The position numbers and the translations under genes were made by a program. From NCBI RefSeq assembly GCF_019890615.1, contig NZ_JAINVZ010000005.1:186001-250000 (forward strand): DNA of 64,000 nucleotides, given 5' to 3'. Below, piece after piece: positions 1 through 64,000 of this stretch. Under the pieces are notes generated by a model. The model was not told the DNA's origin. It saw only the letters and a list, made by a program, of their open reading frames with translations, and made no database searches. Position 1 is the stretch's first letter. Each line of letters opens with the position of its first letter. Origin of the DNA: Streptantibioticus parmotrematis. GTDB taxonomy: Bacteria > Actinomycetota > Actinomycetes > Streptomycetales > Streptomycetaceae.

Positions 1-2
1 GC

Positions 3-692
3 GTGACGGTGGTGGCCCTGAGCGAGTACGGCATCACCCCGGTCGACCGGCCGGTGGACGTCAACCGCGTGCTGCGCCGGGAAGGGCTGCTGCGGGTCCA
101 CACCCAGGACGGCATGGAGTACCTGGACCCGTGGACCTCGCGCGCGTTCGCGGTCGCCGACCACCAGGTCGCGCACGTCTACGTCCGCTCCCCGGACGAC
201 GTGCCCCGCGTGCGGTCGCTGCTGGCCGGACTCCCGGGCGTGGAACGGGTCCTGGACGGCGAGGGCAAGCGCGCGCACGGACTGGACCACGAGCGGTCCG
301 GCGAGCTCGTCGCGGTCGCCGACGCGCGCTCGTGGTTCACGTACTACTACTGGCTCGACGACGACCGGGCGCCGGACTTCGCCAGGACGGTGGAGATCCA
401 CCGCAAGCCCGGCTACGACCCCGCGGAGCTGTTCTTCGACCCGGCCGATCCGCTCGCCCGGGCGCGGGCCGCGGGCGCGCTGCTGCGCAAGCGGCTGGGC
501 CTGCGCTACCGCATGGACGTCGTGCCGCTCGACCCGTCCGTGGTACGCGGCAGCCACGGCCGGCTGACGGAGGATCCGCAGGACGGCCCGGTGCTGCTGT
601 GCTCCGACCCGGGCGCGGCCACCGACCGGATGGCGGCCACACAGGTCAAGGCGCTGCTGCTGCGGCTGGCGGGTGCCGACGGCCTCGGCTGA
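3..692 (+). CDS. Alkaline-phosphatase-superfamily phosphodiesterase, C-terminal part (5' end outside window)
   Basis: The frame is open at the left edge, so only the last 229 or so residues are present. The GTG at base 3 is just the first possible start in view. The protein looks like the C-terminal half of a type I phosphodiesterase/nucleotide pyrophosphatase of the alkaline phosphatase superfamily, which hydrolyses phosphodiester or pyrophosphate bonds using two metal ions. This is shown by AHGLDHERSGELV, then SWFTYYYW, an IHRKPGYDP-ELFFDP block and a late GSHGR, where family members place a metal-binding His. In streptomycetes such genes can close ebo-type operons, but the partners would lie left of the window. 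It converges on the methyltransferase gene through a shared hairpin. Confidence 0.75.
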   Translation: MTVVALSEYGITPVDRPVDVNRVLRREGLLRVHTQDGMEYLDPWTSRAFAVADHQVAHVYVRSPDDVPRVRSLLAGLPGVERVLDGEGKRAHGLDHERSGELVAVADARSWFTYYYWLDDDRAPDFARTVEIHRKPGYDPAELFFDPADPLARARAAGALLRKRLGLRYRMDVVPLDPSVVRGSHGRLTEDPQDGPVLLCSDPGAATDRMAATQVKALLLRLAGADGLG

Positions 693-720
693 GTCCGGTC
701 CGCACCCGCTTGAACGAGAA

Positions 721-759
721 GGGCCTGTGCGGGAACCGGTGAGGTTCCCGCACAGGCCC
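721..759. terminator. Bidirectional terminator hairpin
   Basis: A perfect 17-bp inverted repeat (721-737 against 743-759) with a 5-base loop lies between two convergent genes ending at 692 and 804. It has no U-tract on either side, which is common for actinobacterial terminators, and it could serve both transcripts. Confidence 0.85.
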
Positions 760-803
760 ACGGGCGTTCCCGCAGGGAAGCGTCAACAGCGGCCATCAAG
801 CGG

Positions 804-1799
804 CTACTTGAAGCCGACCACCATCGACTCGGCGCCGCTGAGATGCTGCACGTAGGTGTCGCGGAACCCGTGCTGCTCCAGCCATCCGCGGCAGTCGCCG
901 GACGTGTAGTCGAAGCCGCCGGGCAGCGCCAGGTGCATCATCAGGCTGAGGACCAGGCCGACCGCGTTGTCCTGCCGCTCGTCGTCGATCATCGTCTCGT
1001 AGACGACGACCGCCCCGCCCGGTGCGAGCGCTTCGTGGGCCTTCTTCAGCAGCGTGTGCTTGTCCTCCAGGTCCCAGTTGTGCAGGACGTGGCCGAGCAC
1101 GATCACGTCGGCGGACGGCATCGGGTCCTGGAAGAAGTCACCGGGCTGGAAACGCAGGCGGTCCGCCAGGCCGTGAGCCGCCACGTACTCCTCGAAGCCC
1201 TCGCGCGCCGGCGGCAGGTCCATGCCCACGGCGCTCAGATGCGGATGGCGTTCGAGCACCCGCACCGGCAGGGCGCCCTCCGCGCACCCGATGTCGGCGA
1301 GCGTGCGATAGCGGTCCCACGGGAAGCCGGTCGCGATGGCGTCCGCGGAAGCCAGGCTCATCGCGGTCATGGCCCGGTGGAAGCGGCGCGTGGAGTCGTC
1401 GGTCGCGTACGTCTTCTCGTAGAACTCGCCGGGGCCGCGCCGCCCGGACGGCGACTGCCCGGTGCGCAGCATCTCCACCATCTCGTCGGCGAACCCGCCC
1501 ATGGCGACGCGGAAGTGGTCGCCCAGGTAGGAGTGGCGCTTGTCCTCGTCCAGGAACTCCCCGGTCTCCTCCGTCGTGGCATAGCGGTCGCCGTCCCGGC
1601 GCAGCAGGTCCAGGGCGACCAGCGCGTCGTAGAAGTCGGCCGCGGGACGGCTGTGCACCCCGGTGCGGTCGCACAACTCCTCCGCGGTGAGCGGGCGTTC
1701 GGCCAAAGCGGTGAAGACGCGCAGCTCGACGGCGCTGAGGAACGTCTTCATCTTCCACCAGGACCACATGAAGTCGGTGGTCGTGCGCGGTACGGTCAT
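804..1799 (-). CDS. SAM-dependent O-methyltransferase (plant-type/antibiotic family 2)
   Basis: A 331-residue SAM-dependent O-methyltransferase with a winged-helix dimerisation domain (about residues 15-105) and a Rossmann methyltransferase domain. Motif I reads LADIGCAEGALP, with CAEG where most relatives have GGGxG. It is followed by PGDFFQDP and by VLGHVLHNWDLEDK, typical of this family. The ATG at 1799 is chosen because GAGGGAG lies just upstream and a longer frame adds only low-complexity residues. It is divergent from the asparagine-synthetase-like gene and sits at the edge of the small NRPS locus, so it is a candidate tailoring enzyme acting on a hydroxyl of that product. The substrate cannot be read from sequence. 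Confidence 0.85.
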   Translation of the reverse strand: MTVPRTTTDFMWSWWKMKTFLSAVELRVFTALAERPLTAEELCDRTGVHSRPAADFYDALVALDLLRRDGDRYATTEETGEFLDEDKRHSYLGDHFRVAMGGFADEMVEMLRTGQSPSGRRGPGEFYEKTYATDDSTRRFHRAMTAMSLASADAIATGFPWDRYRTLADIGCAEGALPVRVLERHPHLSAVGMDLPPAREGFEEYVAAHGLADRLRFQPGDFFQDPMPSADVIVLGHVLHNWDLEDKHTLLKKAHEALAPGGAVVVYETMIDDERQDNAVGLVLSLMMHLALPGGFDYTSGDCRGWLEQHGFRDTYVQHLSGAESMVVGFK

Positions 1800-2128
1800 G
1801 GCTCCCTCATCGGTGTGTGCCGGGCCCCCGGGTCCTGCCGGCCGGACGGCCGACGGGTGCTTCGCACGATGCCGAGCCGGACCGCGCCCCACATCACTCG
1901 TTCGTGCGGCTCCCTCACGCCTCATGACCACGGGCGCCTGCCGTCCGAGGCGCAGGACACCTCACGGACCAGGCGTCCCCGCCCGTCGCGCGGCCCTCCC
2001 ATCTGCCACTCCGCGACCGCTCGTCCTCGCACACTCATCCGTGTGATGTGCGGCTGCCGGGCCCGGTGTGAGGCTGCCCGTGCACAGGACGCGAGAAGTC
2101 GACTCGTCGTCGAACCGGAGGTAAGAGG
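1800..2128. other. Divergent intergenic region of the NRPS locus
   Basis: This 329-bp gap holds the start regions of the methyltransferase (minus) and the asparagine-synthetase-like gene (plus). An inverted repeat CACAC-N6-GTGTG at 2030-2045 lies about 85 bp before the plus-strand start and is a possible operator. No confident -35/-10 pair and no believable small ORF or peptide precursor was found. Confidence 0.4.
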
Positions 2129-3946
2129 ATGTCCGGCATCACTGGCTGGGTGGACAGCGTCCGTGATCTGCGCGACGCGGACGCGGTCACCGCCCGGCTC
2201 ACCGCCGACCTGGTGGTCCGCGGTCAGCACGGCACGGGAACCTGGCGGGAACGGCACGCCGTGCTGGCCCAGCGCGCCGACGCCACCTGGCGCGGCACCG
2301 TGGAGCCCGCACGCGCCCGGGGGCAGGACGGCCGCACGATCGCCGTGGCGGTCTGCGACGGCTATCTGCACCACGCCGACACCCTGTGGTCGGCCGTGGC
2401 CGACGGCCCGCCCGCCTCGCCCGACGGGCCGTCCGTCGCCGAGATCGTGCTCCACGCCTACCTGCGGTGGGGCGAACGCGTCGCCGAACACCTCGACGGG
2501 GCCTTCGCGTTCGCGATCCGCGACGAGCGCGACCACACCCTGCTGCTCGGCCGGGACCGGTTCGGCATCAGGCCGCTGAGCTACACGACCACCGAGCACG
2601 GCGCGGTCTTCTCCTCGGACCTCGGCGCCCTCGCCCGCCACCCCGCCGTCACCCCCGAGATCGACGCGGACGGACTGTGCGCCCTGCTGACACAGCTGCG
2701 CGCCCCGGGAACGGCCGCGCTGCGCGGCGTGCGCGAGGTGCCGCCCGCCCACACCGTGCGGCTGGGCGCCCACGGCGAGACCGTACGCCGCTACTGGGCC
2801 CTGGAGGCCCGGCCGCACGAACTCGACCTCGACGGCACGATCCGCCGGGTGCGCGAACTGCTCGAAGAGGTGGTGTCCGACGACCTGGCCGGCACCGACC
2901 CCTCCGTCCTGCTGTCGGGCGGGCTGGACTCCAGCGCGCTGACCGGGCTCGCCGCCACCGTCTCGGGAGCGGCGCCGCGCACCTTCACCGTGGCCTTCGG
3001 CGACACCGCCGCACCCGTGCCGGACCGGCCGTACGCGCTGGACGTCGTGCGGTTCTGGGAGTGCAGGCACCAGGAGGTCACCGTACGGCCCGAGGACCTG
3101 TCGGACCCGGAGACGCTGAGCGCCGTGCTGTCCGCCAAGGACTACCCCTCGCCCTTCGGCGACAAGAACATCACGCCCTACCTCTTCAGCGGCAAGGTGG
3201 CCGCCGAGGTTCCGGTGGCGCTCAGCGGCGAGGCGTCGGACACCGTGTTCGGCAGCCTGGGCGGCAAGATCGACGAGAACCACGAGTTCACCACCTTCCC
3301 CTGGATCGAACGGTCCCGCAGCTGGGGCCTCGAACACGGCATGGGCAGCGGGATGTTCGACCGGGCGCTGCTGCGGACCGTGGACGTCGACGGATACGGC
3401 GACCGGCTGTTCCGGGAGGCGAGCGCCGAGGTGCCGGTGCTGCCCGGCGACTCGCGGCTGGACCGGCTGGGCCGGCAGGCCGACCACCTCACCATCAACC
3501 GGTTCCTCGAACAGGCCGTCCACCACTCGGAGCGGCTGTCGGCGGCGGCGGGGCTCCAGGTGCGCTTCCCGTTCCTCGACCACCGGCTGGTGTCGTTCCT
3601 CTACAACGTGCCGGTGCGCATGAAGTGGTTCGACGGGCGCGGCAAGAGCCTGCTGCGGACCAACGCCAAGGACCTGGTGCCCGAATCCGTCCTCACCCGC
3701 CCCAAGGTGCCCTACCCGATCACCTACGCCGACAGCTACAAGGCGGCGCTCACCACACGCCTGCGCACGCTGCTCGACGACTCGGACGCGCCGGTGCGCC
3801 CGCTGGCCGACCTGACGGCCCTGCGGGAGGTCGCCGCCGACCCGGCCCTGCTCGACCAGGGCGGCTGGTACGGGCGGGCCAACGTGGAGATGGTCCTGCA
3901 ACTCGACGCCTGGCTGCGCCGCCTGGGCGTGCGCATCGCCATCTGA
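2129..3946 (+). CDS. Asparagine-synthetase-like amide ligase lacking the glutaminase Cys
   Basis: A 605-residue AsnB-family protein. The N-terminal Ntn-hydrolase domain starts MSGITGWVDS where true glutamine-dependent AsnB starts MCGI, so the Cys that releases ammonia from glutamine is Ser. The C-terminal ATP-pyrophosphatase domain is intact, with SGGLDSS at 263-269, LSGEASD at 365-371 and a late RPK. Known relatives that lost this Cys, such as beta-lactam synthetases, adenylate a carboxylate and close an amide from a substrate amine instead of ammonia. That role, or another amide-forming role, is inferred here. The ATG at 2129 follows a good GGAGG. The adenylation gene follows after 25 bp, so the two are probably cotranscribed. 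A lasso-peptide cyclase is less likely because no precursor or leader peptidase is nearby. Confidence 0.85.
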   Translation: MSGITGWVDSVRDLRDADAVTARLTADLVVRGQHGTGTWRERHAVLAQRADATWRGTVEPARARGQDGRTIAVAVCDGYLHHADTLWSAVADGPPASPDGPSVAEIVLHAYLRWGERVAEHLDGAFAFAIRDERDHTLLLGRDRFGIRPLSYTTTEHGAVFSSDLGALARHPAVTPEIDADGLCALLTQLRAPGTAALRGVREVPPAHTVRLGAHGETVRRYWALEARPHELDLDGTIRRVRELLEEVVSDDLAGTDPSVLLSGGLDSSALTGLAATVSGAAPRTFTVAFGDTAAPVPDRPYALDVVRFWECRHQEVTVRPEDLSDPETLSAVLSAKDYPSPFGDKNITPYLFSGKVAAEVPVALSGEASDTVFGSLGGKIDENHEFTTFPWIERSRSWGLEHGMGSGMFDRALLRTVDVDGYGDRLFREASAEVPVLPGDSRLDRLGRQADHLTINRFLEQAVHHSERLSAAAGLQVRFPFLDHRLVSFLYNVPVRMKWFDGRGKSLLRTNAKDLVPESVLTRPKVPYPITYADSYKAALTTRLRTLLDDSDAPVRPLADLTALREVAADPALLDQGGWYGRANVEMVLQLDAWLRRLGVRIAI

Positions 3947-3971
3947 CGCTACGAAGGAACGGGAACGAACG

Positions 3972-5570
3972 ATGTTTCACCTCTTCAGCAGGCAGGCCGT
4001 CGCGGCGGCGGACCGGGTCGCCGTGACCGACGGGAACCAGTCCCTCACCTACGCCGCGCTCGCCCGCCGGGTCGGCGTCCTCGTGGCCGCCATCCGCGAG
4101 ACGTGCCCCACCGGGCCCGTGCGGATCGGACTGCACCTGGGCCGCACCGTGGACCTGGTGGCGGCCGTGCTGGCGGTGACGGCCGCGGGACACGCCTACG
4201 TGCCGCTCGACCCCGCCTACCCGCTGCCACGGCTGCGGTTCGTCGCCGAGGACAGCGGAGTGTCGCTGGTGGTCTCCGACCGCGACCTGCCCGAGGGCCT
4301 CACCTCCGCGCCGACCGTGCGGGTGGACCGGCTCGACCTGTCCGCGACCCCGGCGCCGTGGGAGCCCGCGCCGGCCGACGACGAGGCGCCCGCCTACGTC
4401 ATCCACACCTCCGGCTCGACCGGCCGCCCCAAGGGCGTCGAGGTGCGGCGGCGCAGTGTGGCGGCGATGGTCGAGGCGGTCCGCGCACGCCACGACTTCC
4501 GCGGCGACGACGTGTGGACGCTCTTCCACTCGTACTCCTTCGACTTCTCCGTGTGGGAGATGTGGGGCGCGCTGGCGACCGGCGCGACCCTGGTCGTCGT
4601 GCCCTCCGAGGTGGCCGTCTCGCCGCGCGCCACGGTCGAGTTGCTGGTACGCGAGGGCGTCACGGTGATGAGCGTGGTGCCCTCGGTCTTCCGCTACCTG
4701 ACCGCCGCCGTCCGGCGCGCTCCGGGCCCGCCCGCGCTGCGCCGGGTGATCTTCGGCGGGGAGTCCATCGACGTGGACTCCATCCGGGCGTGGCGGAAGG
4801 CGGTGCCCGGCCCGTGCGAGTTCGTCAACACCTACGGCATCACCGAGACCACGGTGTTCGTCACCACCCGGGTGCTCACCGACGCCGAACTGGACGCCGG
4901 GGGACCGGCAGGGGAGTTCGCCACCGACCTCGGAGTGCCGCTGGACGGTTGGGAGTTGAGGGTGCTCGACGAGCGGGGCACCGACGTGGCCCGCGGCGGG
5001 ACCGGCGAGATCTGGGTGGCGGGCGACGGCGTGGCGAAGGGCTACGTCAACATGCCCGACACGACCGCGGAACGGTTCCGCGAACTGCCGCTGCCCGGCG
5101 GCCCGGCCCGGCTGTTCTACCGCAGCGGCGACCTGGCCACGCGCACCGCGTCGGACACCTACTGCTACGCGGGACGCGCCGACGACCAGGTCAAGATCAA
5201 CGGCTTCCGCATCGAACTGGGCGAGGTGGAGGCCCACCTGCGACGGCTACCGGACGTCGCCGACGCCGCCGTCGTCAAGGGCCGCAACCGGATCGGCGAC
5301 CCGGTGCTGACCGCCTACTACACCTCGGAGGCGGAGCTGTCCGCCGACGACCTCGGCCGCCGGGCCCGTACGTCGCTCCCGGCGCACATGGTGCCGACGC
5401 GGTTCGTCCGGCTTCCCCGGCTGCCGCTCAACCCCTCGGGCAAGACCGACCGCCGCGCGCTGGCCGAACGGGACACGGCGGACGCCACGACCGCGCCGGA
5501 CGCCACGGCCGCACCGGGCGCGCCGGGCGCCACGACCGAGCCGGGTCCACACCTGGCGGCCCGGCCGTGA
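3972..5570 (+). CDS. Stand-alone NRPS adenylation enzyme, Thr-like specificity code
   Basis: A 532-residue amino-acid-activating adenylation enzyme with no carrier domain of its own. Core motifs are in order: HTSGSTGRPKG (145-155, A3), FDFSVWEMWG (A4), NTYGITETT (A5), YRSGDL (A7), GRADDQVKINGFRIELGEVE (A8) and NPSGK with the catalytic Lys at 491 (A10). Aligning by eye to the GrsA positions gives the code D-F-W-S-I-G-T-V-F-K. This is nearest to the threonine code DFWNIGMVHK (7 of 10 match), so Thr or a related beta-hydroxy amino acid is a tentative substrate. The C-terminus is an Ala/Thr/Pro-rich tail. It presumably loads the carrier domain of the next gene in trans, since that protein has no adenylation domain. 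Confidence 0.88.
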   Translation: MFHLFSRQAVAAADRVAVTDGNQSLTYAALARRVGVLVAAIRETCPTGPVRIGLHLGRTVDLVAAVLAVTAAGHAYVPLDPAYPLPRLRFVAEDSGVSLVVSDRDLPEGLTSAPTVRVDRLDLSATPAPWEPAPADDEAPAYVIHTSGSTGRPKGVEVRRRSVAAMVEAVRARHDFRGDDVWTLFHSYSFDFSVWEMWGALATGATLVVVPSEVAVSPRATVELLVREGVTVMSVVPSVFRYLTAAVRRAPGPPALRRVIFGGESIDVDSIRAWRKAVPGPCEFVNTYGITETTVFVTTRVLTDAELDAGGPAGEFATDLGVPLDGWELRVLDERGTDVARGGTGEIWVAGDGVAKGYVNMPDTTAERFRELPLPGGPARLFYRSGDLATRTASDTYCYAGRADDQVKINGFRIELGEVEAHLRRLPDVADAAVVKGRNRIGDPVLTAYYTSEAELSADDLGRRARTSLPAHMVPTRFVRLPRLPLNPSGKTDRRALAERDTADATTAPDATAAPGAPGATTEPGPHLAARP

Positions 5571-5629
5571 CCACGCCCCGGCCGCCGCGCCCCCGAACGA
5601 CCGCCGACCACCGCGAAGGAGACCACAGC

Positions 5630-8617
5630 ATGGGCACACCCCAGCACGCCGTACCGCTGTCCGTGGGGCAGGAGGCGATGTGGATCGCCTGGGAGCTGGA
5701 ACCCAACCAGCTCACCCACATCATCCCGCTGCCGTTCCTGCTGCGCGGCGACCTCGACCCCGAGCGCCTGCGGCAGGCGGTCAGGACCGTCGGGGAGGCC
5801 TACCCGCAGCTGCGCGCCCGGGTGGAACGCACCGCCGACGGGCCCGCCCTGACCTGGCGGGACGCCCCCGGCATCCCGGTGACCGAGCGCACCGTCGACA
5901 CCGACGTCACCTCGGCGGTGCGCGAGGCCTGGCAGGTCCCGTTCGACCTGCGCACCGGGCCGCTCGCCCGGGTGTACGTGCTGCGCGGGCCGGACTGGAC
6001 GGTGCTGCTGTTCGCCGTCCACCACCTGGTGTTCGACGGCGCCTCGGTGCTGCTCACGCTCGACGCCTTCCGCCGCGCCTACGAAGGGGCCGCCCTGGCC
6101 CCCGACGCGCGCGCCGACGCGCTGACGGCGTTCGCCCGGCGGACGCGGGAACTGTCCGACACGGCGGCCGGCGACGCCCTGCGCGACTACTGGGCGGACG
6201 CCCTGCGCGGCGGCCCGCCCGCACCGGTCCTGCCCGCCAAGCGGGACGAGGGCGACACGTACACCATGGTCGTCGCCGACGTGCCCTCCGACCTCGCCGC
6301 CGACCTGCGCTCGCGCGCCGCCGAACTGGAATGCTCCTACTTCACGGTGCTGCTGGCCGCCTACTTCGTGCTGCTGCGGCGCCACAGCGCGACCGACGAC
6401 GTCACGCTGTCGATCCCGTCGCACGGCCGCACCGACCCCGCCCTGCGGGACGCGGTCGGCTACTTCGTCAACCCGCTGCCGCTGCGGTACCGGCTGAGCG
6501 ACACCGACCGCTACGCCGACGTGGTGCGCGGCCTGCGCTCGGCCGTACGGGAACGGCTGCGGCACGCCGAGTTGCCGCTCGCGTCCATCATGCGCGCCGC
6601 CGGGCTCACCGGCCCCGAGGCCCGCGTCCACACCCACCAGTCGCTCTTCCAGTACTGGGACGCGGGACGGCACGAGACCGTGGACGTCCAGAACCTCACG
6701 CTGCGCTCGGACACCGCCGAATGCGTGGGCAGCCTGCTCGACATGGAGAGCACGGCCGGCTACACGCTGGCGGTGATGGTCCGTGAGGACAGCGGCGGCA
6801 CCCACGTGCTGTGGAAGGACCCGACCGGCTCCGTGGGCCCGGCCGCCGTCACGGACCTCGCCGACGACTACCTCGCCGTGCTCAAGACGCTGGCCGCCGA
6901 CCCCGACGGCGTCATCGCGCCGGTGCTCCCGCGCGCCGACGCGGAACCGGTCCGCGCGGCCGCCCCCACGACGCGTACGGTCCCCGCCGTGGACGGACCG
7001 GCGTCGCCCGGCGAGGCCGCCGGGTCGCCCGGGGCGGACGAGCTGGCCGCGATGGCGGGGGTGTGGGAGGAGGTCCTGATGATCAGTGGCGTCAAACCCC
7101 GCGACTCCTTCTTCGAACTCGGCGGACACTCCCTGCTCGCCGAGACCCTGACCCTCCTGGCCGGGGAGCGCTTCGGCCGCGACATCCCCGTACGGGACCT
7201 GTTCTCCCACCCCCGTCTCGACGACTTCACCCGCCACGTGCTGTCCACGGCCGCGGCGACCGCGCCGGAACCGCAGGCGCCGACCGCCGCGCCGGTGGAC
7301 GCCTCGGCCCGCGAACTGCCCGCGAGCAGCTTCCAGCGCCGCATCTGGCTGATCGAACGCGACGACGACGCCGCCCGCGGCAACGTCTGCCTCGCCTGGC
7401 GGGCCGACGGAGGGCTGGACGCGGGGGTGCTGGGCGCCGCGCTCGAGCAGCTCGTCGGGGCCCACGAGATCCTGCGCACCCGATTCCTGTGGCACGACGG
7501 CGAGTTGACGCAGGACGTCACGGACACCTGGCGTCCGGCGGTCGAGGAGGTGGACTTCAGCGGGGCCGCCGACGCGGACGCCGCGATCGGGGCATGGCTC
7601 GCGGAGGCCGCCACCCGCCGCTTCGACCTGGAGTCGGGACGGCTGCTGCGCGTCGCGCTCGCCGACCTCGGCTCCGGCGAGCAGGCCCTGCTGCTGTGCG
7701 TGCACCACCTCGTCGTCGACGGCGAGTCCGTGCCGATCCTGCTGGCCGAACTGGAACGGTGCCACGCGGCGGTCCTGGCGGGCCGCGAGGTGACACCGCC
7801 CGCCGTGCAGTACCGCGACTTCGTCGCCGCGCAGTCGGCCGAACGGCGGGACGGGACGTGGGAGCGGGACCTGCGCCACTGGAGCACGGCGCTGGCGGGC
7901 GCGCCCGCCCACCTCGACGTCCCGGCCCGCGCCGACGCCACCGAGGAGGGCAGCACACCGCTGCGCACCGGGGACGACGTGATGGAGCGACTCGCCCCGG
8001 TGCAGGCCGAGCACGGCGTCTCGTGGTTCATCGTGGCGGCGACCGCGCTGGCCGTGGCGCTGCACCGGTGGAGCGGTCAGGACGACCTCACGTTCGAGGT
8101 GCCGCTGGCCAACCGGGGCCACGGCCGCGGCCCGCTCGCGGACGTGCTGGGCCCCTGCCTCAACACGGTCGTCCTGCGCTCCGCGCTCGCACCCGGCGCC
8201 GTGGTGGGGGACGTGCTGCGCCGGATGCGGGACACCGCGCTGGACGGGTTCGAACACGGGCGGGTGCCGTTCGACGAGATGGTCTCCCACCTCGACCCCG
8301 AACGCCGCCCCGGCCGCACTCCGTTCGCGGACGTCATCCTCAACATGAACTCCCGCACCAAGCGCCGCACCCGCCTGCGCGCGGCCGAGCTGACACCGGT
8401 GTCCGCGAGTGAACTCCAGGCGCACGACAAGCAGTTCGGCATGACGCTGACCCTCACCGAGCAGGACGGCACCGTGACCGGCACCCTCGCCCACCGCGGC
8501 GAGCTGATCACCACCGCGGGCGCGGCCGAACTGGCCGACGACATCGCCCGGTTGCTGACCCGCTTCGGCGACAGCCTCGACCACCCGGTCCTGCCCGGGC
8601 GGCCGGCGCACCCGTGA
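5630..8617 (+). CDS. NRPS with condensation-carrier-condensation (C-T-C) architecture
   Basis: A 995-residue NRPS. Condensation domain 1 (about 8-430) has HHLVFDG at 131-137. A carrier domain follows (about 460-540) with FFELGGHSLL and the phosphopantetheine Ser at 501. Condensation domain 2 (about 555-990) has HHLVVDG at 692-698. Both catalytic His motifs are intact. There is no adenylation, thioesterase or reductase domain. The adenylation enzyme encoded just upstream probably charges the single carrier. The first C domain would take an upstream acyl or aminoacyl donor, and the second would pass the product to a free or carrier-bound amine. The ATG at 5630 follows AAGGAG. Because no release domain exists, release by the second C domain or by the AsnB-like ligase is an inference. 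Confidence 0.9.
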   Translation: MGTPQHAVPLSVGQEAMWIAWELEPNQLTHIIPLPFLLRGDLDPERLRQAVRTVGEAYPQLRARVERTADGPALTWRDAPGIPVTERTVDTDVTSAVREAWQVPFDLRTGPLARVYVLRGPDWTVLLFAVHHLVFDGASVLLTLDAFRRAYEGAALAPDARADALTAFARRTRELSDTAAGDALRDYWADALRGGPPAPVLPAKRDEGDTYTMVVADVPSDLAADLRSRAAELECSYFTVLLAAYFVLLRRHSATDDVTLSIPSHGRTDPALRDAVGYFVNPLPLRYRLSDTDRYADVVRGLRSAVRERLRHAELPLASIMRAAGLTGPEARVHTHQSLFQYWDAGRHETVDVQNLTLRSDTAECVGSLLDMESTAGYTLAVMVREDSGGTHVLWKDPTGSVGPAAVTDLADDYLAVLKTLAADPDGVIAPVLPRADAEPVRAAAPTTRTVPAVDGPASPGEAAGSPGADELAAMAGVWEEVLMISGVKPRDSFFELGGHSLLAETLTLLAGERFGRDIPVRDLFSHPRLDDFTRHVLSTAAATAPEPQAPTAAPVDASARELPASSFQRRIWLIERDDDAARGNVCLAWRADGGLDAGVLGAALEQLVGAHEILRTRFLWHDGELTQDVTDTWRPAVEEVDFSGAADADAAIGAWLAEAATRRFDLESGRLLRVALADLGSGEQALLLCVHHLVVDGESVPILLAELERCHAAVLAGREVTPPAVQYRDFVAAQSAERRDGTWERDLRHWSTALAGAPAHLDVPARADATEEGSTPLRTGDDVMERLAPVQAEHGVSWFIVAATALAVALHRWSGQDDLTFEVPLANRGHGRGPLADVLGPCLNTVVLRSALAPGAVVGDVLRRMRDTALDGFEHGRVPFDEMVSHLDPERRPGRTPFADVILNMNSRTKRRTRLRAAELTPVSASELQAHDKQFGMTLTLTEQDGTVTGTLAHRGELITTAGAAELADDIARLLTRFGDSLDHPVLPGRPAHP

Positions 8618-8623
8618 CGAAGC

Positions 8624-8664
8624 GGGCGGGGGCGGCGCGGGGAAGCCCCTCGCCGCCCCCGCCC
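8624..8664. terminator. Terminator hairpin between convergent genes
   Basis: A 14-bp GC-only inverted repeat (8624-8637 against 8651-8664) lies between the NRPS stop at 8617 and the phosphoesterase stop at 8671. The loop contains a smaller GGGG/CCCC hairpin. It is placed to end both transcripts. Confidence 0.8.
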
Positions 8665-8670
8665 CCCTTC

Positions 8671-10419
8671 TCAGGCTCCGGGCTTCGCCAGCAGCAGTTC
8701 GGTGTTGTGGTCGCCGGAGGCCCCGAGCTTCTGCGCGGGCGTGGCGTACGGGTCGTTGTACGCCAACTCCCGGTAGAGCGCGGCCAGTCCGGTGTCGGAG
8801 GTGTCGGAGAAGTCGGTGGCGTACGGGGCCGCCGACTCGATCAGCGTGGTGAACAGCGACAGCGTGCCGTCGCCGTTGTCCGCGATCTCGATCACCCGCG
8901 CGTGGTGCGGGTAGTCGATGTGCGACGCGGTGTTGACCTCCCAGAAGGCGCGCTCCGCGACCGCGTGCGGGTGCGGCGAGATCTGGTTGGCGTGAGTGTG
9001 GCCGTTCACCCAGGCGACGACGTTCGGGTAGCGCTGGAGCAACGTGACCACCTCGGAGCCGCTGTGCCTGGCCTCCAGCAGGTTGTACGGGTCGGGCAGC
9101 AGGTTGCCCATGGTGGAGCTGGTGTGATGGCTGAAGACGACCACCAGCTGGTCGGTCGAGCCGCCGCGCACCACGTTGCCGTCCGTGTCGTACCAGTGGG
9201 TGCTGTTGGCCTGAAGGACCGACTCCAGCCAGTCGAGCTGCGCGGTGCCGACCGAACCGTCCGCCCAGCCCGCCCGGTTGGTGGTGTCCAGGCTGACGCC
9301 CACCACACCCGGCGCGACCGGGAAGGTGTAGTAGAGCTTCCCGCTGGAGGCCGCCGAGGCGGTGAAGCCGTGCCCGACCGGGCCCGCGCCGGTGTACGAG
9401 GGGTCGAGGTGGGCCTGCGCGAACTGCTCCGGGGTGAAGGGCACGCGGCGCGCGTCGGGCGTCACGCGGCGCACCGGCCCGTTGTCCAGCAGCTTGACGA
9501 AGAGGGCGAGCGCCTGGGCCGGGTCGTTCTGCAGCGCGGCCGCGAGCTTCGCGGCGTCGGCGTCGTCACAGCCCTCCAGCTTGCGGTCGCCGGTGTAGAG
9601 GGAGTTGAGCAGACCGAGGTCCGGCAGGGTCCCTTCGATGCTGTCATCGTGGTTGCCGACGGTGGTGTACCAAGGGACGTGCAGGCCCGGAGCGTCGAAC
9701 GGGCGGCCCGCCGCGGTCAGGAAGCCCGGGATCTGCGGGTAGCCCGCCTTGGTCTTGTAGTCGTCCTGAAGGCTGGACTCCGGGTTCCAGTACGCCGTGG
9801 AGCCGGAGTTCTGCACGCCCTCGTACCGGGTGAGGTCACCGCTGTTGGGGGTGATCGAGCCACCGCTCATCACCGTGAGGTACCAGTCGAGTTCGAGCTG
9901 CTCGTGGTTGTCGGCGTTGTCACCGGTGGCGATGACGAAGGAGAAGGGACTGCCCGTGTAGGGGCCGCCGGACAGGGAGTTGACGCGCTCGACGAGCGAG
10001 GAGGCGCCGCGCACGGTCAGCGTCTCCTGCGGCCGGTACGCGCCGTCCGCGTACTGCGCCAGGTACTCGAAACGCGCCGGCGACTCGGTGTCCGCCAGAT
10101 GCAGGTCGGTGAACTGGACGAAGCAGGCGAGGCCGGTACGGCGGTCGTCGCGGCCGGACTGCCCCGCGACCAGGTCGGTGCGTACGACCAGCGGCCAGCC
10201 GGGTCCCGCCGCCAGCCGGTGGTACGGGCCGGACGCGGACGGGGTGGCGACCTGCTCCAGCGTGGTGCCCGCGGACTGCACGGCGCGCGCGGCGGACAGC
10301 GCCAGGGCGCGGTCCCGCGTGGCAGCCGACGCGTAACGGGCGTCGCCCAGCGTCAGCGCCGCCGCGGCGAACGCGGCCGACGCGCCGGTGACGAACTGTC
10401 GTCTGCTGTATGCGGCCAT
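8671..10419 (-). CDS. Tat-exported metallophosphoesterase (TIGR03767-like)
   Basis: A 582-residue calcineurin-like phosphoesterase predicted to be exported by the twin-arginine route, from SRRQFVTG and a following hydrophobic stretch near the N-terminus. The binuclear metal motifs are in order: FTDLHLAD, GDNADN, GNHDD and, near the end, GHTHAN. The overall layout and length resemble the actinobacterial TIGR03767 phosphoesterases, whose substrates are not well defined. The ATG at 10419 is chosen because AGGAG lies about 7 bases upstream and it puts the Arg pair close to the start. It converges on the NRPS operon, is separated from it by a terminator, and is probably unrelated to it. A short hairpin (GCTACC/GGTAGC at 10462-10477) lies in its leader. 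Confidence 0.88.
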   Translation of the reverse strand: MAAYSRRQFVTGASAAFAAAALTLGDARYASAATRDRALALSAARAVQSAGTTLEQVATPSASGPYHRLAAGPGWPLVVRTDLVAGQSGRDDRRTGLACFVQFTDLHLADTESPARFEYLAQYADGAYRPQETLTVRGASSLVERVNSLSGGPYTGSPFSFVIATGDNADNHEQLELDWYLTVMSGGSITPNSGDLTRYEGVQNSGSTAYWNPESSLQDDYKTKAGYPQIPGFLTAAGRPFDAPGLHVPWYTTVGNHDDSIEGTLPDLGLLNSLYTGDRKLEGCDDADAAKLAAALQNDPAQALALFVKLLDNGPVRRVTPDARRVPFTPEQFAQAHLDPSYTGAGPVGHGFTASAASSGKLYYTFPVAPGVVGVSLDTTNRAGWADGSVGTAQLDWLESVLQANSTHWYDTDGNVVRGGSTDQLVVVFSHHTSSTMGNLLPDPYNLLEARHSGSEVVTLLQRYPNVVAWVNGHTHANQISPHPHAVAERAFWEVNTASHIDYPHHARVIEIADNGDGTLSLFTTLIESAAPYATDFSDTSDTGLAALYRELAYNDPYATPAQKLGASGDHNTELLLAKPGA

Positions 10420-10730
10420 CCGAGATCTCCTGAGTGTCGAGGCGCAGGGGCGGGCACCGGCGCTACCGGTGGGTAGCAGGCGCCGCACAGCATTAGGACA
10501 CTCTTCGTCTGTGACGTGAACACGTCGGACTGAGGAAATGTCGTGCGGATGAAGGTCGTTGCGCGGGCCGCCGACGGCAGTGGCTCCGGGACGGCCGGGG
10601 CGGGAGGACCGGACGACCGGCGGACCGGTAGCGTGGGCCGCGTCCGTGGCCCCGACCGCCGCCGCGGTGTCGCCGCAGGTCGGCGCGCGTCAGAGCGGGG
10701 TGGGCGGTCGTCGGCGGGAGGGGAGACGGG
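10420..10730. other. Divergent intergenic region
   Basis: This 311-bp gap lies between the phosphoesterase (minus) and the ferredoxin-like gene (plus). It holds the GCTACC/GGTAGC hairpin at 10462-10477. I see no further gene or clear operator. Confidence 0.35.
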
Positions 10731-11120
10731 ATGGCGACGAGGGCGTCGGCGAGCGGGGGCCGACCCACGGTCACGGTGTGCCGGGGCTGCTGCTGCGGCA
10801 CCGAGAAGATCCCTGGAGTCGACCACGCCGGGCAACTCGCCGCGCTGCGCGCCGCGCTCGACGGTGTCGCCGCCGTCCGTGCCGTGGACTGCCTGGACGC
10901 CTGCGACCAGGCCAACGTCGTCGTCGTGCAGCCGTCACCCGCGGGACGCCGCGCCGGAGGACGGCCGGTCTGGCTCGGCCTGGTCAACGACCGCGACGCC
11001 ACGGACGACATCGCCACCTGGGCGGGGGCGGGAGGTCCCGGCCTGGTCGACCCGCCGGCCATCCTGGACCTGTACGCCTTCCGGCCCCCTCGCCAGGTCC
11101 GCGAGGGGCTCGCCGACTGA
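10731..11120 (+). CDS. Thioredoxin-like [2Fe-2S] ferredoxin family protein
   Basis: A 129-residue protein with the cysteine layout of thioredoxin-fold [2Fe-2S] ferredoxins. CRGCCCGTEK lies at about residues 18-27 and CLDACDQANVVVV about 40 residues later. Two cysteines from each block would hold the cluster, and the protein would act as a small cytoplasmic electron carrier. The run CCCG includes one more Cys than needed. The start follows GGGAGACGGG. It is followed after 33 bp by a short hypothetical gene that appears to have its own promoter, so an operon is not certain. The redox partner is unknown. Confidence 0.75.
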   Translation: MATRASASGGRPTVTVCRGCCCGTEKIPGVDHAGQLAALRAALDGVAAVRAVDCLDACDQANVVVVQPSPAGRRAGGRPVWLGLVNDRDATDDIATWAGAGGPGLVDPPAILDLYAFRPPRQVREGLAD

Positions 11121-11147
11121 CGACATGTCCGTTCCCCGCCGTAGGCT
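11117..11147 (+). promoter_or_regulatory. Possible promoter for a leaderless gene
   Basis: A -10-like TAGGCT (11142-11147) lies 6 bases before the GTG start at 11154, with TGACGA about 18 bp upstream. No Shine-Dalgarno site is present, so the transcript probably starts at or next to the GTG. Confidence 0.45.
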
Positions 11148-11153
11148 TGCGAC

Positions 11154-11633
11154 GTGACCGACGTCGGAGGGCCGGGTGGTGCCCCGGCGGGCGGATTCCC
11201 CGTGGCGACCGGACACGAACCGGCCGGACCGCCCGACGCCCGCCGCCGACCCCAGGTCGAGGCCGCCTACGCCGCCCTGCTCGACATCCGCCGCCTGGTC
11301 AACGCCGACGTGCCCGAACCACTGCGGCTCCCCGCGCCCTGGGAGGTGCGGCAGGCGGTGCGGGCGGTCGCGCTGACGCTGGAGGCACACGGTGTCGAGC
11401 CCTCCGCGCTCGGCCCGGACGGCGACCCGGTCGTCACCGGATACCTCGTCTCGGCCGCGCGTGAGGGCGTCGTGCGCGTCGAGTGGGTCGGCCCCAGGGG
11501 GAGCGGCGCCCCGCACGAGGCCGCCACCGCTCTGAAGCGCTGCGCCGCCGTGCTGGAGGAGACCGGATGGACGGCGCTGGAGTACCGCGACGCCCGCGGT
11601 CGCCGCCACGTCGAGGCCGAACCGCCCGCGTGA
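11154..11633 (+). CDS. Conserved hypothetical protein
   Basis: A 159-residue cytoplasmic protein that I do not recognise as a named family. After a Gly/Pro-rich start it has a predicted helical segment (VEAAYAALLDIRRLVNADVP), a PWEVRQAVRAVALTLE block and a compact basic and acidic C-terminal half containing EWVGPRGSG and ALEYRDARGRRHVEAE. It lacks a signal peptide or membrane segment. It uses GTG as start and seems to be translated from a leaderless message. Codon use matches its neighbours. The gene upstream encodes a ferredoxin-like protein, but nothing ties the two functionally. Confidence 0.6.
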   Translation: MTDVGGPGGAPAGGFPVATGHEPAGPPDARRRPQVEAAYAALLDIRRLVNADVPEPLRLPAPWEVRQAVRAVALTLEAHGVEPSALGPDGDPVVTGYLVSAAREGVVRVEWVGPRGSGAPHEAATALKRCAAVLEETGWTALEYRDARGRRHVEAEPPA

Positions 11634-11842
11634 ACCCTGCGCCTCCCGATGCGCGCCGAAACCCTGCGCGCCCCCGGTGCTCGTCATGGCCAGAAGTCGT
11701 CAACGCCAAGACCACGCATGGCCGTTGACCTGGTCGTTGTCGACGCGACGCGGCTACGATCGGATCACGGCATCGCGTGCCGGTCACCGACCGGGTGAGG
11801 CATGGAGGTGCTCGTGAGCTGCCCAGCGGAGGCACTTCACCC

Positions 11843-12238
11843 ATGTCAGTCGAGTTGAACCACACCATCGTCCATGCCCGCGACAAACGCGAGTCCGCCA
11901 CGTTCCTGGCCCGCGTCCTGGGACTCGAAGTCGGTGCCGAATGGGGTCCGTTCCTCCCCGTGGTCACCGCCAACGGCGTCACCCTGGACTTCGCCACCGC
12001 CGACTCCGCGTCGATCACCGCCCAGCACTACGCGTTCCTCGTGTCCGACGAGGAGTTCGACGCCGCGTTCGCACGGATCACCGACGCCGGGATCACCTAC
12101 TACGCCGATCCGCACCTGAAACAGCCGGGCGAGATCAACCACCACCACGGTGGCCGGGGCCTGTACTTCCTGGATCCGGCCGGGCACGGTATGGAGATCC
12201 TCACCCGCCCCTACGGCAGCGAACCGCCGCGGGACTGA
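11843..12238 (+). CDS. VOC-family (glyoxalase/dioxygenase fold) protein
   Basis: A 131-residue single-domain vicinal-oxygen-chelate protein. It opens with ELNHTIVHARDKRESATFLA, giving the first metal-ligand His, and later has INHHHGGRGLYFLDPAGHG and MEILTRPY, which supply the second His region and the C-terminal Glu. Members bind a metal or small molecule and serve as lyases, dioxygenases or resistance proteins. The ATG at 11843 is preferred over a longer frame because GGAGG lies 12 bases upstream and the fold starts at once. It is monocistronic as far as can be seen, and the substrate is unknown. Confidence 0.8.
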   Translation: MSVELNHTIVHARDKRESATFLARVLGLEVGAEWGPFLPVVTANGVTLDFATADSASITAQHYAFLVSDEEFDAAFARITDAGITYYADPHLKQPGEINHHHGGRGLYFLDPAGHGMEILTRPYGSEPPRD

Positions 12239-12290
12239 CCGGCCGCGTCCCGGAACGGCGAGGGAGGCCGGTCCGGGGGACAATGCCGGT

Positions 12291-12638
12291 GTGGACGTGA
12301 ACGAAGAGGTCCGGGCCTACGTCGACGCCATCCCCGCCGAGCACCGGCCGCTGTTCGACCGGGTGGACCGGCTGGTCCGCCAGGCCTGCCCCGAGGCGAG
12401 CGTGGGCATCTCGTACGGGATGCCCACGTACCGGGTCGGCAGGCGCAGGCTGCACCTCGGCGTGTGGAGCCACGGAGTGTCGCTCTACGGCTGGCAGCCC
12501 GCCCGCAACGCGGACTTCACGGCCCGCCACCCCGAACTGCTCTCCGGAAAAGCCACGTTGCGCATCCGCCCCGAGGACGCGGCGGCGATTCCCGACGACG
12601 AACTGACCGAGTTGGTGGCACAGGCGCTCAGCCCCTGA
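12291..12638 (+). CDS. DUF1801 (YdhG/YobT-like) protein
   Basis: A 115-residue protein with the DUF1801 signature, including YVDAIPAEHRPLFDRVDRLV, ISYGMPTYRVG and a C-terminal KATLRIRPEDAAAIPDDEL segment. Family members are small cytoplasmic proteins, and a Bacillus relative is described as a frataxin-like iron chaperone. That function is not evident here. The start is the GTG at 12291; GACAAT lies about 5 bases upstream and no ribosome binding site is seen, which suggests a leaderless message. Confidence 0.7.
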   Translation: MDVNEEVRAYVDAIPAEHRPLFDRVDRLVRQACPEASVGISYGMPTYRVGRRRLHLGVWSHGVSLYGWQPARNADFTARHPELLSGKATLRIRPEDAAAIPDDELTELVAQALSP

Positions 12639-12659
12639 CCGGCGCCCCGACGCGCGGTG

Positions 12660-12824
12660 TCAGCGCTCCTCGCGCTCCTCCCGCTTCTCCTCGCGCACCT
12701 CGTCCCGGTCCTCGCGGGTGCGCTCGTCCAGCTCCTCCTCGTCGGGCCGCCGTGGCATGCCGCGGCTGTGGCCGGTGTCCGGGTTCTGCTCGACCTGCTT
12801 GTTGGACTTGTGGTGATGAGCCAT
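12660..12824 (-). CDS. Small highly charged hypothetical protein
   Basis: A 54-residue protein. The first half is polar and begins MAHHHKSNKQ. The second half is almost wholly charged (EEELDERTREDRDEVREEK and onward) and likely forms a single long helix or stays disordered. The start is supported by AAGGGGA 7 bases before the ATG. The gene is convergent with the DUF1801 gene, with only about 20 bp between the stops. No function can be given. The clear start signal and biased composition argue that it is a real gene rather than chance. Confidence 0.6.
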   Translation of the reverse strand: MAHHHKSNKQVEQNPDTGHSRGMPRRPDEEELDERTREDRDEVREEKREEREER

Positions 12825-13039
12825 CGTCGTTCCCCTTGTCGGGCCGGCTCGGACCGGCTTTCGGGTGATCCGCACAGGGTCGCGTGCACGCGACTGCGGC
12901 GAACAGGGCGTTTTCCACTCAAACAACCCCTCGGACGGCCCGCAACCGGAGCTTCCGGGGCGCTCGGCATCCCACGGATTCCGTGCGGTCCGGCGTGTCC
13001 CGCCGGCCGTTTCCCGTCCCTCGGCCGTGCCGAACCCGG

Positions 13040-13152
13040 TCGTGCGCCCCGGAGTCCACGACCGCATCCTGGACTTCTCCCGCGCGGTGACCGGAAACCT
13101 CTTCCACGTTCCCACGAAGGACTTCCTGGACGACCTGCCGCCGAGCCCCTGA
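13040..13152 (+). pseudogene. Remnant of the C-terminus of a DyP-type peroxidase
   Basis: Within the 384-bp gap 12825-13208, the last 37 codons of an otherwise meaningless frame read VHDRILDFSRAVTGNLFHVP and then TKDFLDDLPPSP before a TGA at 13150-13152. This resembles the C-terminal segment of B-type dye-decolourising peroxidases (family form DRLLDFTTAVTG-FFVPS). Nothing upstream shows the haem-binding domain, so this looks like the tail of a deleted gene. The rest of the gap holds no gene that I can support. Confidence 0.55.
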
Positions 13153-13208
13153 CCTGCGAGGGCGTGGGCGGCTGCCCTTCAGGACGCCGCCCCTCAGGAC
13201 GCTGCCCC

Positions 13209-13682
13209 TCAGGACGTGCGGGCGCCCAGCGCGACGATCCGTGCCGTCGTGTCGCCGTCCGGGGCGCTGTACTCGACACGATCGCCGACCCGGCGCCCCA
13301 GCAGGGCCTTGCCGAGCGGGCTGTCACTGGTGACCAACGGCGCGTCGGACGGTACGACGACCTCCACGATGTCGACCGTCTCCCGCGAGCCGTCGGGGAA
13401 CTCCACCGTCACCGAGCTGCCGACGCCCGCCCGGTCCGGGTCGGGCGGCCCGGCCGTCTCCGCCCCGCGCAACCGCGCGGTGAGGTCGTCGATGCGGGCG
13501 TCCAGCCGCTCCGACTCCGTGGCGCGGCGCAGCTCGTCCGCCCGGTCCGCGTAGTCGCCGACGTCCGTGGCGGAGTCCCGGACCGTGGCGGCGATCGCGT
13601 CGCGCTCCTCCCGCAGCACGGCGAGTTCCTGCTCCAGCGCCTGGCGGGCGTCGTCGCAGATCGGTACGGCTTCGGAGGTCAT
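13209..13682 (-). CDS. GreA/GreB-family transcription factor, divergent tip
   Basis: A 157-residue GreA-like protein. An N-terminal coiled coil (about 1-75) is followed by the FKBP-like C-terminal domain with SDSPLGKALLGRRVGDRVEY. GreA normally carries GDLxENAEY at the coiled-coil tip, whose acidic residues enter the RNA polymerase secondary channel and help transcript cleavage. Here the tip reads DSATDVGDYADRADELRR, still acidic but not canonical. It could be a paralogue with altered activity rather than the housekeeping factor. The start follows GGGAG. It is transcribed alone, next to a monooxygenase gene on the same strand. Confidence 0.8.
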   Translation of the reverse strand: MTSEAVPICDDARQALEQELAVLREERDAIAATVRDSATDVGDYADRADELRRATESERLDARIDDLTARLRGAETAGPPDPDRAGVGSSVTVEFPDGSRETVDIVEVVVPSDAPLVTSDSPLGKALLGRRVGDRVEYSAPDGDTTARIVALGARTS

Positions 13683-13791
13683 GGCTGCTCCCGATTCGTG
13701 GCCCGTGAGGGGGTGCGGGACGTCCAGGGCTTCGGACCAGCCTAAGGCCCGGCGACGGATCGCGGCGGTCGGGCGCCCGGGTGCGGCGGGT

Positions 13792-15438
13792 TCAGCGAGC
13801 GGTGACGGACGGCTCCGGTGGTACGGGACGGTCGCCGGCCGCGAGGACCTGCCGTACCGCTGACGCGCCGCCCGCGAGCGCCTCCCGTACCGCCGACCCG
13901 AGCGCCGCGAGGGTGTCCGGGACGGCTCCGGGGCTGCGCCAGGCCACCACGTGGTCGGGGCGCACCAGCAGCGCGCCGTGGTCCCCGATCCCGCACGCCT
14001 CGGTGGGCCGGGTCGGAGTTCCCGGGCCGGCCGGGCGGGGGAGCGGCGCCGTGTCGAGGAAGGCGCCGCGCGGGTCCAGCCGGTGGGCGGCCCGCGTCCA
14101 GTCCGCGGCGTCAGGGCCCACGAGCAGTAGGTGGCGGCCGTCGCGCACCAGGTCGAGAGTCGACGCTGAGGCGTGTCGGCCGGGGAGCGGAACGTGAGGC
14201 AGCCGGGTGCCGGGCTCGCCGTGCCAACGCTCCGGCTCGTCGGCGAGCGGCAGGCCCGCGGTGGCCGGGTCGTCGTCGCCCATGGGGTAGCGGTAGCCGA
14301 GCGCCACGGCCGCCTCGCTCAGCAGCGGGCGGTCCTCGATCGGCACCTGGGCGCGGTCGCGTGCGCGCAGCAGCGCCTGCTCGACGGTGATCCGCCCGAC
14401 CGCGTGCCGTTCCCTCTGGTAGGCGTCGAGGAGCCGTGGCGCGGCGTGACCGCGCAGGACGGTCACCAGTTTCGCGGTGAGGTTCCACGCGTCCTGGATG
14501 CCGGTGTTCGCGCCGAAACCGCCGGTCGGCGGCGTGACGTGGACCGCGTCGCCCAGCAGGAACACCCGGCCGCGCCGGTAGGAGTCGGCCACCCAGCCGC
14601 CCATCCGCCAGCTCCGGGCGTCGGTGAGCGCGATGTCCGACGGCGGCAGGCCGAGCGCGCGCGAGACGATCTCCAGCCGGCGCCGGTCGTCGAACGCGGC
14701 CGGATCGGTGGTCGCGGGATCGTAGGTCACCGACACCGCGCCGCGGCGGCGCGCGGTGTCCCAGGACAGGAACGCGTGGTCGGGTTCGCCGGTGAACGCC
14801 AGCGCGAGGCGGCGGCCGTCGAGCGCCGGGCGCAGATCGGCCTCGAAGCCGAGCTCCATGACGTGCGCGATGGTCTCGGGGCCGGTGCGGGTGATGCCGA
14901 GGCCCTCGCGTACGGCGCTCGCGTTGCCGTCGGCGGCGAGCAGGTAGTCGGCCGTGATCGTGCGGACCGCGCCGTCGGGGTCCTGGACGCGGGCGATCAC
15001 GTGGTCGTCGTACGGGCGCAGGCCGACCAGGCGGTGGCCGAAGCGCAGGTCCGCCCCGGCGGTGCGGGCGTGGGCGCGAACGACCTCCTCCAGGTCGGCC
15101 TGCTTGACGAAGGCGGACCGGCACGGTGAGAGCGCGCTGAAGTCGCGGGCGGCGGGCAGCGGCCAGTGGCGCAGTTCCGGTCCGGCGAGCGAGGTGACGA
15201 GCGCGGCGTGGTCGGCGGGCGGCTGCCTGCGCTGGACCGCGTAGACGTCGTCCGCCGCGCCGACCGCGCGGTACGCCTCCATGGTGCGCGGGGAGAAGAG
15301 CTTGGCCCGCAGCCGGGTCGAGATCCCGGGGTGTTTCTCGACCAGGACGGGGGTGACGCCGTGGGCGGCGAGGAAGAGGGCGGCGGAGGCGCCGACGACG
15401 CTGCCGCCGACGATCAGCACGGGAACGTGCTCGGACAT
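13792..15438 (-). CDS. FAD-dependent aromatic hydroxylase (PheA/TfdB family)
   Basis: A 548-residue flavoprotein monooxygenase. The N-terminal FAD Rossmann motif is VLIVGGSVVGASAAL, the second FAD motif is AADGNAS, and the GD motif is RVFLLGDAVHVTPPTGGFG, followed by NTGIQDAWNL. The last 130 or so residues form the thioredoxin-like domain seen in phenol and polyketide hydroxylases. It uses NAD(P)H and oxygen to hydroxylate an aromatic ring. It is divergent from a TetR gene 93 bp away with two copies of a palindrome between them, so it is probably induced by its substrate through that repressor. Rifampicin monooxygenases are close relatives, so drug inactivation is an alternative role. Confidence 0.85.
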   Translation of the reverse strand: MSEHVPVLIVGGSVVGASAALFLAAHGVTPVLVEKHPGISTRLRAKLFSPRTMEAYRAVGAADDVYAVQRRQPPADHAALVTSLAGPELRHWPLPAARDFSALSPCRSAFVKQADLEEVVRAHARTAGADLRFGHRLVGLRPYDDHVIARVQDPDGAVRTITADYLLAADGNASAVREGLGITRTGPETIAHVMELGFEADLRPALDGRRLALAFTGEPDHAFLSWDTARRRGAVSVTYDPATTDPAAFDDRRRLEIVSRALGLPPSDIALTDARSWRMGGWVADSYRRGRVFLLGDAVHVTPPTGGFGANTGIQDAWNLTAKLVTVLRGHAAPRLLDAYQRERHAVGRITVEQALLRARDRAQVPIEDRPLLSEAAVALGYRYPMGDDDPATAGLPLADEPERWHGEPGTRLPHVPLPGRHASASTLDLVRDGRHLLLVGPDAADWTRAAHRLDPRGAFLDTAPLPRPAGPGTPTRPTEACGIGDHGALLVRPDHVVAWRSPGAVPDTLAALGSAVREALAGGASAVRQVLAAGDRPVPPEPSVTAR

Positions 15439-15465
15439 GGGGATATCGTCCCTTCAAAGGAAACA

Positions 15466-15525
15466 GAACAGCTCTGTTCCATTATTGGCACGCGTCGACA
15501 GCGAAACGCAACAGCCCTGTATCGT
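15466..15525. promoter_or_regulatory. Two TetR-type operator copies between monooxygenase and TetR genes
   Basis: The palindrome ACAG-N2-CTGT occurs twice: ACAGCTCTGT at 15468-15477 (extended to GAACAGCTCTGTTC, 15466-15479) and ACAGCCCTGT at 15511-15520. Their centres are 43 bp apart, about four helical turns. The second copy abuts a -10-like TATCGT (15520-15525) for the TetR gene, with TCGACA 19 bp upstream of that box. The first lies in the leader of the monooxygenase. Confidence 0.65.
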
Positions 15526-15531
15526 TGGAGC

Positions 15532-16161
15532 GTGATCCAGGAACCCGTCGTCCAGGAACCCGCGGCCCGGCAGGGCGGTCGTCAGCGCGATCCCGCCACC
15601 GACTCGGCGATCATCGAAGCCGTCCTCGACATGGTGGCCGCCGGCGCGACCCTCACCGGCCTGTCGCTGGTGGCCATCGCCAAGCAGGCGGGGGTCTCGC
15701 GCAACAGCGTCTACCGGCGGTGGAAGACCAAGGACGAGCTCTACCTCGACGTGCTCGCCACCATCAACGAGCCGCGGCCCGCCCCGGACGGCGCCGGCAC
15801 CCGCGAGGACCTGGCGGCCGTGCTGCGCACCCTCGCCGACCGCGTGGTCGACGTGCGGGCCAGCAGCGTGCTGCGCGCCCTCAACGCCGAGGCCGCCACC
15901 TTCCCGCGACTGCACCGCCGCTATTTCGAGGAGATCGTCGCCCCCCGACGGGAGGCCATGACGGCCGTTCTGCGGCGCGGTGTGGAACGCGGCGAACTCC
16001 GCGACGACGTCGATCTCGACCTCGTCGCGGAGCTGCTGGTCTCCCCGCTCCTCGCCCGCATGGCGTCCGGCAGCACCGACCATCTCGATCCGGTACGCGA
16101 CACCCGCCGGATCGTCGACCTGGTCCTGCGGGGCGCGGGAGCACCGGACGACGACGCGTGA
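15532..16161 (+). CDS. TetR-family transcriptional repressor
   Basis: A 209-residue TetR-type regulator. The N-terminal helix-turn-helix includes SLVAIAKQAGVSRNSVYRRW at about residues 45-65. It is followed by an all-helical ligand domain with RYFEEIVAPRREAMTAVLRR and a C-terminal TetR_C-like segment. The GTG at 15532 is chosen because a -10-like box lies just 6 bases before it, suggesting a leaderless message. Starts further upstream would place the HTH too far from the N-terminus. The regulator probably represses itself and the divergent FAD monooxygenase through the paired palindromes. It ends 42 bp from the convergent beta-helix gene. Confidence 0.88.
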   Translation: MIQEPVVQEPAARQGGRQRDPATDSAIIEAVLDMVAAGATLTGLSLVAIAKQAGVSRNSVYRRWKTKDELYLDVLATINEPRPAPDGAGTREDLAAVLRTLADRVVDVRASSVLRALNAEAATFPRLHRRYFEEIVAPRREAMTAVLRRGVERGELRDDVDLDLVAELLVSPLLARMASGSTDHLDPVRDTRRIVDLVLRGAGAPDDDA

Positions 16162-16203
16162 GCCTGTCAACGGCCTTCCGACCGCGACCGGCCGCGGATG
16201 TGG

Positions 16204-18726
16204 CTATTGCAGGGTGATCTGGTTCAGGGCGACGTGGCCCCAGGTCAGGTTCGCGGAGTTGACGACGATGCGGAACTGGGTCGCGGTGACCGGGGTCGTG
16301 AGGGTGAGGCTGCGGGTCTCTACGGTGCTGCTGCTGGTGTTCCAGGTGACGGTGGTGGGTGCGAGGACCTGCTGCCAGACGCCGCCCGGGTTGGCTTCGA
16401 TGCTTACCGAGGTGGGGCCTTGGCCCTGGCCGAAGGCGGCTGCGAGGGTGACGCTGGAGACGGTCTGCTCGGCTCCGGGGTCGATCTGGACGGCTCCGGG
16501 TAGCTTGGGGCTGTTCTGCGAGGCCCAGGAGCCGGTGCCGGTGTCGTTGACGAGGTCGCCGGTGACCGTTCCGGACAGGACTCCCAGGCCGCTGGAGGCC
16601 GCTGCTCCGAAGGTCGGCCGCAGCTCGTAGACCGCGAGGTGTCCCCAGGTCAGGTTGGCCGAGTGGATCACGAGCCGGACGCCGGTGGTGGTCACCGGAG
16701 CGGGCAGCGGGATGCGGAGCCACTCGGCGGCGGCGGTGTTCTGGCGCCAGGTCAGGGAGTGGGACGAGACCTGTGTGGTCCAGCCCGAGCCGTTCCAGGT
16801 CTGGACGTCGACGCTGGTGGCCCCCTGGCCCTGGCCGAAGGCGGTGACCAGGGTGACGGCGTCCATGGTGCGGGCTTCGCCGTAGTTCACGGTGACGGTG
16901 CCGGGAAAGGCGGGACTGTCCGCGGAGGCCCAGGAGGTGGTGGGGTCGCCGTCGGTGATGTCGGCGATGCTTCCGCTGCCGGTTCCCAGAGTGGTGGAGG
17001 CGGTGGCGGTGACCGGGTGCTGCCAGGCGCCGAGGTCGGGGGCCCCGGCGGGGACGGGCGTGCCGAACAGATCGCTCGGCGGTGCGGTGGAGGCGGACAC
17101 CCCGGCGTTGCGTGCCGCGGATCCGGAAGCGGAGGCGTAGCCGGCCAGGGTCTGCTGGAGCTGGGCCGTGGTCAGCGCACCGGTGGGCATGGCGGCGTCG
17201 CCCGGGCTGGACAGCTGCGGGTCGGCGACGACGGGGGCGGGGTCGTTCGCCGGGACGACGGTTGAGGCCGCGCTGCCGTCCCAGTACAGGTTGTGGCTGT
17301 AGTCCATGCTGGAGTCGGGTCCGTTGAAGCAGGAACTCCCGCATTGGTAGGGGGCGTTGCTGGGGTTGTAGAAGATGTTGTCGAAAAGGACGTTGTTGTA
17401 GGGTGCGGCGTCGCGCACCATGGCTTCGATGCCCTGCTGGGTGGTGCCGCCGCTGCCGTTGTTGCGGGGGACAGTGGTGGTGGTGCTCCACACGGTGTTG
17501 TTGTATCCGCGGAAGCCGGAGCAGCCGCTCCAGATGCTGAACGGCCGGAAGTGGTCGCTCTGGCTGATGTTGTAGCGCAGCGTGATGTCAGTGGCGGAGA
17601 TCAGGCACATGAAGAATCCGCCGGAGTTGGAGTCGCTGTAGTTGTACTGGACGGTGCTGCCGGTGCTGCCCATGTCGGCGTCGAAGGCCATGTCGTCGGT
17701 GGCGTCGGGGTTGAGGTCGTTCACCGCCGTGCGGAGCACGGTGTTGTACTGCACGAGGATGTTGTCGGTGCCCTGCCACCAGATGCCGACGTTTCCTCCG
17801 CCGGTGGTGACCAGGCGGTTCGAGGCGGCCATGTCGACGGTGTTGTTCTCGACCACGGCGTTGTCGGCGTACTCGGGGGTGATGCCGCCGCCGGTCACGC
17901 TGTGGACGTAGTTGTTCGCGATGAGCGGGTTGGTGTACGGCTGGCGGGTGGCGCTGACCTCGCTGGTGGGGATGCCGGTCTCGGTGCTGTAGATGTCGCA
18001 GTCGGCGCACCAGGTGGTGAAGGTGGAGATGCCGTAGGCGTTGACGTGGGCGACCTCGTTGCCGGTGATCTGGAGGTCGGAGAACCAGGTGGGGGTGGTG
18101 TTGCCGCGGACGCCGACGACGATGCCGCCCTGGCCGATGTCCGAGCCGCCGGCGCCGTCGATGTCGTGGACGTAGTTGTTGCTGACGACGATGCCGGGCA
18201 TGTTCCCGGTGTCCTGGGCGACGACGTAGATGCCGCGGTAGTTGACGCTGGTGGGCGCGGCCTGGTTGAGGCCGTTGGTGACTTCGAGGCCGGTGAGGTG
18301 GACGTCGTGGACGTCGGCGAGTGTCACCGCGGCCTGGACGGTGTCCTGCCCGGCGATGATCGCGCGTCCGGTGCCGTAGGAGGTGACGGTGATCGGGGCT
18401 GCGGCGGTACCGGAGGAGGTGATGGTCAGCCCGCCGGTCCAGGTCTCGCCGCCCTGGAAGGCGATGGTGTCGCCAGGGCGGAGGGAGGCGGCGTCGACCT
18501 TGGCCAGGGTCTTCCAGGCGTCGCCCGGGTTGGTGCCGTCGTTGCTGTCGCTACCGGTCCGGCTGTCGACGTAGTAGGTGGTGCCGGTGGCTGCGTGTGC
18601 TTCGGTGGCGGTGACGGCGCTCGCGGTGAAGGCGAGCAGGGTGGCGAACGCGGTGAGCACGGGGAGGATCGCGCGTCTGCACGACTCTCGCCGTCGGCTG
18701 GATCTGGTGGGGTGTGGGGACGGCAT
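16204..18726 (-). CDS. Secreted right-handed beta-helix protein with two C-terminal discoidin/CBM32-like modules
   Basis: An 840-residue secreted protein. A signal peptide ends near EAHAATGTT. The next segment, TYYVDSRTGSDSNDGTNP then AWKTLAKVD, is the usual entry to pectate-lyase-like beta-helices. Repeated coils follow with NNYVHDIDGAGGSD, NNYVHSVTGGGITPEY and ENNTVD, spanning about residues 45-540. Two similar modules of about 140 residues close the protein; each has a FGQGQG-TSV strand and ends in SANLTWGHLAVYEL or SANLTWGHVALNQI, as in F5/8-type carbohydrate-binding domains. It is the last gene of a sugar-uptake operon, so it may cleave or bind the polysaccharide whose fragments the transporter takes up. 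No family active site could be named. AAGGGA precedes the ATG. Confidence 0.8.
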   Translation of the reverse strand: MPSPHPTRSSRRRESCRRAILPVLTAFATLLAFTASAVTATEAHAATGTTYYVDSRTGSDSNDGTNPGDAWKTLAKVDAASLRPGDTIAFQGGETWTGGLTITSSGTAAAPITVTSYGTGRAIIAGQDTVQAAVTLADVHDVHLTGLEVTNGLNQAAPTSVNYRGIYVVAQDTGNMPGIVVSNNYVHDIDGAGGSDIGQGGIVVGVRGNTTPTWFSDLQITGNEVAHVNAYGISTFTTWCADCDIYSTETGIPTSEVSATRQPYTNPLIANNYVHSVTGGGITPEYADNAVVENNTVDMAASNRLVTTGGGNVGIWWQGTDNILVQYNTVLRTAVNDLNPDATDDMAFDADMGSTGSTVQYNYSDSNSGGFFMCLISATDITLRYNISQSDHFRPFSIWSGCSGFRGYNNTVWSTTTTVPRNNGSGGTTQQGIEAMVRDAAPYNNVLFDNIFYNPSNAPYQCGSSCFNGPDSSMDYSHNLYWDGSAASTVVPANDPAPVVADPQLSSPGDAAMPTGALTTAQLQQTLAGYASASGSAARNAGVSASTAPPSDLFGTPVPAGAPDLGAWQHPVTATASTTLGTGSGSIADITDGDPTTSWASADSPAFPGTVTVNYGEARTMDAVTLVTAFGQGQGATSVDVQTWNGSGWTTQVSSHSLTWRQNTAAAEWLRIPLPAPVTTTGVRLVIHSANLTWGHLAVYELRPTFGAAASSGLGVLSGTVTGDLVNDTGTGSWASQNSPKLPGAVQIDPGAEQTVSSVTLAAAFGQGQGPTSVSIEANPGGVWQQVLAPTTVTWNTSSSTVETRSLTLTTPVTATQFRIVVNSANLTWGHVALNQITLQ

Positions 18727-18824
18727 GGCTCTGTTTCCCTTCTGGGCTCCTGCGAGGTCGGGGGTGCGTTTCTGCCTGGCAGGCGGTGGCCGCCGTCGCG
18801 CCAGGGGTTCAAGGGGGCGGAGTG

Positions 18825-20093
18825 TCAGGCGCGGAGGGTCTGGACGGTGGCGGTGTGCCGGGACCGTTCGGCGGCCCAGGCCACCTGGTGCGCTTCCAGG
18901 CTGGTGACCGGGTCCGACAGGATCCACCGGGGATCCCCGGTGGAGACGGCTTGCAGGAAGGCGTCGATGAGGCGTTCGTCGCCGCCGCCGTGGCCGCTGC
19001 CGGCGTCGGGGCCGTCCAGACCGAGTGTGTGCGGGGTCGTGCTGCCGGTGCGGAAGTCGGTGACCGTCGCGGTGACGCCGTCGCCGTCGAGGGAGCCGTG
19101 GGTGCCGAAGACGCGGGTCCTGCGGTGCTCGAACGGGGTGAACGCGGTCATGGTGAAGGAGGCGGTGGCACCGCCCTCGTACTCCAGGTTGACGACCTGG
19201 TGGTCGACCACGTCGTTGTCGCAGGCGTACACGCACCGCCCGTAGGGTCCCTCCTCCAAGGCGTCCAGGACGCCCTGCGTGGTGCGCTCCCGGGTGACGA
19301 CGTTCAGGGGCCAGCGTTCGCGGTTCGGGTCGCCCAGGCAACCCAGGTAGATCCGTGGCGCCGAATAGGGGCAGGCCGGCTCGACCGGGCAGGTCAGACA
19401 GGTGTCGGTCGCGCCTTCGGGCTGGTTCTCCCGGCGGAAGTGCTTGAGGCCCCCGAAGGAGGAGACCCGGCGTACCGGCTTGTCGACGATGAACGACAGC
19501 CAGTCCAGGTCGTGGCTGGACTTGGCGAGCAGCATCGGCGCGGCGTCGGCCGTGCTGCGCCAGTTGCCGCGAACGTAGGAGTGGGCCTGGTGCCACCAGC
19601 CGACTGGTTCCAGGTGTTCGACGCTGATGATCTCGCCGAGTACGCCGGAGGCCACGATCTGCTTCACGCCGGTGGTGTAGGGGGTGTAGCGCAGGACGTG
19701 GCAGACCGCGAGCATCACCCCGGCTCTGCCCACGGCCTCGACGATGCGTTCGGCGTCGGCCTCGGTGGTCGCCATGGGCTTCTCCAGCAGGATGTGGTGG
19801 CCGAGTCCGGCGAACGCCACCGCTGGTTCGACGTGCTGGGAGTCCTGGGTGGCGATGATGACCGCGTCGGCGTCGATGCCTTGGGCGGCCAGGGCGCGCC
19901 AGTCGGCGCAGCCGGTGGCGCCGGGGTGGTCCCGGGCGGTGTCGGCGGCCCGCTGCGGGTCCGGTTCGGCGAAGGCGACCACTTCGGCCCGCCCGGTGGA
20001 GGCCGCGTAGCGGGCGTAGGTCCCGCCACGGGCACCGGCCCCGACGAGCAGCAGGCGTACGCGGGAAGTCGCGGAACCGGAGGCGTGGGTCAT
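18825..20093 (-). CDS. Gfo/Idh/MocA-family NAD(P)-dependent oxidoreductase
   Basis: A 422-residue sugar dehydrogenase-like enzyme. The dinucleotide-binding motif is LLLVGAGARGGTYARYA at residues 13-30 and the family EKP motif is in ILLEKPMATTEADAERIVEA. A C-terminal alpha/beta domain follows. An unusual insert, TDTCLTCPVEPACPYS followed by YLGCLGDPNRERWP, contributes four close cysteines that could bind a metal. The gene sits in a sugar-transport operon between a permease and the secreted beta-helix protein, so it likely oxidises or epimerises the imported sugar acid or sugar. The ATG at 20093 follows AGAGGAGA. Confidence 0.88.
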   Translation of the reverse strand: MTHASGSATSRVRLLLVGAGARGGTYARYAASTGRAEVVAFAEPDPQRAADTARDHPGATGCADWRALAAQGIDADAVIIATQDSQHVEPAVAFAGLGHHILLEKPMATTEADAERIVEAVGRAGVMLAVCHVLRYTPYTTGVKQIVASGVLGEIISVEHLEPVGWWHQAHSYVRGNWRSTADAAPMLLAKSSHDLDWLSFIVDKPVRRVSSFGGLKHFRRENQPEGATDTCLTCPVEPACPYSAPRIYLGCLGDPNRERWPLNVVTRERTTQGVLDALEEGPYGRCVYACDNDVVDHQVVNLEYEGGATASFTMTAFTPFEHRRTRVFGTHGSLDGDGVTATVTDFRTGSTTPHTLGLDGPDAGSGHGGGDERLIDAFLQAVSTGDPRWILSDPVTSLEAHQVAWAAERSRHTATVQTLRA

Positions 20094-20207
20094 GGGAGAG
20101 GTCTCCTCTGGAAGTGTGTCCGGGCTGTTCCGTGCGTGCGGGCAGGGCCCGGTGGCCGGAACGGCGACCGGGTTGTCGCTGGAGGTGTGGCGGCGCGGTG
20201 GCCGGGG

Positions 20208-21065
20208 TCAGCCTTTGACCGCGCCGGCGAGCATGCCGCTGATGAAGTGGCGCTGAAAAACGAGGTAGACGGCGACCACCGGGGTGATCACGATCAAGGT
20301 GGCGGCGGCCAGCAGCGGAACGTTCAGGCTGTACGCGCCGACGAAGAAGCCCAGGCCGGCCGGGGCGGTGCGTTTCGCCGGGTCCTGGATGAGCACCAGC
20401 GCCAGCAGGAACTGGTTCCAGCCCCACAGGAAGTACAGCAGTCCGAGCGTGGTCAGGGCCGGGCGGGTGCAGGGCACCAGGACCCGCCACAAGACGGTCC
20501 AGCTGTTGGCGCCGTCCATGGCAGCGGCCTCGACGAGTTCCGGCGGCAGCGCAAGGAACTGCTGCCGCATCCAGAAGGCCCCGAACGGCATGAACAACCC
20601 GGTCAGTGCCAGGATCAGGGCCAGCGGGGTATCGGTGAGGCCGATCGAGCGCAGGTCGTAGTACAGCGGCACGACCGCGGCCTCGTAGGGCAGGGTGAGC
20701 CCGAGCAGCAGGAATCCGAAGAGGGCGGTGCGGCCCCGGAACTCCATGGTCGCGAAGGCGTAGCCGGCCAGGATCGCGCACAGCAGCGACAGCGGCACCA
20801 GGCCCAGGATGACCACCACGCTGTTGCGCAGCAGTCCGCCGAAACCGGCGGCGGACCAGGCTGCCCCGAAATTCGCCAGCGTGGGGTGCTGGGGCCAGGC
20901 GAAGCCGGACACCAGGGCGCCCGAGGGGTTGAGCGCGGCCAGCAGCAGGCTGATGAACGGGATCACCACCGCCAGCGCGAAGCCGGCCATGACGGCGGGA
21001 CCGGCCAGGACGGAGATCCGCTGAGGGATCCGGGGGCGGTGCGGTTCGGTCGCGGTCGCGCTCAT
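20208..21065 (-). CDS. Carbohydrate ABC transporter permease (MalG-like)
   Basis: A 285-residue inner-membrane protein with six predicted helices and the EAA loop EAAAMDGANSWTVLWRVLVP, which contacts the ATPase. It belongs to the CUT1 sugar transporter group and pairs with the permease encoded upstream, whose stop codon overlaps this start (ATGA, 21062-21065). That overlap shows translational coupling. No ATPase gene is present in the operon; as in many streptomycetes, a shared MsiK-type ATPase elsewhere probably energises it. A 114-bp gap separates it from the downstream oxidoreductase. Confidence 0.92.
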   Translation of the reverse strand: MSATATEPHRPRIPQRISVLAGPAVMAGFALAVVIPFISLLLAALNPSGALVSGFAWPQHPTLANFGAAWSAAGFGGLLRNSVVVILGLVPLSLLCAILAGYAFATMEFRGRTALFGFLLLGLTLPYEAAVVPLYYDLRSIGLTDTPLALILALTGLFMPFGAFWMRQQFLALPPELVEAAAMDGANSWTVLWRVLVPCTRPALTTLGLLYFLWGWNQFLLALVLIQDPAKRTAPAGLGFFVGAYSLNVPLLAAATLIVITPVVAVYLVFQRHFISGMLAGAVKG

Positions 21066-22060
21066 GGCTTCTCCCGTACCAGGCGGCCGATGGCCAGCAC
21101 GATCAGCGCGATCAGCGCGCTCAGGACAACGGCGAGGGCACACGCCGCACCGACCTTGCCGTCGGTGAAGGCGAGTTGGTAGATCAGCACGCCTGGGACG
21201 ATGGTCGAGGTGCCCGGGCCTCCGCCGGTGGTCACGTAGACGACGTCGAAGCTGGCCAGGGCGGCGATGACGGTGACCGTGAGCGCCACGCCGATGTCGG
21301 CCCGTAGACCGGGCAGGGTCACCGCGAAGAACTCGCGCACTGGCCCGGCACCATCGATGCGCGCCGCCTCGTAGAGACTGGTGTCGATCTTCTGGATGCC
21401 CGCCTGGAAGACGACCAGGGTCAGGCCGGTCATCACCCAGGTGCCGACCAGGCCGACCGCGACGTAGGCCCAGGTGAAGTCCCCGAGCCAGGCCCGGGTG
21501 ACCGAGCGGAGGCCCACAGCGTCCAGGATCCGGTTGACCAGGCCGTTCTGCGCGTACATCCAGCGCCACATCACGCCGACCGCGATCAGGGGCACGACCT
21601 GCGGCAGGAACAGGACGGCGCGGGAGACGGGATACCGCCGCTTGCCGCCCGCCGCGCCGACCACCGCTGCCAGCGGCAGCCCGATGGCGATCGGCAGCAG
21701 GGAGAAGAAGACGATGAAGCCCAGGGCGTGTTCGAGAGCGGCGAGCATCGTGGGATCGGTGAGGACGTCCCGGTAATTGCCGAAACCGTCCCAGGTACCG
21801 AGGGTGACGCCGTCCCAGGTGTAGAACGAGAGCCAGATGGTATGGACCCACGGCAGGGCGACGAAGAGCGTGTAGACGCCCAATGCCGGCGCGAGGTACA
21901 GGTAGGCGATGCGGCGGCGGCCGCGCCTGCCCGGCCTGCCCCGACCCCGCGCCCCGCGCGGAAGGGTGGACGCCCGGTCGTGGGCGGTCGGCGCGGCGGC
22001 ATCGTCCGCTGCCGCAGACCGCGTCCGGACGCCGTCGGGAAGGGCCGCCCTGACACTCAC
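21062..22060 (-). CDS. Carbohydrate ABC transporter permease (MalF-like)
   Basis: A 332-residue CUT1-type permease. A basic N-terminal tail of about 45 residues is followed by six membrane helices beginning at IAYLYLAPALGVYTLFVAL. The EAA loop reads EAARIDGAGPVREFFAVTLP. The start is a GTG at 22060 that overlaps the TGA of the binding-protein gene (GTGA), and its end overlaps the next permease. The three transport genes are therefore translated as a tight unit. Together with the lipoprotein it forms a sugar importer whose substrate is unknown but is likely released by the beta-helix protein encoded downstream. Confidence 0.92.
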   Translation of the reverse strand: MSVRAALPDGVRTRSAAADDAAAPTAHDRASTLPRGARGRGRPGRRGRRRIAYLYLAPALGVYTLFVALPWVHTIWLSFYTWDGVTLGTWDGFGNYRDVLTDPTMLAALEHALGFIVFFSLLPIAIGLPLAAVVGAAGGKRRYPVSRAVLFLPQVVPLIAVGVMWRWMYAQNGLVNRILDAVGLRSVTRAWLGDFTWAYVAVGLVGTWVMTGLTLVVFQAGIQKIDTSLYEAARIDGAGPVREFFAVTLPGLRADIGVALTVTVIAALASFDVVYVTTGGGPGTSTIVPGVLIYQLAFTDGKVGAACALAVVLSALIALIVLAIGRLVREKP

Positions 22061-23430
22061 TGGTGGCCCTTCTGCCAGTCGGCCTGAAGCTGGGCCAGGT
22101 ACTGGGCGGGCGTGACCTTCCCGCCGACCAGTTCCTGACCGGCGGAGGTCAGAGTGGTGTTCATGGTGGCGGTGCTGTTGTTGAAGAACGGAACCAGCCC
22201 GTTGTCCTGGCCGATCTTGGCCCAGGCGGTGGCCACGTCGCCGAGCACGCTGCCCCGGGGGGTCTTGACCGTGTCAGCGTGGGTGACCGGCATGAAGCCG
22301 GTGCCGAACTCGATCTGCGCGGCCTGGGTGCTGCCCATGAAGTTGAGGAACGCCGCGGCCAGATCCGGATGCTTGGCTTTGGCCGGGATCGCGTAGGCCA
22401 CTGAGGTGCCGATACCGGTGGCCGGTGAGTTGACGGTGGCGCCCGGCAGCGGGAAGAACCCCACGTTGCCTGGCATGGCCTTGTTGATCGCGGCGGCGTC
22501 CCAGCTGCCGTCGAAAAGGAACAGCCCTTGGCCCTTGGTGAAGTTCGCGACCGAGCCCGGCAGGTCGGTGCCGTTCGCGCCGGCGGGTGTGTAGCCCTTC
22601 TTCGCCCACGTGGCCAGGTCCTGTGCCCCCTCGGTGCCGCCGCGCGTGTTGATCGACGAGCCGGGCACGCCGTAGGCCCAGGCGGTGCTCTTCGCCGCGC
22701 CGTCGGCCGTGTCCACGATGGACTGGAAGACGAAGGAGGAGTGGCCCGCCAGGTTGCCCAGCTGGATGGGGAGCCGGCCCGCTGCTTTGGCCTTGACCAG
22801 ATCGGCCTGGAACTCGGCGAACGTGGTGGGCTTGGCGATGCCCAGCTCGGCCGCCAGCTTCTTGTCGTAGTAGACGCCCACCACCGAGAACCCGGCCGGG
22901 GCCGCCCACAGGTGCCCGCTGCCCAGTCGCTTCCCGTCTGTGTCGGCTCGCCACTGGTCCAGTTCGGTACTGGGCACGGAGGCGTTCCAGCGGTAGGCCG
23001 CCGCGTACGGGTCCAGGTCGCGGACCAGGTTGGCCTTGACCGTGGTCCCGATCATGTTCAGCAGCGCCAGGTCGGGTGCGTCGTCCGAGGACAGCGTCAG
23101 GTTGAGGCTGGTGTTGTAGTCGTTGACGTCGGTGTACTTGTAGTCCACCGTGACGTTGGGGTGCAGCTTCTCGAACGCCGCGGCCAGGGCCTTGGTCGTA
23201 CCCGAGTTCTCCGAGCCGGCCACTGTCAGGGTGACCTTGCCGGTGGGGATCGCCGTCGACACCGACCCCGTCGGTGTCGCAGCGGTCTGGCCACCCGCTC
23301 CCGGAGTGATCCCGCCGCAGGCACTGAGCCCGGTCACTGCCGCGACCAGCGCGGCGGCCGTCATGGTGGACCTGCCGGCCGACCGTCTCGGCCGAGGGGT
23401 GCTACAGGAAAGTCTGTCGGGCGTGCGCAT
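22057..23430 (-). CDS. Sugar-binding lipoprotein of ABC transporter
   Basis: A 457-residue extracellular solute-binding protein. A lipobox in VTGLSACGG shows that it is processed and anchored to the membrane by a lipid on Cys. The mature part has the family-1 binding protein pattern, for example FEKLHPNVTVDYKY, APDLALLNMIG, WAAPAGFSVVGVYYDK and LFLFDGSWDAAAIN. It is the first gene of the operon and follows a promoter with a palindrome in its spacer. The ATG at 23430 is chosen because GAGGAG lies 7 bases upstream and the lipoprotein leader is then of normal length. The sugar specificity cannot be read. Confidence 0.9.
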   Translation of the reverse strand: MRTPDRLSCSTPRPRRSAGRSTMTAAALVAAVTGLSACGGITPGAGGQTAATPTGSVSTAIPTGKVTLTVAGSENSGTTKALAAAFEKLHPNVTVDYKYTDVNDYNTSLNLTLSSDDAPDLALLNMIGTTVKANLVRDLDPYAAAYRWNASVPSTELDQWRADTDGKRLGSGHLWAAPAGFSVVGVYYDKKLAAELGIAKPTTFAEFQADLVKAKAAGRLPIQLGNLAGHSSFVFQSIVDTADGAAKSTAWAYGVPGSSINTRGGTEGAQDLATWAKKGYTPAGANGTDLPGSVANFTKGQGLFLFDGSWDAAAINKAMPGNVGFFPLPGATVNSPATGIGTSVAYAIPAKAKHPDLAAAFLNFMGSTQAAQIEFGTGFMPVTHADTVKTPRGSVLGDVATAWAKIGQDNGLVPFFNNSTATMNTTLTSAGQELVGGKVTPAQYLAQLQADWQKGHQ

Positions 23431-23531
23431 GTGGGGGCTCCTCGCCGAGGCGGACAAGCTGGGGGGATGTGGTCGGGGCGACAGATGGCCAAGCCGACGA
23501 CTTATTACGCGCTGTCTCTTAAGTGGCGCTC

Positions 23532-23561
23532 AGCATAAATACTTGCGCGAGTAGCGGTCAA
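23532..23561 (-). promoter_or_regulatory. Sugar-operon promoter with palindrome in the spacer
   Basis: On the minus strand TTGACC (23561-23556) and TATGCT (23537-23532) are separated by 18 bp. The spacer contains ACTTGCGCGAGT (23541-23552), an imperfect 12-bp palindrome. A ROK repressor bound there would block RNA polymerase at the head of the transport operon. Confidence 0.65.
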
Positions 23562-23579
23562 TAGGCTTCTGCCGAGGTT

Positions 23580-23603
23580 TTACGTAAGAGCATCGCGTAC
23601 AAT
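23580..23603 (+). promoter_or_regulatory. Promoter region of the ROK gene
   Basis: A -10 box TACAAT (23598-23603) lies about 42 bp before the chosen GTG, and the palindrome TTACGTAA (23580-23587) sits just upstream of it. No good -35 hexamer was found. The position rules out the GTG at 23604 as the translation start. Confidence 0.5.
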
Positions 23604-23645
23604 GTGAGCTGTATCAGCCACCACTGGATCCGACAGCGAGGCCAC

Positions 23646-24779
23646 GTGAACCTCTCGCGTCCCAACGGCGGGGACCCGGCCCTACTGCGCCGCCTCAACA
23701 CCCAGGTGGTGTTGCGCGCCCTTCGCGGTGGGCCACCCGTCACCGTCACCCAACTCAGCGGCGCGGCCTCACTGTCACGGCAGACAGTCGAAGCCGTGCT
23801 GGCCGACCTGGGCGAGCGGGGATGGGTGGAGGAGACCGAACCCGAACGCGGCATGGGCCGCCCGGCTCGCCGCTACCGCTTCCGCAACGAGGCGGGCTAC
23901 ATCCTCGGCGTGGACGTGGGAGTCCACAAACTGCTCGCGGTCCTCTCGGACCTGGACGGCAACGAGGTCGCCGTCCGCCGCAGCGACCTCGCCGAGGAGA
24001 TCAACGGCGCCGACCGGCTCGCGCACATTCGCCGAGAAGTGCTGGACCTGCTGGCCGAGCACCCAGGCCCCCGCGCGGCGCTGCGTTCGCTGTGCCTCGG
24101 TGTACCCGGGATCGTCGGGCCCGGCGGGCGGATCACCCTGTCCACCCCCATCCCCGACTGGAACGGACTCGACCTGGCCAACCAGGCGTCACGCTGGGTC
24201 GGTTGCCCCGCCCACGTCGAGAACGACGCCAACCTCGCCGCGCTCGCCGAACGCTGGCAGGGCAGCGCCCGATTCGCCGACGACTGCCTCTACATCCTGA
24301 CCGGCCACCGCACCGGTGCCGGGCTCATCATCGGTGGCCGCCTGCATCGGGGACGCGGCGGCGCGGCCGGTGAGATCGGCGCCCTGGCCGTCCTTCGCTG
24401 GGAGGACGAGGGTACCGCTGAGCTGCGCAGCGCCACCGACGTGGGGAACGTCTTCACCCGGGCCGCCGAGGGCGACTCGCGATCCCTCGCCCTCGTCGGT
24501 CAATTCGCCCGGAGCCTGGCCCAGGGCGCCGCCGCGATGGTGCTGACCGTCAACCCGGACTTGCTCATCATCGGGGGCGGCTACTCTCGCGCCGGCGAGG
24601 TGCTCGCGGCCCCGCTCCGTGCCCACCTCCAGGACCTCTGCCTCGACCCCCCGCAGATAACCCTGTCCACGCTGGGCGAGGAATGCGTCGCACTCGGCGC
24701 GGTCCGGCTCGCCCTGGACGGCGCGGAGCAGGACCTCTTCGGCTTCCACGACCGCACGGAACACTTGAGTACCGAATGA
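23646..24779 (+). CDS. ROK-family repressor of the adjacent sugar operon
   Basis: A 377-residue ROK regulator. The N-terminal winged HTH includes TVTQLSGAASLSRQTVEAVL. The kinase-like domain follows with ILGVDVGVHKLLAVLSDLDG, LCLGVPGIVG, ENDANLAALAERW and GGAAGEIGAL. The CxCxxxxC zinc motif of sugar kinases is absent, so it is a regulator rather than a glucokinase. It is divergent from the ABC/Gfo/beta-helix operon and likely represses it until a sugar binds. The GTG at 23646 is chosen because the -10 box lies immediately before an earlier in-frame GTG. It is clearly paralogous to the second ROK protein at 50.4 kb. Confidence 0.88.
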   Translation: MNLSRPNGGDPALLRRLNTQVVLRALRGGPPVTVTQLSGAASLSRQTVEAVLADLGERGWVEETEPERGMGRPARRYRFRNEAGYILGVDVGVHKLLAVLSDLDGNEVAVRRSDLAEEINGADRLAHIRREVLDLLAEHPGPRAALRSLCLGVPGIVGPGGRITLSTPIPDWNGLDLANQASRWVGCPAHVENDANLAALAERWQGSARFADDCLYILTGHRTGAGLIIGGRLHRGRGGAAGEIGALAVLRWEDEGTAELRSATDVGNVFTRAAEGDSRSLALVGQFARSLAQGAAAMVLTVNPDLLIIGGGYSRAGEVLAAPLRAHLQDLCLDPPQITLSTLGEECVALGAVRLALDGAEQDLFGFHDRTEHLSTE

Positions 24780-24891
24780 TTCGGCCCGGTTGGGGGAGGC
24801 GGTGACGGCATTTCAGCCACGCGACCGGCCGAAGGACTCGTGCCAGGGCCGGGGAGCCCATGGACGTGATGGCCCATCGGTCACCGACCGC

Positions 24892-25464
24892 TCACTGCTG
24901 CGGGCTGATCCGGATCTCGGCCAGCGTGCCGGTGCCGGTGACGGACAAGGGGCCGGGCCGGTCGCGCACCACGGAGTCCAGAAGGCCGAGACCGCTATCG
25001 GGTGTGACGGCCAGGCCCGTGGTGAGGGCGACGAGCACGGTCACGTCACCCTCCTCGTCCACGCCGGTCTCGTACCGCCCGGTGACGTCGACGGCGCGCA
25101 GGGATCCCCGCGTGCGGCCCCGCCGGGTCATCAGGTTGAGGTCGCGGGTGGGCCCGGCCGGCAGACGGCACGTCGTCGTGGCGTCGCCGTCGAACGCGAG
25201 CGTGTCGAACCGGCCGAGCCGGTGCGTCGCGCCGTCCACGTCGAGGTCCATCCCACCGCCGTCGACGAGCATGATCACGCGGTCGATCCCGGGGAACGCG
25301 GAGAACGGGCCGTCCGCCTCGACCTCGGCGAGGCTCACCCGCCAGTCGAAGTCCGCCAGCGTCGACCCCGTGGGGAAGGACGCGATGCCGCGGGTGCTGC
25401 CGCCGCCGTTCCTCCAGGGCGTGGCCTCCAGATCGTCCCAGCTCAGCACCGTCGTCCCGGCCAT
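24892..25464 (-). CDS. HutD/Ves-family cupin protein
   Basis: A 190-residue double-cupin protein. The family signature TPWRNGGGSTRGIA lies near the N-terminus, followed by DFDWRVSLAEVEADGPFSAF, GIDRVIMLVDG and LNLMTRRGRTRG. HutD proteins accompany histidine utilisation in some bacteria and are thought to tune its flux, but no hut genes are nearby, so the role here is unknown. The ATG at 25464 is preferred to the GTG at 25470 because GGAG lies 5 bases upstream of the former and would overlap the latter. It converges on the ROK gene with about 110 bp between the stops. Confidence 0.85.
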   Translation of the reverse strand: MAGTTVLSWDDLEATPWRNGGGSTRGIASFPTGSTLADFDWRVSLAEVEADGPFSAFPGIDRVIMLVDGGGMDLDVDGATHRLGRFDTLAFDGDATTTCRLPAGPTRDLNLMTRRGRTRGSLRAVDVTGRYETGVDEEGDVTVLVALTTGLAVTPDSGLGLLDSVVRDRPGPLSVTGTGTLAEIRISPQQ

Positions 25465-25799
25465 GCCCACTCCTTGTGTCGCCTTCCGTCCCCGGCCCCG
25501 CCGCCCCGGTACCCGCCCGGCCCGGCCGCGGGCGACCCGAACGTATCAGGGCCGCCCGCGCGGGCGGCGAACCGCAGGCCGCGCGACGTTCACCCTGCTG
25601 GAGCAGGGCGACGTGCCGTCCCGCGGCAGGCCGTCCGGGCCCGGTGTGCCACGGGTCCCGCGGTGTCCGATGCCACCCGACGCACCGCGAATCGGCGTCC
25701 CGCGAGGTCGCCCGCGCCGTCGCCGCCTCATAGCGTGCACCGAAAGTCACCCACTGGGTACGCGGCAATGGGTGCGTGCCCGACACCCATGGAGCATGC
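25465..25799. other. Divergent intergenic region with palindrome
   Basis: A 335-bp gap between the HutD-like gene (minus) and the membrane-protein gene (plus). It contains CCCTGCTGGAGCAGGG (25593-25608), a near-perfect 16-bp palindrome bracketed by ACGT on both sides, which may be an operator. No gene is seen. Confidence 0.4.
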
Positions 25800-26852
25800 A
25801 TGTCCGCCATATCGGCAGTCCCCGAAGAGCCCTCGACCGAGTCCATATCCGACGGCTCCCGTCCTCCCGACCCGGCGACGCGCACGTCCGGCGGAGCACC
25901 GGCACCGGACGCACAAGGGCCCCCGGCACGGGGCGACACGGACGAGTCAGGACCCGGCGAGGGCAGCGCGTGCGACGCGCTGCTGAACGCGGCGGTGGTC
26001 GAACGTCCGCTGGAGGAGGTCCTCGACCTCGTCACGGAGCTGCGCAAGTCGCACACCGACGCCGCGTGGGGCGAGGAAGCGCTGCGCACGGCCGTCGTGA
26101 ACCGCCCGGTGCCCGAGGCGGCCGAGCTCGCCGCCCTCGCCAGCCGTCCGCCCGCCGACCCCCGCAGCTCGGACGACGCGGTCCGCACGGCGGCGTCCGC
26201 CCGGCCGGTGCCCGAGGTGATCGAGTTCGTGGAGTGCCTGAGCCGGCCGCCGCACGACGCCGAGACCATGCACACCGCGATCGAGGCCGCCGCCACCCGC
26301 CGCCCGGTCCACGAGGTCGCGGAACTCGTACGACGCCTGGCGCACCTGCGCGCACCGCAGCCGCAGGCCGACGGCGACGGCTCGTCCCGTGCCGCCCACA
26401 CCGCCCCGCGGCGGTCCTCGCGTCAACGCGCCCGGGCCGACGGCGAGTCGGGGGCCCGGCGGTCCGTCCTGCGGTGGCCCGCCGCGTTCGCGATCGCGCT
26501 GTGCGGCCTCGTCCACCTGCGCGCGGTGCTGACGCACACCGGTGCGTTCACCGTGGCGGAAGGCGTGGGCGGTGCCATCGCCCTGGTGTGCGCGGTGCTC
26601 GTGGTGTGCCTGATGGTGCGCGACACGACCGCCGTGTGGTGCGCGGTGGCCGGATCGGCCGCGGCCGTCGTCTCGGTGCACGCGGTGGCCCGCGCGCTGC
26701 ACCTGTCGCCGCTCGGAGCGGCCTTCCGGCACGGCGCCGGCGTCGCCGCCGTGATCGCCATGGCCGCGGGCGCGGTGGCGGTGCTGCTGGCGCTGCCCGT
26801 GCTGGTCCGGCGGGTCGGCGGCCTGTCGCGGTCCGTGGACGCCGCCTCGTAG
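25800..26852 (+). CDS. Hypothetical membrane protein with helical repeats
   Basis: A 350-residue protein. After a disordered Pro/Ser-rich stretch (1-55), residues about 58-190 hold at least four copies of a roughly 37-residue repeat whose core is A-x-RPVPE-x-x-E-L/F (VVERPLEEVLDLV, VVNRPVPEAAELA, SARPVPEVIEFV, TRRPVHEVAELV). A basic linker leads to four predicted membrane helices in the last 130 residues. The repeats probably form a cytoplasmic helical array. I do not know its function. The ATG at 25800 follows GGAG by 5 bases. It ends at a strong terminator shared with the convergent ricin/beta-helix gene. Confidence 0.7.
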   Translation: MSAISAVPEEPSTESISDGSRPPDPATRTSGGAPAPDAQGPPARGDTDESGPGEGSACDALLNAAVVERPLEEVLDLVTELRKSHTDAAWGEEALRTAVVNRPVPEAAELAALASRPPADPRSSDDAVRTAASARPVPEVIEFVECLSRPPHDAETMHTAIEAAATRRPVHEVAELVRRLAHLRAPQPQADGDGSSRAAHTAPRRSSRQRARADGESGARRSVLRWPAAFAIALCGLVHLRAVLTHTGAFTVAEGVGGAIALVCAVLVVCLMVRDTTAVWCAVAGSAAAVVSVHAVARALHLSPLGAAFRHGAGVAAVIAMAAGAVAVLLALPVLVRRVGGLSRSVDAAS

Positions 26853-26876
26853 CGGTCCCCGGCCGACCGGCGCAGC

Positions 26877-26915
26877 GCTCGGCCGGACGCCGGGAGGACC
26901 GGCGTCCGGCCGAGC
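26877..26915. terminator. Bidirectional terminator hairpin
   Basis: A perfect 17-bp inverted repeat (26877-26893 against 26899-26915) with a 5-base loop lies between genes converging at 26852 and 26969. Confidence 0.88.
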
Positions 26916-26968
26916 ACTCACGCACCGGGGCGCCGGTCAGGCGGAACACCCCGGTGGCCGGACCCGGT

Positions 26969-29242
26969 TCACGGGCCCGACGTCAGATAGGCCACCGTGG
27001 AGCCGTTCGAGACCTGGCCGCCGGAGTTGTTGATCACATGCCGGATGGTGCCGGTGCCGCCGAGTGACACGGTGACCATGTCGTGGAACGACGAGCCGCT
27101 GCCCGGCACCTCGATGGCACGGTCCGCGGCGACCGACGAGTTGGTGCTGAAGTAGCAGTACACGCCGAGCCCCCACGCCTGGTGCGAGGTCACCGAATCG
27201 GCGACCTTGTACGAGGGGTAGCCGCTCTCGCCGCCGCCGGGCGTCCAACTGCCGTTGTCCGGAACGTCGTAGGGCATCTCGGACTGGTAGAAGTACGTGC
27301 GTCCGCCGTTGCCGTTCCACAGCGTCTGGTACTTCTGGTAGTGCTCGACCGCGAGCCCGTACATCGTCACGTCGGACCCGTTGACCACCAAGCCGTTGGC
27401 GGCGGTGTTGGTGTTCCAGCCGACGGTGCCGTCGTTGCCGTGGTCGGCGCGCCAGATCCACAGGTCGCTGCCGATGGTGTCGGCGCTGTTGACGACCAGG
27501 GACTGGGTGGCCTTGCCCGCCACGTCCCCGCCGACGCGGAAGAACACGTCCTGCAAGGTGGTGGGATCGCTCGCGTGGGTCGCCGAGGAACCGGACGGAC
27601 CGATCCGCACCAGCGCGGCGCTGTTGGCGGTGCCCGCGCTGACGATCAGCCCGGCGATGTCGATGCCGTTCACGTCGGCCGTGGTGATCGCGGTGACGCC
27701 GTTGTCGGGGACCAGGGTGGCCATGCCGAGGCCGAGCACCACGGTGTCGGGGCGGGTGATGTCGAGGCTTTGATCGAGGTGGTAGACGCCGGGCGTGAAG
27801 AGCAGGTTCTTTCCGGCGGCCAGTGCCGCGTTGACGGTGGCCGCCGTGTCGCCGGACTTGACCACGTAGAACTGGGTGATCGGGATCGACGTCCCGGCCG
27901 TGGAGCCCCCGGTCCAGTCCGGCCCGCTCGCGTCGGTGCGCAGCCCCGGCACCATCACGTTGTACAGCCCGGTCGAGTCCACGTACAGGTACGGCTTCTC
28001 GCGCACCGTCGGCGACTGGCCGACCGTGGTGTACGTCGGGAACGACTGGGCGGGCGCGCCCTTGTCGCCGACGAAGACCATGTTCCAGTTCGACCCGGTC
28101 CAGCTGCCCATGGAGGTGTCCTGGGTCAGGAACTGCTGCTGGGTACCGGAGTCGATCTGCCCGGAGATCCGTGAGTCGCCGATGAAGCCTCCGGAGGACC
28201 AGTTGCTGCTGGAGTTACCCGAGGTGTCGTCGTCCAGGATCATGTTGCCGTGCACGTCGACCCGCCGGAACGGGTCCGCCTGCGAGACGGCGTACTCCAG
28301 CGTCCCGGAGCTGGGGGTGTCGGAGAGGTTCTCCACGTCGCGCCAGAAGTTCTGGGTGGCGTTGCCGCCCGACCAGCCCGCGTCCACGTGCACACCGCCG
28401 CCGGTCAGCGACACGTCGTCGGGCGACGCGCCGAGTCCGGCCACCTCGGTGTAGAAGCCCACCGGCACGTCCACGTTGTAGCTGCCCGGGGTGAACAGCA
28501 GGGCGTAGCGGTCGGTGCCGAACTGGTCGGACTCCTGTGAGGCGTAGACCGAGTCGACGGTCGACTGGATGGAGGAGGGCGACATCGACGGGGTGAAGAC
28601 CTTGACGTTCGGCCCGAGGTCGGGGTTGTCCGGGTTGGTCGGCAGGGGAGTGCCGCCGGTGCCGCCCGCCGCGTCGAGCGCGAAGGACTGCGCGCCGGTC
28701 CCGTTGCAGGTGTACTGCTGCAACTGCACCGAGTCCGCGGTCGAGGCGCCGGGCACGTCGAGGCACAGGCCGCTGTAGTGGTTGACGAAGTGGTACCGGC
28801 CGCTGCTCTCCTGCACCGGCTGCCACTCCTGGCTGCTCCAGCCGCCGTCGGACCACAGGTGGATCAGCGCGCCGCTCGCGGTGGAGGGGCCGTCCACGTC
28901 GATGGCCGGCTGGGAGCCGTTCGCGTTGACGATCGTGTAAGTGCCGGAGTCCGCAGCGGGTTCGAGCTGCCACTGCTGGGCGGTGGTTCCGTTGCACGCG
29001 TACTGCTGCACGACGGTGCCGTTCGCGGTGCCGGCCGCCGCAGCGTCGACACACTTGCCGCTGTTGTTCGCCACCAGGTCGTACCAGGCGGAGGAGGAGA
29101 TGTCGGCGTGCGCGCTGGAGGCGCCCGCCACCGAGAGCGCGGCGGCGGTCAGCACCGCGGCCGTCGCGGCTCCGGCCACCCGGCGTGCGGACCGGGCACG
29201 GGGGCCGGAGCGGGTTCGGGTACGTCGTGGGAAACGGTTCAT
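26969..29242 (-). CDS. Secreted ricin-lectin plus beta-helix (GH55-like) protein
   Basis: A 757-residue secreted protein. A long basic signal peptide ends near SSAHADISS. Residues about 48-190 form a ricin-type beta-trefoil lectin with repeats such as NNSGKCVDAAAAGTANGTVV, QQYACNGTTAQQWQ and LQQYTCNGTGAQSF. The rest is a double right-handed beta-helix resembling GH55-like glucanases, with ALLFTPGSYNVDVPVGFYTE, NLLFTPGVYHLDQSLDI and WRADHGNDGTVGW. Streptomyces relatives carry inconsistent names (coagulation factor 5/8, adenylyl cyclase). A carbohydrate-active role is inferred from the architecture, and no catalytic residue can be assigned. It shares its upstream region with the divergent chitinase. 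AAGGGG precedes the ATG. Confidence 0.78.
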   Translation of the reverse strand: MNRFPRRTRTRSGPRARSARRVAGAATAAVLTAAALSVAGASSAHADISSSAWYDLVANNSGKCVDAAAAGTANGTVVQQYACNGTTAQQWQLEPAADSGTYTIVNANGSQPAIDVDGPSTASGALIHLWSDGGWSSQEWQPVQESSGRYHFVNHYSGLCLDVPGASTADSVQLQQYTCNGTGAQSFALDAAGGTGGTPLPTNPDNPDLGPNVKVFTPSMSPSSIQSTVDSVYASQESDQFGTDRYALLFTPGSYNVDVPVGFYTEVAGLGASPDDVSLTGGGVHVDAGWSGGNATQNFWRDVENLSDTPSSGTLEYAVSQADPFRRVDVHGNMILDDDTSGNSSSNWSSGGFIGDSRISGQIDSGTQQQFLTQDTSMGSWTGSNWNMVFVGDKGAPAQSFPTYTTVGQSPTVREKPYLYVDSTGLYNVMVPGLRTDASGPDWTGGSTAGTSIPITQFYVVKSGDTAATVNAALAAGKNLLFTPGVYHLDQSLDITRPDTVVLGLGMATLVPDNGVTAITTADVNGIDIAGLIVSAGTANSAALVRIGPSGSSATHASDPTTLQDVFFRVGGDVAGKATQSLVVNSADTIGSDLWIWRADHGNDGTVGWNTNTAANGLVVNGSDVTMYGLAVEHYQKYQTLWNGNGGRTYFYQSEMPYDVPDNGSWTPGGGESGYPSYKVADSVTSHQAWGLGVYCYFSTNSSVAADRAIEVPGSGSSFHDMVTVSLGGTGTIRHVINNSGGQVSNGSTVAYLTSGP

Positions 29243-29833
29243 GCTGCCCCTTCGCAACGGGTGGGATGGCATGGCACGGGTGGGGACGGGGTGAGTCCGT
29301 CGCACCGGGGACGGCGCAGGGCTGTGCGCGGCGGGGCGGGGGCGGTGCCCCGTACAACATGAGTTTCACAAACAGAAGCAGCATGGTCTGAACCTGTCAA
29401 GCATGGTGACGGCTCGCGTGGGGCCTGCTTCGGGGTGGCGTGTGAAGTGGTCCGGGGTGGAGTCCGGTTGGCATCATGTGGAGCCTCGGCAGGTCACGGC
29501 GGTGGGGTGGCAGTGGGGCGTCGACCGGGGTGGTGTCAGGGCGATCGGGCGCGATGCGCCGGGACGGCAACAGGGGCGTGATCACCGCCGATTCAACTCC
29601 TGAAGAGTTCGCTGCGGTCAAGACGCCGCAAAGAGGAGCCGTGTGTGCAGGTTGTGAACTTCCCAGGTCAACCGGTGAGTTGCCGTGAACCGGGGGCATC
29701 GGACGGCGCCGCGCGATCGTATTCGCCAGTAAGGTTTCCTGTCAGAAGTCTTGACGGGACGTCACGCCGAGGGCTTCACTCCGGTTCTGCTCGGCCGAAC
29801 ACACCCCCACCACCGGCCTGGACGGAGCCACGC
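29243..29833. promoter_or_regulatory. Shared control region of two carbohydrate-active genes
   Basis: This 591-bp divergent gap has a minus-strand TTGACA (29400-29395) that partly overlaps TGGTCTGAACCT (29384-29395), a 9-of-12 match to the DasR site TGGTCTAGACCA. Nearer the chitinase are AGGTTTCCT (29732-29740) and TTGACG (29751-29756). No clear -10 boxes and no convincing ORF were found. Confidence 0.45.
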
Positions 29834-31174
29834 ATGCGTCTGAGACATGCCATCGCCTCCGTCGCCACCATGAGCATCGCCACCGCGGGCGCCTTTCTGG
29901 GCACCGCGGGCGAGGCCCACGCGGCGACGCCACTCCCCGCCCACTTCGCCGCCCCCTATCTGGAGATCGACAGCGGCACCGCCAACGACATGGCGTCCGA
30001 CCTGAACGCCACCGGGCTGAAGTACTACACACTCGCCTTCCTCATCCCCAAGTCCGGCTGCACCGCGCAGTGGGAGGACAGCGGCGACCCGGTCGGCGCG
30101 TACACCTCCCAGATCAACGCGCTCACCGCGGCCGGCGGCACGGCCATCGTCTCCTTCGGCGGCGCCGAGGGCGGCGAGCTGGCGCAGACCTGCACCTCCG
30201 TCTCGTCCCTGACGGCCGCCTACCTCAACGTCGTCAAGACCTACGGCATCACCCGCCTCGACTTCGACATCGAGGGCGGCACCCTCGGCGACACCGCGTC
30301 CAACCAGCGCCGCGACCAGGCACTCGCGGCCCTCCAGGCGCAGGACCCCTCGGTCCAGGTGTCCTACACCCTCGCCGTCGCCCCGGACGGCCTCCCCTCG
30401 CAGGAGTACGGCGTTCTCAGCGACGCCAAGAGCAAGGGCGTCGACGTCAGCGCGGTCAACCTCATGACCATGGACTTCGGCGACGGGGAGAACGCGCTGA
30501 ACGACGCGGAGTCCGCCGCGACCAGCGCCGCCGGTCAACTGGCCGGGCTCTACGGCATCTCCACCTCGGCGGCCTACAACCGCATCGGGCTCACACCGAT
30601 CGCCGGCCAGAACGACGACAACGAGTACTTCTCGCAGGCGAACGCCCAGACCCTGGAGAGCTTCGCCGCCTCCCACGGCGTCCAGGAACTGTCGTTCTGG
30701 GAGGTCGACGCCTACGACAAGGCCACCGGTTACGCCTACTCCCGCATCTTCAACCAGATCACCGGCGGCGGCAGCACGCCGCCTCCGTCCGGCACGGGCC
30801 GGATCACCGGCTACGGCGGCAAGTGCGTGGACGTCGCGGGCGCCAGTAGTGCCAATGGCACGGCGGTGCAGCTGTACGACTGCAACGGGACGAACGCGCA
30901 GCAGTGGACGGTGGCGTCCGACGGGACGCTGCGGGCGCTGGGCAAGTGCATGGACGTGACGTCGGCGGGGACGTCGGACGGCACGCAGGTGCAGCTGTAC
31001 GACTGCAACGGCACGGCGGCGCAGGTGTGGCAGCACCAGTCCGACGGCGAGCTGGTCAACCCGAACTCCGGCAAGTGCCTGGACGCGACGGGGCCGAGTT
31101 CCGCCAACGGCACCCGGTTGCAGATCTGGACGTGCTACGACAGCGCCAACCAGCAGTGGACGCTGCCCGGTTGA
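29834..31174 (+). CDS. Secreted GH18 chitinase with C-terminal ricin-type lectin domain
   Basis: A 446-residue secreted protein. A signal peptide (about 1-32) ends AGEAHAATPLP. The GH18 barrel (about 36-310) carries the catalytic DxDxE as DFDIE at 143-147, with Glu147 as the predicted acid. Strands PYLEIDSG, IVSFGGAEGG and VNLMTMDFG match bacterial GH18 enzymes of the ChiD/endo-type group. After a Gly/Ser/Pro linker, a ricin B lectin domain (about 320-446) has three repeats with NGTNAQQWT, NGTAAQVWQ and DSANQQWT. It would cleave chitin or related N-acetylglucosamine polymers outside the cell. The ATG at 29834 follows GGAG and gives a normal signal peptide. Confidence 0.88.
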   Translation: MRLRHAIASVATMSIATAGAFLGTAGEAHAATPLPAHFAAPYLEIDSGTANDMASDLNATGLKYYTLAFLIPKSGCTAQWEDSGDPVGAYTSQINALTAAGGTAIVSFGGAEGGELAQTCTSVSSLTAAYLNVVKTYGITRLDFDIEGGTLGDTASNQRRDQALAALQAQDPSVQVSYTLAVAPDGLPSQEYGVLSDAKSKGVDVSAVNLMTMDFGDGENALNDAESAATSAAGQLAGLYGISTSAAYNRIGLTPIAGQNDDNEYFSQANAQTLESFAASHGVQELSFWEVDAYDKATGYAYSRIFNQITGGGSTPPPSGTGRITGYGGKCVDVAGASSANGTAVQLYDCNGTNAQQWTVASDGTLRALGKCMDVTSAGTSDGTQVQLYDCNGTAAQVWQHQSDGELVNPNSGKCLDATGPSSANGTRLQIWTCYDSANQQWTLPG

Positions 31175-31198
31175 TCCGGACCGAGTCGTGGTGAACGG

Positions 31199-31229
31199 TC
31201 CCCGGCGGGCGCGACGCGTCGGCCGGGGA
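31199..31229. terminator. Terminator hairpin
   Basis: TCCCCGGC (31199-31206) pairs with GCCGGGGA (31222-31229) around a loop that can form a further GCG/CGC pairing. It lies between the chitinase stop and the stop of the convergent methyltransferase at 31230. Confidence 0.7.
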
Positions 31230-32069
31230 TCACGGCTTGACGGCGACGCCCGCCCACACGGGCACGTCGTCGTCGGCCGGACCGCGGCCGATGCCGGCCG
31301 GATCGTCGTCGGGCCGCCAGCCGTGCGGGGTGACCAGGCCGGGTGCGAGGAGGCGCAGGCCGGTGAAGAAGCGGGCGACCTGGTCGCGGTCGCGGCCGTG
31401 GACCTCGGAGCCGGAGCCCTGGAAGGTGTCCTCGACGGAGGTGACGGTGGCCGGGGTGATGTCGCTCGCGAGGTGCGTGACGACGAGATGGCTGCCCGGC
31501 GCGAGCGCGTCGACGAGCCGCCCGACGACCTCGTAGGGGTCGGTGGTGGCCGGAAGCCAGTGCAGGAACAGGCACATGAACAGCGCGACTGGCTCGTCGA
31601 GCCGCAACGTCGCGGCGACCTCGCGGGATCCGAGGACGGTCTCGGGACGGGAGGCGTCCGCGTCGATGTACGCGGTGCGGCCACGGGGGTCGGAGGTGTG
31701 CAGGGCGCGGGAGTGGGCCAGCACGATCGGGTCGTTGTCGACGTAGACCACCCGGCAGGTGGGGTCGACCCGCTGCACGGTGTCGTGCAGGTTGGGCTCC
31801 ATGGGTATGCCGGTGCCGATGTCCAGGAACTGCCGCGTCCCGGCCCGCGCCAGCTCCCGCGCGCAACGCATCACGAACGCCCGGTTGACGCGGGCCGCGA
31901 TCCGCACCGAGGGCATCCGCTCGGCGACGGCCGCGGCCTGAGCGCGATCGGCCGGGTAGTTGGTCTTGACGCCCAGCAGCACGTCGTAGACGCGGGCGGC
32001 GTGCGGCCGGTCGGTGTGCAAGTCGATCGCGGCCCGCGGCCGCGCCCTCATCCACTCCGGTGTGTCCAC
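31230..32069 (-). CDS. DUF574-type SAM-dependent methyltransferase
   Basis: A protein of about 279 residues of the S-adenosyl methyltransferase family (DUF574, Methyltransf_19) that is abundant in streptomycetes. Signatures are RVYDVLLGVKTNYPADR near residue 27 (family form RVYDYLLGGKDNY), RQFLDIGTGIPMEPNLHD as the SAM motif, VVYVDNDPIVLAHSRAL and FLHWLPATTDP. Substrates of the family are unknown. The GTG at 32069 is chosen because GAGGGG lies 11 bases upstream; a start at 32090 has no ribosome binding site. It converges on the chitinase and seems to be transcribed alone. Confidence 0.85.
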   Translation of the reverse strand: MDTPEWMRARPRAAIDLHTDRPHAARVYDVLLGVKTNYPADRAQAAAVAERMPSVRIAARVNRAFVMRCARELARAGTRQFLDIGTGIPMEPNLHDTVQRVDPTCRVVYVDNDPIVLAHSRALHTSDPRGRTAYIDADASRPETVLGSREVAATLRLDEPVALFMCLFLHWLPATTDPYEVVGRLVDALAPGSHLVVTHLASDITPATVTSVEDTFQGSGSEVHGRDRDQVARFFTGLRLLAPGLVTPHGWRPDDDPAGIGRGPADDDVPVWAGVAVKP

Positions 32070-32333
32070 GCGGGCCCATCCCCTCACCACTCAAGGTCGA
32101 CTCACCCTCACCCTACGGTGACCGACCGGGGCGCGGGGGCCGACGACCGACGGGTTCGAGCCACTGACGTGCGGTCCGGCGGCCGTCGAGCGCGGCCACG
32201 ACGCGCGGGGCCCCGGTCGTGTGTCCGGCCCGGGGAATCCGGCCGACGGCTCCAGCCACGCTCCACCGGCGCGTGCGAGAAACCCTGGCGAAATCCCACG
32301 ACGTGACCGACCCTCGTCAGAAAGGTGCTGCCG

Positions 32334-32690
32334 ATGCGCCGCATCATCCGCATGCTCGTCCTCTTCACCGCTGCCTCCGCCCCCGTCTTCGGCCTTGCCG
32401 TCGCCCCCGGCGAAGCGTCCGCCGCCGCGCGGCCGTCCGTGTCGGCTCCCAGCGGGTGCGCGTACACCGCGACCGCGGACTCCTCGGGCGTGTACGGCGT
32501 GACCGCGACCTGCGACGCGGCGGCGGGCCAGCGGTGGTACGTGGACGTTCGGTGTCAGTACGACTACCGCGGCCAGGAGATCGACTCCTGGGTCCCCGGC
32601 ACCACGGTCTCCGGCTCCGGCACCTCGACCGGCAGTTGCGTGCTCATCGGCGCACCGGTGCTGGCGCACCAGATCGTGGTCACCTCGTAA
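32334..32690 (+). CDS. Small secreted hypothetical protein with four cysteines
   Basis: A 118-residue protein with a signal peptide (MRRIIRMLVLFTAASAPVFG to about AAARP). The mature part of about 85 residues is a small beta-rich domain with four cysteines (GCAYT, ATCDAA, RCQYDY, SCVLIG), probably in two disulfides. AAAGGTG precedes the ATG at 32334. I do not recognise the family. It is convergent with the M1 peptidase gene, with about 40 bp between the stops. Confidence 0.65.
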   Translation: MRRIIRMLVLFTAASAPVFGLAVAPGEASAAARPSVSAPSGCAYTATADSSGVYGVTATCDAAAGQRWYVDVRCQYDYRGQEIDSWVPGTTVSGSGTSTGSCVLIGAPVLAHQIVVTS

Positions 32691-32733
32691 CGCCGTTGGC
32701 CAGGGCCCGCCCGGCTCGTCGCGTGAACGCGCG

Positions 32734-34143
32734 TCACTCGGGAGAGGGAAGCGGCGGGAGCCTCGTCTCGTACAGCCACGGGTGCAACAAGGGCCCGAGG
32801 TCGCGTCCGGTGATCTGTCCGGCCAGGGCCACGAACTGGGGTGTCGTCGCGGTGCCGTGGCGGTGCCGGGTCGCCCAGGCCCGTAGGACGGCGAAGAACG
32901 GCGCGTCGCCCACCGTCGTCCGCAACGCCTGGAGCGTGCACGCCCCCCGGGCGTAGACGCTGCTGTCGAACAGGTCGCCGGGCCCGGGGTCGGCGATGCG
33001 GACGCCGTCCGGCGCCGAGGCCAGTGTGGCGTGGGCGGCGGCGGCCGTGCGGGTGGCCGGTGTGCCGGAGGCGTGTTCGGCCCACAGCCACTCGCTGTAC
33101 GTGGCGAAGCCCTCGTTGAGCCAGATGTGCCGCCAGTCGGCGATCCCGACGCTGTTGCCGAACCAGTGGTGGGCGAGTTCGTGCGCGACGAGTGTCTCGT
33201 TGCCGCGTCTGCCGTCCAGGTGGTTGGTGCCGAAGAGCGAGTACGTCTGGTTCTCCACCGGGTCGTCGAGTTCGGCGTCCACCACCACGGACCCGTACAC
33301 CTCGAACGGGTAGGGGCCGAAGTGGTCGGCGAACACCCGCATCATCTCCGGCTGCCGCCCGAAGTCGTGCGCGAACGCCGCCGTGTGCTCCGGCGGGCAG
33401 GCGTTGCGGATCGGGACCGGGCCGCCGGGCTGGGTGGAGAACGTGAAGCGGCCGATGGCGACGGTCGCCAGGTAGGTCGCCATCGGGCCCGGATGCGTGT
33501 ACGTCCACAGCCGCCGGCCGCGCGGTCCGGGTTCGTGGCCGGTCAGCGTGCCGTTGGCGACGACCTGGAGGCCTTCGGGCACCCCCACCGTGACGCGGTA
33601 CGCCGCCTTGCGGTCCGGCCGGTCGTCGCAGGGGAACCACGACGGTGCCCCCAACGGCTCGCTCGCCACGAGCACGTGGGACGACGCCGCGTCCGTGTAG
33701 TCCCATCCCACGTCACCGTACGCGGTGCGCACCGGGCGCGGCCGGCCCTCGTACGCGACCTGCGCACGGAAGGGCCTGCCCGCCGCGTACCGCTCCGGCA
33801 GCGTGACACTCAGCCGGTCGCGCCGGTGGGTGAACCGCGCGCGGGCGCCGTCCACGCTCACCGACCGCACGGTGAGCGTGGACGCGAGGTCCAACTCCAG
33901 CCCTCGCGTGGGCTCTTCGACGACACCACTCACGAGGGCCACCGCACGCAGCCGGGAGCGCGACGGCAGCCAGTCCAGCCGCAGGTCGTACTCCGCGACG
34001 CCGAAACGCGGATCGCCGTGCGTCGGGAAGTACGGCGCGGCCGTCCCGGACGGCACCGCGGCTCGCGCCGGGGCCTGCGGAGCGGCCGAGGCGGGCAGCG
34101 CCAGGGCTCCCGCGACGAACCCGCGGCGGGTCCAGAGCGTCAC
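32734..34143 (-). CDS. Exported M1-family zinc metallopeptidase
   Basis: A 469-residue gluzincin. The zinc site HELAHH lies at 321-326 and the third ligand Glu344 in LNEGF, giving the HExxH-18-E spacing of M1 aminopeptidases. The N-terminal all-beta domain is present, but the C-terminal ARM domain is short, so this is a compact form. The N-terminus, WTRRGFVAGALALPASAAP, suggests a Tat or Sec leader and export. Its start lies 41 bp after the stop of the Pls-type synthetase on the same strand, so the two are probably cotranscribed. Since that enzyme is predicted to make a cationic lysine polymer, a role in trimming or degrading it is likely, but this is inferred from context. GGGAG precedes the GTG. 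Confidence 0.85.
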   Translation of the reverse strand: MTLWTRRGFVAGALALPASAAPQAPARAAVPSGTAAPYFPTHGDPRFGVAEYDLRLDWLPSRSRLRAVALVSGVVEEPTRGLELDLASTLTVRSVSVDGARARFTHRRDRLSVTLPERYAAGRPFRAQVAYEGRPRPVRTAYGDVGWDYTDAASSHVLVASEPLGAPSWFPCDDRPDRKAAYRVTVGVPEGLQVVANGTLTGHEPGPRGRRLWTYTHPGPMATYLATVAIGRFTFSTQPGGPVPIRNACPPEHTAAFAHDFGRQPEMMRVFADHFGPYPFEVYGSVVVDAELDDPVENQTYSLFGTNHLDGRRGNETLVAHELAHHWFGNSVGIADWRHIWLNEGFATYSEWLWAEHASGTPATRTAAAAHATLASAPDGVRIADPGPGDLFDSSVYARGACTLQALRTTVGDAPFFAVLRAWATRHRHGTATTPQFVALAGQITGRDLGPLLHPWLYETRLPPLPSPE

Positions 34144-34183
34144 TGCGATCGTCTCCCAGAGGTGGCGGTGCGTACGGTCCGGT

Positions 34184-37100
34184 TCAGGGTGCCATGGCAG
34201 GCGAGGCGGGACCGTGCTCCGGCGAGCCGGACGCGTGCGGCGCGTCGTCGGTCGCGGGCCAGGAAGCGATGGGGTTCCCCAGCCACCTGGTGTCGGCCGG
34301 TACGCGCTCGCCGCGCATCACCAGCGACGCCGCCCCGACCACCGTGCCGCGTCCCACGGCGGCGCCCGGCAGCACGATCGAGTGCGGCCCCACGGTGGCG
34401 CCCGCCTCCATCCGCACCGCGTCCACCCGCATCAGGCGGTCGTGGAACAGATGGGTCTGCAACACGCAGCCGCGATTGACGGTCACCCCGTCACCGAGGC
34501 TGACCAGGTCGGTCTCCGGCAGCCAGTGGCTCTCGCACCACACCCCGCGCCCGATCCTCGCGCCGAGGGTGCGCAGCCAGACGTTCAGCCACGGCGTCCC
34601 CGTGATGGCGCCGCCCAGCCACGGCATGGCCAGCTCCTCGACGAACGTGTCGTACAACTCGTTGCGCCACACGAACGAACTCCACAACGGGTGCTGCGCC
34701 TGCCGGAAGCGGCCCACCAGGAGCCACTTGGCCGCGGTCGTCAGCAGGCACGCCACGACGCCCGCCGCCAGCAGCAGCGCACCGGTGAGCGCCCCCGCCG
34801 CCGTCCAGCCGTCGACGTCCACGATCCGCTGCACCGCCACGAACAGCAGGTCGCCCAGCACGGCCGTGCACAACAGCGGCAGGAATCGGCACAGTTCGAC
34901 AGCGGCACGCGCGACGACCAGGCGCCGTGCCGGGCGGTACGTGCGCTCGGGGTCCCCGGCGTCCGGCGCGCGCGTCACGGACACGCCGGGGCGGCCCAGC
35001 CACGAACTGCCGGGCTCGGCCTGCGCCGGAGCGTCCGACAACACACCCACCAGGGAACCGTCCGGCAGATCGCGACCGGGGCCCACGATGCCCGAGTTGC
35101 CGACGAACGACCTCCGTCCGACCCGGGAGGCGCCGAGCCGGATCCAGCCGCCACGGATCTCGTACGGCGCGACGAGCGTGTCGTCCGCGAGGAACGCCCC
35201 GTCCTCCACCGTCATCAGCGACGGCAGCCCCAGCGCCGTCGACACCTCGGCGCGCCTGCCGACCCGGGCACCGAGGAGCCGCAGCCACACGGGCGTGAAC
35301 AGGCTCGCGTACAGCGGGAAGAGCGCCCCGCGCGCGGCCCCGGTCAGACGCAGCGTCAGCCACGCGCACCACGCCTCGGTGCCGTCCGCGCGATGCACAC
35401 CCGGACGCAGCCCTCCCCCCGCCAGACGTATCGCACCGGCGAGCAGACCCGCGTAGCACACCATGGTGAGCAGCGTCAGTGGCGCCGCTGCCCACAGCAG
35501 GGTCACCAGAAGCGGGCGCAGCGAGCCGTCGTCGCGCGAGACCAGGTACAGCACCACCAGCGCCGGAACCACCGACAGCAGCGGGGTCACGTTGAGCGCG
35601 AGGAGCGAAAGGCCGTAGCGGACACGGGACTTGGCGAGCTTCACCGGACGCGTGGCGGGCCACGTGTCCGGCTCGCCCGGTCCGGCGGGACGCGCCGGGC
35701 TGCCCGTCCAGCGCTGCCCCGTCGGCACCACCGAGCCGACACACGCACCCGGCAGCACCTCGGCGCCCGCCATCACCGCGGCCCCCGGCATCAGGGTGGA
35801 GCGCGCGGCGACCCGCGCCCCCTCACCCACGTGCACACCGCCCAGACGCAGCAGGTCGCCGTCGATCCACCACCCCGACAGGTCGGCCTCGCTCTCCACG
35901 ACGCAGCCGTCGCCGAGTTCGGCCATACCGGTCACCGGAGGCATGGTGTGCAGGTCGACCGAGTCGCCGACCGCGCAGCCCAGGGCACGTGCGTAGACCG
36001 GGGCCCACGGCGTGCCCAGCACCTCGGAGACCCCGAACGTCGCGACGATCCGCTCCGCCGCCCACAGCCGCAGGTGCTCGGAGCCGCCGCGCGCGTACGT
36101 GCCCGGGCGCAGGCCGCGGGTGAGCAGGCGGGCCCAGCCCACGCCGATGCCCAGCCGGGCCGGGAGGCTGTAGAGCGCCAGCCAGCCGGCGCCGACTGCC
36201 CACCACGACACGTGCGGTGCCCACGGCAGCCCCACGAGGTCGTCCACGGCGGCCAGCGCCACCAGCCAGCGCAACCCCGTCACGGTGAACAGCACGAGCA
36301 GCACCAGGCTCTGGACGACTCCGGCCCGGCGCGGCACAGGGCGGATCTCCCGTCTTACCTGCGCACGTTCGCCGAACGAGTCGAGCCGGGCGGCCAGCGC
36401 GTCCAGCCGGGGATGCCGGTAGACGTCCGCCACCGACACCTCCGGATGCCGCTCACGCAGGGTGGCGACCAGCTTCGCGGCGGCCACGCTGTTGCCGCCG
36501 AGCGCGAAGAAGTCGCTGTCCGCCTCGACGGGCAGCCCCAGCAGGTCGTGCCAGTGCCCGGCGAGCCAGGCCGCGGTGCCCTCCAGCGCGGCCGACGTGC
36601 CGCCGTCGTGCTCCAGCGGCCACGGCAGGGCGGCGCGGTCGACCTTGCCCGAGGTACGGGTCGGCAGATCGTCGACCACCGCCAGCATCGGGACGAGCGG
36701 CTGCGGCAGGCGGCCGAGCAACTCCTCGCGCGCCGCCGAGGCGTCGAAGTCCACCGGGCCACCGTCAGGACCGCGGTCGAGAACGACGTAGCCGACCAGG
36801 AGTTGACCACCCGCCGGAGTGCGGCGCACCGCCGCGGCGGCGGCCCTGACCCCGGTGAGCGACGCCAACGCCGCGTCGATCTCGCCCAGTTCGACGCGAC
36901 GACCCGCGATCTTCACCTGCTCGTCCGCCCGGCCCGCGAACACCAGGCCCTCGCGCTCCGCCCGCACGAGGTCACCGCTGCGGTAGGCACGGTCGTACGG
37001 CAGCGCGCTGTGCGCGGCGAACTTCTCGGCGTCCTTGGCGGAATCGAGGTAACGCGCCGTCCCCGCACCGGCGATGACCAGCTCTCCGGTGCCGCCCCAC

Positions 37101-38344
37101 GGCACCGGACGCCCCTCGCCGTCCACCACGGCCAGCGCCCAGCCGTCCAACGGCGCCCCGATGCGCACCGGTTCGCCGGGCGCCAGCAGCGCGGCGCAGG
37201 CCACCACGGTCGTCTCGGTGGGCCCGTAGGTGTTCCACATCTCGCGGCCCCCGGCGAGCCGGTCCACCAGCTCCGGCGGACACGCCTCGCCGCCGACGAT
37301 CAGCAGACGCACGGCGTCCAGCGCCCCGGCCGGCCACAGGGCGACCAGGGTCGGCACGGTGGAGATCACGGTGATCCGCCGCTCGACCAGCCACGGACCC
37401 AGGTCCGTCCCCGCGCGCACGAGCGACCGCGGTGCCGGGACCAGGCAGCCGCCGTGCCGCCACGCGAGCCACATCTCCTCGCACGAGGCGTCGAAGCCGA
37501 CGGAGAGCCCGGCGAGCACCCGGTCACCGGGACCGAGCGGGCGGTCCCGCAGGAACAGCCGGGCCTCGGCGTCGACGAACGCCGCAGCGGACCGGTGGCT
37601 GACCGCCACGCCCTTCGGGCGTCCGGTCGTCCCGGAGGTGAAGATGATCCAGGCGTCGTCGTCGGGCCCGGGGCGCGGCGCGGTGCCGTCGGCCCGACCG
37701 CGCGGCGGGGACCCGGGCCGGAGCCGGACCGCCTGCTCGGCGCCGATGACGGCGCACACGGCGGCCTCCGACCAGATCGTCGCGGCCCGCTCGTCCGGGT
37801 CGTCGGCGTCCACCGGTACGTAGGCCGCTCCGGCCCACAGCACGGCGAGGACGGCCACGTACAGGTCGGACGTGCCGGACGGCACCCGGATCCCGACCCG
37901 GTCGCCCGTGCCGACGCCCAGGCCGCGCAGGTGGTCCGCGAGGTCGGCGACCTGCTGGAGCAGGGTGCGGTAGTCGAGGACCACCCCGTCGACATCGAGC
38001 GCCGCCGCGGTCGGGTGGCGCCGGGCGGTCTCCTCCAGGACGTCCACGAGCGTGCGCACGGGGGCTGCCTGGCGCGCGGGCCACAGGGCGTGGCCCGCGG
38101 TGTGCGGCGCGTGGACCGGCGGCGTGGTCTGCGGTGCGGGGGCCTGTGGCGCGGGGGCCTGCGGTGCGAGTGGTTGTGGTGCCGGAGCCGGTGCCGACGC
38201 CGGTGTCTGCGGCGCCGGGGCCGGTGGTGTGGATGCCGAGGAGCCGGCTGCCGCCGCGGTGGATGAGGGCGCGGTATCGGTGATCCGCCGGGGACGCTCC
38301 GCTCCGGGGGTGCCCGGGTAACGCGGTGAGGTGGTCAACGACAT
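34184..38344 (-). CDS. Pls/PosA-type membrane NRPS, lysine-like adenylation code
   Basis: A 1386-residue single-module NRPS of the epsilon-poly-L-lysine synthetase type. After a disordered Ala/Pro/Gln-rich extension (about 1-90) come an adenylation domain (FTSGTTGRPKG, GFDASCEEMW, NTYGPTETT, YRSGDL, TSGKVDR), a carrier domain with FFALGGNS and Ser619, and then about 720 residues of six membrane helices alternating with three soluble left-handed beta-helix/acyltransferase-like domains. Pls enzymes use these soluble domains to join monomers without a thioesterase. The code read by eye, D-A-E-S-I-G-T-V-V-K, matches the BacB lysine code DAESIGSVCK at 8 of 10 positions. The ribosome binding site (AAGGA) is unusually close to the ATG, so the TTG two codons on is an alternative start. 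An M1 peptidase follows. Confidence 0.88.
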   Translation of the reverse strand: MSLTTSPRYPGTPGAERPRRITDTAPSSTAAAAGSSASTPPAPAPQTPASAPAPAPQPLAPQAPAPQAPAPQTTPPVHAPHTAGHALWPARQAAPVRTLVDVLEETARRHPTAAALDVDGVVLDYRTLLQQVADLADHLRGLGVGTGDRVGIRVPSGTSDLYVAVLAVLWAGAAYVPVDADDPDERAATIWSEAAVCAVIGAEQAVRLRPGSPPRGRADGTAPRPGPDDDAWIIFTSGTTGRPKGVAVSHRSAAAFVDAEARLFLRDRPLGPGDRVLAGLSVGFDASCEEMWLAWRHGGCLVPAPRSLVRAGTDLGPWLVERRITVISTVPTLVALWPAGALDAVRLLIVGGEACPPELVDRLAGGREMWNTYGPTETTVVACAALLAPGEPVRIGAPLDGWALAVVDGEGRPVPWGGTGELVIAGAGTARYLDSAKDAEKFAAHSALPYDRAYRSGDLVRAEREGLVFAGRADEQVKIAGRRVELGEIDAALASLTGVRAAAAAVRRTPAGGQLLVGYVVLDRGPDGGPVDFDASAAREELLGRLPQPLVPMLAVVDDLPTRTSGKVDRAALPWPLEHDGGTSAALEGTAAWLAGHWHDLLGLPVEADSDFFALGGNSVAAAKLVATLRERHPEVSVADVYRHPRLDALAARLDSFGERAQVRREIRPVPRRAGVVQSLVLLVLFTVTGLRWLVALAAVDDLVGLPWAPHVSWWAVGAGWLALYSLPARLGIGVGWARLLTRGLRPGTYARGGSEHLRLWAAERIVATFGVSEVLGTPWAPVYARALGCAVGDSVDLHTMPPVTGMAELGDGCVVESEADLSGWWIDGDLLRLGGVHVGEGARVAARSTLMPGAAVMAGAEVLPGACVGSVVPTGQRWTGSPARPAGPGEPDTWPATRPVKLAKSRVRYGLSLLALNVTPLLSVVPALVVLYLVSRDDGSLRPLLVTLLWAAAPLTLLTMVCYAGLLAGAIRLAGGGLRPGVHRADGTEAWCAWLTLRLTGAARGALFPLYASLFTPVWLRLLGARVGRRAEVSTALGLPSLMTVEDGAFLADDTLVAPYEIRGGWIRLGASRVGRRSFVGNSGIVGPGRDLPDGSLVGVLSDAPAQAEPGSSWLGRPGVSVTRAPDAGDPERTYRPARRLVVARAAVELCRFLPLLCTAVLGDLLFVAVQRIVDVDGWTAAGALTGALLLAAGVVACLLTTAAKWLLVGRFRQAQHPLWSSFVWRNELYDTFVEELAMPWLGGAITGTPWLNVWLRTLGARIGRGVWCESHWLPETDLVSLGDGVTVNRGCVLQTHLFHDRLMRVDAVRMEAGATVGPHSIVLPGAAVGRGTVVGAASLVMRGERVPADTRWLGNPIASWPATDDAPHASGSPEHGPASPAMAP

Positions 38345-39394
38345 TTCCTTGTGAGTAGTCTGTGCGTGGTGGCGCGGCTCGTCGTCCCTGTCCTGTGCGA
38401 CGAAACCGGCCGTGCGGCTGTCGACGGGCCGCTCGGCATGATGACTTCATGTCCGTGATTAAGGATGACCGGACGGCCTTGCCTCGTTCCTTCGGTTGCG
38501 CAAACAACTGACCAAGGGTTAGCCGTGATTCCGCCATGACGTGCACACCGCATCCCCGGGAGCGACCCTTTTCGGCCATGACAGGACTGGACGCACTGCC
38601 TCGATTTGACAAACACGAGATTTATCCGAAGGTGACAACAGGTGTGACGCATTCGACACTCGTGATGCGGTGATTGATCGGACCGGGCCGGTTGCTGAAT
38701 GCCGAATGAACGGTGGGGGTGTCGGCGGCCGGGTCGCGTGAGGCGTGTGGGCAGGGGTGGGCGCGCAGGGTGGCATGGGGCGCGCGGATCGTCGGGGGCG
38801 CCCCCGGCTCAGTGAAATGGGCGGCCGGGCGGCTCGGTGAATGGGGCGGCCGGGATTTCGCGCTGAATGCGGCGGGTCCTGGAGCGAGGGGATGTCCACC
38901 GGAATTCGTGAGTCCCCGGGAGGATGGCGCGCACGGAATTCCGGCGTTATCGGTGATGGTCCGATGTTCTCCTGCGCGGACCAAGCGTCGAATGTCGTTG
39001 ACGTCCCCTGTGATCCATTCCGGAGGGGGCGGCGAGAACTGGCATCCAAGTGGCCTCCGCGCCAGGTGTGGCGGGGCAGAAAGCGTCTTCTCGGAGCCCG
39101 GCGACCGGGTTCGTGCAGGAAACGGGGAGCGGGAAATCTGTTGCCGCCTGCCCGCCCGGAGGCCGGGTCTGCGTGTCACGAAAGTCCGACTGCCTGCCTC
39201 TGCTCGGCGGAGGCACCGGGCGGGCGCCGCGTTCCGCTCTCCTCAATGGTCGTGCTCTTCCCCGTAAATGCTCTACAGCCTTCAGACGCGGGGGAGTTGA
39301 CGGAGGGCGTTGCGGCGCCACCGGGCCCGTCATCCCCACTTGTCAGTCCCAGGCGTTACTGTCACTCGTGGACTGACCGGGGTGCGGGTCCCCC
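38345..39394. other. 1.05-kb gene-free divergent region
   Basis: The region lies between the Pls-type gene (minus) and the LAL regulator (plus). It is less GC-rich near 38440-38660 and contains a plus-strand TTGACA at 38606-38611 without a good -10. A GGGCGGCCGGG direct repeat occurs near 38820-38850. The ORFs it contains have no ribosome binding site or recognisable composition, so I annotate none. Confidence 0.5.
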
Positions 39395-42211
39395 GTGGGG
39401 GGACGCGTGCCGACGAGGCGGGGGAAGGCGGGACGGGAAACGGCCGGGGATCTGCAAGGACGCGCGCGGGAGACGGCACTCCTCTCGGCGCTGGCCGGGG
39501 AGGCCCTGCGCGGGGAGGTGCGGGTCGTCGTCCTGTCCGGGCCGGTCGGCATGGGGAAGACCGCGCTGGTCGAGCGTGCGGCACGCACCTGCGGCCGGGA
39601 GTTCACCGTCCTGCGCTCGACGGGCCTGCCCGCGTGGTCCGCGACGCCGTACTCCGGGCTCGTCCGCTCGACGCTGAGCGGTACGGACAGCGGGGGCGGC
39701 GAGGAGACCGGGGACGGAGGCTCTCCGGAGGCGTTCGCCGGCACGCTCACGGAGCGCACGACCGCCATCGAGGCGGCCCGCGCCCTGCTCGGCCGCCTCC
39801 GCCCGGGCGCCCCGCTCCTGCTCCTCCTCGACGACGCCCACCTGATCGACGCGGCGTCCCTGCGCGCTCTCAGCCTCCTGATGGCCGACGAGTCGCCGCC
39901 CGGCGGCCTCCTTACGGTGGTGGCCACCGAACGGCCCGACGCGGCCTGCGAGTTGCTGGGCCTGAGCGCCACGACGCACGGTCCGCGACGCATCACGCTT
40001 CAAGGGCTCTCCACCGGCGAGGCCGCGGCTCTGGTCGAGGCCGAGGGGGTGCGGGTCCCGCCGGAGCCCCGGATCGCGTCGCTCGTGCGATGGTGCGACG
40101 GCAACCCGCTCTACCTGAAGGCGGTGCTCGACCACCTCGCGCTCGGGTCGGCGGAGGCGTTCGGCGAGCCCGACGTGCCGCCGTCCCTCACGGCCGCGGT
40201 GGCGCGATGGTCTCAGACCCTGCCGGAACCGGCACGCCACGCACTGCGCGTTCTCGCGGTCCTGCGCGCGCCCTCGACGGTGCCGCAGCTCAACCAGATC
40301 GCCGAACTCCCCGTCGCCACCCGTGACCTGGAACTCCTCGCGCGATCCGGAGCCGTGCGCTGGAGTGAGCGAGGCGGTGTGCCGCACGTCGAACTCGTCC
40401 ACCGCGGCCAGCGCGAGGCCCTCTACCGCGGCATCCCGCTCCACGTCCGGCAGGACGTCCACCGCAGGGCGGCCCGCGCGCTGGCTCCTCCCGAGCGATG
40501 GCGTCACCAGGTCGCGGCGAGCGACGCCTACGACGCCCCGCTCGCCGAGCGGCTGCTGCGGGCGGCCGAACAGGAGTCGCGCGAAGGCCACTTCTCCCTC
40601 GCCGCGCGACACACGCTGGACGCGGCCCGCGTCGCTCCCGACGGCGCGGACCGGCAGGCGGCACTCCTGGACGGCGTACGCCTGCTGATCTTCGGCGGCG
40701 AGACGCATGCCGCGCTCCGGCACCGCGAGGCCGTCCTGCGCACCCCTGCGGGGCCGCTGCGCAGCGAGGCCCTGGGACTCATGAGCATGGTGGCGGGGCG
40801 GGGTGCGGCGGCCAGTCGCTATCTGACCGCGGCCAGGCAGGACTTCGAGCGGTCGGGGCGGATGGCGTGCGCCGCGGCGGCGGCCGCCGAACTGGCCGTG
40901 GTGCAGAACTTCCTCGCACGTGGCGAGGACGCCTGCGCCTCGGCCCGCTTCGCCCTCGCGCACAGCGCGTCGGAGTCGGTGTCCGCGACGGCCGGGTACG
41001 CGCTCGCGCTCGGCACGGCGCTCACCGGCGGAGCCGCGGCCGGGCTGGCGGCGCTCGGCCACCTGCCGCAGGACCCGGCCCAGGTGGCGACGCACGACAT
41101 GGAGACGCTGACCTGCCGTGGCATGTTCCGCGGTCTCACCGGCGACCTCCAGGGCGCCGTCGCCGACCTCGACGCCACCCTCTACCACCGTGTCGTCGGC
41201 CGCGTACCGGAGAGCAACGTCACCGCTCTGGTCCACTGCGTGTGGACGCACTACCTGCTCGGCGAGTGGCACCAGGCACGCCGCAGGCTCGCGATCGCGT
41301 TCGACCTGGCCGACGAGCACGGGCGCGGCGCCGACTTCGGCATCCTGCACGGCCTCAGCGCCATCCTCCACACGAGCACCGGGCGGCTGAAGGAGGCCGA
41401 GGCCGACCTGGAGGAGAGCGCCGCGCTCTCCAGGAACGCCGACTACGGGGCGCCGGCCTTCCACACGACCGTCGCCCAGGCCGCCGTGCGCTTCCTGCTG
41501 GGCGATCACCGGGAGGTCGTCGCCCTGGTGACGGCGTTGCGGCGCACGACGTCCAACCTGCCGCGGGCCCTGCTGTACGGCTCCTGGTTCCTGCCGATCG
41601 TCGGCGTCTCGTACGCCCGCCTCGGCCGGGTCGGCGAGGCGCGCCAGGCGCTGGACGCGTTGCGGGGCATCGCCGGAGACGGGCCGATGCTCGCCATGAC
41701 CCGTCTGTGGCTGGAAGCAGCCGTGCACGAGGCGGAAGGCGACCAGGCGGCGGCGGTCGCGGCGTACCGCGCGGCGCTCGCGGTCCGCGGTCCCGGGGGC
41801 GACCCCCGCCCGTACCGCGCGCTGATCCGGCGGGACCTGGGCTCCTGCCTGCTGCGCACCGGCGACAACGATGGCGGGTGCGCCGAACTGCGGGGCGCGG
41901 CAGGGGAGTTCACGGCGCTGGGCGCTCATCCGCTGCGTCAGGGCTGCGAGGAACTGCTGCGCGAGGCGACGGCCGCCGCCCGCGTGGAGTGCGGTCCACG
42001 GTGTGACGCGATCTGGGCGGCGCTGACGTCCCGCGAGAGGGAGATCGCGGAGCTGGTCGGCCGGGGCTGGACCAACAACGAGATAGCGGGCGACCTCTTC
42101 ATCAGCAGCAAGACCGTCGAATACCACCTGCGGAACATCTTCGTGAAGAGCGGTTTCCCCGACCGCAAGCGGCTGCGCGACTGGTACCAGGACACCGATC
42201 GCGCCTCCTGA
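39395..42211 (+). CDS. LAL-type LuxR-family transcriptional regulator
   Basis: A 938-residue large ATP-binding LuxR regulator. An N-terminal AAA/ATPase domain has Walker A GPVGMGKTAL near residue 50 and Walker B LLLLLDDAHLID. A long helical TPR-like middle follows, and a C-terminal LuxR HTH with LTSREREIAELVGRGWTNNE and SSKTVEYHLRNIF. LAL proteins activate carbon-use or antibiotic genes. The GTG at 39395 is the longest start; the GTG at 39407 has a better G-rich site upstream and may be the true one. Targets are not shown, but the divergent Pls-type gene and the GGGGAAACCCC element at 44.25 kb are candidates. Confidence 0.88.
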   Translation: MGGRVPTRRGKAGRETAGDLQGRARETALLSALAGEALRGEVRVVVLSGPVGMGKTALVERAARTCGREFTVLRSTGLPAWSATPYSGLVRSTLSGTDSGGGEETGDGGSPEAFAGTLTERTTAIEAARALLGRLRPGAPLLLLLDDAHLIDAASLRALSLLMADESPPGGLLTVVATERPDAACELLGLSATTHGPRRITLQGLSTGEAAALVEAEGVRVPPEPRIASLVRWCDGNPLYLKAVLDHLALGSAEAFGEPDVPPSLTAAVARWSQTLPEPARHALRVLAVLRAPSTVPQLNQIAELPVATRDLELLARSGAVRWSERGGVPHVELVHRGQREALYRGIPLHVRQDVHRRAARALAPPERWRHQVAASDAYDAPLAERLLRAAEQESREGHFSLAARHTLDAARVAPDGADRQAALLDGVRLLIFGGETHAALRHREAVLRTPAGPLRSEALGLMSMVAGRGAAASRYLTAARQDFERSGRMACAAAAAAELAVVQNFLARGEDACASARFALAHSASESVSATAGYALALGTALTGGAAAGLAALGHLPQDPAQVATHDMETLTCRGMFRGLTGDLQGAVADLDATLYHRVVGRVPESNVTALVHCVWTHYLLGEWHQARRRLAIAFDLADEHGRGADFGILHGLSAILHTSTGRLKEAEADLEESAALSRNADYGAPAFHTTVAQAAVRFLLGDHREVVALVTALRRTTSNLPRALLYGSWFLPIVGVSYARLGRVGEARQALDALRGIAGDGPMLAMTRLWLEAAVHEAEGDQAAAVAAYRAALAVRGPGGDPRPYRALIRRDLGSCLLRTGDNDGGCAELRGAAGEFTALGAHPLRQGCEELLREATAAARVECGPRCDAIWAALTSREREIAELVGRGWTNNEIAGDLFISSKTVEYHLRNIFVKSGFPDRKRLRDWYQDTDRAS

Positions 42212-42251
42212 GCGAGGCGGTGACCTCACACCGTCCGCGCGGGCACGCCCG

Positions 42252-43268
42252 TCACATCGCCGCGTACGGTCCCATGACGTGACGCACGGCGGCGCGGACA
42301 TCCCGTTCCGTCACCTCCACGCGTTCCCGAAGTCCCGGAGCGCCGGGGCGTGGTGTGTGCTCACGGGTGACGCGCCGGGGCGGCGCCTTGAGCAGGGGGA
42401 GCGCGACGCCCGCGACCGACGCCACGATCTCGCCGGACACCGAGCAGAACCCCGGCGCGTCCTCGCACACCACCAGACGTCTCGTCCTCGCCACCGACTC
42501 CAGGACCGTGTCCACGTCGAGCGGTGCCAGGGTGCGGATCTCCACGACCTCCGCGGAGATGCCGTCCTCGCTTAGGTCGCCCGCCACCGCCAGGGCCGTG
42601 GCCGTCACGGCACCGATCGCGACCAGCGTCACATCCGTGCCGGTGCGTCTGATCGCGGCCGGGCCGAGCGCCGCGGGCCGTTCCGTCGTGGCGTCGTCGG
42701 CAGGAGCGGCGAGCGCGACGCTCGCCAGGCCCCCGATGCGTTCGGTGTCCTCGACCACCAGCACGACGGGGTTCGGGTCGCGGATCGCCGACAGCACCAG
42801 GGCGCGGATGTCCGCGTCACCCGACAGGAGGGCCGCCTTCAACCCCGGTGCGTTGACCAGACGTGCGAACGGGGATTCCCACGCGCTCGCCTCCACACAG
42901 CACACGAGGGGGCAACTCGCCTGCCCGCCGGTGCGGTAGTACATCCCCGCGGCGACGGACTCGACCTGGGACAACGCCGCCCGCGGGTCGGCCGCCGCGG
43001 TCAGGTCCAGGACCGGCCGCAGCCCGCCGGCCGCCGCGCCCGCGCACAACGCCCCGAGCGCGACCGCGTCGGAGGGCGGAACGAGGACACGGCCCGGGTC
43101 GACGGCGTCACCGGACTCGTCCGCCGGGTCCGCCGCACGCTCCGGCGCCCGGTCTCCCCGCCCGGGAGCGACGAGAACGACCGACCCGTCGTCGGCCATG
43201 GCCTCGGCGATCGCGTCGAGCATGGCCTGCCGGACGGACGCGGTCGTGATCGGTGAGGCCACGGTCAC
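42252..43268 (-). CDS. E1-beta-like subunit of 2-oxoacid dehydrogenase, cofactor residues altered
   Basis: A 338-residue homologue of the beta subunit of pyruvate/2-oxoacid/acetoin dehydrogenase E1. The framework is recognisable: GLRPVLDLTA, MYYRTGGQASCPLV, NAPGLKAALLSGDADIRALV, SAIRDPNPVVLVVED and the C-terminal transketolase domain with VEIRTLAPLDVDTVLESVAR. Two catalytic landmarks are missing. GEDVG is replaced by APGRGDR, and the TPISE-G segment, whose Glu activates thiamine diphosphate, reads VPPSDAVALG. The gene begins with GTG overlapping the stop of the alpha-like gene (GTGA), so the two are coupled. It may be a non-catalytic or repurposed pair. Confidence 0.8.
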   Translation of the reverse strand: MTVASPITTASVRQAMLDAIAEAMADDGSVVLVAPGRGDRAPERAADPADESGDAVDPGRVLVPPSDAVALGALCAGAAAGGLRPVLDLTAAADPRAALSQVESVAAGMYYRTGGQASCPLVCCVEASAWESPFARLVNAPGLKAALLSGDADIRALVLSAIRDPNPVVLVVEDTERIGGLASVALAAPADDATTERPAALGPAAIRRTGTDVTLVAIGAVTATALAVAGDLSEDGISAEVVEIRTLAPLDVDTVLESVARTRRLVVCEDAPGFCSVSGEIVASVAGVALPLLKAPPRRVTREHTPRPGAPGLRERVEVTERDVRAAVRHVMGPYAAM

Positions 43269-44170
43269 GAGGCGACCCGCTCCGGGCCGTGCGCGTAGAG
43301 TCCGACGGCGGCGACCTCGGGGTCGGGCAGCACCAGACGGTCCCGTACGGCGGTCACGGCCTCCTCGACGGCCGCGTCCTCCTGCGCCGCGATGGTGGCG
43401 ACGGCCCGCCGGACCGTGGGATGCAGGGCTTCCAGGCGGCTCTGGTAGGCGGCGATCGGGTCGTGCGCACACACGGGCCGGTCCTCCGTGGCCGCGAGAG
43501 CGGTACACGGCGTGGTGAGCGACGCCTCGACGACGCACGGCCCGCCGCCGGATCTCGCCTCGCGCGCGGCCGCGTTCACCGCACGCGTCACCGCTACGAC
43601 GTCACCGCCCTCCACCGAGCGGCGCGGAACGTCCCCGAGCCGCGTGCGGTCGACGAGGGACGGCACGCGGCGGTCCTCGCAACGGGAGGCGTCCACGACG
43701 AAGACGACGGGCAGCGACCAGCGTTCCGCGGTGCGCACCGACTCGTGGAACAGGCCTGCGGGCGTGCTCGGCGGGACCACCACCGCGGTCACGTGCGGCC
43801 GTCCGAGCCGGTGGTCGCTCAACGCGGTGCCCGTCGCGACCGCCGGTCCCCACATCTCACCGCCGCAGGGGAACAGACCGCGCGAGGCGTCCACGACGTC
43901 GGCCCATCCGCCCTTGCCCAGCGTGCGGCTGTCGTCGGAACCGAGTGCTTCCCGCACGATCACGGCCAGATCGAACCCCTTGGCGAGCAGCCGCCGGTGC
44001 GGATCGCCCGGGGTGAAGACCCGGTCCCGCGGACGCAGCGCGCCGCACACGCCGGTCACCACGGCCTCCGCCCCGCCGCGAAAGCCCGCCGCGGGGACTC
44101 CCGGCAGGCCGTGCGCGAGCCCGCCGACCCGGTCCTCGAAGAGGCGGATCCGGAGCATCGTGCGCAGCAT
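43265..44170 (-). CDS. E1-alpha-like subunit of 2-oxoacid dehydrogenase, TPP motif degenerate
   Basis: A 301-residue homologue of the E1 alpha subunit. MLRIRLFEDRVGGLAHG, the DRVFTPGDPHRRLLAKG segment and LFHESVRTAERWSLPVVFVV are family blocks. The thiamine-diphosphate motif, normally GDG with about 26 residues to NN, instead reads VVVPPSTPAG (131-139) and later VVDASRC (158-164). Both the metal-binding Asp and the Asn are lost. The start at 44170 has GGAGG 8 bases upstream. No E2 or E3 gene is near. It is divergent from an oxidoreductase gene across a region with a GGGGAAACCCC palindrome. Confidence 0.8.
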   Translation of the reverse strand: MLRTMLRIRLFEDRVGGLAHGLPGVPAAGFRGGAEAVVTGVCGALRPRDRVFTPGDPHRRLLAKGFDLAVIVREALGSDDSRTLGKGGWADVVDASRGLFPCGGEMWGPAVATGTALSDHRLGRPHVTAVVVPPSTPAGLFHESVRTAERWSLPVVFVVDASRCEDRRVPSLVDRTRLGDVPRRSVEGGDVVAVTRAVNAAAREARSGGGPCVVEASLTTPCTALAATEDRPVCAHDPIAAYQSRLEALHPTVRRAVATIAAQEDAAVEEAVTAVRDRLVLPDPEVAAVGLYAHGPERVAS

Positions 44171-44251
44171 CCCGTTTCCTCCGGGGCGATGGTGTGTGCG
44201 GGGCAGGTGGTTCGCCGGTCCAGCATGGCCGCATCGCGTCCTGGAGGACCC

Positions 44252-44269
44252 GGGGAAACCCCCTAGTCT
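44252..44269 (+). promoter_or_regulatory. GGGGAAACCCC element and -10-like box
   Basis: GGGG-AAA-CCCC (44252-44262) is directly followed by TAGTCT (44264-44269), about 70 bp before the oxidoreductase start and 80 bp before the divergent E1-like genes. Similar G-rich dyads are bound by LuxR-type regulators, and a LAL gene lies 2 kb away. No -35 box was found. Confidence 0.4.
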
Positions 44270-44337
44270 TACCGCCCGTTGCGCGGGTAGGCCCTTCGCA
44301 GCCGCACGAGGCGGGAAGCCCTGAGACGGAGGACGCC

Positions 44338-45453
44338 GTGACCGCGGAGGAATCCGTCACCGCGCAGGAAGTGGGGAGAGCAGCGATGAGCGCTGAGGGA
44401 ACCGAGGTGGCCGTGGGCAGCGAGCCGGCCGGCGGGCTGCCCGCGCCGCGTACACCGTCACCACGATCCGCCCCGGTGCTCAGGTGGGGTGTGCTCGGCC
44501 CCGGCGGGATCGCCGGGACCTTCGTCGAGGCGTTGCGCACGTACACCCACCAGGAGGTCGTGGCGGTGGGATCCCGCAGCGCCGAGCGCGCCGAGGCGTT
44601 CGCCCGCCGGTTCGCGATCCCCGCCGCGCACGGCAGTTACGCCGACCTCCTCGCCGACGACCGGGTCGACATCGTGTACGTCGCCTCCCCGCACTCCGAG
44701 CACTTCGCACACGCGAGGGCGGCGATCGAGGCGGGCCGGCACGTGCTCGTGGAGAAGGCGTTCACCCGCAACGCCCGGGAGGCGGAAGGACTCGTCGCGG
44801 CGGCGCGCTCGCGGGGCGTCTTCCTCATGGAGGCCATGTGGACGCGGTTCCTGCCGCAGACGGACGTGGTCCGGCAGTGCCTGGAGGACGGGACGCTGGG
44901 GGAGGTGCGCGCGGTCTTCGCCGACCTCGGCCGCCGGATGGACCCGGACCCGGCCAACCGCTTCTACGCCCCCGAGCTGGCCGGTGGCGCCCTGCTCGAC
45001 CTGGGCGTCTATCCGCTCTCCTTCGCGTCCATGGCGCTGGGCCCGTGCTCGGTGGAGTCGGTCGCGGGCTCGGCGACGCACACCGGTGTCGACGGGGAGG
45101 CGTCGGTGATCCTCGTCAACGACGACGGCGCCCACGGCCTCGTGCACACCACGATGTACGCGCGTACGCCGACCACGGCGTCGATATGCGGCTCCCTCGG
45201 CAGGCTGGAGTTGCGCGGCGAGTTCTACACGCCCACCACGATGGACCTCTTCGACCGCGCGGGGCGGCTGGTGGACTCCTACGCCCCGGCCGCGTCCGAC
45301 GACGGCTACGCGTACGAGGCGGCGGAGGCCGCACGCTGTGTCGCCGACGGGCGCCTGGAATCGGAGCTGATGCCGCTGGAGGAGACCCTGCGGCTGATGC
45401 GGACGCTGGACGACGTGCGCGGCAGGCTTGGGGTGAGGTACCCGGGGGAGTGA
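44338..45453 (+). CDS. Gfo/Idh/MocA-family oxidoreductase
   Basis: A 371-residue NAD(P)-dependent oxidoreductase. A 45-residue N-terminal extension precedes the Rossmann motif WGVLGPGGIAGTFVEAL, and the family EKP position reads VLVEKAFTRNAREAEGLVAA, with Ala in place of Pro. FLMEAMWTRFLP and YAPELAGGALLDLGVYPL match the trans-dihydrodiol dehydrogenase-like subgroup acting on sugars or diols. The GTG at 44338 is chosen because a perfect GGAGG lies 5 bases upstream. The ATG at 44386 also has a G-rich site and would remove most of the extension. It is followed after 12 bp by the convergent sterol-desaturase gene. Confidence 0.87.
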   Translation: MTAEESVTAQEVGRAAMSAEGTEVAVGSEPAGGLPAPRTPSPRSAPVLRWGVLGPGGIAGTFVEALRTYTHQEVVAVGSRSAERAEAFARRFAIPAAHGSYADLLADDRVDIVYVASPHSEHFAHARAAIEAGRHVLVEKAFTRNAREAEGLVAAARSRGVFLMEAMWTRFLPQTDVVRQCLEDGTLGEVRAVFADLGRRMDPDPANRFYAPELAGGALLDLGVYPLSFASMALGPCSVESVAGSATHTGVDGEASVILVNDDGAHGLVHTTMYARTPTTASICGSLGRLELRGEFYTPTTMDLFDRAGRLVDSYAPAASDDGYAYEAAEAARCVADGRLESELMPLEETLRLMRTLDDVRGRLGVRYPGE

Positions 45454-45465
45454 CCGGGGAGCCCG

Positions 45466-46326
45466 TCACGCCACCGAACCCACCTCCGCCCGTGGCGTCG
45501 TGGACGTGGGCGACCAGCCGGGCGGGCGCAGCACGTAGCCGGCCGCGTCACGCCAGCGGTCGGCCCGGCGCGCGTCGTGCCAGATGGCCCGGTACTCGTG
45601 GAAGGCGACCCGCACCGGGTTGAAGGTCCCGATGTTCTTCGTCAGGCCGTACACCACGCGCTCGCCCTCCGGCTCGAAAGTGCGGAACAGGCGGTCCCAC
45701 ACGATGAGGATGCCGCCGTAATTGCGGTCCAGATAGGCGGAGTTGGAACCGTGGTGGACCCGGTGGTGGGACGGGGTGTTGAGGATCAGTTCCAGCGGAC
45801 GCCACAGGCGGTCGACGCGCTCGGTGTGCAGGAAGAACTGGTAGAGCAAACTGACGGCCTGCTCCAGCAGGATCATCCACGGTGGGACGCCGAGCAGGGC
45901 GAGCGGCAGCCAGAACGGCAGCGCCGTCATCGGCGTCCAGCTCTGCCGCAGGGCGGTGGAGAGGTTGTAGTGCAGGCTGGAGTGGTGGACCACGTGGCTC
46001 GCCCACAGCACCCGCACCCGGTGGTGGGCACGGTGGTAGGCGTAGTAGGCGAGGTCGTCGCCGAAGAACAGCAGCACCCAGGTCCACGGGGAGGCGGCCG
46101 ACAGCCGCACCGGGGCAAGTGTCCACACCGCCGCGTAGACCAGGACGGTGCAGGCCTTCCAGGGGACGGCGATGACCTGGCTGCCCGCGCCCATCGTCAG
46201 GCTCGTGGCGGCGTCCCTCACTTCGTAGCCGCGTTCGTCGTCGTCCGGCAGGAAGCGGTAGGAGAGCGCTTCGAGGGCGACGAGGACGACGAACAGGGGG
46301 ATGGCGTAGACGATCGCGGGAATCAA
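45466..46326 (-). CDS. Sterol desaturase/fatty acid hydroxylase-family membrane protein
   Basis: A 286-residue di-iron membrane protein. Four or five hydrophobic segments surround the His clusters YHRAHHR, SHVVHHSS and TPSHHRVHHGS, which hold the metal centre used to hydroxylate or desaturate lipids. The start is a TTG at 46326 that overlaps the stop of the GntR gene (TTGA), with AGGAG about 10 bases upstream. The two genes are thus coupled. The regulator has a FadR-like operator at its promoter, so both are probably controlled by an acyl-chain signal. The substrate could be a fatty acid, hopanoid or carotenoid. Confidence 0.87.
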   Translation of the reverse strand: MIPAIVYAIPLFVVLVALEALSYRFLPDDDERGYEVRDAATSLTMGAGSQVIAVPWKACTVLVYAAVWTLAPVRLSAASPWTWVLLFFGDDLAYYAYHRAHHRVRVLWASHVVHHSSLHYNLSTALRQSWTPMTALPFWLPLALLGVPPWMILLEQAVSLLYQFFLHTERVDRLWRPLELILNTPSHHRVHHGSNSAYLDRNYGGILIVWDRLFRTFEPEGERVVYGLTKNIGTFNPVRVAFHEYRAIWHDARRADRWRDAAGYVLRPPGWSPTSTTPRAEVGSVA

Positions 46327-47039
46327 CGGACCCGTTCTCCTCTCCGGGAGGGGATCAGACTGCGGGACAGCAGGTCGCGGGCGAGGCGCCAGGCCGCTTC
46401 CGGCTCGTGCGAGGCGATGAGCGTGGCCAGTTGCCGGTGGGCGGCCACGTCCAGGAGCTCGGCGGTGCGGGCCGCCGTCGGCGGCCCGGACTCGGCCAGG
46501 GCGCCCTGGACCAGGGTGTTGAACGCCAGCAGGTAGGCCAGGTTGCCCGACCCCTCGACGATCAGCCGCCACCACGCGATGTCGGCCGCCCCGAGTGCCT
46601 TCAGGTCGGGCTGGGACTGCGCGTAGCGGTCGGTCGCCGCGGTGATCGCTTCGGTCGTCGGCCGGTCGGCGCGCAGGGCGCACAGCCGGGCCGCGTCCGC
46701 GCCCACACAGGCGCGCATCTCCCACGCGCCCTGTTCGAGTCCCGGCAGGTCGACGGTCCCGGAGCCGCCGGTGCCGCCCACCGCGAGGTCGAGCCCCGCG
46801 GTGCGGCGCCAGTCGAGCACGGTGGTGCGCCCGCCGTGGGACACCTCGACCAGCCGCGCCTGCTGGAGCCGCCGCAACGCCTCCCGCACGGCGTGCCGGT
46901 TGACGCCGAACTCCTGCGCCAACTCCCGTTCCGCGTGCAGCGGTTGGCCCGGCGTGAGGGTCCCGGCGACGATGCGGTCGCGCAGGATGGCGAACATCTG
47001 CTCCGACACGGAAGTCCGCCGGATGACCTGTCCTGTCAT
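46323..47039 (-). CDS. GntR/FadR-subfamily transcriptional regulator
   Basis: A 238-residue GntR regulator. The winged HTH (about 8-75) has ILRDRIVAGTLTPGQPLHAE, RELAQEFGVNRHAVREALRR and LVEVSHGGRTTV. The C-terminal all-helical domain belongs to the FadR/FCD group by length and helix pattern. The ATG at 47039 puts the HTH at the N-terminus, as usual. The sequence AACTGGTTGGACCAG lies 34 bp upstream, so the gene is likely autoregulated. It is translationally coupled to the sterol desaturase-family gene and probably represses it. Confidence 0.88.
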   Translation of the reverse strand: MTGQVIRRTSVSEQMFAILRDRIVAGTLTPGQPLHAERELAQEFGVNRHAVREALRRLQQARLVEVSHGGRTTVLDWRRTAGLDLAVGGTGGSGTVDLPGLEQGAWEMRACVGADAARLCALRADRPTTEAITAATDRYAQSQPDLKALGAADIAWWRLIVEGSGNLAYLLAFNTLVQGALAESGPPTAARTAELLDVAAHRQLATLIASHEPEAAWRLARDLLSRSLIPSRRGERVR

Positions 47040-47072
47040 GGGCACAGCATCGACCGCCGGGCGGGGCCGGTC

Positions 47073-47087
47073 AACTGGTTGGACCAG
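47073..47087. promoter_or_regulatory. FadR-like operator
   Basis: AACTGGTTGGACCAG contains the perfect dyad CTGGT-N3-ACCAG (47075-47087). It matches the E. coli FadR consensus AACTGGTCNGACCAG at nearly every position. It lies 34 bp upstream of the GntR start. Confidence 0.7.
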
Positions 47088-47786
47088 CCCGATTGTTGTC
47101 GTTGTCCGGCCACGGCGTTCCACCTCGTTGTCCTGGTTCGGCTGTGGCGTTCCCCCTCCGATTGGTCCGGACCTGTCCCGTTGCCTCGAAACCGTCTTGT
47201 GAGGAATCCGTGAAGGCCGCGTTCCGCTTTCGCGACTGAATGACCCGGCATGGGGTGTTGAGTCCGTTTATCGGTGCAAGTCGAGGCTGTTCGATGGTGA
47301 GGGGCTGCGCCGGGCGCGGGGTGCGGTCGTCGCGGCCGAGGCGACTGCCGCGCACGTCAACGGCGGTTCGCGCGAGTTGTGCGGTGCCTTTGACCTCGCT
47401 GTGAGGACGTGATTCGCTCCCGTGGTGTCGACGCGCCGCATTCCCACTGACGTGATGTTCAGACCGTCACCGGTGGGAGGTTGTGTGGACGAAATCTGTG
47501 GACCGCACAACTGGTCGACCTTGTGAGCCCGCTTTCGATTCCACTAGCTTCCCGGATCAGCCACCACTTGGCGGGGTGGCAGCCGTTCCTCCGTGTGCCA
47601 CGGCATGACCCAGGCCGTGTGCGCACCACGGAACGTCGCCTCCCCTCCGTGCCACCCCCACCCGGTGTGCCCCACACCACCGGATTCGCACGGGACCGAG
47701 TGGCCGTTGATCCCGGGACGGCGTGCGTCCCCGGGCCCACCAGGGTTCGAGCGCGCCGGTCCCATCCCCCCAGGGAGGGCCGTTCG
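47088..47786. other. 0.7-kb intergenic region before the S53 peptidase
   Basis: No supported gene is seen here. An inverted repeat GTTGTG/CACAAC (47480-47485 and 47506-47511) lies about 280 bp upstream of the peptidase start. A 41-codon frame beginning at that repeat lacks any other support. The peptidase promoter could not be placed. Confidence 0.4.
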
Positions 47787-49043
47787 TTGCAGATATCGAC
47801 TCCCGAGGTGCGTACGCATCGCCGCAAGAGTGGCATGCGCAAGTCCCTCATCGCCGCCGTCTCGGCGGCCGCCGTGATCGGCGGAACCTACGCCATCGTC
47901 GCCCCCGCGGGCGCGGCGACGCTGCCCACCGCGGTGGGACCGCACGTGAAGCGGCTGTGCTCGCAGCCCGACAAGCCGGGCGAGATGGCCTGCAACGCGC
48001 TGGAGCGCACCGACATCGTCGCCAAGCACGCCGTGGCCCCCGGCGACGCTCCGTCCGGCTTCGGCCCGTCGGACCTGCGCAGCGCGTACAACCTGCCGTC
48101 GGACGGCGGCGCGGGCCAGACCGTCGCCATCGTGGACGCGCAGGACGACCCCAACGCCGAGAAGGACCTCGGCGCCTACCGCAAGCAGTTCGGCCTGCCG
48201 GACTGCACCACGGACAACGGGTGCTTCAAGAAGGTCGACCAGAACGGTGGCAGCAGCTACCCGACCGCCGACTCCGGCTGGGCCGGGGAGATCTCGCTCG
48301 ACCTCGACATGGTCTCCGCCATCGCCCCCAAGGCGCACATCGTGCTGGTCGAGGCCAACTCCTCCAACATGAGCGACCTCGGTGCGGCCGTCAACCAGGG
48401 GGTGAAGCAGGGCGCGAAGTTCGTCTCCAACAGCTACGGCGGTTCCGAGGACTCCTCGGACACCCAGGCCGACAGCCAGTACTTCAACCACCCCGGTGTG
48501 GTCATCACCGCCTCGGCGGGCGACTCCGGCTACGGGGTCGAGTACCCGGCGGCCTCCCCCAACGTCACGGCGGTGGGTGGCACTTCGCTGAAGAAGGACT
48601 CCAGCCAGCGCGGCTGGTCGGAGTCGGTGTGGAACACCAGCAGCAGCGAGGGCACCGGTTCCGGCTGCTCGACGGTCGAGACCAAGCCGTCGTGGCAGAA
48701 GGACACCGGCTGCTCCAAGCGGGCCGTGGCCGACGTCTCGGCGGTCGCCGACCCGGCCACCGGTGTCGCCACGTACGACAGCTACCAGTCGGGTGGCTGG
48801 CAGGTCATCGGCGGCACCAGCGCGGCGTCGCCGATCATCGCCTCGGTGTACGCCGACGCGGGCGCCCCGTCGTCGGGCAGCAACCCGGCGTCGTTCCCGT
48901 ACAAGAACACCTCCGCGCTCAACGACGTCACCTCCGGCTCCAACGGTGACTGCAACGGCACGTACCTGTGCACCGCTGGCCCCGGCTACGACGGCCCGAC
49001 CGGTCTGGGCACGCCCAACGGCCTGAAGGCCTTCACCGGCTGA
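47787..49043 (+). CDS. Secreted S53-family (sedolisin-type) serine peptidase
   Basis: A protein of about 418 residues. Signal peptide: MRKSLIAAVSAAAVIGGTYA to about AGAATLP. The sedolisin catalytic residues are visible: Glu168 and Asp172 in WAGEISLDLDMV, Asp246 in SAGDSGY and Ser345 in GGTSAASP. There is no long pro-domain as in tripeptidyl peptidases, so this is the short actinobacterial form. The TTG at 47787 has GGGAGG 8 bases upstream. The ATG at 47835 gives a more ordinary signal peptide but has a poor site. The gene is followed by a strong terminator. It probably digests extracellular protein. Confidence 0.85.
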   Translation: MQISTPEVRTHRRKSGMRKSLIAAVSAAAVIGGTYAIVAPAGAATLPTAVGPHVKRLCSQPDKPGEMACNALERTDIVAKHAVAPGDAPSGFGPSDLRSAYNLPSDGGAGQTVAIVDAQDDPNAEKDLGAYRKQFGLPDCTTDNGCFKKVDQNGGSSYPTADSGWAGEISLDLDMVSAIAPKAHIVLVEANSSNMSDLGAAVNQGVKQGAKFVSNSYGGSEDSSDTQADSQYFNHPGVVITASAGDSGYGVEYPAASPNVTAVGGTSLKKDSSQRGWSESVWNTSSSEGTGSGCSTVETKPSWQKDTGCSKRAVADVSAVADPATGVATYDSYQSGGWQVIGGTSAASPIIASVYADAGAPSSGSNPASFPYKNTSALNDVTSGSNGDCNGTYLCTAGPGYDGPTGLGTPNGLKAFTG

Positions 49044-49062
49044 CCCTCCGCCGAACGCGCAC

Positions 49063-49094
49063 GGGCCCCGACCGCCACCCGGCGGTCGGGGCCC
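49063..49094. terminator. Terminator hairpin
   Basis: A perfect 14-bp stem (49063-49076 against 49081-49094) with a 4-base loop lies just after the S53 peptidase stop at 49043 and before the convergent GH114 stop at 49169. Confidence 0.88.
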
Positions 49095-49168
49095 ATGGCA
49101 TGAGGCGACGCGGACGGCCCGGCAAGGCCGGCGTGCCGCCTGCTCGACGGCACGTCGCCACCCGCCGC

Positions 49169-50059
49169 TCAACAGGACCGGTACACGTAGCTCTTGCTGC
49201 CGGGAGCGGTCACGTCCAGGTCGCGGCGGACGATCGAGAGGGCGGCGCCGTGCTTGCGGCACGCGGTGGCGAAGCCCGAGGAGGAGTACTCGACGTCGAA
49301 GACACGGTTGCCGTACGCCGACGCGAACTGCGCGCACTCGTCGGTGTCCTGGGCCCCGCACTCCTCCGACACCGCGAAGTCGAACCCTATCGTGGCCCGT
49401 TGGCCCAGCAGTTCCGTGGTGTTCTTCTGCGCGGCGGCGAGCCCGTCCGCGTGGGCGCGCCGCGAGATCAGCTGGGCGAAGGCCACGGCGTCCGACGCGG
49501 TCAGCAGGCCGTGCGACCGCTGGTAGGAGTCCAGGTTGTCGGGCTCGACGGCCTGGAAGCCGTGGGCGGCGCAGCCGTCGATCCACGGGCCGACGATCGC
49601 CATCAGCGCGGCACGCTTGGCCGCCGTGGAGGTGTCGAGCAGCGCCTCGTTCCAGTCCGGGTCCTTCACGACCTTGCCGTTCCTGTGCAGCAGCAGGTCG
49701 GAGTGCTTGTCCCAGACCTGGGCGTAGTCCGCGTCCTGTGCCTGGAAAGCGTTGACGTAACAGACGTTGTACAGGCCCTTGGCGGGGGAGGCGTCGTGGT
49801 CGCGGGAGACCGCCTTCACCCCCGCGGGCGGGGTGTACACCTGGCCGATCTGGTAGTCGAACGCCATGTTGGGCGTGGGCAGTTGAACGGCGTGCGCCCG
49901 TGCCGCCTTGGTGGTGGCCGGCGTCGCGGTGGTCGTGGTGGTCGGCGCGGCGCAGGCGTCGGCGAGGGAGAACCCGATGCCTGCCGTGAGGGCCAGACCG
50001 GCCGCGGTGGCGATGACGAGTTTCCTGCGGCGCTTGGAGCCGGGTGCGTGCTGGGGCAT
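49169..50059 (-). CDS. Secreted GH114-like endo-alpha-1,4-polygalactosaminidase
   Basis: A 296-residue protein with an N-terminal basic and hydrophobic leader (KRRRKLVIATAAGLALTAGI). After a Thr/Ala linker, the TIM-barrel domain carries GH114 marks: FDYQIGQVYTPPAGV, GLYNVCYVNAFQAQD, CAAHGFQAVEPDNLDSY (the acidic residues of the active site), IGFDFAVSEEC and VFDVEYSS. The family cleaves galactosamine-rich polysaccharides. The ATG at 50059 has GGGAG 8 bases upstream. It is divergent from a ROK regulator, which is a plausible controller; ATAATCATGGAG at 50114-50125 in its upstream region weakly resembles that regulator's presumed site. Confidence 0.82.
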   Translation of the reverse strand: MPQHAPGSKRRRKLVIATAAGLALTAGIGFSLADACAAPTTTTTATPATTKAARAHAVQLPTPNMAFDYQIGQVYTPPAGVKAVSRDHDASPAKGLYNVCYVNAFQAQDADYAQVWDKHSDLLLHRNGKVVKDPDWNEALLDTSTAAKRAALMAIVGPWIDGCAAHGFQAVEPDNLDSYQRSHGLLTASDAVAFAQLISRRAHADGLAAAQKNTTELLGQRATIGFDFAVSEECGAQDTDECAQFASAYGNRVFDVEYSSSGFATACRKHGAALSIVRRDLDVTAPGSKSYVYRSC

Positions 50060-50273
50060 GCGCTGAACTCCCGTGGGGGGAAGAGGAGGTACGGCGAAAA
50101 CGCTGGGTTTCACATAATCATGGAGCGTAGGGGAATCGGCAACCGTCGGTCATTCCGTGCGCCGGGGTCGCGCGATGTTCGACCAGGTGCCCGACACCCT
50201 GCCCTATACCCTGGACGGCCTGCCGGGCGCCGTCGACGTCAAGAACCCCCTCGTGGCGCAGGCCGCCGGGTCC

Positions 50274-50301
50274 CTGTCTTATGGTGGAGTCCGCCTTATA
50301 T
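50274..50301 (+). promoter_or_regulatory. ROK2 promoter with operator-like sequence in the spacer
   Basis: CTGTCT (50274-50279) and TTATAT (50296-50301) are 16 bp apart. The spacer region contains TTATGGTGGAGTCC (50279-50292). The same 14 bases occur on the minus strand at about 51736-51751, inside a 24-bp palindrome. Confidence 0.6.
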
Positions 50302-50351
50302 CCGCCCAGGACGCCCGAAGGCCTCGGGCCGGTTGCCGACGGGGAGCGTGC

Positions 50352-51497
50352 ATGAGTGAGGAGCCGGCCGGTGGGGACCTCGCACGTCTGCGTCGGCTCA
50401 ACGCTCGCACCGTCGTCGGCGTGCTGCGGGCGGAGGCGCCGCTGACCCTCACCGAGATCGCGGCGCAGGCCGGGCTGTCGCGCGCCACGGTCGAGGACGT
50501 GATCCGGGAGCTCGCGGGCCGGGGCTGGATCGCCGAGGCCGAACGCACCGCGGGTACCGTGGGCCGTCCCGCGCGCCGCTTCCGGTTCCGGGCCGACGCG
50601 GGCCGCGTGCTGGGGGTGGAGATCGGCACCCACACCGTGCGCGCGCTCGTCACCGACCTGGACGGCAGGACTCTGGGCGCCGCCCGCTCGGCCGTGGACC
50701 CGTCGACGGGCCGCCGCAGGAGACTGGCGGCCGTCGACCGGGTCGTCGCCCGTTGTCTGGAGAAGGCCCAGGTCGCCGCCGCGGAGGTGTACGCCACCGG
50801 GGTCGCCACCACCGGGCTCGTCGACGGTGCGGGCCGGGTGATGCACGCGGACTCGCCGCCCGAGTGGACCGGCGTGGACTTGACCGAACACGTCGGGCGC
50901 CTCGTCGGTGGCTCGGTCCTGGTGGACAACGACAGCAGGCTCGCGGCGCTGGCCGAACGCTGGCGCGGCACCGCCCGTTTCGCTGATGACATGGTGTACG
51001 TCCTGGCCGGTCCGCGCTGCGGCAGTGCCCTGATCAGCAACGGACGGCTGCTGCGCGGCTTCAGCAACGCGGCGGGGGAGATCGGCGCGCTGTCCGCCGT
51101 GCGCTGGTCCGACGCGCCCGGGCACCTCATGGCCTGGGCGCGAGAACACGCCGAGAGCCCGCAGGCCGAACAGGACCCGAAGCGGGTCTTCGCCGCGGCG
51201 CGCGACGGAGACCGGTCCGCGGCGACGGCCGTGCGCCGCTACGTACGGGACCTGGCCGTCGGCACCTCGGCCCTGGTACTCACCCTCGATCCCCAACTCG
51301 TCGTGCTGGGAGGGGAGTTCTCCCAGGCGGCGGACCTGCTCGTCGAGCCGTTGGTGGCCGAGCTGAACCGCACGTGCGTCAGGACGCCCGAGGTGAAGGC
51401 CTCGACGCTCGGCGAGGAGTGCGCGGTCCTCGGCGCCGTGCGGCTGGCGCTCGACCACGCGGAACAACTGCCGCTGGAGCGCTCCGCAGGTCTGTGA
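50352..51497 (+). CDS. ROK-family transcriptional regulator (second copy)
   Basis: A 381-residue ROK regulator. The HTH includes TLTEIAAQAGLSRATVEDVI. The kinase-like domain has VLGVEIGTHTVRALVTDLDG, GVATTGLVDG, DNDSRLAALAERW, NAAGEIGAL and a C-terminal STLGEECAVLGAVRLALDHA. The last block is nearly identical to the ROK protein at 23.6 kb, so the two are recent paralogues or share a common streptomycete lineage. Zinc-site cysteines of kinases are missing. The ATG at 50352 has GGGGAG 5 bases upstream. It is divergent from the GH114 gene and carries its own operator-like sequence in its promoter. Confidence 0.88.
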   Translation: MSEEPAGGDLARLRRLNARTVVGVLRAEAPLTLTEIAAQAGLSRATVEDVIRELAGRGWIAEAERTAGTVGRPARRFRFRADAGRVLGVEIGTHTVRALVTDLDGRTLGAARSAVDPSTGRRRRLAAVDRVVARCLEKAQVAAAEVYATGVATTGLVDGAGRVMHADSPPEWTGVDLTEHVGRLVGGSVLVDNDSRLAALAERWRGTARFADDMVYVLAGPRCGSALISNGRLLRGFSNAAGEIGALSAVRWSDAPGHLMAWAREHAESPQAEQDPKRVFAAARDGDRSAATAVRRYVRDLAVGTSALVLTLDPQLVVLGGEFSQAADLLVEPLVAELNRTCVRTPEVKASTLGEECAVLGAVRLALDHAEQLPLERSAGL

Positions 51498-51525
51498 CGG
51501 GCGCGCTCCGCAGACCTGTGACGGG
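51480..51525. repeat. 22-bp near-identical tandem repeat with inverted core
   Basis: CGCTCCGCAGGTCTGTGACGG (from about 51480) is repeated 24 bp on as CGCTCCGCAGACCTGTGACGG. The only change turns AGGTCT into AGACCT, its own reverse complement, so CAGGTCTG and CAGACCTG can pair as an 8-bp stem over the ROK2 stop codon. It could act as a weak terminator. Confidence 0.55.
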
Positions 51526-51730
51526 TGCCGCCCACGACGCCGGGACGGGCCGACGCCCGCCCCGGTGACGCGTGTCGACGACCCCGGGCGACGCGGTGTG
51601 GGGCCCGCGCCACCCGGGACGGATGGGTGGTTCTCGCCGGCCACCCGTGCCACCGGCCGGCGGGACGCGTCGCGGCGCCACGACGGCCCACCCCTGGACG
51701 CCGTCCCGCCACCTCCGGGGGCGTCCTCAA

Positions 51731-51758
51731 TAATTATGGACTCCACCATAATTACGCA
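51731..51758 (-). promoter_or_regulatory. 24-bp palindrome inside an orphan promoter
   Basis: TAATTATGG (51731-51739) and CCATAATTA (51746-51754) form perfect 9-bp arms with a 6-base spacer. On the minus strand TTGCGT (51758-51753) and TAATTA (51735-51730 region) are spaced 17 bp and read towards the ROK2 3' end. The core TTATGGTGGAGTCC is shared with the ROK2 promoter. The 393-bp gap 51498-51890 holds no gene. Confidence 0.6.
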
Positions 51759-51839
51759 AGAGTCATGTGCGGTTCTGTTCGCCTGCGAGGTGTCCGGCCC
51801 CCGTTCGCCCGTGTCGTGCCCCCGTACCCGTTCGCACGC

Positions 51840-51873
51840 GTGGTGCCCCGCTCCCGAGGGAACGGGGCACCAC
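51840..51873. terminator. Terminator hairpin
   Basis: GTGGTGCCCCG (51840-51850) pairs with CGGGGCACCAC (51863-51873) as an 11-bp stem. It lies 17 bp past the stop of the minus-strand gene ending at 51891. Confidence 0.8.
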
Positions 51874-51890
51874 GCCCGGCGTTCCGTGCG

Positions 51891-52337
51891 TCAGCGGCGC
51901 GGCTCGGGCGTCACGACTCCGGAGGCGGGGACGGGAGCGGCGGACGCGCTGCCCACCGGCTCGGGAGTGGCGACGCCGTGCCCCGGGACGGAGGACGTGC
52001 CGCGTACCGGCGCGGGAGCAGCGGCGCCGCCCGGGACCGGGGACGCGCTGCGCGCCGGAACGGGGGCCGCGCTGCGTGCCGGAACGGAGGCCGCGCTGCC
52101 ACCGGCCGGGACGGGCGAGGGAGTCGCCACGCCGCCCGGGACCGGCGAGGCACTGTGGCCGGGCACGGAGGCAACGGGGGCGGGCGAGGCGCCGTGCCCC
52201 GGCGCCACCGGCCTGGGGGAGGGGGCGGCCGCGTTGGCCACGGCGCCCCAACCCGCCGCGGCGACCGCGGTGCCCGCCGTCACCCCGAGCAGCAGACGAC
52301 GGATGCGTTGGGCGCGTTGCGAAGACTTGCGATGCAT
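51891..52337 (-). CDS. Low-complexity secreted hypothetical protein
   Basis: A 148-residue protein with a signal peptide (RRLLLGVTAGTAVAAAGWGA to about VANAAAP). The mature part is almost entirely Ala, Pro, Val, Ser and Gly arranged in degenerate 8-12-residue units such as GHSASPVPGG, SAAPVPARSA and SASPVPGGAA. It is likely unfolded and exposed at the cell surface or wall. GAGGAG lies 9 bases before the ATG and a terminator follows the stop, so it is probably expressed. It is divergent from the ECF sigma gene. No function can be assigned. Confidence 0.6.
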   Translation of the reverse strand: MHRKSSQRAQRIRRLLLGVTAGTAVAAAGWGAVANAAAPSPRPVAPGHGASPAPVASVPGHSASPVPGGVATPSPVPAGGSAASVPARSAAPVPARSASPVPGGAAAPAPVRGTSSVPGHGVATPEPVGSASAAPVPASGVVTPEPRR

Positions 52338-52548
52338 GGAACGGAACTCCTCGTCACGAGGCCGAGCGGGGTCGCTCAGCCGTTGACCGGGCCGGTGGCC
52401 CTGGCATGAGAGGAGTACGAGGCCTCACCCGCGACGGGTTGCACGGACGGCCCGTGGAATCCCGTTCTCGTTCGCGTGCAACCTGCCGGGACCCCGCACG
52501 CGTACCACTACCAGGACGGAAGACGGCTCGCGGACGGAAGGCGTGTGT

Positions 52549-53058
52549 GTGAGGGAAGAAGTCCGCGAACGGGAGTTCCGGGCGTTCGCCGAGGCACGGC
52601 AGGCACAGCTCAGACGCAGCGCGTACCTGCTGTGCGGCGACTGGCACCAGGCGCAGGACCTGGTCCAGATCACGTTGATGAAGCTCTACGCGGCCTGGGG
52701 CCGGGTACGCAAGGACGGCAACGTGGACGGATACGCCCGCACCATCCTGACGCGCACCTTCATCGACCAGCACCGCAGGCGGCGTTGGCGCGAGGAGCCG
52801 CTCACGGAGCTGACCGATCCGCCGTCGACGGGCCCGGAGACGCCGGAACTGCGCCTCGTGATGCGTTCGGCGCTGATGCGCCTGCCGCCCCGCTACCGTG
52901 CCGTGCTGGTCCTGCGCTATTGGGAGGACTGGAGTGTGGAACAGACCGCGGAGGCGCTTCGGGTGTCGACGGGTACGGTCAAGAGCCAGAGCGCACGGGG
53001 GCTCGCGCGGCTGCGGGAACTCGTCGGGGATCTCGCCGAGGAGACGAGCCGGAGATGA
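52549..53058 (+). CDS. SigE-family ECF RNA polymerase sigma factor
   Basis: A 169-residue ECF sigma factor. Region 2 reads AYLLCGDWHQAQDLVQITLM, KLYAAWGRV and GYARTILTRTFIDQHRRRRW. Region 4 reads LPPRYRAVLVLRYWEDWSVE and QTAEALRVSTGTVKSQSARG. This is the SigE-family pattern common in streptomycetes. The GTG at 52549 is chosen because GGAAGG lies 7 bases upstream, where an earlier GTG at 52543 would be too close. The next gene, a one-helix membrane protein, starts inside its stop codon (ATGA), so it is a likely anti-sigma partner or a co-expressed effector. Confidence 0.9.
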   Translation: MREEVREREFRAFAEARQAQLRRSAYLLCGDWHQAQDLVQITLMKLYAAWGRVRKDGNVDGYARTILTRTFIDQHRRRRWREEPLTELTDPPSTGPETPELRLVMRSALMRLPPRYRAVLVLRYWEDWSVEQTAEALRVSTGTVKSQSARGLARLRELVGDLAEETSRR

Positions 53059-53438
53059 GGAGGGAGATGAACGGGGAGGAAGCGGACGTCGTGCGGATCG
53101 CCTTCGAGCAGATCCTCGACGCCGCGGAGGAGCCCGCCGCGCGTGACGTCGTCGACGCCGCCGTCGCGGGCGGGCGACGGGCGCGGCGCCGGCGCCTGGC
53201 GCTCTCGGCCACGGGCACGATGCTGTTCGTCGCCCTGACCGCCACCGCGGTGACCGCCTTGCCGGGCGCGCAGCCCCAGCACCGTCCGGTCCCGCTCAGC
53301 CCGCCGAGCGTCGGCCGGCCGAGCCCGGACCGCGCACCCAGCAGCGCGTCCGTGCCCACGCCGGTGAGCGCGTCGCCGCACCCCGGCGGCCCGTCATCCG
53401 GTGGGAGCCCCGGCCAGGGCCCGCGGTCCGCGCCCTAG
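53055..53438 (+). CDS. Small single-pass membrane protein coupled to the sigma factor
   Basis: A 127-residue protein overlapping the sigma gene by 4 bases (ATGA). A cytoplasmic acidic and helical N-terminal half (EEADVVRIAFEQILDAAEEP) is followed by a basic stretch GGRRARRRR, one membrane helix (LALSATGTMLFVALTATAVT) and a Pro/Ser-rich outer tail. The layout, with its short cytoplasmic part, helix and disordered exterior, fits a membrane anti-sigma factor, but no zinc-binding HxxxCxxC motif is present. An ATG at 53067 is an alternative start. Confidence 0.7.
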   Translation: MRREMNGEEADVVRIAFEQILDAAEEPAARDVVDAAVAGGRRARRRRLALSATGTMLFVALTATAVTALPGAQPQHRPVPLSPPSVGRPSPDRAPSSASVPTPVSASPHPGGPSSGGSPGQGPRSAP

Positions 53439-53453
53439 CCGGGGCCCAGCCGG

Positions 53454-54425
53454 TCAGGCGAACGCGTCGACGCCGGTCAGCCGCGCCGACAGCTCCCACA
53501 GACGGGCCGCCTGCTCGGGGTCGCGCGCGTAGTCGCGGACACCGGTGCGCGGTCCCTCGGCGGGGGTGGGCTCGGCGATGTCGCAGTCCTCGCAGTAGAC
53601 GCCGCCCATGCCGTCCAGCCGGGAGGAGGTCGCCGCCCACACCTGGGTGGCCGCGCCCTGCTGCGGTGTCTTGAAACCGAGGTCCGGCACCGGTTCGCCC
53701 TTCTCGTCGATCCAGCCGCGCTCCCTCATCTCCTCCTGGGACAGGTGCCGTTGCAGCGGAGTGAGGATGCCGCCGGGGTGCAGTGCGAACGCCCGCACCC
53801 CGGCGTCCCTGGCGAGCGCGTCGAGGTGAATCGCAAACAGCACATTTGCCGTTTTCGACTGCCCGTACGCCTCCCACTTGTCGTAGCCGCGCTCGAACCA
53901 CGGGTCGTCCCAGCGGATGGGCGAGTTGTGGTGTCCGGCCGACGAGACCGACACGACCCGGGCCTTCCCCGCCTTGAGCGCCGGCCACAACCGGTTGACG
54001 AGGGCGAAGTGGCCGAGGTGGTTGGTGGCGAACTGCGCCTCCCATCCCGGGCCGATCCGCGTCTCGGGGCAGGCCATGATCCCGGCGCTGTCGATGACGA
54101 TGTGCACGTCGCGGCCGGAGGCGAGGAAGCGGGCCGCGAAGTCCCGGACGCTGTCGAGGTCGCCGAGGTCCATCTGCTCGACCTCGACCCGGTCGATGCC
54201 CGCGAGTGCCTCACGGGCCGCGTCGGGCCGACGGGCGGGGACGATCACGCGGGCCCCCGCGGCGGCCAGCGCGCGGGTGGTCTCCAGGCCGAGGCCGGAG
54301 TAGCCGCCGGTGACGACGGCGAGCCTGCCCGTCAGGTCGACGCCGTCGAGCACCTCGGCCGCCGTGCTGTCGGCGCCGAAACCCGATCCGATCCCGTGCT
54401 GAGGTGTTGCCTTCGATGTCGTCAT
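53454..54425 (-). CDS. Short-chain dehydrogenase/reductase
   Basis: A 323-residue SDR. Cofactor motif: LAVVTGGYSGLGLETTRALA at about 33-52. The structural NHLGH motif, the catalytic Ser in VVSVSSAGHH and the Tyr/Lys pair in AYGQSKTAN are all present, as in the WWOX/retinol dehydrogenase-like subgroup. The protein reduces or oxidises a carbonyl or alcohol with NAD(P). The ATG at 54425 lies only 7 bases after the -10 box of a MerR-type promoter, so the message is probably leaderless. The gene ends close to the convergent membrane-protein gene. No MerR gene is adjacent. Confidence 0.9.
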   Translation of the reverse strand: MTTSKATPQHGIGSGFGADSTAAEVLDGVDLTGRLAVVTGGYSGLGLETTRALAAAGARVIVPARRPDAAREALAGIDRVEVEQMDLGDLDSVRDFAARFLASGRDVHIVIDSAGIMACPETRIGPGWEAQFATNHLGHFALVNRLWPALKAGKARVVSVSSAGHHNSPIRWDDPWFERGYDKWEAYGQSKTANVLFAIHLDALARDAGVRAFALHPGGILTPLQRHLSQEEMRERGWIDEKGEPVPDLGFKTPQQGAATQVWAATSSRLDGMGGVYCEDCDIAEPTPAEGPRTGVRDYARDPEQAARLWELSARLTGVDAFA

Positions 54426-54432
54426 GCCGTCG

Positions 54433-54463
54433 AGACTAGGAATTGGAGCGCACTCCAACGCAA
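54433..54463 (-). promoter_or_regulatory. MerR-type promoter with 19-bp spacer
   Basis: On the minus strand TTGCGT (54463-54458) and TAGTCT (54438-54433) are separated by exactly 19 bp. The spacer carries the dyad TTGGAG-N4-CTCCAA (54458-54443). A 19-bp spacer with a central dyad is the hallmark of promoters activated by MerR-family regulators. Confidence 0.75.
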
Positions 54464-55121
54464 GTGGACACGGCCACCGGGGCCCGCGCCGGGCGCCGCG
54501 ACCCGCGTCGGGCCTTCCACGGCGCCTGAGACCGCCGCGCGTCGCTCCGGGTCGCGTGGGCCGTCCCGTGTCACGGGTTTCCGGGACACCCGACGCCACA
54601 GCGCGCCGCGGGACGCCAGCCGCCGGGGCCGGGCGTTCGGGATTCCCGGAAACCCCGAACGCCTTCACGCGGGGCTTCCGGAAGGCAGGCGCGTGGCCCG
54701 CGTCGGGACGACACGCGACCGCCGGGCAACGGAACCTTCCCGGCGCCCGGCGAAACCCGGGGCGGGCCGCGTTCACGCCTTCGAGTGCGGTCGGGGCCGT
54801 TGTCGGTTCGCCTGTTCACGACGGCGGAAGGATGAGGACGATCACGCGAACGGGGCGGCCGCCACGGTCATCCGGGACCGGACCGGCCGCCCCGCTCCTT
54901 CCGCTTTCCGTCGGGACCGGATCCGTCCGGAGTCCTCCCGCGGTCGCCGCGCGGCCGTGGTCCGTCGATCACACAGGGTTCGGACCTCAACTCCCGCTTG
55001 GCCCCCATGCCTTGTCGCTGCCGCGTTCCACTGCATATGTTTGGACACCACACGCGACTCGGGGGACGGGCCATCAACGTGGTGTCGCGACTGGGGGCTG
55101 GTCGTTTCGGGGGGATGAGCG
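54464..55121. other. 0.66-kb gene-free region with strong hairpins
   Basis: No gene is supported between the SDR (minus) and SARP (plus) starts. Two strong hairpins occur: a 10-bp stem at 54632-54641/54654-54663 and another at 54852-54861/54884-54893 with an inner GGTC/GACC pair. TTCCGGGA-like blocks recur near 54580-54680. These could be terminators of unseen transcripts or a structured RNA. Confidence 0.45.
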
Positions 55122-58100
55122 GTGGAGTACTGCATCCTTGGGCACCTCGAAGTCTTCCGGGCGGGGACTCCGGTACCGCTCGGGGGCCCGCGGGAGCGAG
55201 CCGTACTGGCGCTGCTGCTGCTCGAGGCCAATCACGTGATCCCGGTGGACCGGCTGATCGACGCGGTCTGGGGCGAGGAGCCGCCCGCGACCGCGCGCGG
55301 CCAGATCCACATCTGCATCTCCAACCTGCGCCGCCGCATCACCCTCAGCGGTCCTGATCCCATCGAGACCCGCAATCCCGGCTACCGCATCCGCGTCGAG
55401 CCCGGCACCCTCGACCTGCACCGCTTCGAGGAGCAGGTCACCGGGGGACGTGCCGCCATGACCGGGGCCCGGCCCGCGCAAGCCGTCACCGAACTGCGCG
55501 CGGCGCTGGCGCTGTGGCGGGGGCCCGCCCTCGCCGACGTCGACAGCCGTCTGGTGCGGCTGGGCGCCGCGCGGCTGGACGAGCGGCGGCTGACCGTGCT
55601 GGGCGAGTGCCTGGAGTGCGGTCTGCTCTCCGGTGAACACCGGGAACTGATCGGTGAACTGCAGTCGCTCGTGGTGGAACACCCGCTCCAGGAGCACTTC
55701 AAGGCGCTGCTGATGACCGCGCTGTACCGGGCCGGACGGCAGGCGGAGGCACTGGAGGAGTACCGGCGCGCCCGCCACGTGCTGATGGACGAACTCGGCA
55801 TCGAGCCCGGCGAGGAACTGCGGCGGCTTCATCAGAGCATGCTGGCGGGCGAGTTCACGCCCGCCCCGCCGGCCGCGGGCCGCTCGCCGCACGCTTCCGC
55901 CCCCGTGCCCGCCGAGCCCGCCGCCTGGCAGCACGATCCCGCTCCCTCGTCCGCGGACGCGTCGTCGCGTACCGGCGAGCCCTCCTCGGTGGCTCCTCGA
56001 CACCCGGCCGTCCCGGAGTCCCTGGCCTGCCTGCCGACCGGTGCCGCCGCCGCGACGTCCGCACCGGGCGCGACGACCGACCCGGTGGCGGGAGCCGTCA
56101 TCGCGCGCTCCGGTGCCGAACGCACCACCCATGACGCCGAGTTAACGTCTCCGGTCTGGCCGCAGGTGCGCACCCCCAGCCTGCTGCCCGCCGACATCCC
56201 CGACTTCACCGGCCGCCGCGAGACCATCGAGCTGATCATGCGCCAGGTCGGTGGCCGGGGCGACGGCGGCGGCACCGAGCACGCGGTGCGGGTGTGCGTG
56301 GTCGTCGGGCAGGGCGGCGCGGGCAAGACCACGCTCGCCGTGCACGTGGCCCACCTGCTCACGGAGGACTTCCCCGACGGCCGGCTCTACGCCCACCTGC
56401 GCACCGGTGACCGGCCGGTCAGCCCCGCCGACATCCTGGAGCGCTTCCTGCGGGTGCTCGGGGTGAGCGGTCCCGCGTTGCCCAAGGGGCTGGAGGAGCG
56501 CGCCGAACTCTTCCGCGACCTGGTCAGCGGGCGCCGGATGCTGATCGTGCTGGACGACGCGATGACCGAGCGCCAGGTCGCCGCGCTGCTGCCGGGAACC
56601 GCGGGCAGCGCGGTGATCGTCACCAGCCGCCGAAGACTCACCGGGCTGCCGTCGGCGGCCCGCGTGGAGATCGGCGCGCTGAGCGACGGCGGCGCGGCGG
56701 AACTGCTGTCCCGCATCGTCGGCGAGGAGCGCATCGGCGCGGAACCCGAGGAAGTCGCCGAGCTGAGCCGCTTGTGCGGAAACCTTCCTCTGGCGCTGCG
56801 CATCTGCGCCGCCCGGCTCGCGGCCCGCCCGCACTGGAGCGTGGCCGACCTGGTGGACCGCCTGGTGGACGAGTCCCGGCGGCTGGACGAACTCAACCAC
56901 GGCGAACTGGAGGTGCGCGCCTCCATCTCGCTCACCTACGACGGGCTGTCCGACGACGCCCGCCTGCTCTTCCGCCGCCTCGCGCTGCTCGACGTGCCGA
57001 GCTTCGCCCACTGGGTGGGAGCCCCGCTGCTGGAGGTCGACGCGCCGCGCGCCCAGGAGGCGCTGGAGGTGCTGGCCGAGGCCTACCTGATCAACGCCAA
57101 ACCGGGCCCCGGCGGCCACGTGCGCTACAGCTTCCACGACATGATGCGCCCCTTCGCCCGCGAGCGGCTGGTCGAGGAGGACGCGGGGGAGCGCCGCGGC
57201 GCCCTGGAACGCTGGCTGGGCGCCCTGCTGTCGCTCACCGGCGAGGCCCACCGTCGCCAATACGCGGGCGACTACCTGGAGTTGCGCAGTTCGGCGAGCC
57301 GTTGGCAGCTGCCGCGACGGCTCGTGGACCGGCTGATGGCCAACCCGCTCGGCTGGTACGAGCAGGAACGCACGTCCCTCGTCGCGGCGGTGCGCCAGGC
57401 GGCGGCCGGCGGACTGGTCGAGCACGCCTGGGACCTGGCGCTCAGCTCGGTGACGCTCTTCGAGGCGAACTCCTACTTCGACGACTGGCGCGACACCCAC
57501 GAAGTGGCGCTCAAGGCGGCGTGCCGCGCGGGTGACCGGCGCGGCGAGGCCGCGATGCGCTACTCGCTGGGCTCGCTGCACTCCTTCGAGCACGCCACCG
57601 ACCGCGCCATGCGCCAGTTCGAGCAGGCGTACACGCTCTACCGGCGGATGGACGACCACCACGGCGCCGCGCTCGTCGCCCGCAACATGGCCTACCAGGA
57701 CTGGCTCAAGGGCGACGTCACGTCCGCCATGGGCCGCTGGGAGGAGGCGCTCGGCGTCTTCCAGGTCACCGGCGACCGCATCGCCGAGGCCCACGTGCTG
57801 CAACGGATGGCCCGGGTACGTCAGGACTGCGGGGAGCCGGACGCGGCGCTGCGCCTGCTGGAGCGGGCGGGGGAGATCTGCGAGGAGGTCGGCAACGAAC
57901 GGGTCGCCGCGCAGGTCCGCAACCGCCTCGGCGAGCTGTGCCTCGGCAGCGGCGACCTCGACGGCGCGCGGCGGGCCTATCAGGCGGTGCTGGAGAGCGT
58001 GCGCGCGGCGGGCGACAAGGTCGGCCAGTGCTACGCGTTGCTGGGCCTCGCTACCGTCGAGATGCGGCGCGGCGGCCACGGCGTGGCGACTCAGACGCTG

Positions 58101-58511
58101 GCGGAGGCGCTGCGACTGGCGGTGAAGGAGGGCGCGCGGATGGCGGAGAGCCGGATCACGCTCGCGCTCGCGGAGGCCTGCCTGGTGGCGCGTCCCGAGG
58201 CCGCCGCCTCACACGCGGAGCACGCCCTGCGGGGCTTCGAGGCGATCGGGGCGACCCTGTTCAGGGCCAGGGCGCTGGGCGTCAGGGGCCGGATACGGGC
58301 CGAGGGCGGTGATCCGGAGGCGGCCAGGAACGACTGGCGGGCGGCGAAGGGACTGCTGTCCGGGATGCGGCTCGACCAGGGCGCGATGGCGCTGGCCGGA
58401 GAGCTGAGCGGGTGGCTGACGGCGCTGCCGGGCGAGACTGCCGGGAACGCGGGGGACGCCGGGGTGCTGACGCGGGCGGACGAGCTGTCCTGCGCCGATC
58501 AGGTGGTCTGA
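55122..58511 (+). CDS. Large SARP-family activator (BTAD, NB-ARC, TPR) with a TTA codon
   Basis: A 1129-residue AfsR-like regulator. An N-terminal OmpR-type winged helix (about 1-90, with RERAVLALLLLEANHVIPVD) and a bacterial transcriptional activation domain (about 95-245, ending LHQSMLAGEF) are followed by a disordered linker. Next comes an NB-ARC ATPase with VVVGQGGAGKTTLAVHVAHL and LIVLDDAM, then TPR-like helices to the end. SARPs activate antibiotic clusters by binding TCGA-type heptamer repeats, and such repeats lie 380 bp past its stop. Codon 341 is TTA (56142-56144), which in streptomycetes ties translation to the bldA tRNA. The GTG at 55122 has GGGGGG 7 bases upstream. Confidence 0.92.
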   Translation: MEYCILGHLEVFRAGTPVPLGGPRERAVLALLLLEANHVIPVDRLIDAVWGEEPPATARGQIHICISNLRRRITLSGPDPIETRNPGYRIRVEPGTLDLHRFEEQVTGGRAAMTGARPAQAVTELRAALALWRGPALADVDSRLVRLGAARLDERRLTVLGECLECGLLSGEHRELIGELQSLVVEHPLQEHFKALLMTALYRAGRQAEALEEYRRARHVLMDELGIEPGEELRRLHQSMLAGEFTPAPPAAGRSPHASAPVPAEPAAWQHDPAPSSADASSRTGEPSSVAPRHPAVPESLACLPTGAAAATSAPGATTDPVAGAVIARSGAERTTHDAELTSPVWPQVRTPSLLPADIPDFTGRRETIELIMRQVGGRGDGGGTEHAVRVCVVVGQGGAGKTTLAVHVAHLLTEDFPDGRLYAHLRTGDRPVSPADILERFLRVLGVSGPALPKGLEERAELFRDLVSGRRMLIVLDDAMTERQVAALLPGTAGSAVIVTSRRRLTGLPSAARVEIGALSDGGAAELLSRIVGEERIGAEPEEVAELSRLCGNLPLALRICAARLAARPHWSVADLVDRLVDESRRLDELNHGELEVRASISLTYDGLSDDARLLFRRLALLDVPSFAHWVGAPLLEVDAPRAQEALEVLAEAYLINAKPGPGGHVRYSFHDMMRPFARERLVEEDAGERRGALERWLGALLSLTGEAHRRQYAGDYLELRSSASRWQLPRRLVDRLMANPLGWYEQERTSLVAAVRQAAAGGLVEHAWDLALSSVTLFEANSYFDDWRDTHEVALKAACRAGDRRGEAAMRYSLGSLHSFEHATDRAMRQFEQAYTLYRRMDDHHGAALVARNMAYQDWLKGDVTSAMGRWEEALGVFQVTGDRIAEAHVLQRMARVRQDCGEPDAALRLLERAGEICEEVGNERVAAQVRNRLGELCLGSGDLDGARRAYQAVLESVRAAGDKVGQCYALLGLATVEMRRGGHGVATQTLAEALRLAVKEGARMAESRITLALAEACLVARPEAAASHAEHALRGFEAIGATLFRARALGVRGRIRAEGGDPEAARNDWRAAKGLLSGMRLDQGAMALAGELSGWLTALPGETAGNAGDAGVLTRADELSCADQVV

Positions 58512-58588
58512 GCGGATCACACGGGCCGGGTGATCGGTCGCCTTCGCTGATCGGTCCCCTTCGCGGGTGCCACGACCACGGAACGGGG

Positions 58589-58792
58589 TCAGTCCCACTG
58601 GGTGTTGCCCGGGGTCGGCGCCGGGGTGGGCGCGCCGGTCGGGGCCGGGGTGCCGCCGCCGTCGGCCGTGACGACCGCGGTGCGCGGGGCGTGGGCGGGT
58701 GAGCCGGAGGGGACGACGGCCGCCGCGGTGCCCGCGAGGGCGGTGAGCAGGGTGACACTGGCGGCGAGACGACGCAGGGCATAGGGGGACAT
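58589..58792 (-). CDS. 67-residue secreted peptide ending NTQWD
   Basis: A short gene with GGGAG 9 bases before the ATG. The signal peptide MSPYALRRLAASVTLLTALA continues to about GSPAHA. The mature part of roughly 33 residues is Thr/Pro/Ala/Gly-rich and ends PGNTQWD. It is convergent with the SARP gene (stop at 58511) and lies between the activator and its presumed target promoter. The function is unknown. The small size and exported, unfolded tail leave open a signalling or wall-associated role. It could also be a fast-evolving secreted protein with no tie to the cluster. Confidence 0.6.
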   Translation of the reverse strand: MSPYALRRLAASVTLLTALAGTAAAVVPSGSPAHAPRTAVVTADGGGTPAPTGAPTPAPTPGNTQWD

Positions 58793-58890
58793 CGAAGCCA
58801 ACTCCCTTGGTGGGGGCCGCCGTTCGGTGTGCGGCGGCTGATGACTTCGATGGTTCGCCGGGGTGCTTTCGTCCGGCTTCCCACACGTCC

Positions 58891-58933
58891 TCGATCCGCT
58901 ATCGAGCGCGACTCGAGTGGAATCCGCTATCGG
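58891..58933 (+). promoter_or_regulatory. SARP-dependent promoter: three 11-bp-spaced heptamers and a -10 box
   Basis: TCGATCC (58891-58897), TCGAGCG (58902-58908) and TCGAGTG (58913-58919) are direct repeats at exact 11-bp intervals. TATCGG (58928-58933) follows after exactly 8 bp. SARPs bind such heptamers (DnrI and ActII-ORF4 prefer TCGAGCG-like units), normally with the last repeat 8 bp from the -10 box. The orientation drives the gene at 59097. An 11-base direct repeat ATCCGCTATCG also occurs at 58894 and 58922. Confidence 0.8.
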
Positions 58934-59096
58934 CGGAACCCGGACCTCCGCCGCGCCGGCCCATCGTGACGACGGCGTTCGCCGAAAGGAGCCGTCCCGC
59001 GGCCGAAGGCGGATCGATAGCCGGACGATACCGGCGCCGCCAACCGTGGGCCGGTATCCGCGGTCTTCCCGCGCCCGAACGAGGAACGGTGTCCCG

Positions 59097-59432
59097 ATGA
59101 AGCTCTCGATCCACATCACCGACAGCGCCTTCGGCGTCGCCGCCGCGGACGTCGACGTCCTGCTCAGGAGCCACGCCGACGGCGGCTGGGAGGACCTCGT
59201 CCGCGGCAGGACGGGGGTGGACGGCACCCTCGCGGTGTGGAGCGGCGCGCCCCTGGAGTCGGGGGTCTACCAGCTCGTCTGCGATCTGGACGGCTACTAC
59301 GCCATCCTCGGCACGGTGCCGCTCCACCCGCGGGCCATCGTGGAGTTCCGGGTGAGCGACCCGGCGGCGGACCTGCATCTGCCGGTGGTGGTCTCCTCGC
59401 ACTCCTGTCTGAGCTATCGCGGCGCGAGCTGA
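59097..59432 (+). CDS. Hydroxyisourate-hydrolase/transthyretin-like protein in PKS cluster
   Basis: A 111-residue protein with the transthyretin fold signature at both ends. SIHITDSAFGVAAADVDVLL (4-23) matches the family HVLD start and supplies His6. LHLPVVVSS supplies His94. The C-terminus is SYRGAS where the family ends YRGS. The catalytic Arg of hydroxyisourate hydrolase, in TxxDGR, is Thr44 here (TGVDGT), so uric acid breakdown is doubtful. No other urate genes are present. The gene lies behind a SARP-type promoter and next to a condensation-type protein and a PKS, so it is more likely a biosynthetic or accessory protein. Its end overlaps the convergent condensation gene by 19 bp. Confidence 0.75.
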   Translation: MKLSIHITDSAFGVAAADVDVLLRSHADGGWEDLVRGRTGVDGTLAVWSGAPLESGVYQLVCDLDGYYAILGTVPLHPRAIVEFRVSDPAADLHLPVVVSSHSCLSYRGAS

Positions 59433-60844
59433 AGCGCCCCCGGCGGACGAGAGGTTCGCTCTCCCCGGTCGACCCGCGGTGCCTCCGGCACCTCGGACGG
59501 GAAGAGGCAGGCGTCGAGTTCCGCCCCCAGGACGGCGGATGACGGGTCGTCAGTCGCGTCGGCCAGCTCGCCCAGCGTGCTGTCCGGAGCGGTGACCGCC
59601 CGTCGCACCCCCAGCACCATCGTGCGCAGCGCGGTCACCACGGCCTCGGCGGGCAGCAGGTCGGGATCGGCGCGCAGCGTGATCTCGGTGCTGGTGTCGC
59701 CGTCCCCGTTGACCCTCACGTAGAAGGGGTGACCGGCATGGCGCGGCGGCGGGGTCCAGGCGAACGTGGCGGGCGGCGTGCCCCCGGGACCGGACGGCGG
59801 GGCGTCCGGGCCGGTGACGTAGTTGAACCAGCAGTCGTGCGCGAACGGCGCACCGCCGGAACGCTGTTCGGCGAGTTCCGCGGCCATGTCCACGTCGTAG
59901 CAGCCGTGCCGGTAGGCGAGCAGGGCGCCCAGGTGGACGCGCTTGAGGTGGGCGCCGAGCGCGGTGCCCGGGCCGGTGGCGCACACCAGCGGGACGAGCT
60001 GGTTCATCGTGCTGACAATGGACTGCCACCGCTGGTCGAAGCGGTTGGCGCACATCACGCTGAGCACCACCCGGTCCCGCCACACCACGCTCGCGAGCGC
60101 GGCGGCCGTCATCGCGGTCAGCACACTCTGCGGCGAGACCCCGTGCATCTTCGCCGCCTCGCCGGTCAGCTGCGCGAGCCGGTGCGAACGCAACGTGGCC
60201 TGGATCCGGCACTCCTCCGTGCGCGCGGGCGGGACCGGCAGGTTGCGTCCCGGGCCTCCGTCCAGCAGCCGGTTCCAGTACTTGCGCGCGCCACGCCGCC
60301 GGGTCGCCCACCCGTCGCCACTCTGCGCCGCGGCCAGGTCACGAGGCCGGGCCGCCGGTCCGCCCCCGGGAACCCCGCCGGTGGCGAACGCGCGGAACTC
60401 GGCCTCCAGTTGGCGCACCGCCCACACGTCGACCACCATGTGGGAGAGCGACACCAGCAGCCTGCGCGGCCGCCCGTCCACCCGCAGCAGCACCACGTGC
60501 CATCCGGGATCGTCCGTCACCGGAAACGCGCGGGCGTGCAGGGACCGCAGCGCGGCCGTCACCGTGCCGGATTCGGCGTCCGGCGCCTCGAACCACTCGA
60601 TCCTTGGCTCCAGTTGGGCATGGACGCGCTGGAACGGCACCTCGCCAGCGGTGTGGAACGTGGTCCGCAACGCCTCATGACGCTCCGTCAGACAGCGCAG
60701 AGCGTGCAGGATGCGTGCCTCGTCCAGTCCGGTCACGTCCCAGGAGTCCGGGACGTTCACCTCCATCAGCCGGTCGGCCGCGAAGGTCTCGATGGAACGC
60801 CAGGTCGACAACTGCCCGAAGTGCAAAGGGGCGTCGATGGGCAT
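59414..60844 (-). CDS. Stand-alone condensation-domain (acyltransferase-like) protein
   Basis: A 476-residue protein of the NRPS condensation/Pap acyltransferase superfamily without carrier or adenylation domains. The motif HHxxxDG reads SHMVVDV at 134-140. The catalytic second His is kept, but the first His is Ser and the Gly is Val. HALRCLTERHEALRTTFH and FNYVTGPDAPP are family-like. Free-standing members join acyl or amine groups to polyketides or lipids, for example by esterification. Given the PKS next door, an acylation or release step on the polyketide is plausible. It is divergent from the PKS and preceded by an 18-codon ORF and a long hairpin. GGAGGG lies 3 bases before the ATG. Confidence 0.85.
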   Translation of the reverse strand: MPIDAPLHFGQLSTWRSIETFAADRLMEVNVPDSWDVTGLDEARILHALRCLTERHEALRTTFHTAGEVPFQRVHAQLEPRIEWFEAPDAESGTVTAALRSLHARAFPVTDDPGWHVVLLRVDGRPRRLLVSLSHMVVDVWAVRQLEAEFRAFATGGVPGGGPAARPRDLAAAQSGDGWATRRRGARKYWNRLLDGGPGRNLPVPPARTEECRIQATLRSHRLAQLTGEAAKMHGVSPQSVLTAMTAAALASVVWRDRVVLSVMCANRFDQRWQSIVSTMNQLVPLVCATGPGTALGAHLKRVHLGALLAYRHGCYDVDMAAELAEQRSGGAPFAHDCWFNYVTGPDAPPSGPGGTPPATFAWTPPPRHAGHPFYVRVNGDGDTSTEITLRADPDLLPAEAVVTALRTMVLGVRRAVTAPDSTLGELADATDDPSSAVLGAELDACLFPSEVPEAPRVDRGERTSRPPGALQLAPR

Positions 60845-60884
60845 GGTCCCTCCCTTACATGGGTCGTCTGGTCGCCACCGGCCC

Positions 60885-60928
60885 GCACCCGCGCCCGGGA
60901 CGCCGTACGGCGCGCCGGACGCGGGTGC
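60885..60928 (-). other. Leader hairpin upstream of the condensation gene
   Basis: GCACCCGCG (60885-60893) and CGCGGGTGC (60920-60928) form a perfect 9-bp stem. The enclosed sequence can form a further GC-rich stem around GTAC. It lies between the 18-codon ORF and the condensation gene, 40 bp from the latter start, so it could act as an attenuator. Confidence 0.55.
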
Positions 60929-60967
60929 GAAAGGAGCCCGGGTCGCCCCGGAGCCGGGCGGCGTGCG

Positions 60968-61024
60968 TCAGCCCCGGCGGATGCCGCGCCGGCGCGCGGT
61001 CTTCGTACAGACCACCATGCGCAT
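60968..61024 (-). CDS. 18-residue leader-type peptide with perfect Shine-Dalgarno
   Basis: AGGAGG (61038-61033) lies 8 bases before an ATG that opens an 18-codon frame encoding MRMVVCTKTARRRGIRRG. It has 7 Arg, 1 Lys and 1 Cys. The site is the best ribosome binding site in the region, and the frame ends 124 bp before the condensation gene on the same strand. The size, basic composition and following hairpin suggest a leader peptide that controls downstream expression. A free basic peptide product cannot be excluded. Confidence 0.6.
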   Translation of the reverse strand: MRMVVCTKTARRRGIRRG

Positions 61025-61159
61025 GGTCGCCACCTCCTTTCCGTGGGGAACGCGACGCGCCCGGACACCGGAAGCGAACCGGAGCGGGGTAATGCGGCGC
61101 TTCCGGATCCGCGATTCCCGGCCCATTCCGCGACGCGTCGGGGAAACCGGTACGGCACC

Positions 61160-61190
61160 CACTTACCCATGGGCCCACACCCCTGGTCAA
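61160..61190 (-). promoter_or_regulatory. Possible promoter for the leader peptide and condensation gene
   Basis: On the minus strand TTGACC (61190-61185) and TAAGTG (61165-61160) are 19 bp apart, giving a leader of about 125 nt before the 18-codon ORF. The spacing is longer than the 17 bp ideal. The rest of the 603-bp divergent gap (60845-61447) shows an inverted repeat TGGCAG/CTGCCA at 61202-61207 and 61225-61230. A promoter for the PKS could not be placed. Confidence 0.35.
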
Positions 61191-61447
61191 CGCGCCCGCG
61201 TTGGCAGCTTCTGACCGGCACTGACTGCCACCGCCCACCCGCCTGCACCGCCTTGACCAGCGACGTCGCCCCGAGGAAGCTCAGTGACGCACCCCGGGAC
61301 GACCGGCCGGAACACCCCGGCCGACACGGCCCGCCGGCCGACCGCGGCACCTCGCGGCGCCCCTCGCGATTCCCCGCTGCTCCTTTCCTGATCCCTTCCG
61401 TATTCCCGCCGACAAACGGGAATGGCGGCATGACGATAGGTGGGTCG

Positions 61448-64000
61448 ATGTCTTCCGTGGATGAACGGTCACGGACCGCCGAGCCGGTCGCCGTCGTCGG
61501 TATGTCCTGCCGACTGCCCGGAGCCGCGAGTCCGCGGGAGTTCTGGCGACTGCTGCGCGCCGGAGGCGAGGCGGACGGCGGAGCCCCCGCCGGGCGGCTG
61601 TCCGAGGGCGGCGCGAAGGAGCACGACCTGGGCCGGTTCATCGAGGGCGCCGACCGCTTCGACGCCGCGTTCTTCGGCATCCCGCCGGCCGAGGCCGCCG
61701 CCATGGACCCTCAGCAGCGGCTGACGCTGGAGCTGGCCTGGGAGGCGCTGGAGGACGCCCGCATCCTCCCGGCGTCCGTACGCGACACCGCGACCGGTGT
61801 CTTCGTCGGCGCGATCACCGGGGACTACGCCCAACTCCACGACCGCCTCGGCGAGTCGGCACTGAGCCGCCACTCGGTCACCGGCACCCACCGCAGCCTG
61901 ATCGCCAACCGCGTCTCGTACCTGTTCGGCCTGCGCGGCGCCAGCCTCGTCGTCGACAGCGGCCAGTCCTCCTCCCTGGTGGCGGTCCGGCTGGCCTGCG
62001 AGGAACTGCGGCGCGGCGCCTGCGACCTGGCCCTCGCCGGCGGCGTGAACCTCAACCTGCTGGACGGGTCCAGCGCCGCGCTCGGCAGGCTCGGCGCCCT
62101 CTCCCCGGACGGCCGCTGCCACACCTTCGACCAACGAGCCAACGGCTACGTGCGCGGTGAGGGCGGCGGCATGGTCGTGCTCAAGCCGCTGTCCGCCGCC
62201 CTCGCCGACGGCGACCCCGTGCACTGCGTGATCCTCGGCGGCGCCGTCAACAACGACGGCGGCGGCGAGGGCCTGACCGTGCCGACCGCGCGGGCCCAGG
62301 AAGAGGTCGTACGCGCCGCCTGCGGCGAGGCGGGCGTCGCCCCGGAGTCCGTGCGCTACGTCGAACTGCACGGCACCGGCACCGCCGTGGGCGACCCCGT
62401 GGAGGCGGCGGCCCTCGGCGCCGCCCTCACCGCCGGCCGTGCCGCCGACCGCCCACTGCTGGTGGGATCGGCCAAGGGCAACGTGGGCCACCTGGAGGGA
62501 GCGGCGGGCATCACCGGCCTCATCAAGGTCGCCCTGACCCTGCGCCACCGCACCCTCGTCCCCACCCCCACCTTCGAGACGCCCTCCGACCGCATCCCGC
62601 TGGCCGACCTGCGCCTCGACGTCGTGCGGACGGTACGCGACTGGCCCGGCGAGAACGGACAACTGGTCGCCGGAGTCAGCGCGTTCGGGATGGGCGGCAC
62701 CAACTGCCACCTGGTGCTGGCCTCCAACGAACCGGCCACGTCCAGCGGGCACGCCGAGACCCCGGACACCACCGAGGCCGATGGCGAGCCCGCCCCCTGG
62801 ATCCTCTCCGCGCGATCCCACGACGCGTTGCGCGGACAGGCCCGCGCCCTCGCCGCCCACCTCGCCGACCGGCCGGACGCCCGCCCCGCCGACATCGCGC
62901 TCTCCCTCGCCCGCACCCGTACCCTCTTCGAGCAGCGAGCCGTGCTGCTCGGCGCCGACCGCGATCAACTCATCTCCTCAGCAAAGGAATTGGCGGACGG
63001 GAAGCCCGGTGCGCGGGTGATCGCGGGGCGGGCGACCACGGGCGGCTGCGCCTTCATATTCCCCGGGCAGGGTTCCCAGTGGACCGGCATGGCCCGCGAA
63101 CTCCTCACCGAATCCGCCCCGTTCGCCTCTCGGGTCGCCGAGTGCGCCGAAGCGCTCGCTCCGTACGTCGACTACGACCTGCTCGCCGTCCTGCGTGAGG
63201 AGCCGGGTGCCCCCGGCCACGACCGGGTGGACGTGGTACAGCCCGCGCTGTGGGCCGTCATGGTGGGGCTCGCGGAGGTCTGGCGCTCCCGTGGCGTACG
63301 GCCGGCCGCCGTGCTGGGCCACTCCCAGGGCGAGATCGCCGCCGCCACCGTGACCGGCGCGCTGTCGCTGCCCGACGCCGCCCGCGTGGTCGCCCTGCGC
63401 GCCCGCGCCCTCTCCCGCGTCGCGGGCGGCCGCATGCTGTCGGTCGCCGCGCCGCGTGACGTGGTGGCCGCCGAGCTGCCCACCTCAGGCGTCGTCACCG
63501 TCGCCGTCGTCAACAGCCCGCGCGCCACCGTGCTCGCCGGGCCACAGGACGAACTCGCTGCGCTGCGCGAGCTGTTCGAGGCCCGGGGTCTGCGCAGCCG
63601 CCCCGTCGCCATCGACTACGCCTCGCACACCGCGGCGGTGGAGGCGGTACGCGACGAGATCCTGACCGCTCTCGCCCCCATCGCCCCCGTCTCCACCGAC
63701 ATCCCGTTCCACTCCGCCATCACCGGGCAACCGGTCGACACCGCGACCCTCGACGCGGAGTACTGGTACCGCAGCCTGCGCTCTCCCGTGCGGTTCGCCG
63801 ACTCCACCCGCGCCGCGCTCGACGCCGGATGCACCCTCTTCGTCGAGTGCAGCCCGCACCCCATGCTGCTGGGCGCCGTCCAGGAGACCGCGGAGGAAGC
63901 CGGTCGCGAGGCAGCCGCCGTCGGCACCCTGCGACGGGACGAAGGCGGCCGCGACCGGCTGCGCCGCAGCCTCGCCGAGGCGTTCACCCGCGGCGCGCCC
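61448..64000 (+). CDS. Type I PKS, loading module KSQ-AT (3' end outside window)
   Basis: The first 851 residues of a modular polyketide synthase that runs past the right edge. The ketosynthase (about 12-430) has VVDSGQSSSL with Gln173 in place of the active-site Cys, plus HGTGT and GNVGH. It is therefore a KSQ domain that decarboxylates the loaded unit instead of condensing it. The acyltransferase (about 535-830) has FIFPGQGSQWTGMA, GHSQGE with Ser626, and YASH at 724-727, the motif linked to methylmalonyl-CoA. The starter is thus predicted to be methylmalonyl decarboxylated to propionyl. The ATG at 61448 follows AGGTGG. The divergent condensation-type gene and the SARP upstream belong to the same cluster. 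Confidence 0.93.
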   Translation, partial: MSSVDERSRTAEPVAVVGMSCRLPGAASPREFWRLLRAGGEADGGAPAGRLSEGGAKEHDLGRFIEGADRFDAAFFGIPPAEAAAMDPQQRLTLELAWEALEDARILPASVRDTATGVFVGAITGDYAQLHDRLGESALSRHSVTGTHRSLIANRVSYLFGLRGASLVVDSGQSSSLVAVRLACEELRRGACDLALAGGVNLNLLDGSSAALGRLGALSPDGRCHTFDQRANGYVRGEGGGMVVLKPLSAALADGDPVHCVILGGAVNNDGGGEGLTVPTARAQEEVVRAACGEAGVAPESVRYVELHGTGTAVGDPVEAAALGAALTAGRAADRPLLVGSAKGNVGHLEGAAGITGLIKVALTLRHRTLVPTPTFETPSDRIPLADLRLDVVRTVRDWPGENGQLVAGVSAFGMGGTNCHLVLASNEPATSSGHAETPDTTEADGEPAPWILSARSHDALRGQARALAAHLADRPDARPADIALSLARTRTLFEQRAVLLGADRDQLISSAKELADGKPGARVIAGRATTGGCAFIFPGQGSQWTGMARELLTESAPFASRVAECAEALAPYVDYDLLAVLREEPGAPGHDRVDVVQPALWAVMVGLAEVWRSRGVRPAAVLGHSQGEIAAATVTGALSLPDAARVVALRARALSRVAGGRMLSVAAPRDVVAAELPTSGVVTVAVVNSPRATVLAGPQDELAALRELFEARGLRSRPVAIDYASHTAAVEAVRDEILTALAPIAPVSTDIPFHSAITGQPVDTATLDAEYWYRSLRSPVRFADSTRAALDAGCTLFVECSPHPMLLGAVQETAEEAGREAAAVGTLRRDEGGRDRLRRSLAEAFTRGAP

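Follow-up and report, generated by a model that had tools for sequence, protein, structure and literature searches.

A large SARP regulator beside a small secreted peptide and predicted heptamer-array operators: a possible peptide-responsive switch in an actinomycete

Introduction

The SARP activators DnrI and ActII-ORF4 have operators built from the heptamer TCGAGxx. The signal read by the NB-ARC–TPR part of large SARPs is, to our knowledge, an open question, and among the literature matches listed, as judged by title and the start of the abstract, there is no report of a peptide ligand for a SARP. For the AfsR–afsS system, the accessible part of PMC10936776 describes an operator of 11-bp direct repeats with a poor −10 element, and names Q48, W74, P79, T88, R94 and K95 of AfsR as highly conserved DNA-contact residues. 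The RRNPP group of peptide receptors offers another point of reference. In the part of PMC10075063 available to us, peptide quorum sensing is placed in Bacillota, and a rule for detecting RRNPP systems sets the receptor at 250–500 aa.

Here we analyse a locus of Streptantibioticus parmotrematis at which the gene for a large SARP is neighboured by a convergent gene for a small secreted peptide and, beyond an intergenic region, by a transthyretin-like (TTR) gene. The features are collected in Table 1; the window is the whole 64-kb stretch of DNA that was analysed.

Table 1. Positions of genes, predicted regulatory elements and sequence words in the window.
Feature	Position	Strand	Basis or remark
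SARP regulator, 1129 aa, OmpR-type HTH + BTAD + NB-ARC + TPR	55122-58511	+	Pfam Trans_reg_C, BTAD, NB-ARC, TPR_12
Gene for small secreted peptide (67 aa, C-terminus PGNTQWD)	58589-58792	-	Convergent with SARP gene; absent from ORF list
Shine-Dalgarno-like AAGGGAG, peptide gene	58802-58808	-	Read directly
Probable -10 AACCAT, peptide promoter	58850-58855	-	Predicted start ~58843; gAACCAT in L054-L057, cAACCAT in L074
Predicted peptide-gene operator heptamer 5, CGAAAGC	58865-58871	-	N8 + one base to -10
Predicted peptide-gene operator heptamer 4, GGGAAGC (weak)	58876-58882	-	Orthologues and sister comparison
Predicted peptide-gene operator heptamer 3, CGAGGAC	58887-58893	-	Orthologues and sister comparison; overlaps TCGATCC
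Predicted peptide-gene operator heptamer 2, CGATAGC	58898-58904	-	Orthologues and sister comparison; overlaps TCGAGCG
Predicted peptide-gene operator heptamer 1, CGAGTCG	58909-58915	-	Orthologues and sister comparison; overlaps TCGAGTG
TCGATCC	58891-58897	+ reading	Read directly
TCGAGCG	58902-58908	+ reading	Read directly
TCGAGTG	58913-58919	+ reading	Read directly; GAATCCGC stands between TCGAGTG and TATCGG
TATCGG, '-10' of the earlier note	58928-58933	+	Exists; CGTCGG in sister species
Predicted TTR operator heptamer 1, CGAAGGC	59004-59010	+	Array score 29.6; highest of 200 64-kb nulls 21.2
Predicted TTR operator heptamer 2, CGATAGC	59015-59021	+	Matrix scan
Predicted TTR operator heptamer 3, CGATACC	59026-59032	+	Matrix scan
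Probable -10 AACCGT, TTR gene	59042-59047	+	Predicted start ~59054
Transthyretin/HIUase-family gene, 111 aa	59097-59432	+	Pfam PF00576 5.6e-15; below TIGR02962 cut-off
Condensation-domain-like protein	59414-60844	-	Pfam PF00668; also neighbour in 5 related loci (tblastn: L054-L057, L074)

Results

The regulator has the OmpR-type HTH, BTAD, NB-ARC and TPR parts that define a large SARP, and the solved structures that match it best by sequence are AfsR and EmbR. Its score against the AfsR family model NF053617 is 537.6 bits, where the cut-off is 1430, and by this measure it is not an AfsR orthologue. In an alignment with AfsR, three of the six contact residues named in the accessible part of PMC10936776 are kept (W74 as W50, P79 as P55 and R94 as R70) and three are altered (K95 to R71, Q48 to R24 and T88 to I64); S91 is also kept, and the base-contacting R92 becomes N68. 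The changed contact residues may fit with a different heptamer. An AF2 model of residues 691–1100 gives a TPR superhelix with a pLDDT of 91.9. Among its best 50 structure matches we see Rap with pheromone at Z 30.1, and RapF, RapJ, NprR and AimR at values down to 21.0. The fold in itself does not show peptide binding, because an APC/C subunit comes first (Z 31.1) and MalT (29.7) ties with Rap, with eukaryotic and other TPR proteins as close.

Operators were sought through the TTR gene. The 111-aa query matched 73 of 199 related genomes, and the upstream regions of the window copy and of the eight best other TTR loci were read in orientation. The element that recurs in them is a series of CGATAGC-like words, and a matrix was built from 19 such heptamers of seven loci (L055–L061), leaving out the window and its sister. 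The sole significant array in the window, with a score of 29.6, starts at 59004: in 200 Markov null sequences of 64 kb each, the median best score was 10.9 and the maximum 21.2. The runner-up is the array of the peptide gene at 10.2, and the best score beyond 58800–59100 is 7.4. The array at 59004–59047 reads CGAAGGC-CGATAGC-CGATACC-N8-c-AACCGT on the plus strand and has counterparts upstream of related genes. When spacings of 7–15 bp were compared with the −10 term omitted, 11 bp gave 26.6, and spacings of 7–10 and 12–15 bp gave at most 16.4. The direct repeats of SARP operators recur every 11 or 22 bp, with about 8 bp between the 3′ repeat and the −10 element; here the repeats come in 11-bp steps, and N8 plus one base leads to xAxxxT at 59042 on the plus strand and at 58855 on the minus strand. 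All 13 of the best TTR-gene arrays have xAxxxT at this distance, in a set whose selecting score itself rewards xAxxxT.

In the 250 bp upstream, 11 of the 13 TTR-like genes score above 5.7, which is the 99th percentile obtained from 520 mechanical control stretches, and so do 15 of the 18 peptide ORFs, counts that include a TTR-like ORF (L111) and peptide ORFs (L109–L112) discovered by looking downstream of arrays. Seven of the 13 TTR-like loci had trained the matrix; of the other six (the window, L054, L062, L074, L111 and L113), five lie above the threshold. Below it are L056 and L062 at the TTR gene and L062, L074 and L112 at the peptide ORF; L062 has a peptide gene without an array and a weak TTR array. 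Between the window and its sister species, all 68 element positions are identical, compared with 199 of 236 positions outside (Fisher p 7e-5), in a test that was not blind because the sister was already known when the elements were defined. Taken as predicted SARP operators, the arrays are well supported by sequence, and the SARP very probably acts on the TTR gene directly.

On the minus strand, the array CGAGTCG-CGATAGC-CGAGGAC-GGGAAGC-CGAAAGC-N8-g-AACCAT points to the 67-aa ORF (58792–58589). Its counterpart in L055 is CGAGAGC-CGATAGC-CGGCAGC-CGAGGAC-CGAAAGG-N8-gAACCAT, and the arrays of L056 and L057 end in TGATAGC-CGAGGAC-CGAAAGC-N8-gAACCAT. The matrix gives it 10.2 for heptamers 1–3, or 6.4 for the last three with the −10 element; by score alone it would not stand out, because both values lie inside the range of the 64-kb nulls. 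That it is an operator is nevertheless the most likely reading, a view supported by position and conservation.

This array overlaps three TCGA words that the earlier note took, together with TATCGG, for an exact SARP promoter of the TTR gene. The words stand where that note placed them, at 11-bp steps, and TCGA-N7-TCGA-N7-TCGA has a single exact match when both strands of the window are counted. We do not attribute this periodicity to chance, because 100 dinucleotide shuffles gave no exact match, and a mean of 0.17 matches with one mismatch allowed. TCGA reads the same on either strand, and the three words are the T-flanked starts of minus-strand heptamers. The proposed −10 box fared worse: the sixth base of TATCGG is not T, and the sister species (L054 in G001) has CGTCGG in its place, with TCGAACC for TCGATCC, and TCGAGCG and TCGAGTG identical. 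The note was thus right in kind, as the DNA does look like a SARP operator, and mistaken in strand and site, since the words belong to the array of the peptide gene. Its direct target is retained through the separate array at 59004–59047. A simple scan by consensus detected neither a sigma-70 promoter nor a terminator in 58500–59200. A tRNA scan gave no hit.

The product of the TTR gene, 'hydroxyisourate-hydrolase-like' in the earlier note, belongs to the transthyretin family (PF00576). Function as an HIUase was rejected: against the HIUase equivalog model TIGR02962 the protein scores 63.9 bits, under the cut-off of 87.45. In place of YRGS, which we take to be the C-terminal signature of HIUases, the window protein and four relatives have YRGAS, YRGN, YRAA or FQDSG; L074 does have YRGS. 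The TTR protein of the sister species is 94% identical to that of the window. The 14 highest-scoring arrays of the window include none upstream of the adjacent condensation-domain-like gene. TTR-like ORFs are also found behind SARP-type arrays in other families, at L113:6156 (−) and L111:13947 (+).

The small ORF matches no Pfam or NCBIfam family. Compared with its sister it shows pN 0.064 and pS 0.199, and the last seven residues are identical. As in an RRNPP propeptide, its length falls within 10–100 aa, it adjoins a TPR protein, and it is probably exported, as judged from hydrophobicity. A tandem 17-bp repeat (94%) lies at 58531–58564, between the stop codons of the SARP and peptide genes. 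At nine of nine other loci where both SARP and TTR have homologues, a small ORF ending in NTxW[DE] stands by the SARP, in a search that demanded this ending; L057 itself had been found through the ending, and was found again through its SARP. Further C-termini are DNTIWD (L074), GNTAWD (L080), DNTSWE (L097) and SNTPWE (L082), where the L097 and L082 ORFs lie some 4 kb away from the SARP, and the L055 peptide has the motif twice. N, T and W are invariant across 15 peptide C-termini, partly by construction, because the searches demanded N, T, W and D/E (nine loci) or W and D/E (L074, L080, L097 and L082).

With a looser motif, a secreted ORF with a Shine-Dalgarno word was found within 1.5 kb at 14 of 26 SARP loci, which are related rather than independent and some of which are cut by contig ends; a 151-kb control from the same genome gave none. 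The remaining loci comprise nine without a motif ORF within 1.5 kb, one with a non-secreted ORF only (L076), and two weaker cases: the L110 ORF, which has SDDTHW twice, lacks a signal-like start, and the L109 ORF lacks a Shine-Dalgarno word. The combination of SARP gene, peptide with C-terminal xNTxW[DE] and paired arrays recurs in other genera and families. The pattern AACACNNNNTGGGASTGA matched 11 of 394 family genomes, five through these SARP loci and four apparently by chance, and its reversed form matched three. The matches in G060 (L035) and G264 (L036) are to secreted precursors that carry ANTIWD three times. They adjoin an HTH-like regulator and have neither SARP nor array within 20 kb, raising the question of a related peptide with another partner; for the precursors of L069 and L070, also with three copies of ANTIWD, there is no SARP homologue within 20 kb and no array. 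The exact form NT[IV]W[DE]-stop is narrow, as none of 394 genomes drawn from the class matches it.

L080, L097 and L082 are held-out loci; in each, one array of a pair points to the peptide gene and the other to an ORF that is, by eye, an NRPS (L080, L097) or a crotonyl-CoA reductase (L082). As a class, TTR-like genes may be a recurrent SARP target. The earlier note had offered its site as a probe and called for a motif scan. For this purpose CGATRSC at 11-bp steps is preferable to TCGAnnn: the matrix located arrays in other families, and CGATANC-N4-CGATANC a second site in the same genome. Across 7.4 Mb this pattern matches exactly at two places, the present site and one 48 kb further along (C45:293363), with ten further one-mismatch matches, compared with three for the reversed-pattern control. 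The second site is a divergent array pair on contig C45 (L066:8285 (−) and 8363 (+)), kept in the sister and also present in G207; among six genomes, G060, G264, G031 and G122 gave no exact match. It is flanked on one side by a regulator whose C-terminal part weakly matches the LuxR type and which shows no clear homology to the regulator of L036, and on the other by an acyl-carrier-protein-like ORF (3.8e-12, below cut-off) and then, by eye, an AMP-dependent ligase. Between the two sites lie ORFs with ketosynthase motifs, and in the first of them Pfam recognises domains of both the ketosynthase and the acyltransferase type, in scans of mechanical ORFs that include family-less ones, some surely in wrong frames. 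A SARP paralogue with 42–45% identity lies about 42 kb away (L066:1976–4756), and no motif peptide was found within 1.5 kb of it.

At four afsR loci (L118–L121, four genomes), an AfsS-like ORF, named by place and repeats, lies downstream in every case, and its repeats differ by genome (DAHAT, NNAMP, DFHAT and NNHGT). After one of these afsR genes (L125:12315 in G043; also L121) there is a secreted 52-aa ORF whose terminal TENNHST is nearly the TENNHGT that the preceding AfsS-like ORF repeats; this secreted ORF and its afsS have no common operator. At the other three loci, no secreted ORF carrying the motif of that locus was seen within 20 kb.

Discussion

The reading we lean towards, by a modest balance of probability, is that the intergenic region 58793–59096 is a two-way SARP control region with peptide feedback. 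The adjacent large SARP would bind CGATRSC-like heptamer arrays in 11-bp steps, and we consider this binding highly likely. From the minus-strand array of five heptamers (58915–58865), whose upstream part would contain the TCGA words, it would switch on the peptide gene through AACCAT, and we consider such feedback probable. From the plus-strand array of three heptamers (59004–59032) it would activate the TTR gene through AACCGT, and in other loci it would divergently activate the peptide gene and TTR-like or biosynthetic genes. The peptide would leave the cell, be processed to a C-terminal fragment that ends in [GD]NTxW[DE] and re-enter, and the TPR (or NB-ARC–TPR) part of the SARP would bind this fragment, unlocking the activator. 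The arguments for and against the peptide being the SARP ligand seem to us evenly balanced. The outcome would be a positive-feedback switch of the population-density type beside a polyketide cluster.

Two other accounts of the DNA sites were considered. The plus-strand words and TATCGG might themselves be the promoter of the TTR gene, as their geometry is exact in the window and crude weights give this reading 24.0, compared with 26.6 for the minus-strand reading and 32.2 for the array at 59004. However, the sister species lacks the −10 box and has an altered first heptamer, the pattern is by eye absent from the remaining orthologues and lies outside the 14 best arrays by matrix, and a different, conserved array stands nearer to the TTR gene. 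On the oriented upstream regions and the sister comparison we rejected this promoter, and regard it as highly improbable. It is also improbable that the arrays are bound by another regulator, such as the SARP paralogue, whose gene is near the second array site at C45:293363; in other genera the arrays adjoin relatives of the present SARP, and the L054–L062 stretches contain no second SARP.

The role of the small protein is where a competing account carries more weight. If the arrays are SARP operators, their target might be an exported or AfsS-like accessory protein that is activated and is not a ligand: in the accessible parts of PMC2267785 and PMC6988585, AfsS is a 63-aa protein with three 12-aa repeats that is activated by AfsR, and small ORFs with repeat motifs follow afsR in all four genomes. 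We consider this rather unlikely, though a serious contender, since the protein has a hydrophobic signal-like start and, by eye, its last five residues are the most conserved (N, T and W being partly search-imposed), as expected for a processed C-terminal signal. The conserved C-terminal core with its Trp would also suit the precursor of a RiPP or an antimicrobial, made as the output under regulation, and the SARP matches TPR families of RiPP systems (HaaT, 352.5 bits; FxSxx, 73.3 bits), both below cut-off. The secretion signal speaks against such a precursor, as does the constancy of the ORF beside the regulator where other neighbours change. Moreover, in 14 stretches no ORF of at least 200 aa has a radical-SAM-like motif (C-x3-C-x2-C with an aromatic residue, His or Leu after the second Cys), and RiPP formation with radical-SAM maturation was rejected on this count. 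We give the RiPP account little credence.

Returning to the peptide as a candidate ligand, a much wider extension can be drawn. Large SARPs, AfsR included, could be receptors for short gene-encoded peptides made under SARP control, each from a neighbouring small ORF with a repeated or C-terminal motif of its own, with the AfsS repeats as ligand and not as a sigma-like factor. The extension stems from the variation of AfsS-like repeats by genome and from the resemblance of TENNHST to TENNHGT; small-ORF motifs beside large SARPs include NTxW[DE], DPWE, STPWD and DDTHW. We hold it to be doubtful. Were it true, peptide autoinduction would switch actinomycete antibiotic clusters.

The results offer a candidate ligand, a candidate receptor domain, two promoters with predicted starts and a heptamer for finding targets, so that sensing by large SARPs becomes testable with synthetic peptides. 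If the model holds, peptide quorum sensing enters the antibiotic regulation of actinomycetes, and silent clusters gain a chemical handle.

Comparison with known systems

The predicted heptamer CGATRSC is unlike the TCGAGxx of DnrI/ActII-ORF4 operators. Shared with these are the 11-bp steps and the distance of about 8 bp to the −10 element, as given in the accessible part of PMC10936776. Within the HIUase/transthyretin family, PF00576 is common ground, and the window protein differs in its sub-cut-off score and altered C-terminal YRGS. With AfsR–afsS of Streptomyces coelicolor, as far as the sources consulted describe it, the locus shares a SARP–NB-ARC–TPR protein and a small ORF preceded by an operator, here a predicted one, of 11-bp direct repeats with a poor −10 element. 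It differs in that the SARP is no AfsR orthologue by sequence score, that the base-contacting T88 and R92 of AfsR are I64 and N68 here, and that the small protein has a signal-like start, another motif and a convergent orientation. Like the RRNPP systems of Bacillota (Rap, NprR, PlcR, AimR), the locus places a TPR protein beside a small, probably exported propeptide with a conserved C-terminus, and the predicted TPR structure matches those of Rap, NprR and AimR, with MalT and eukaryotic TPR proteins matching as well. Unlike the RRNPP systems, the putative receptor has 1129 aa rather than the 250–500 aa of the detector rule in the available part of PMC10075063, and is a SARP-type activator with NB-ARC, in a system that belongs to Actinomycetota and would work through heptamer-array operators.
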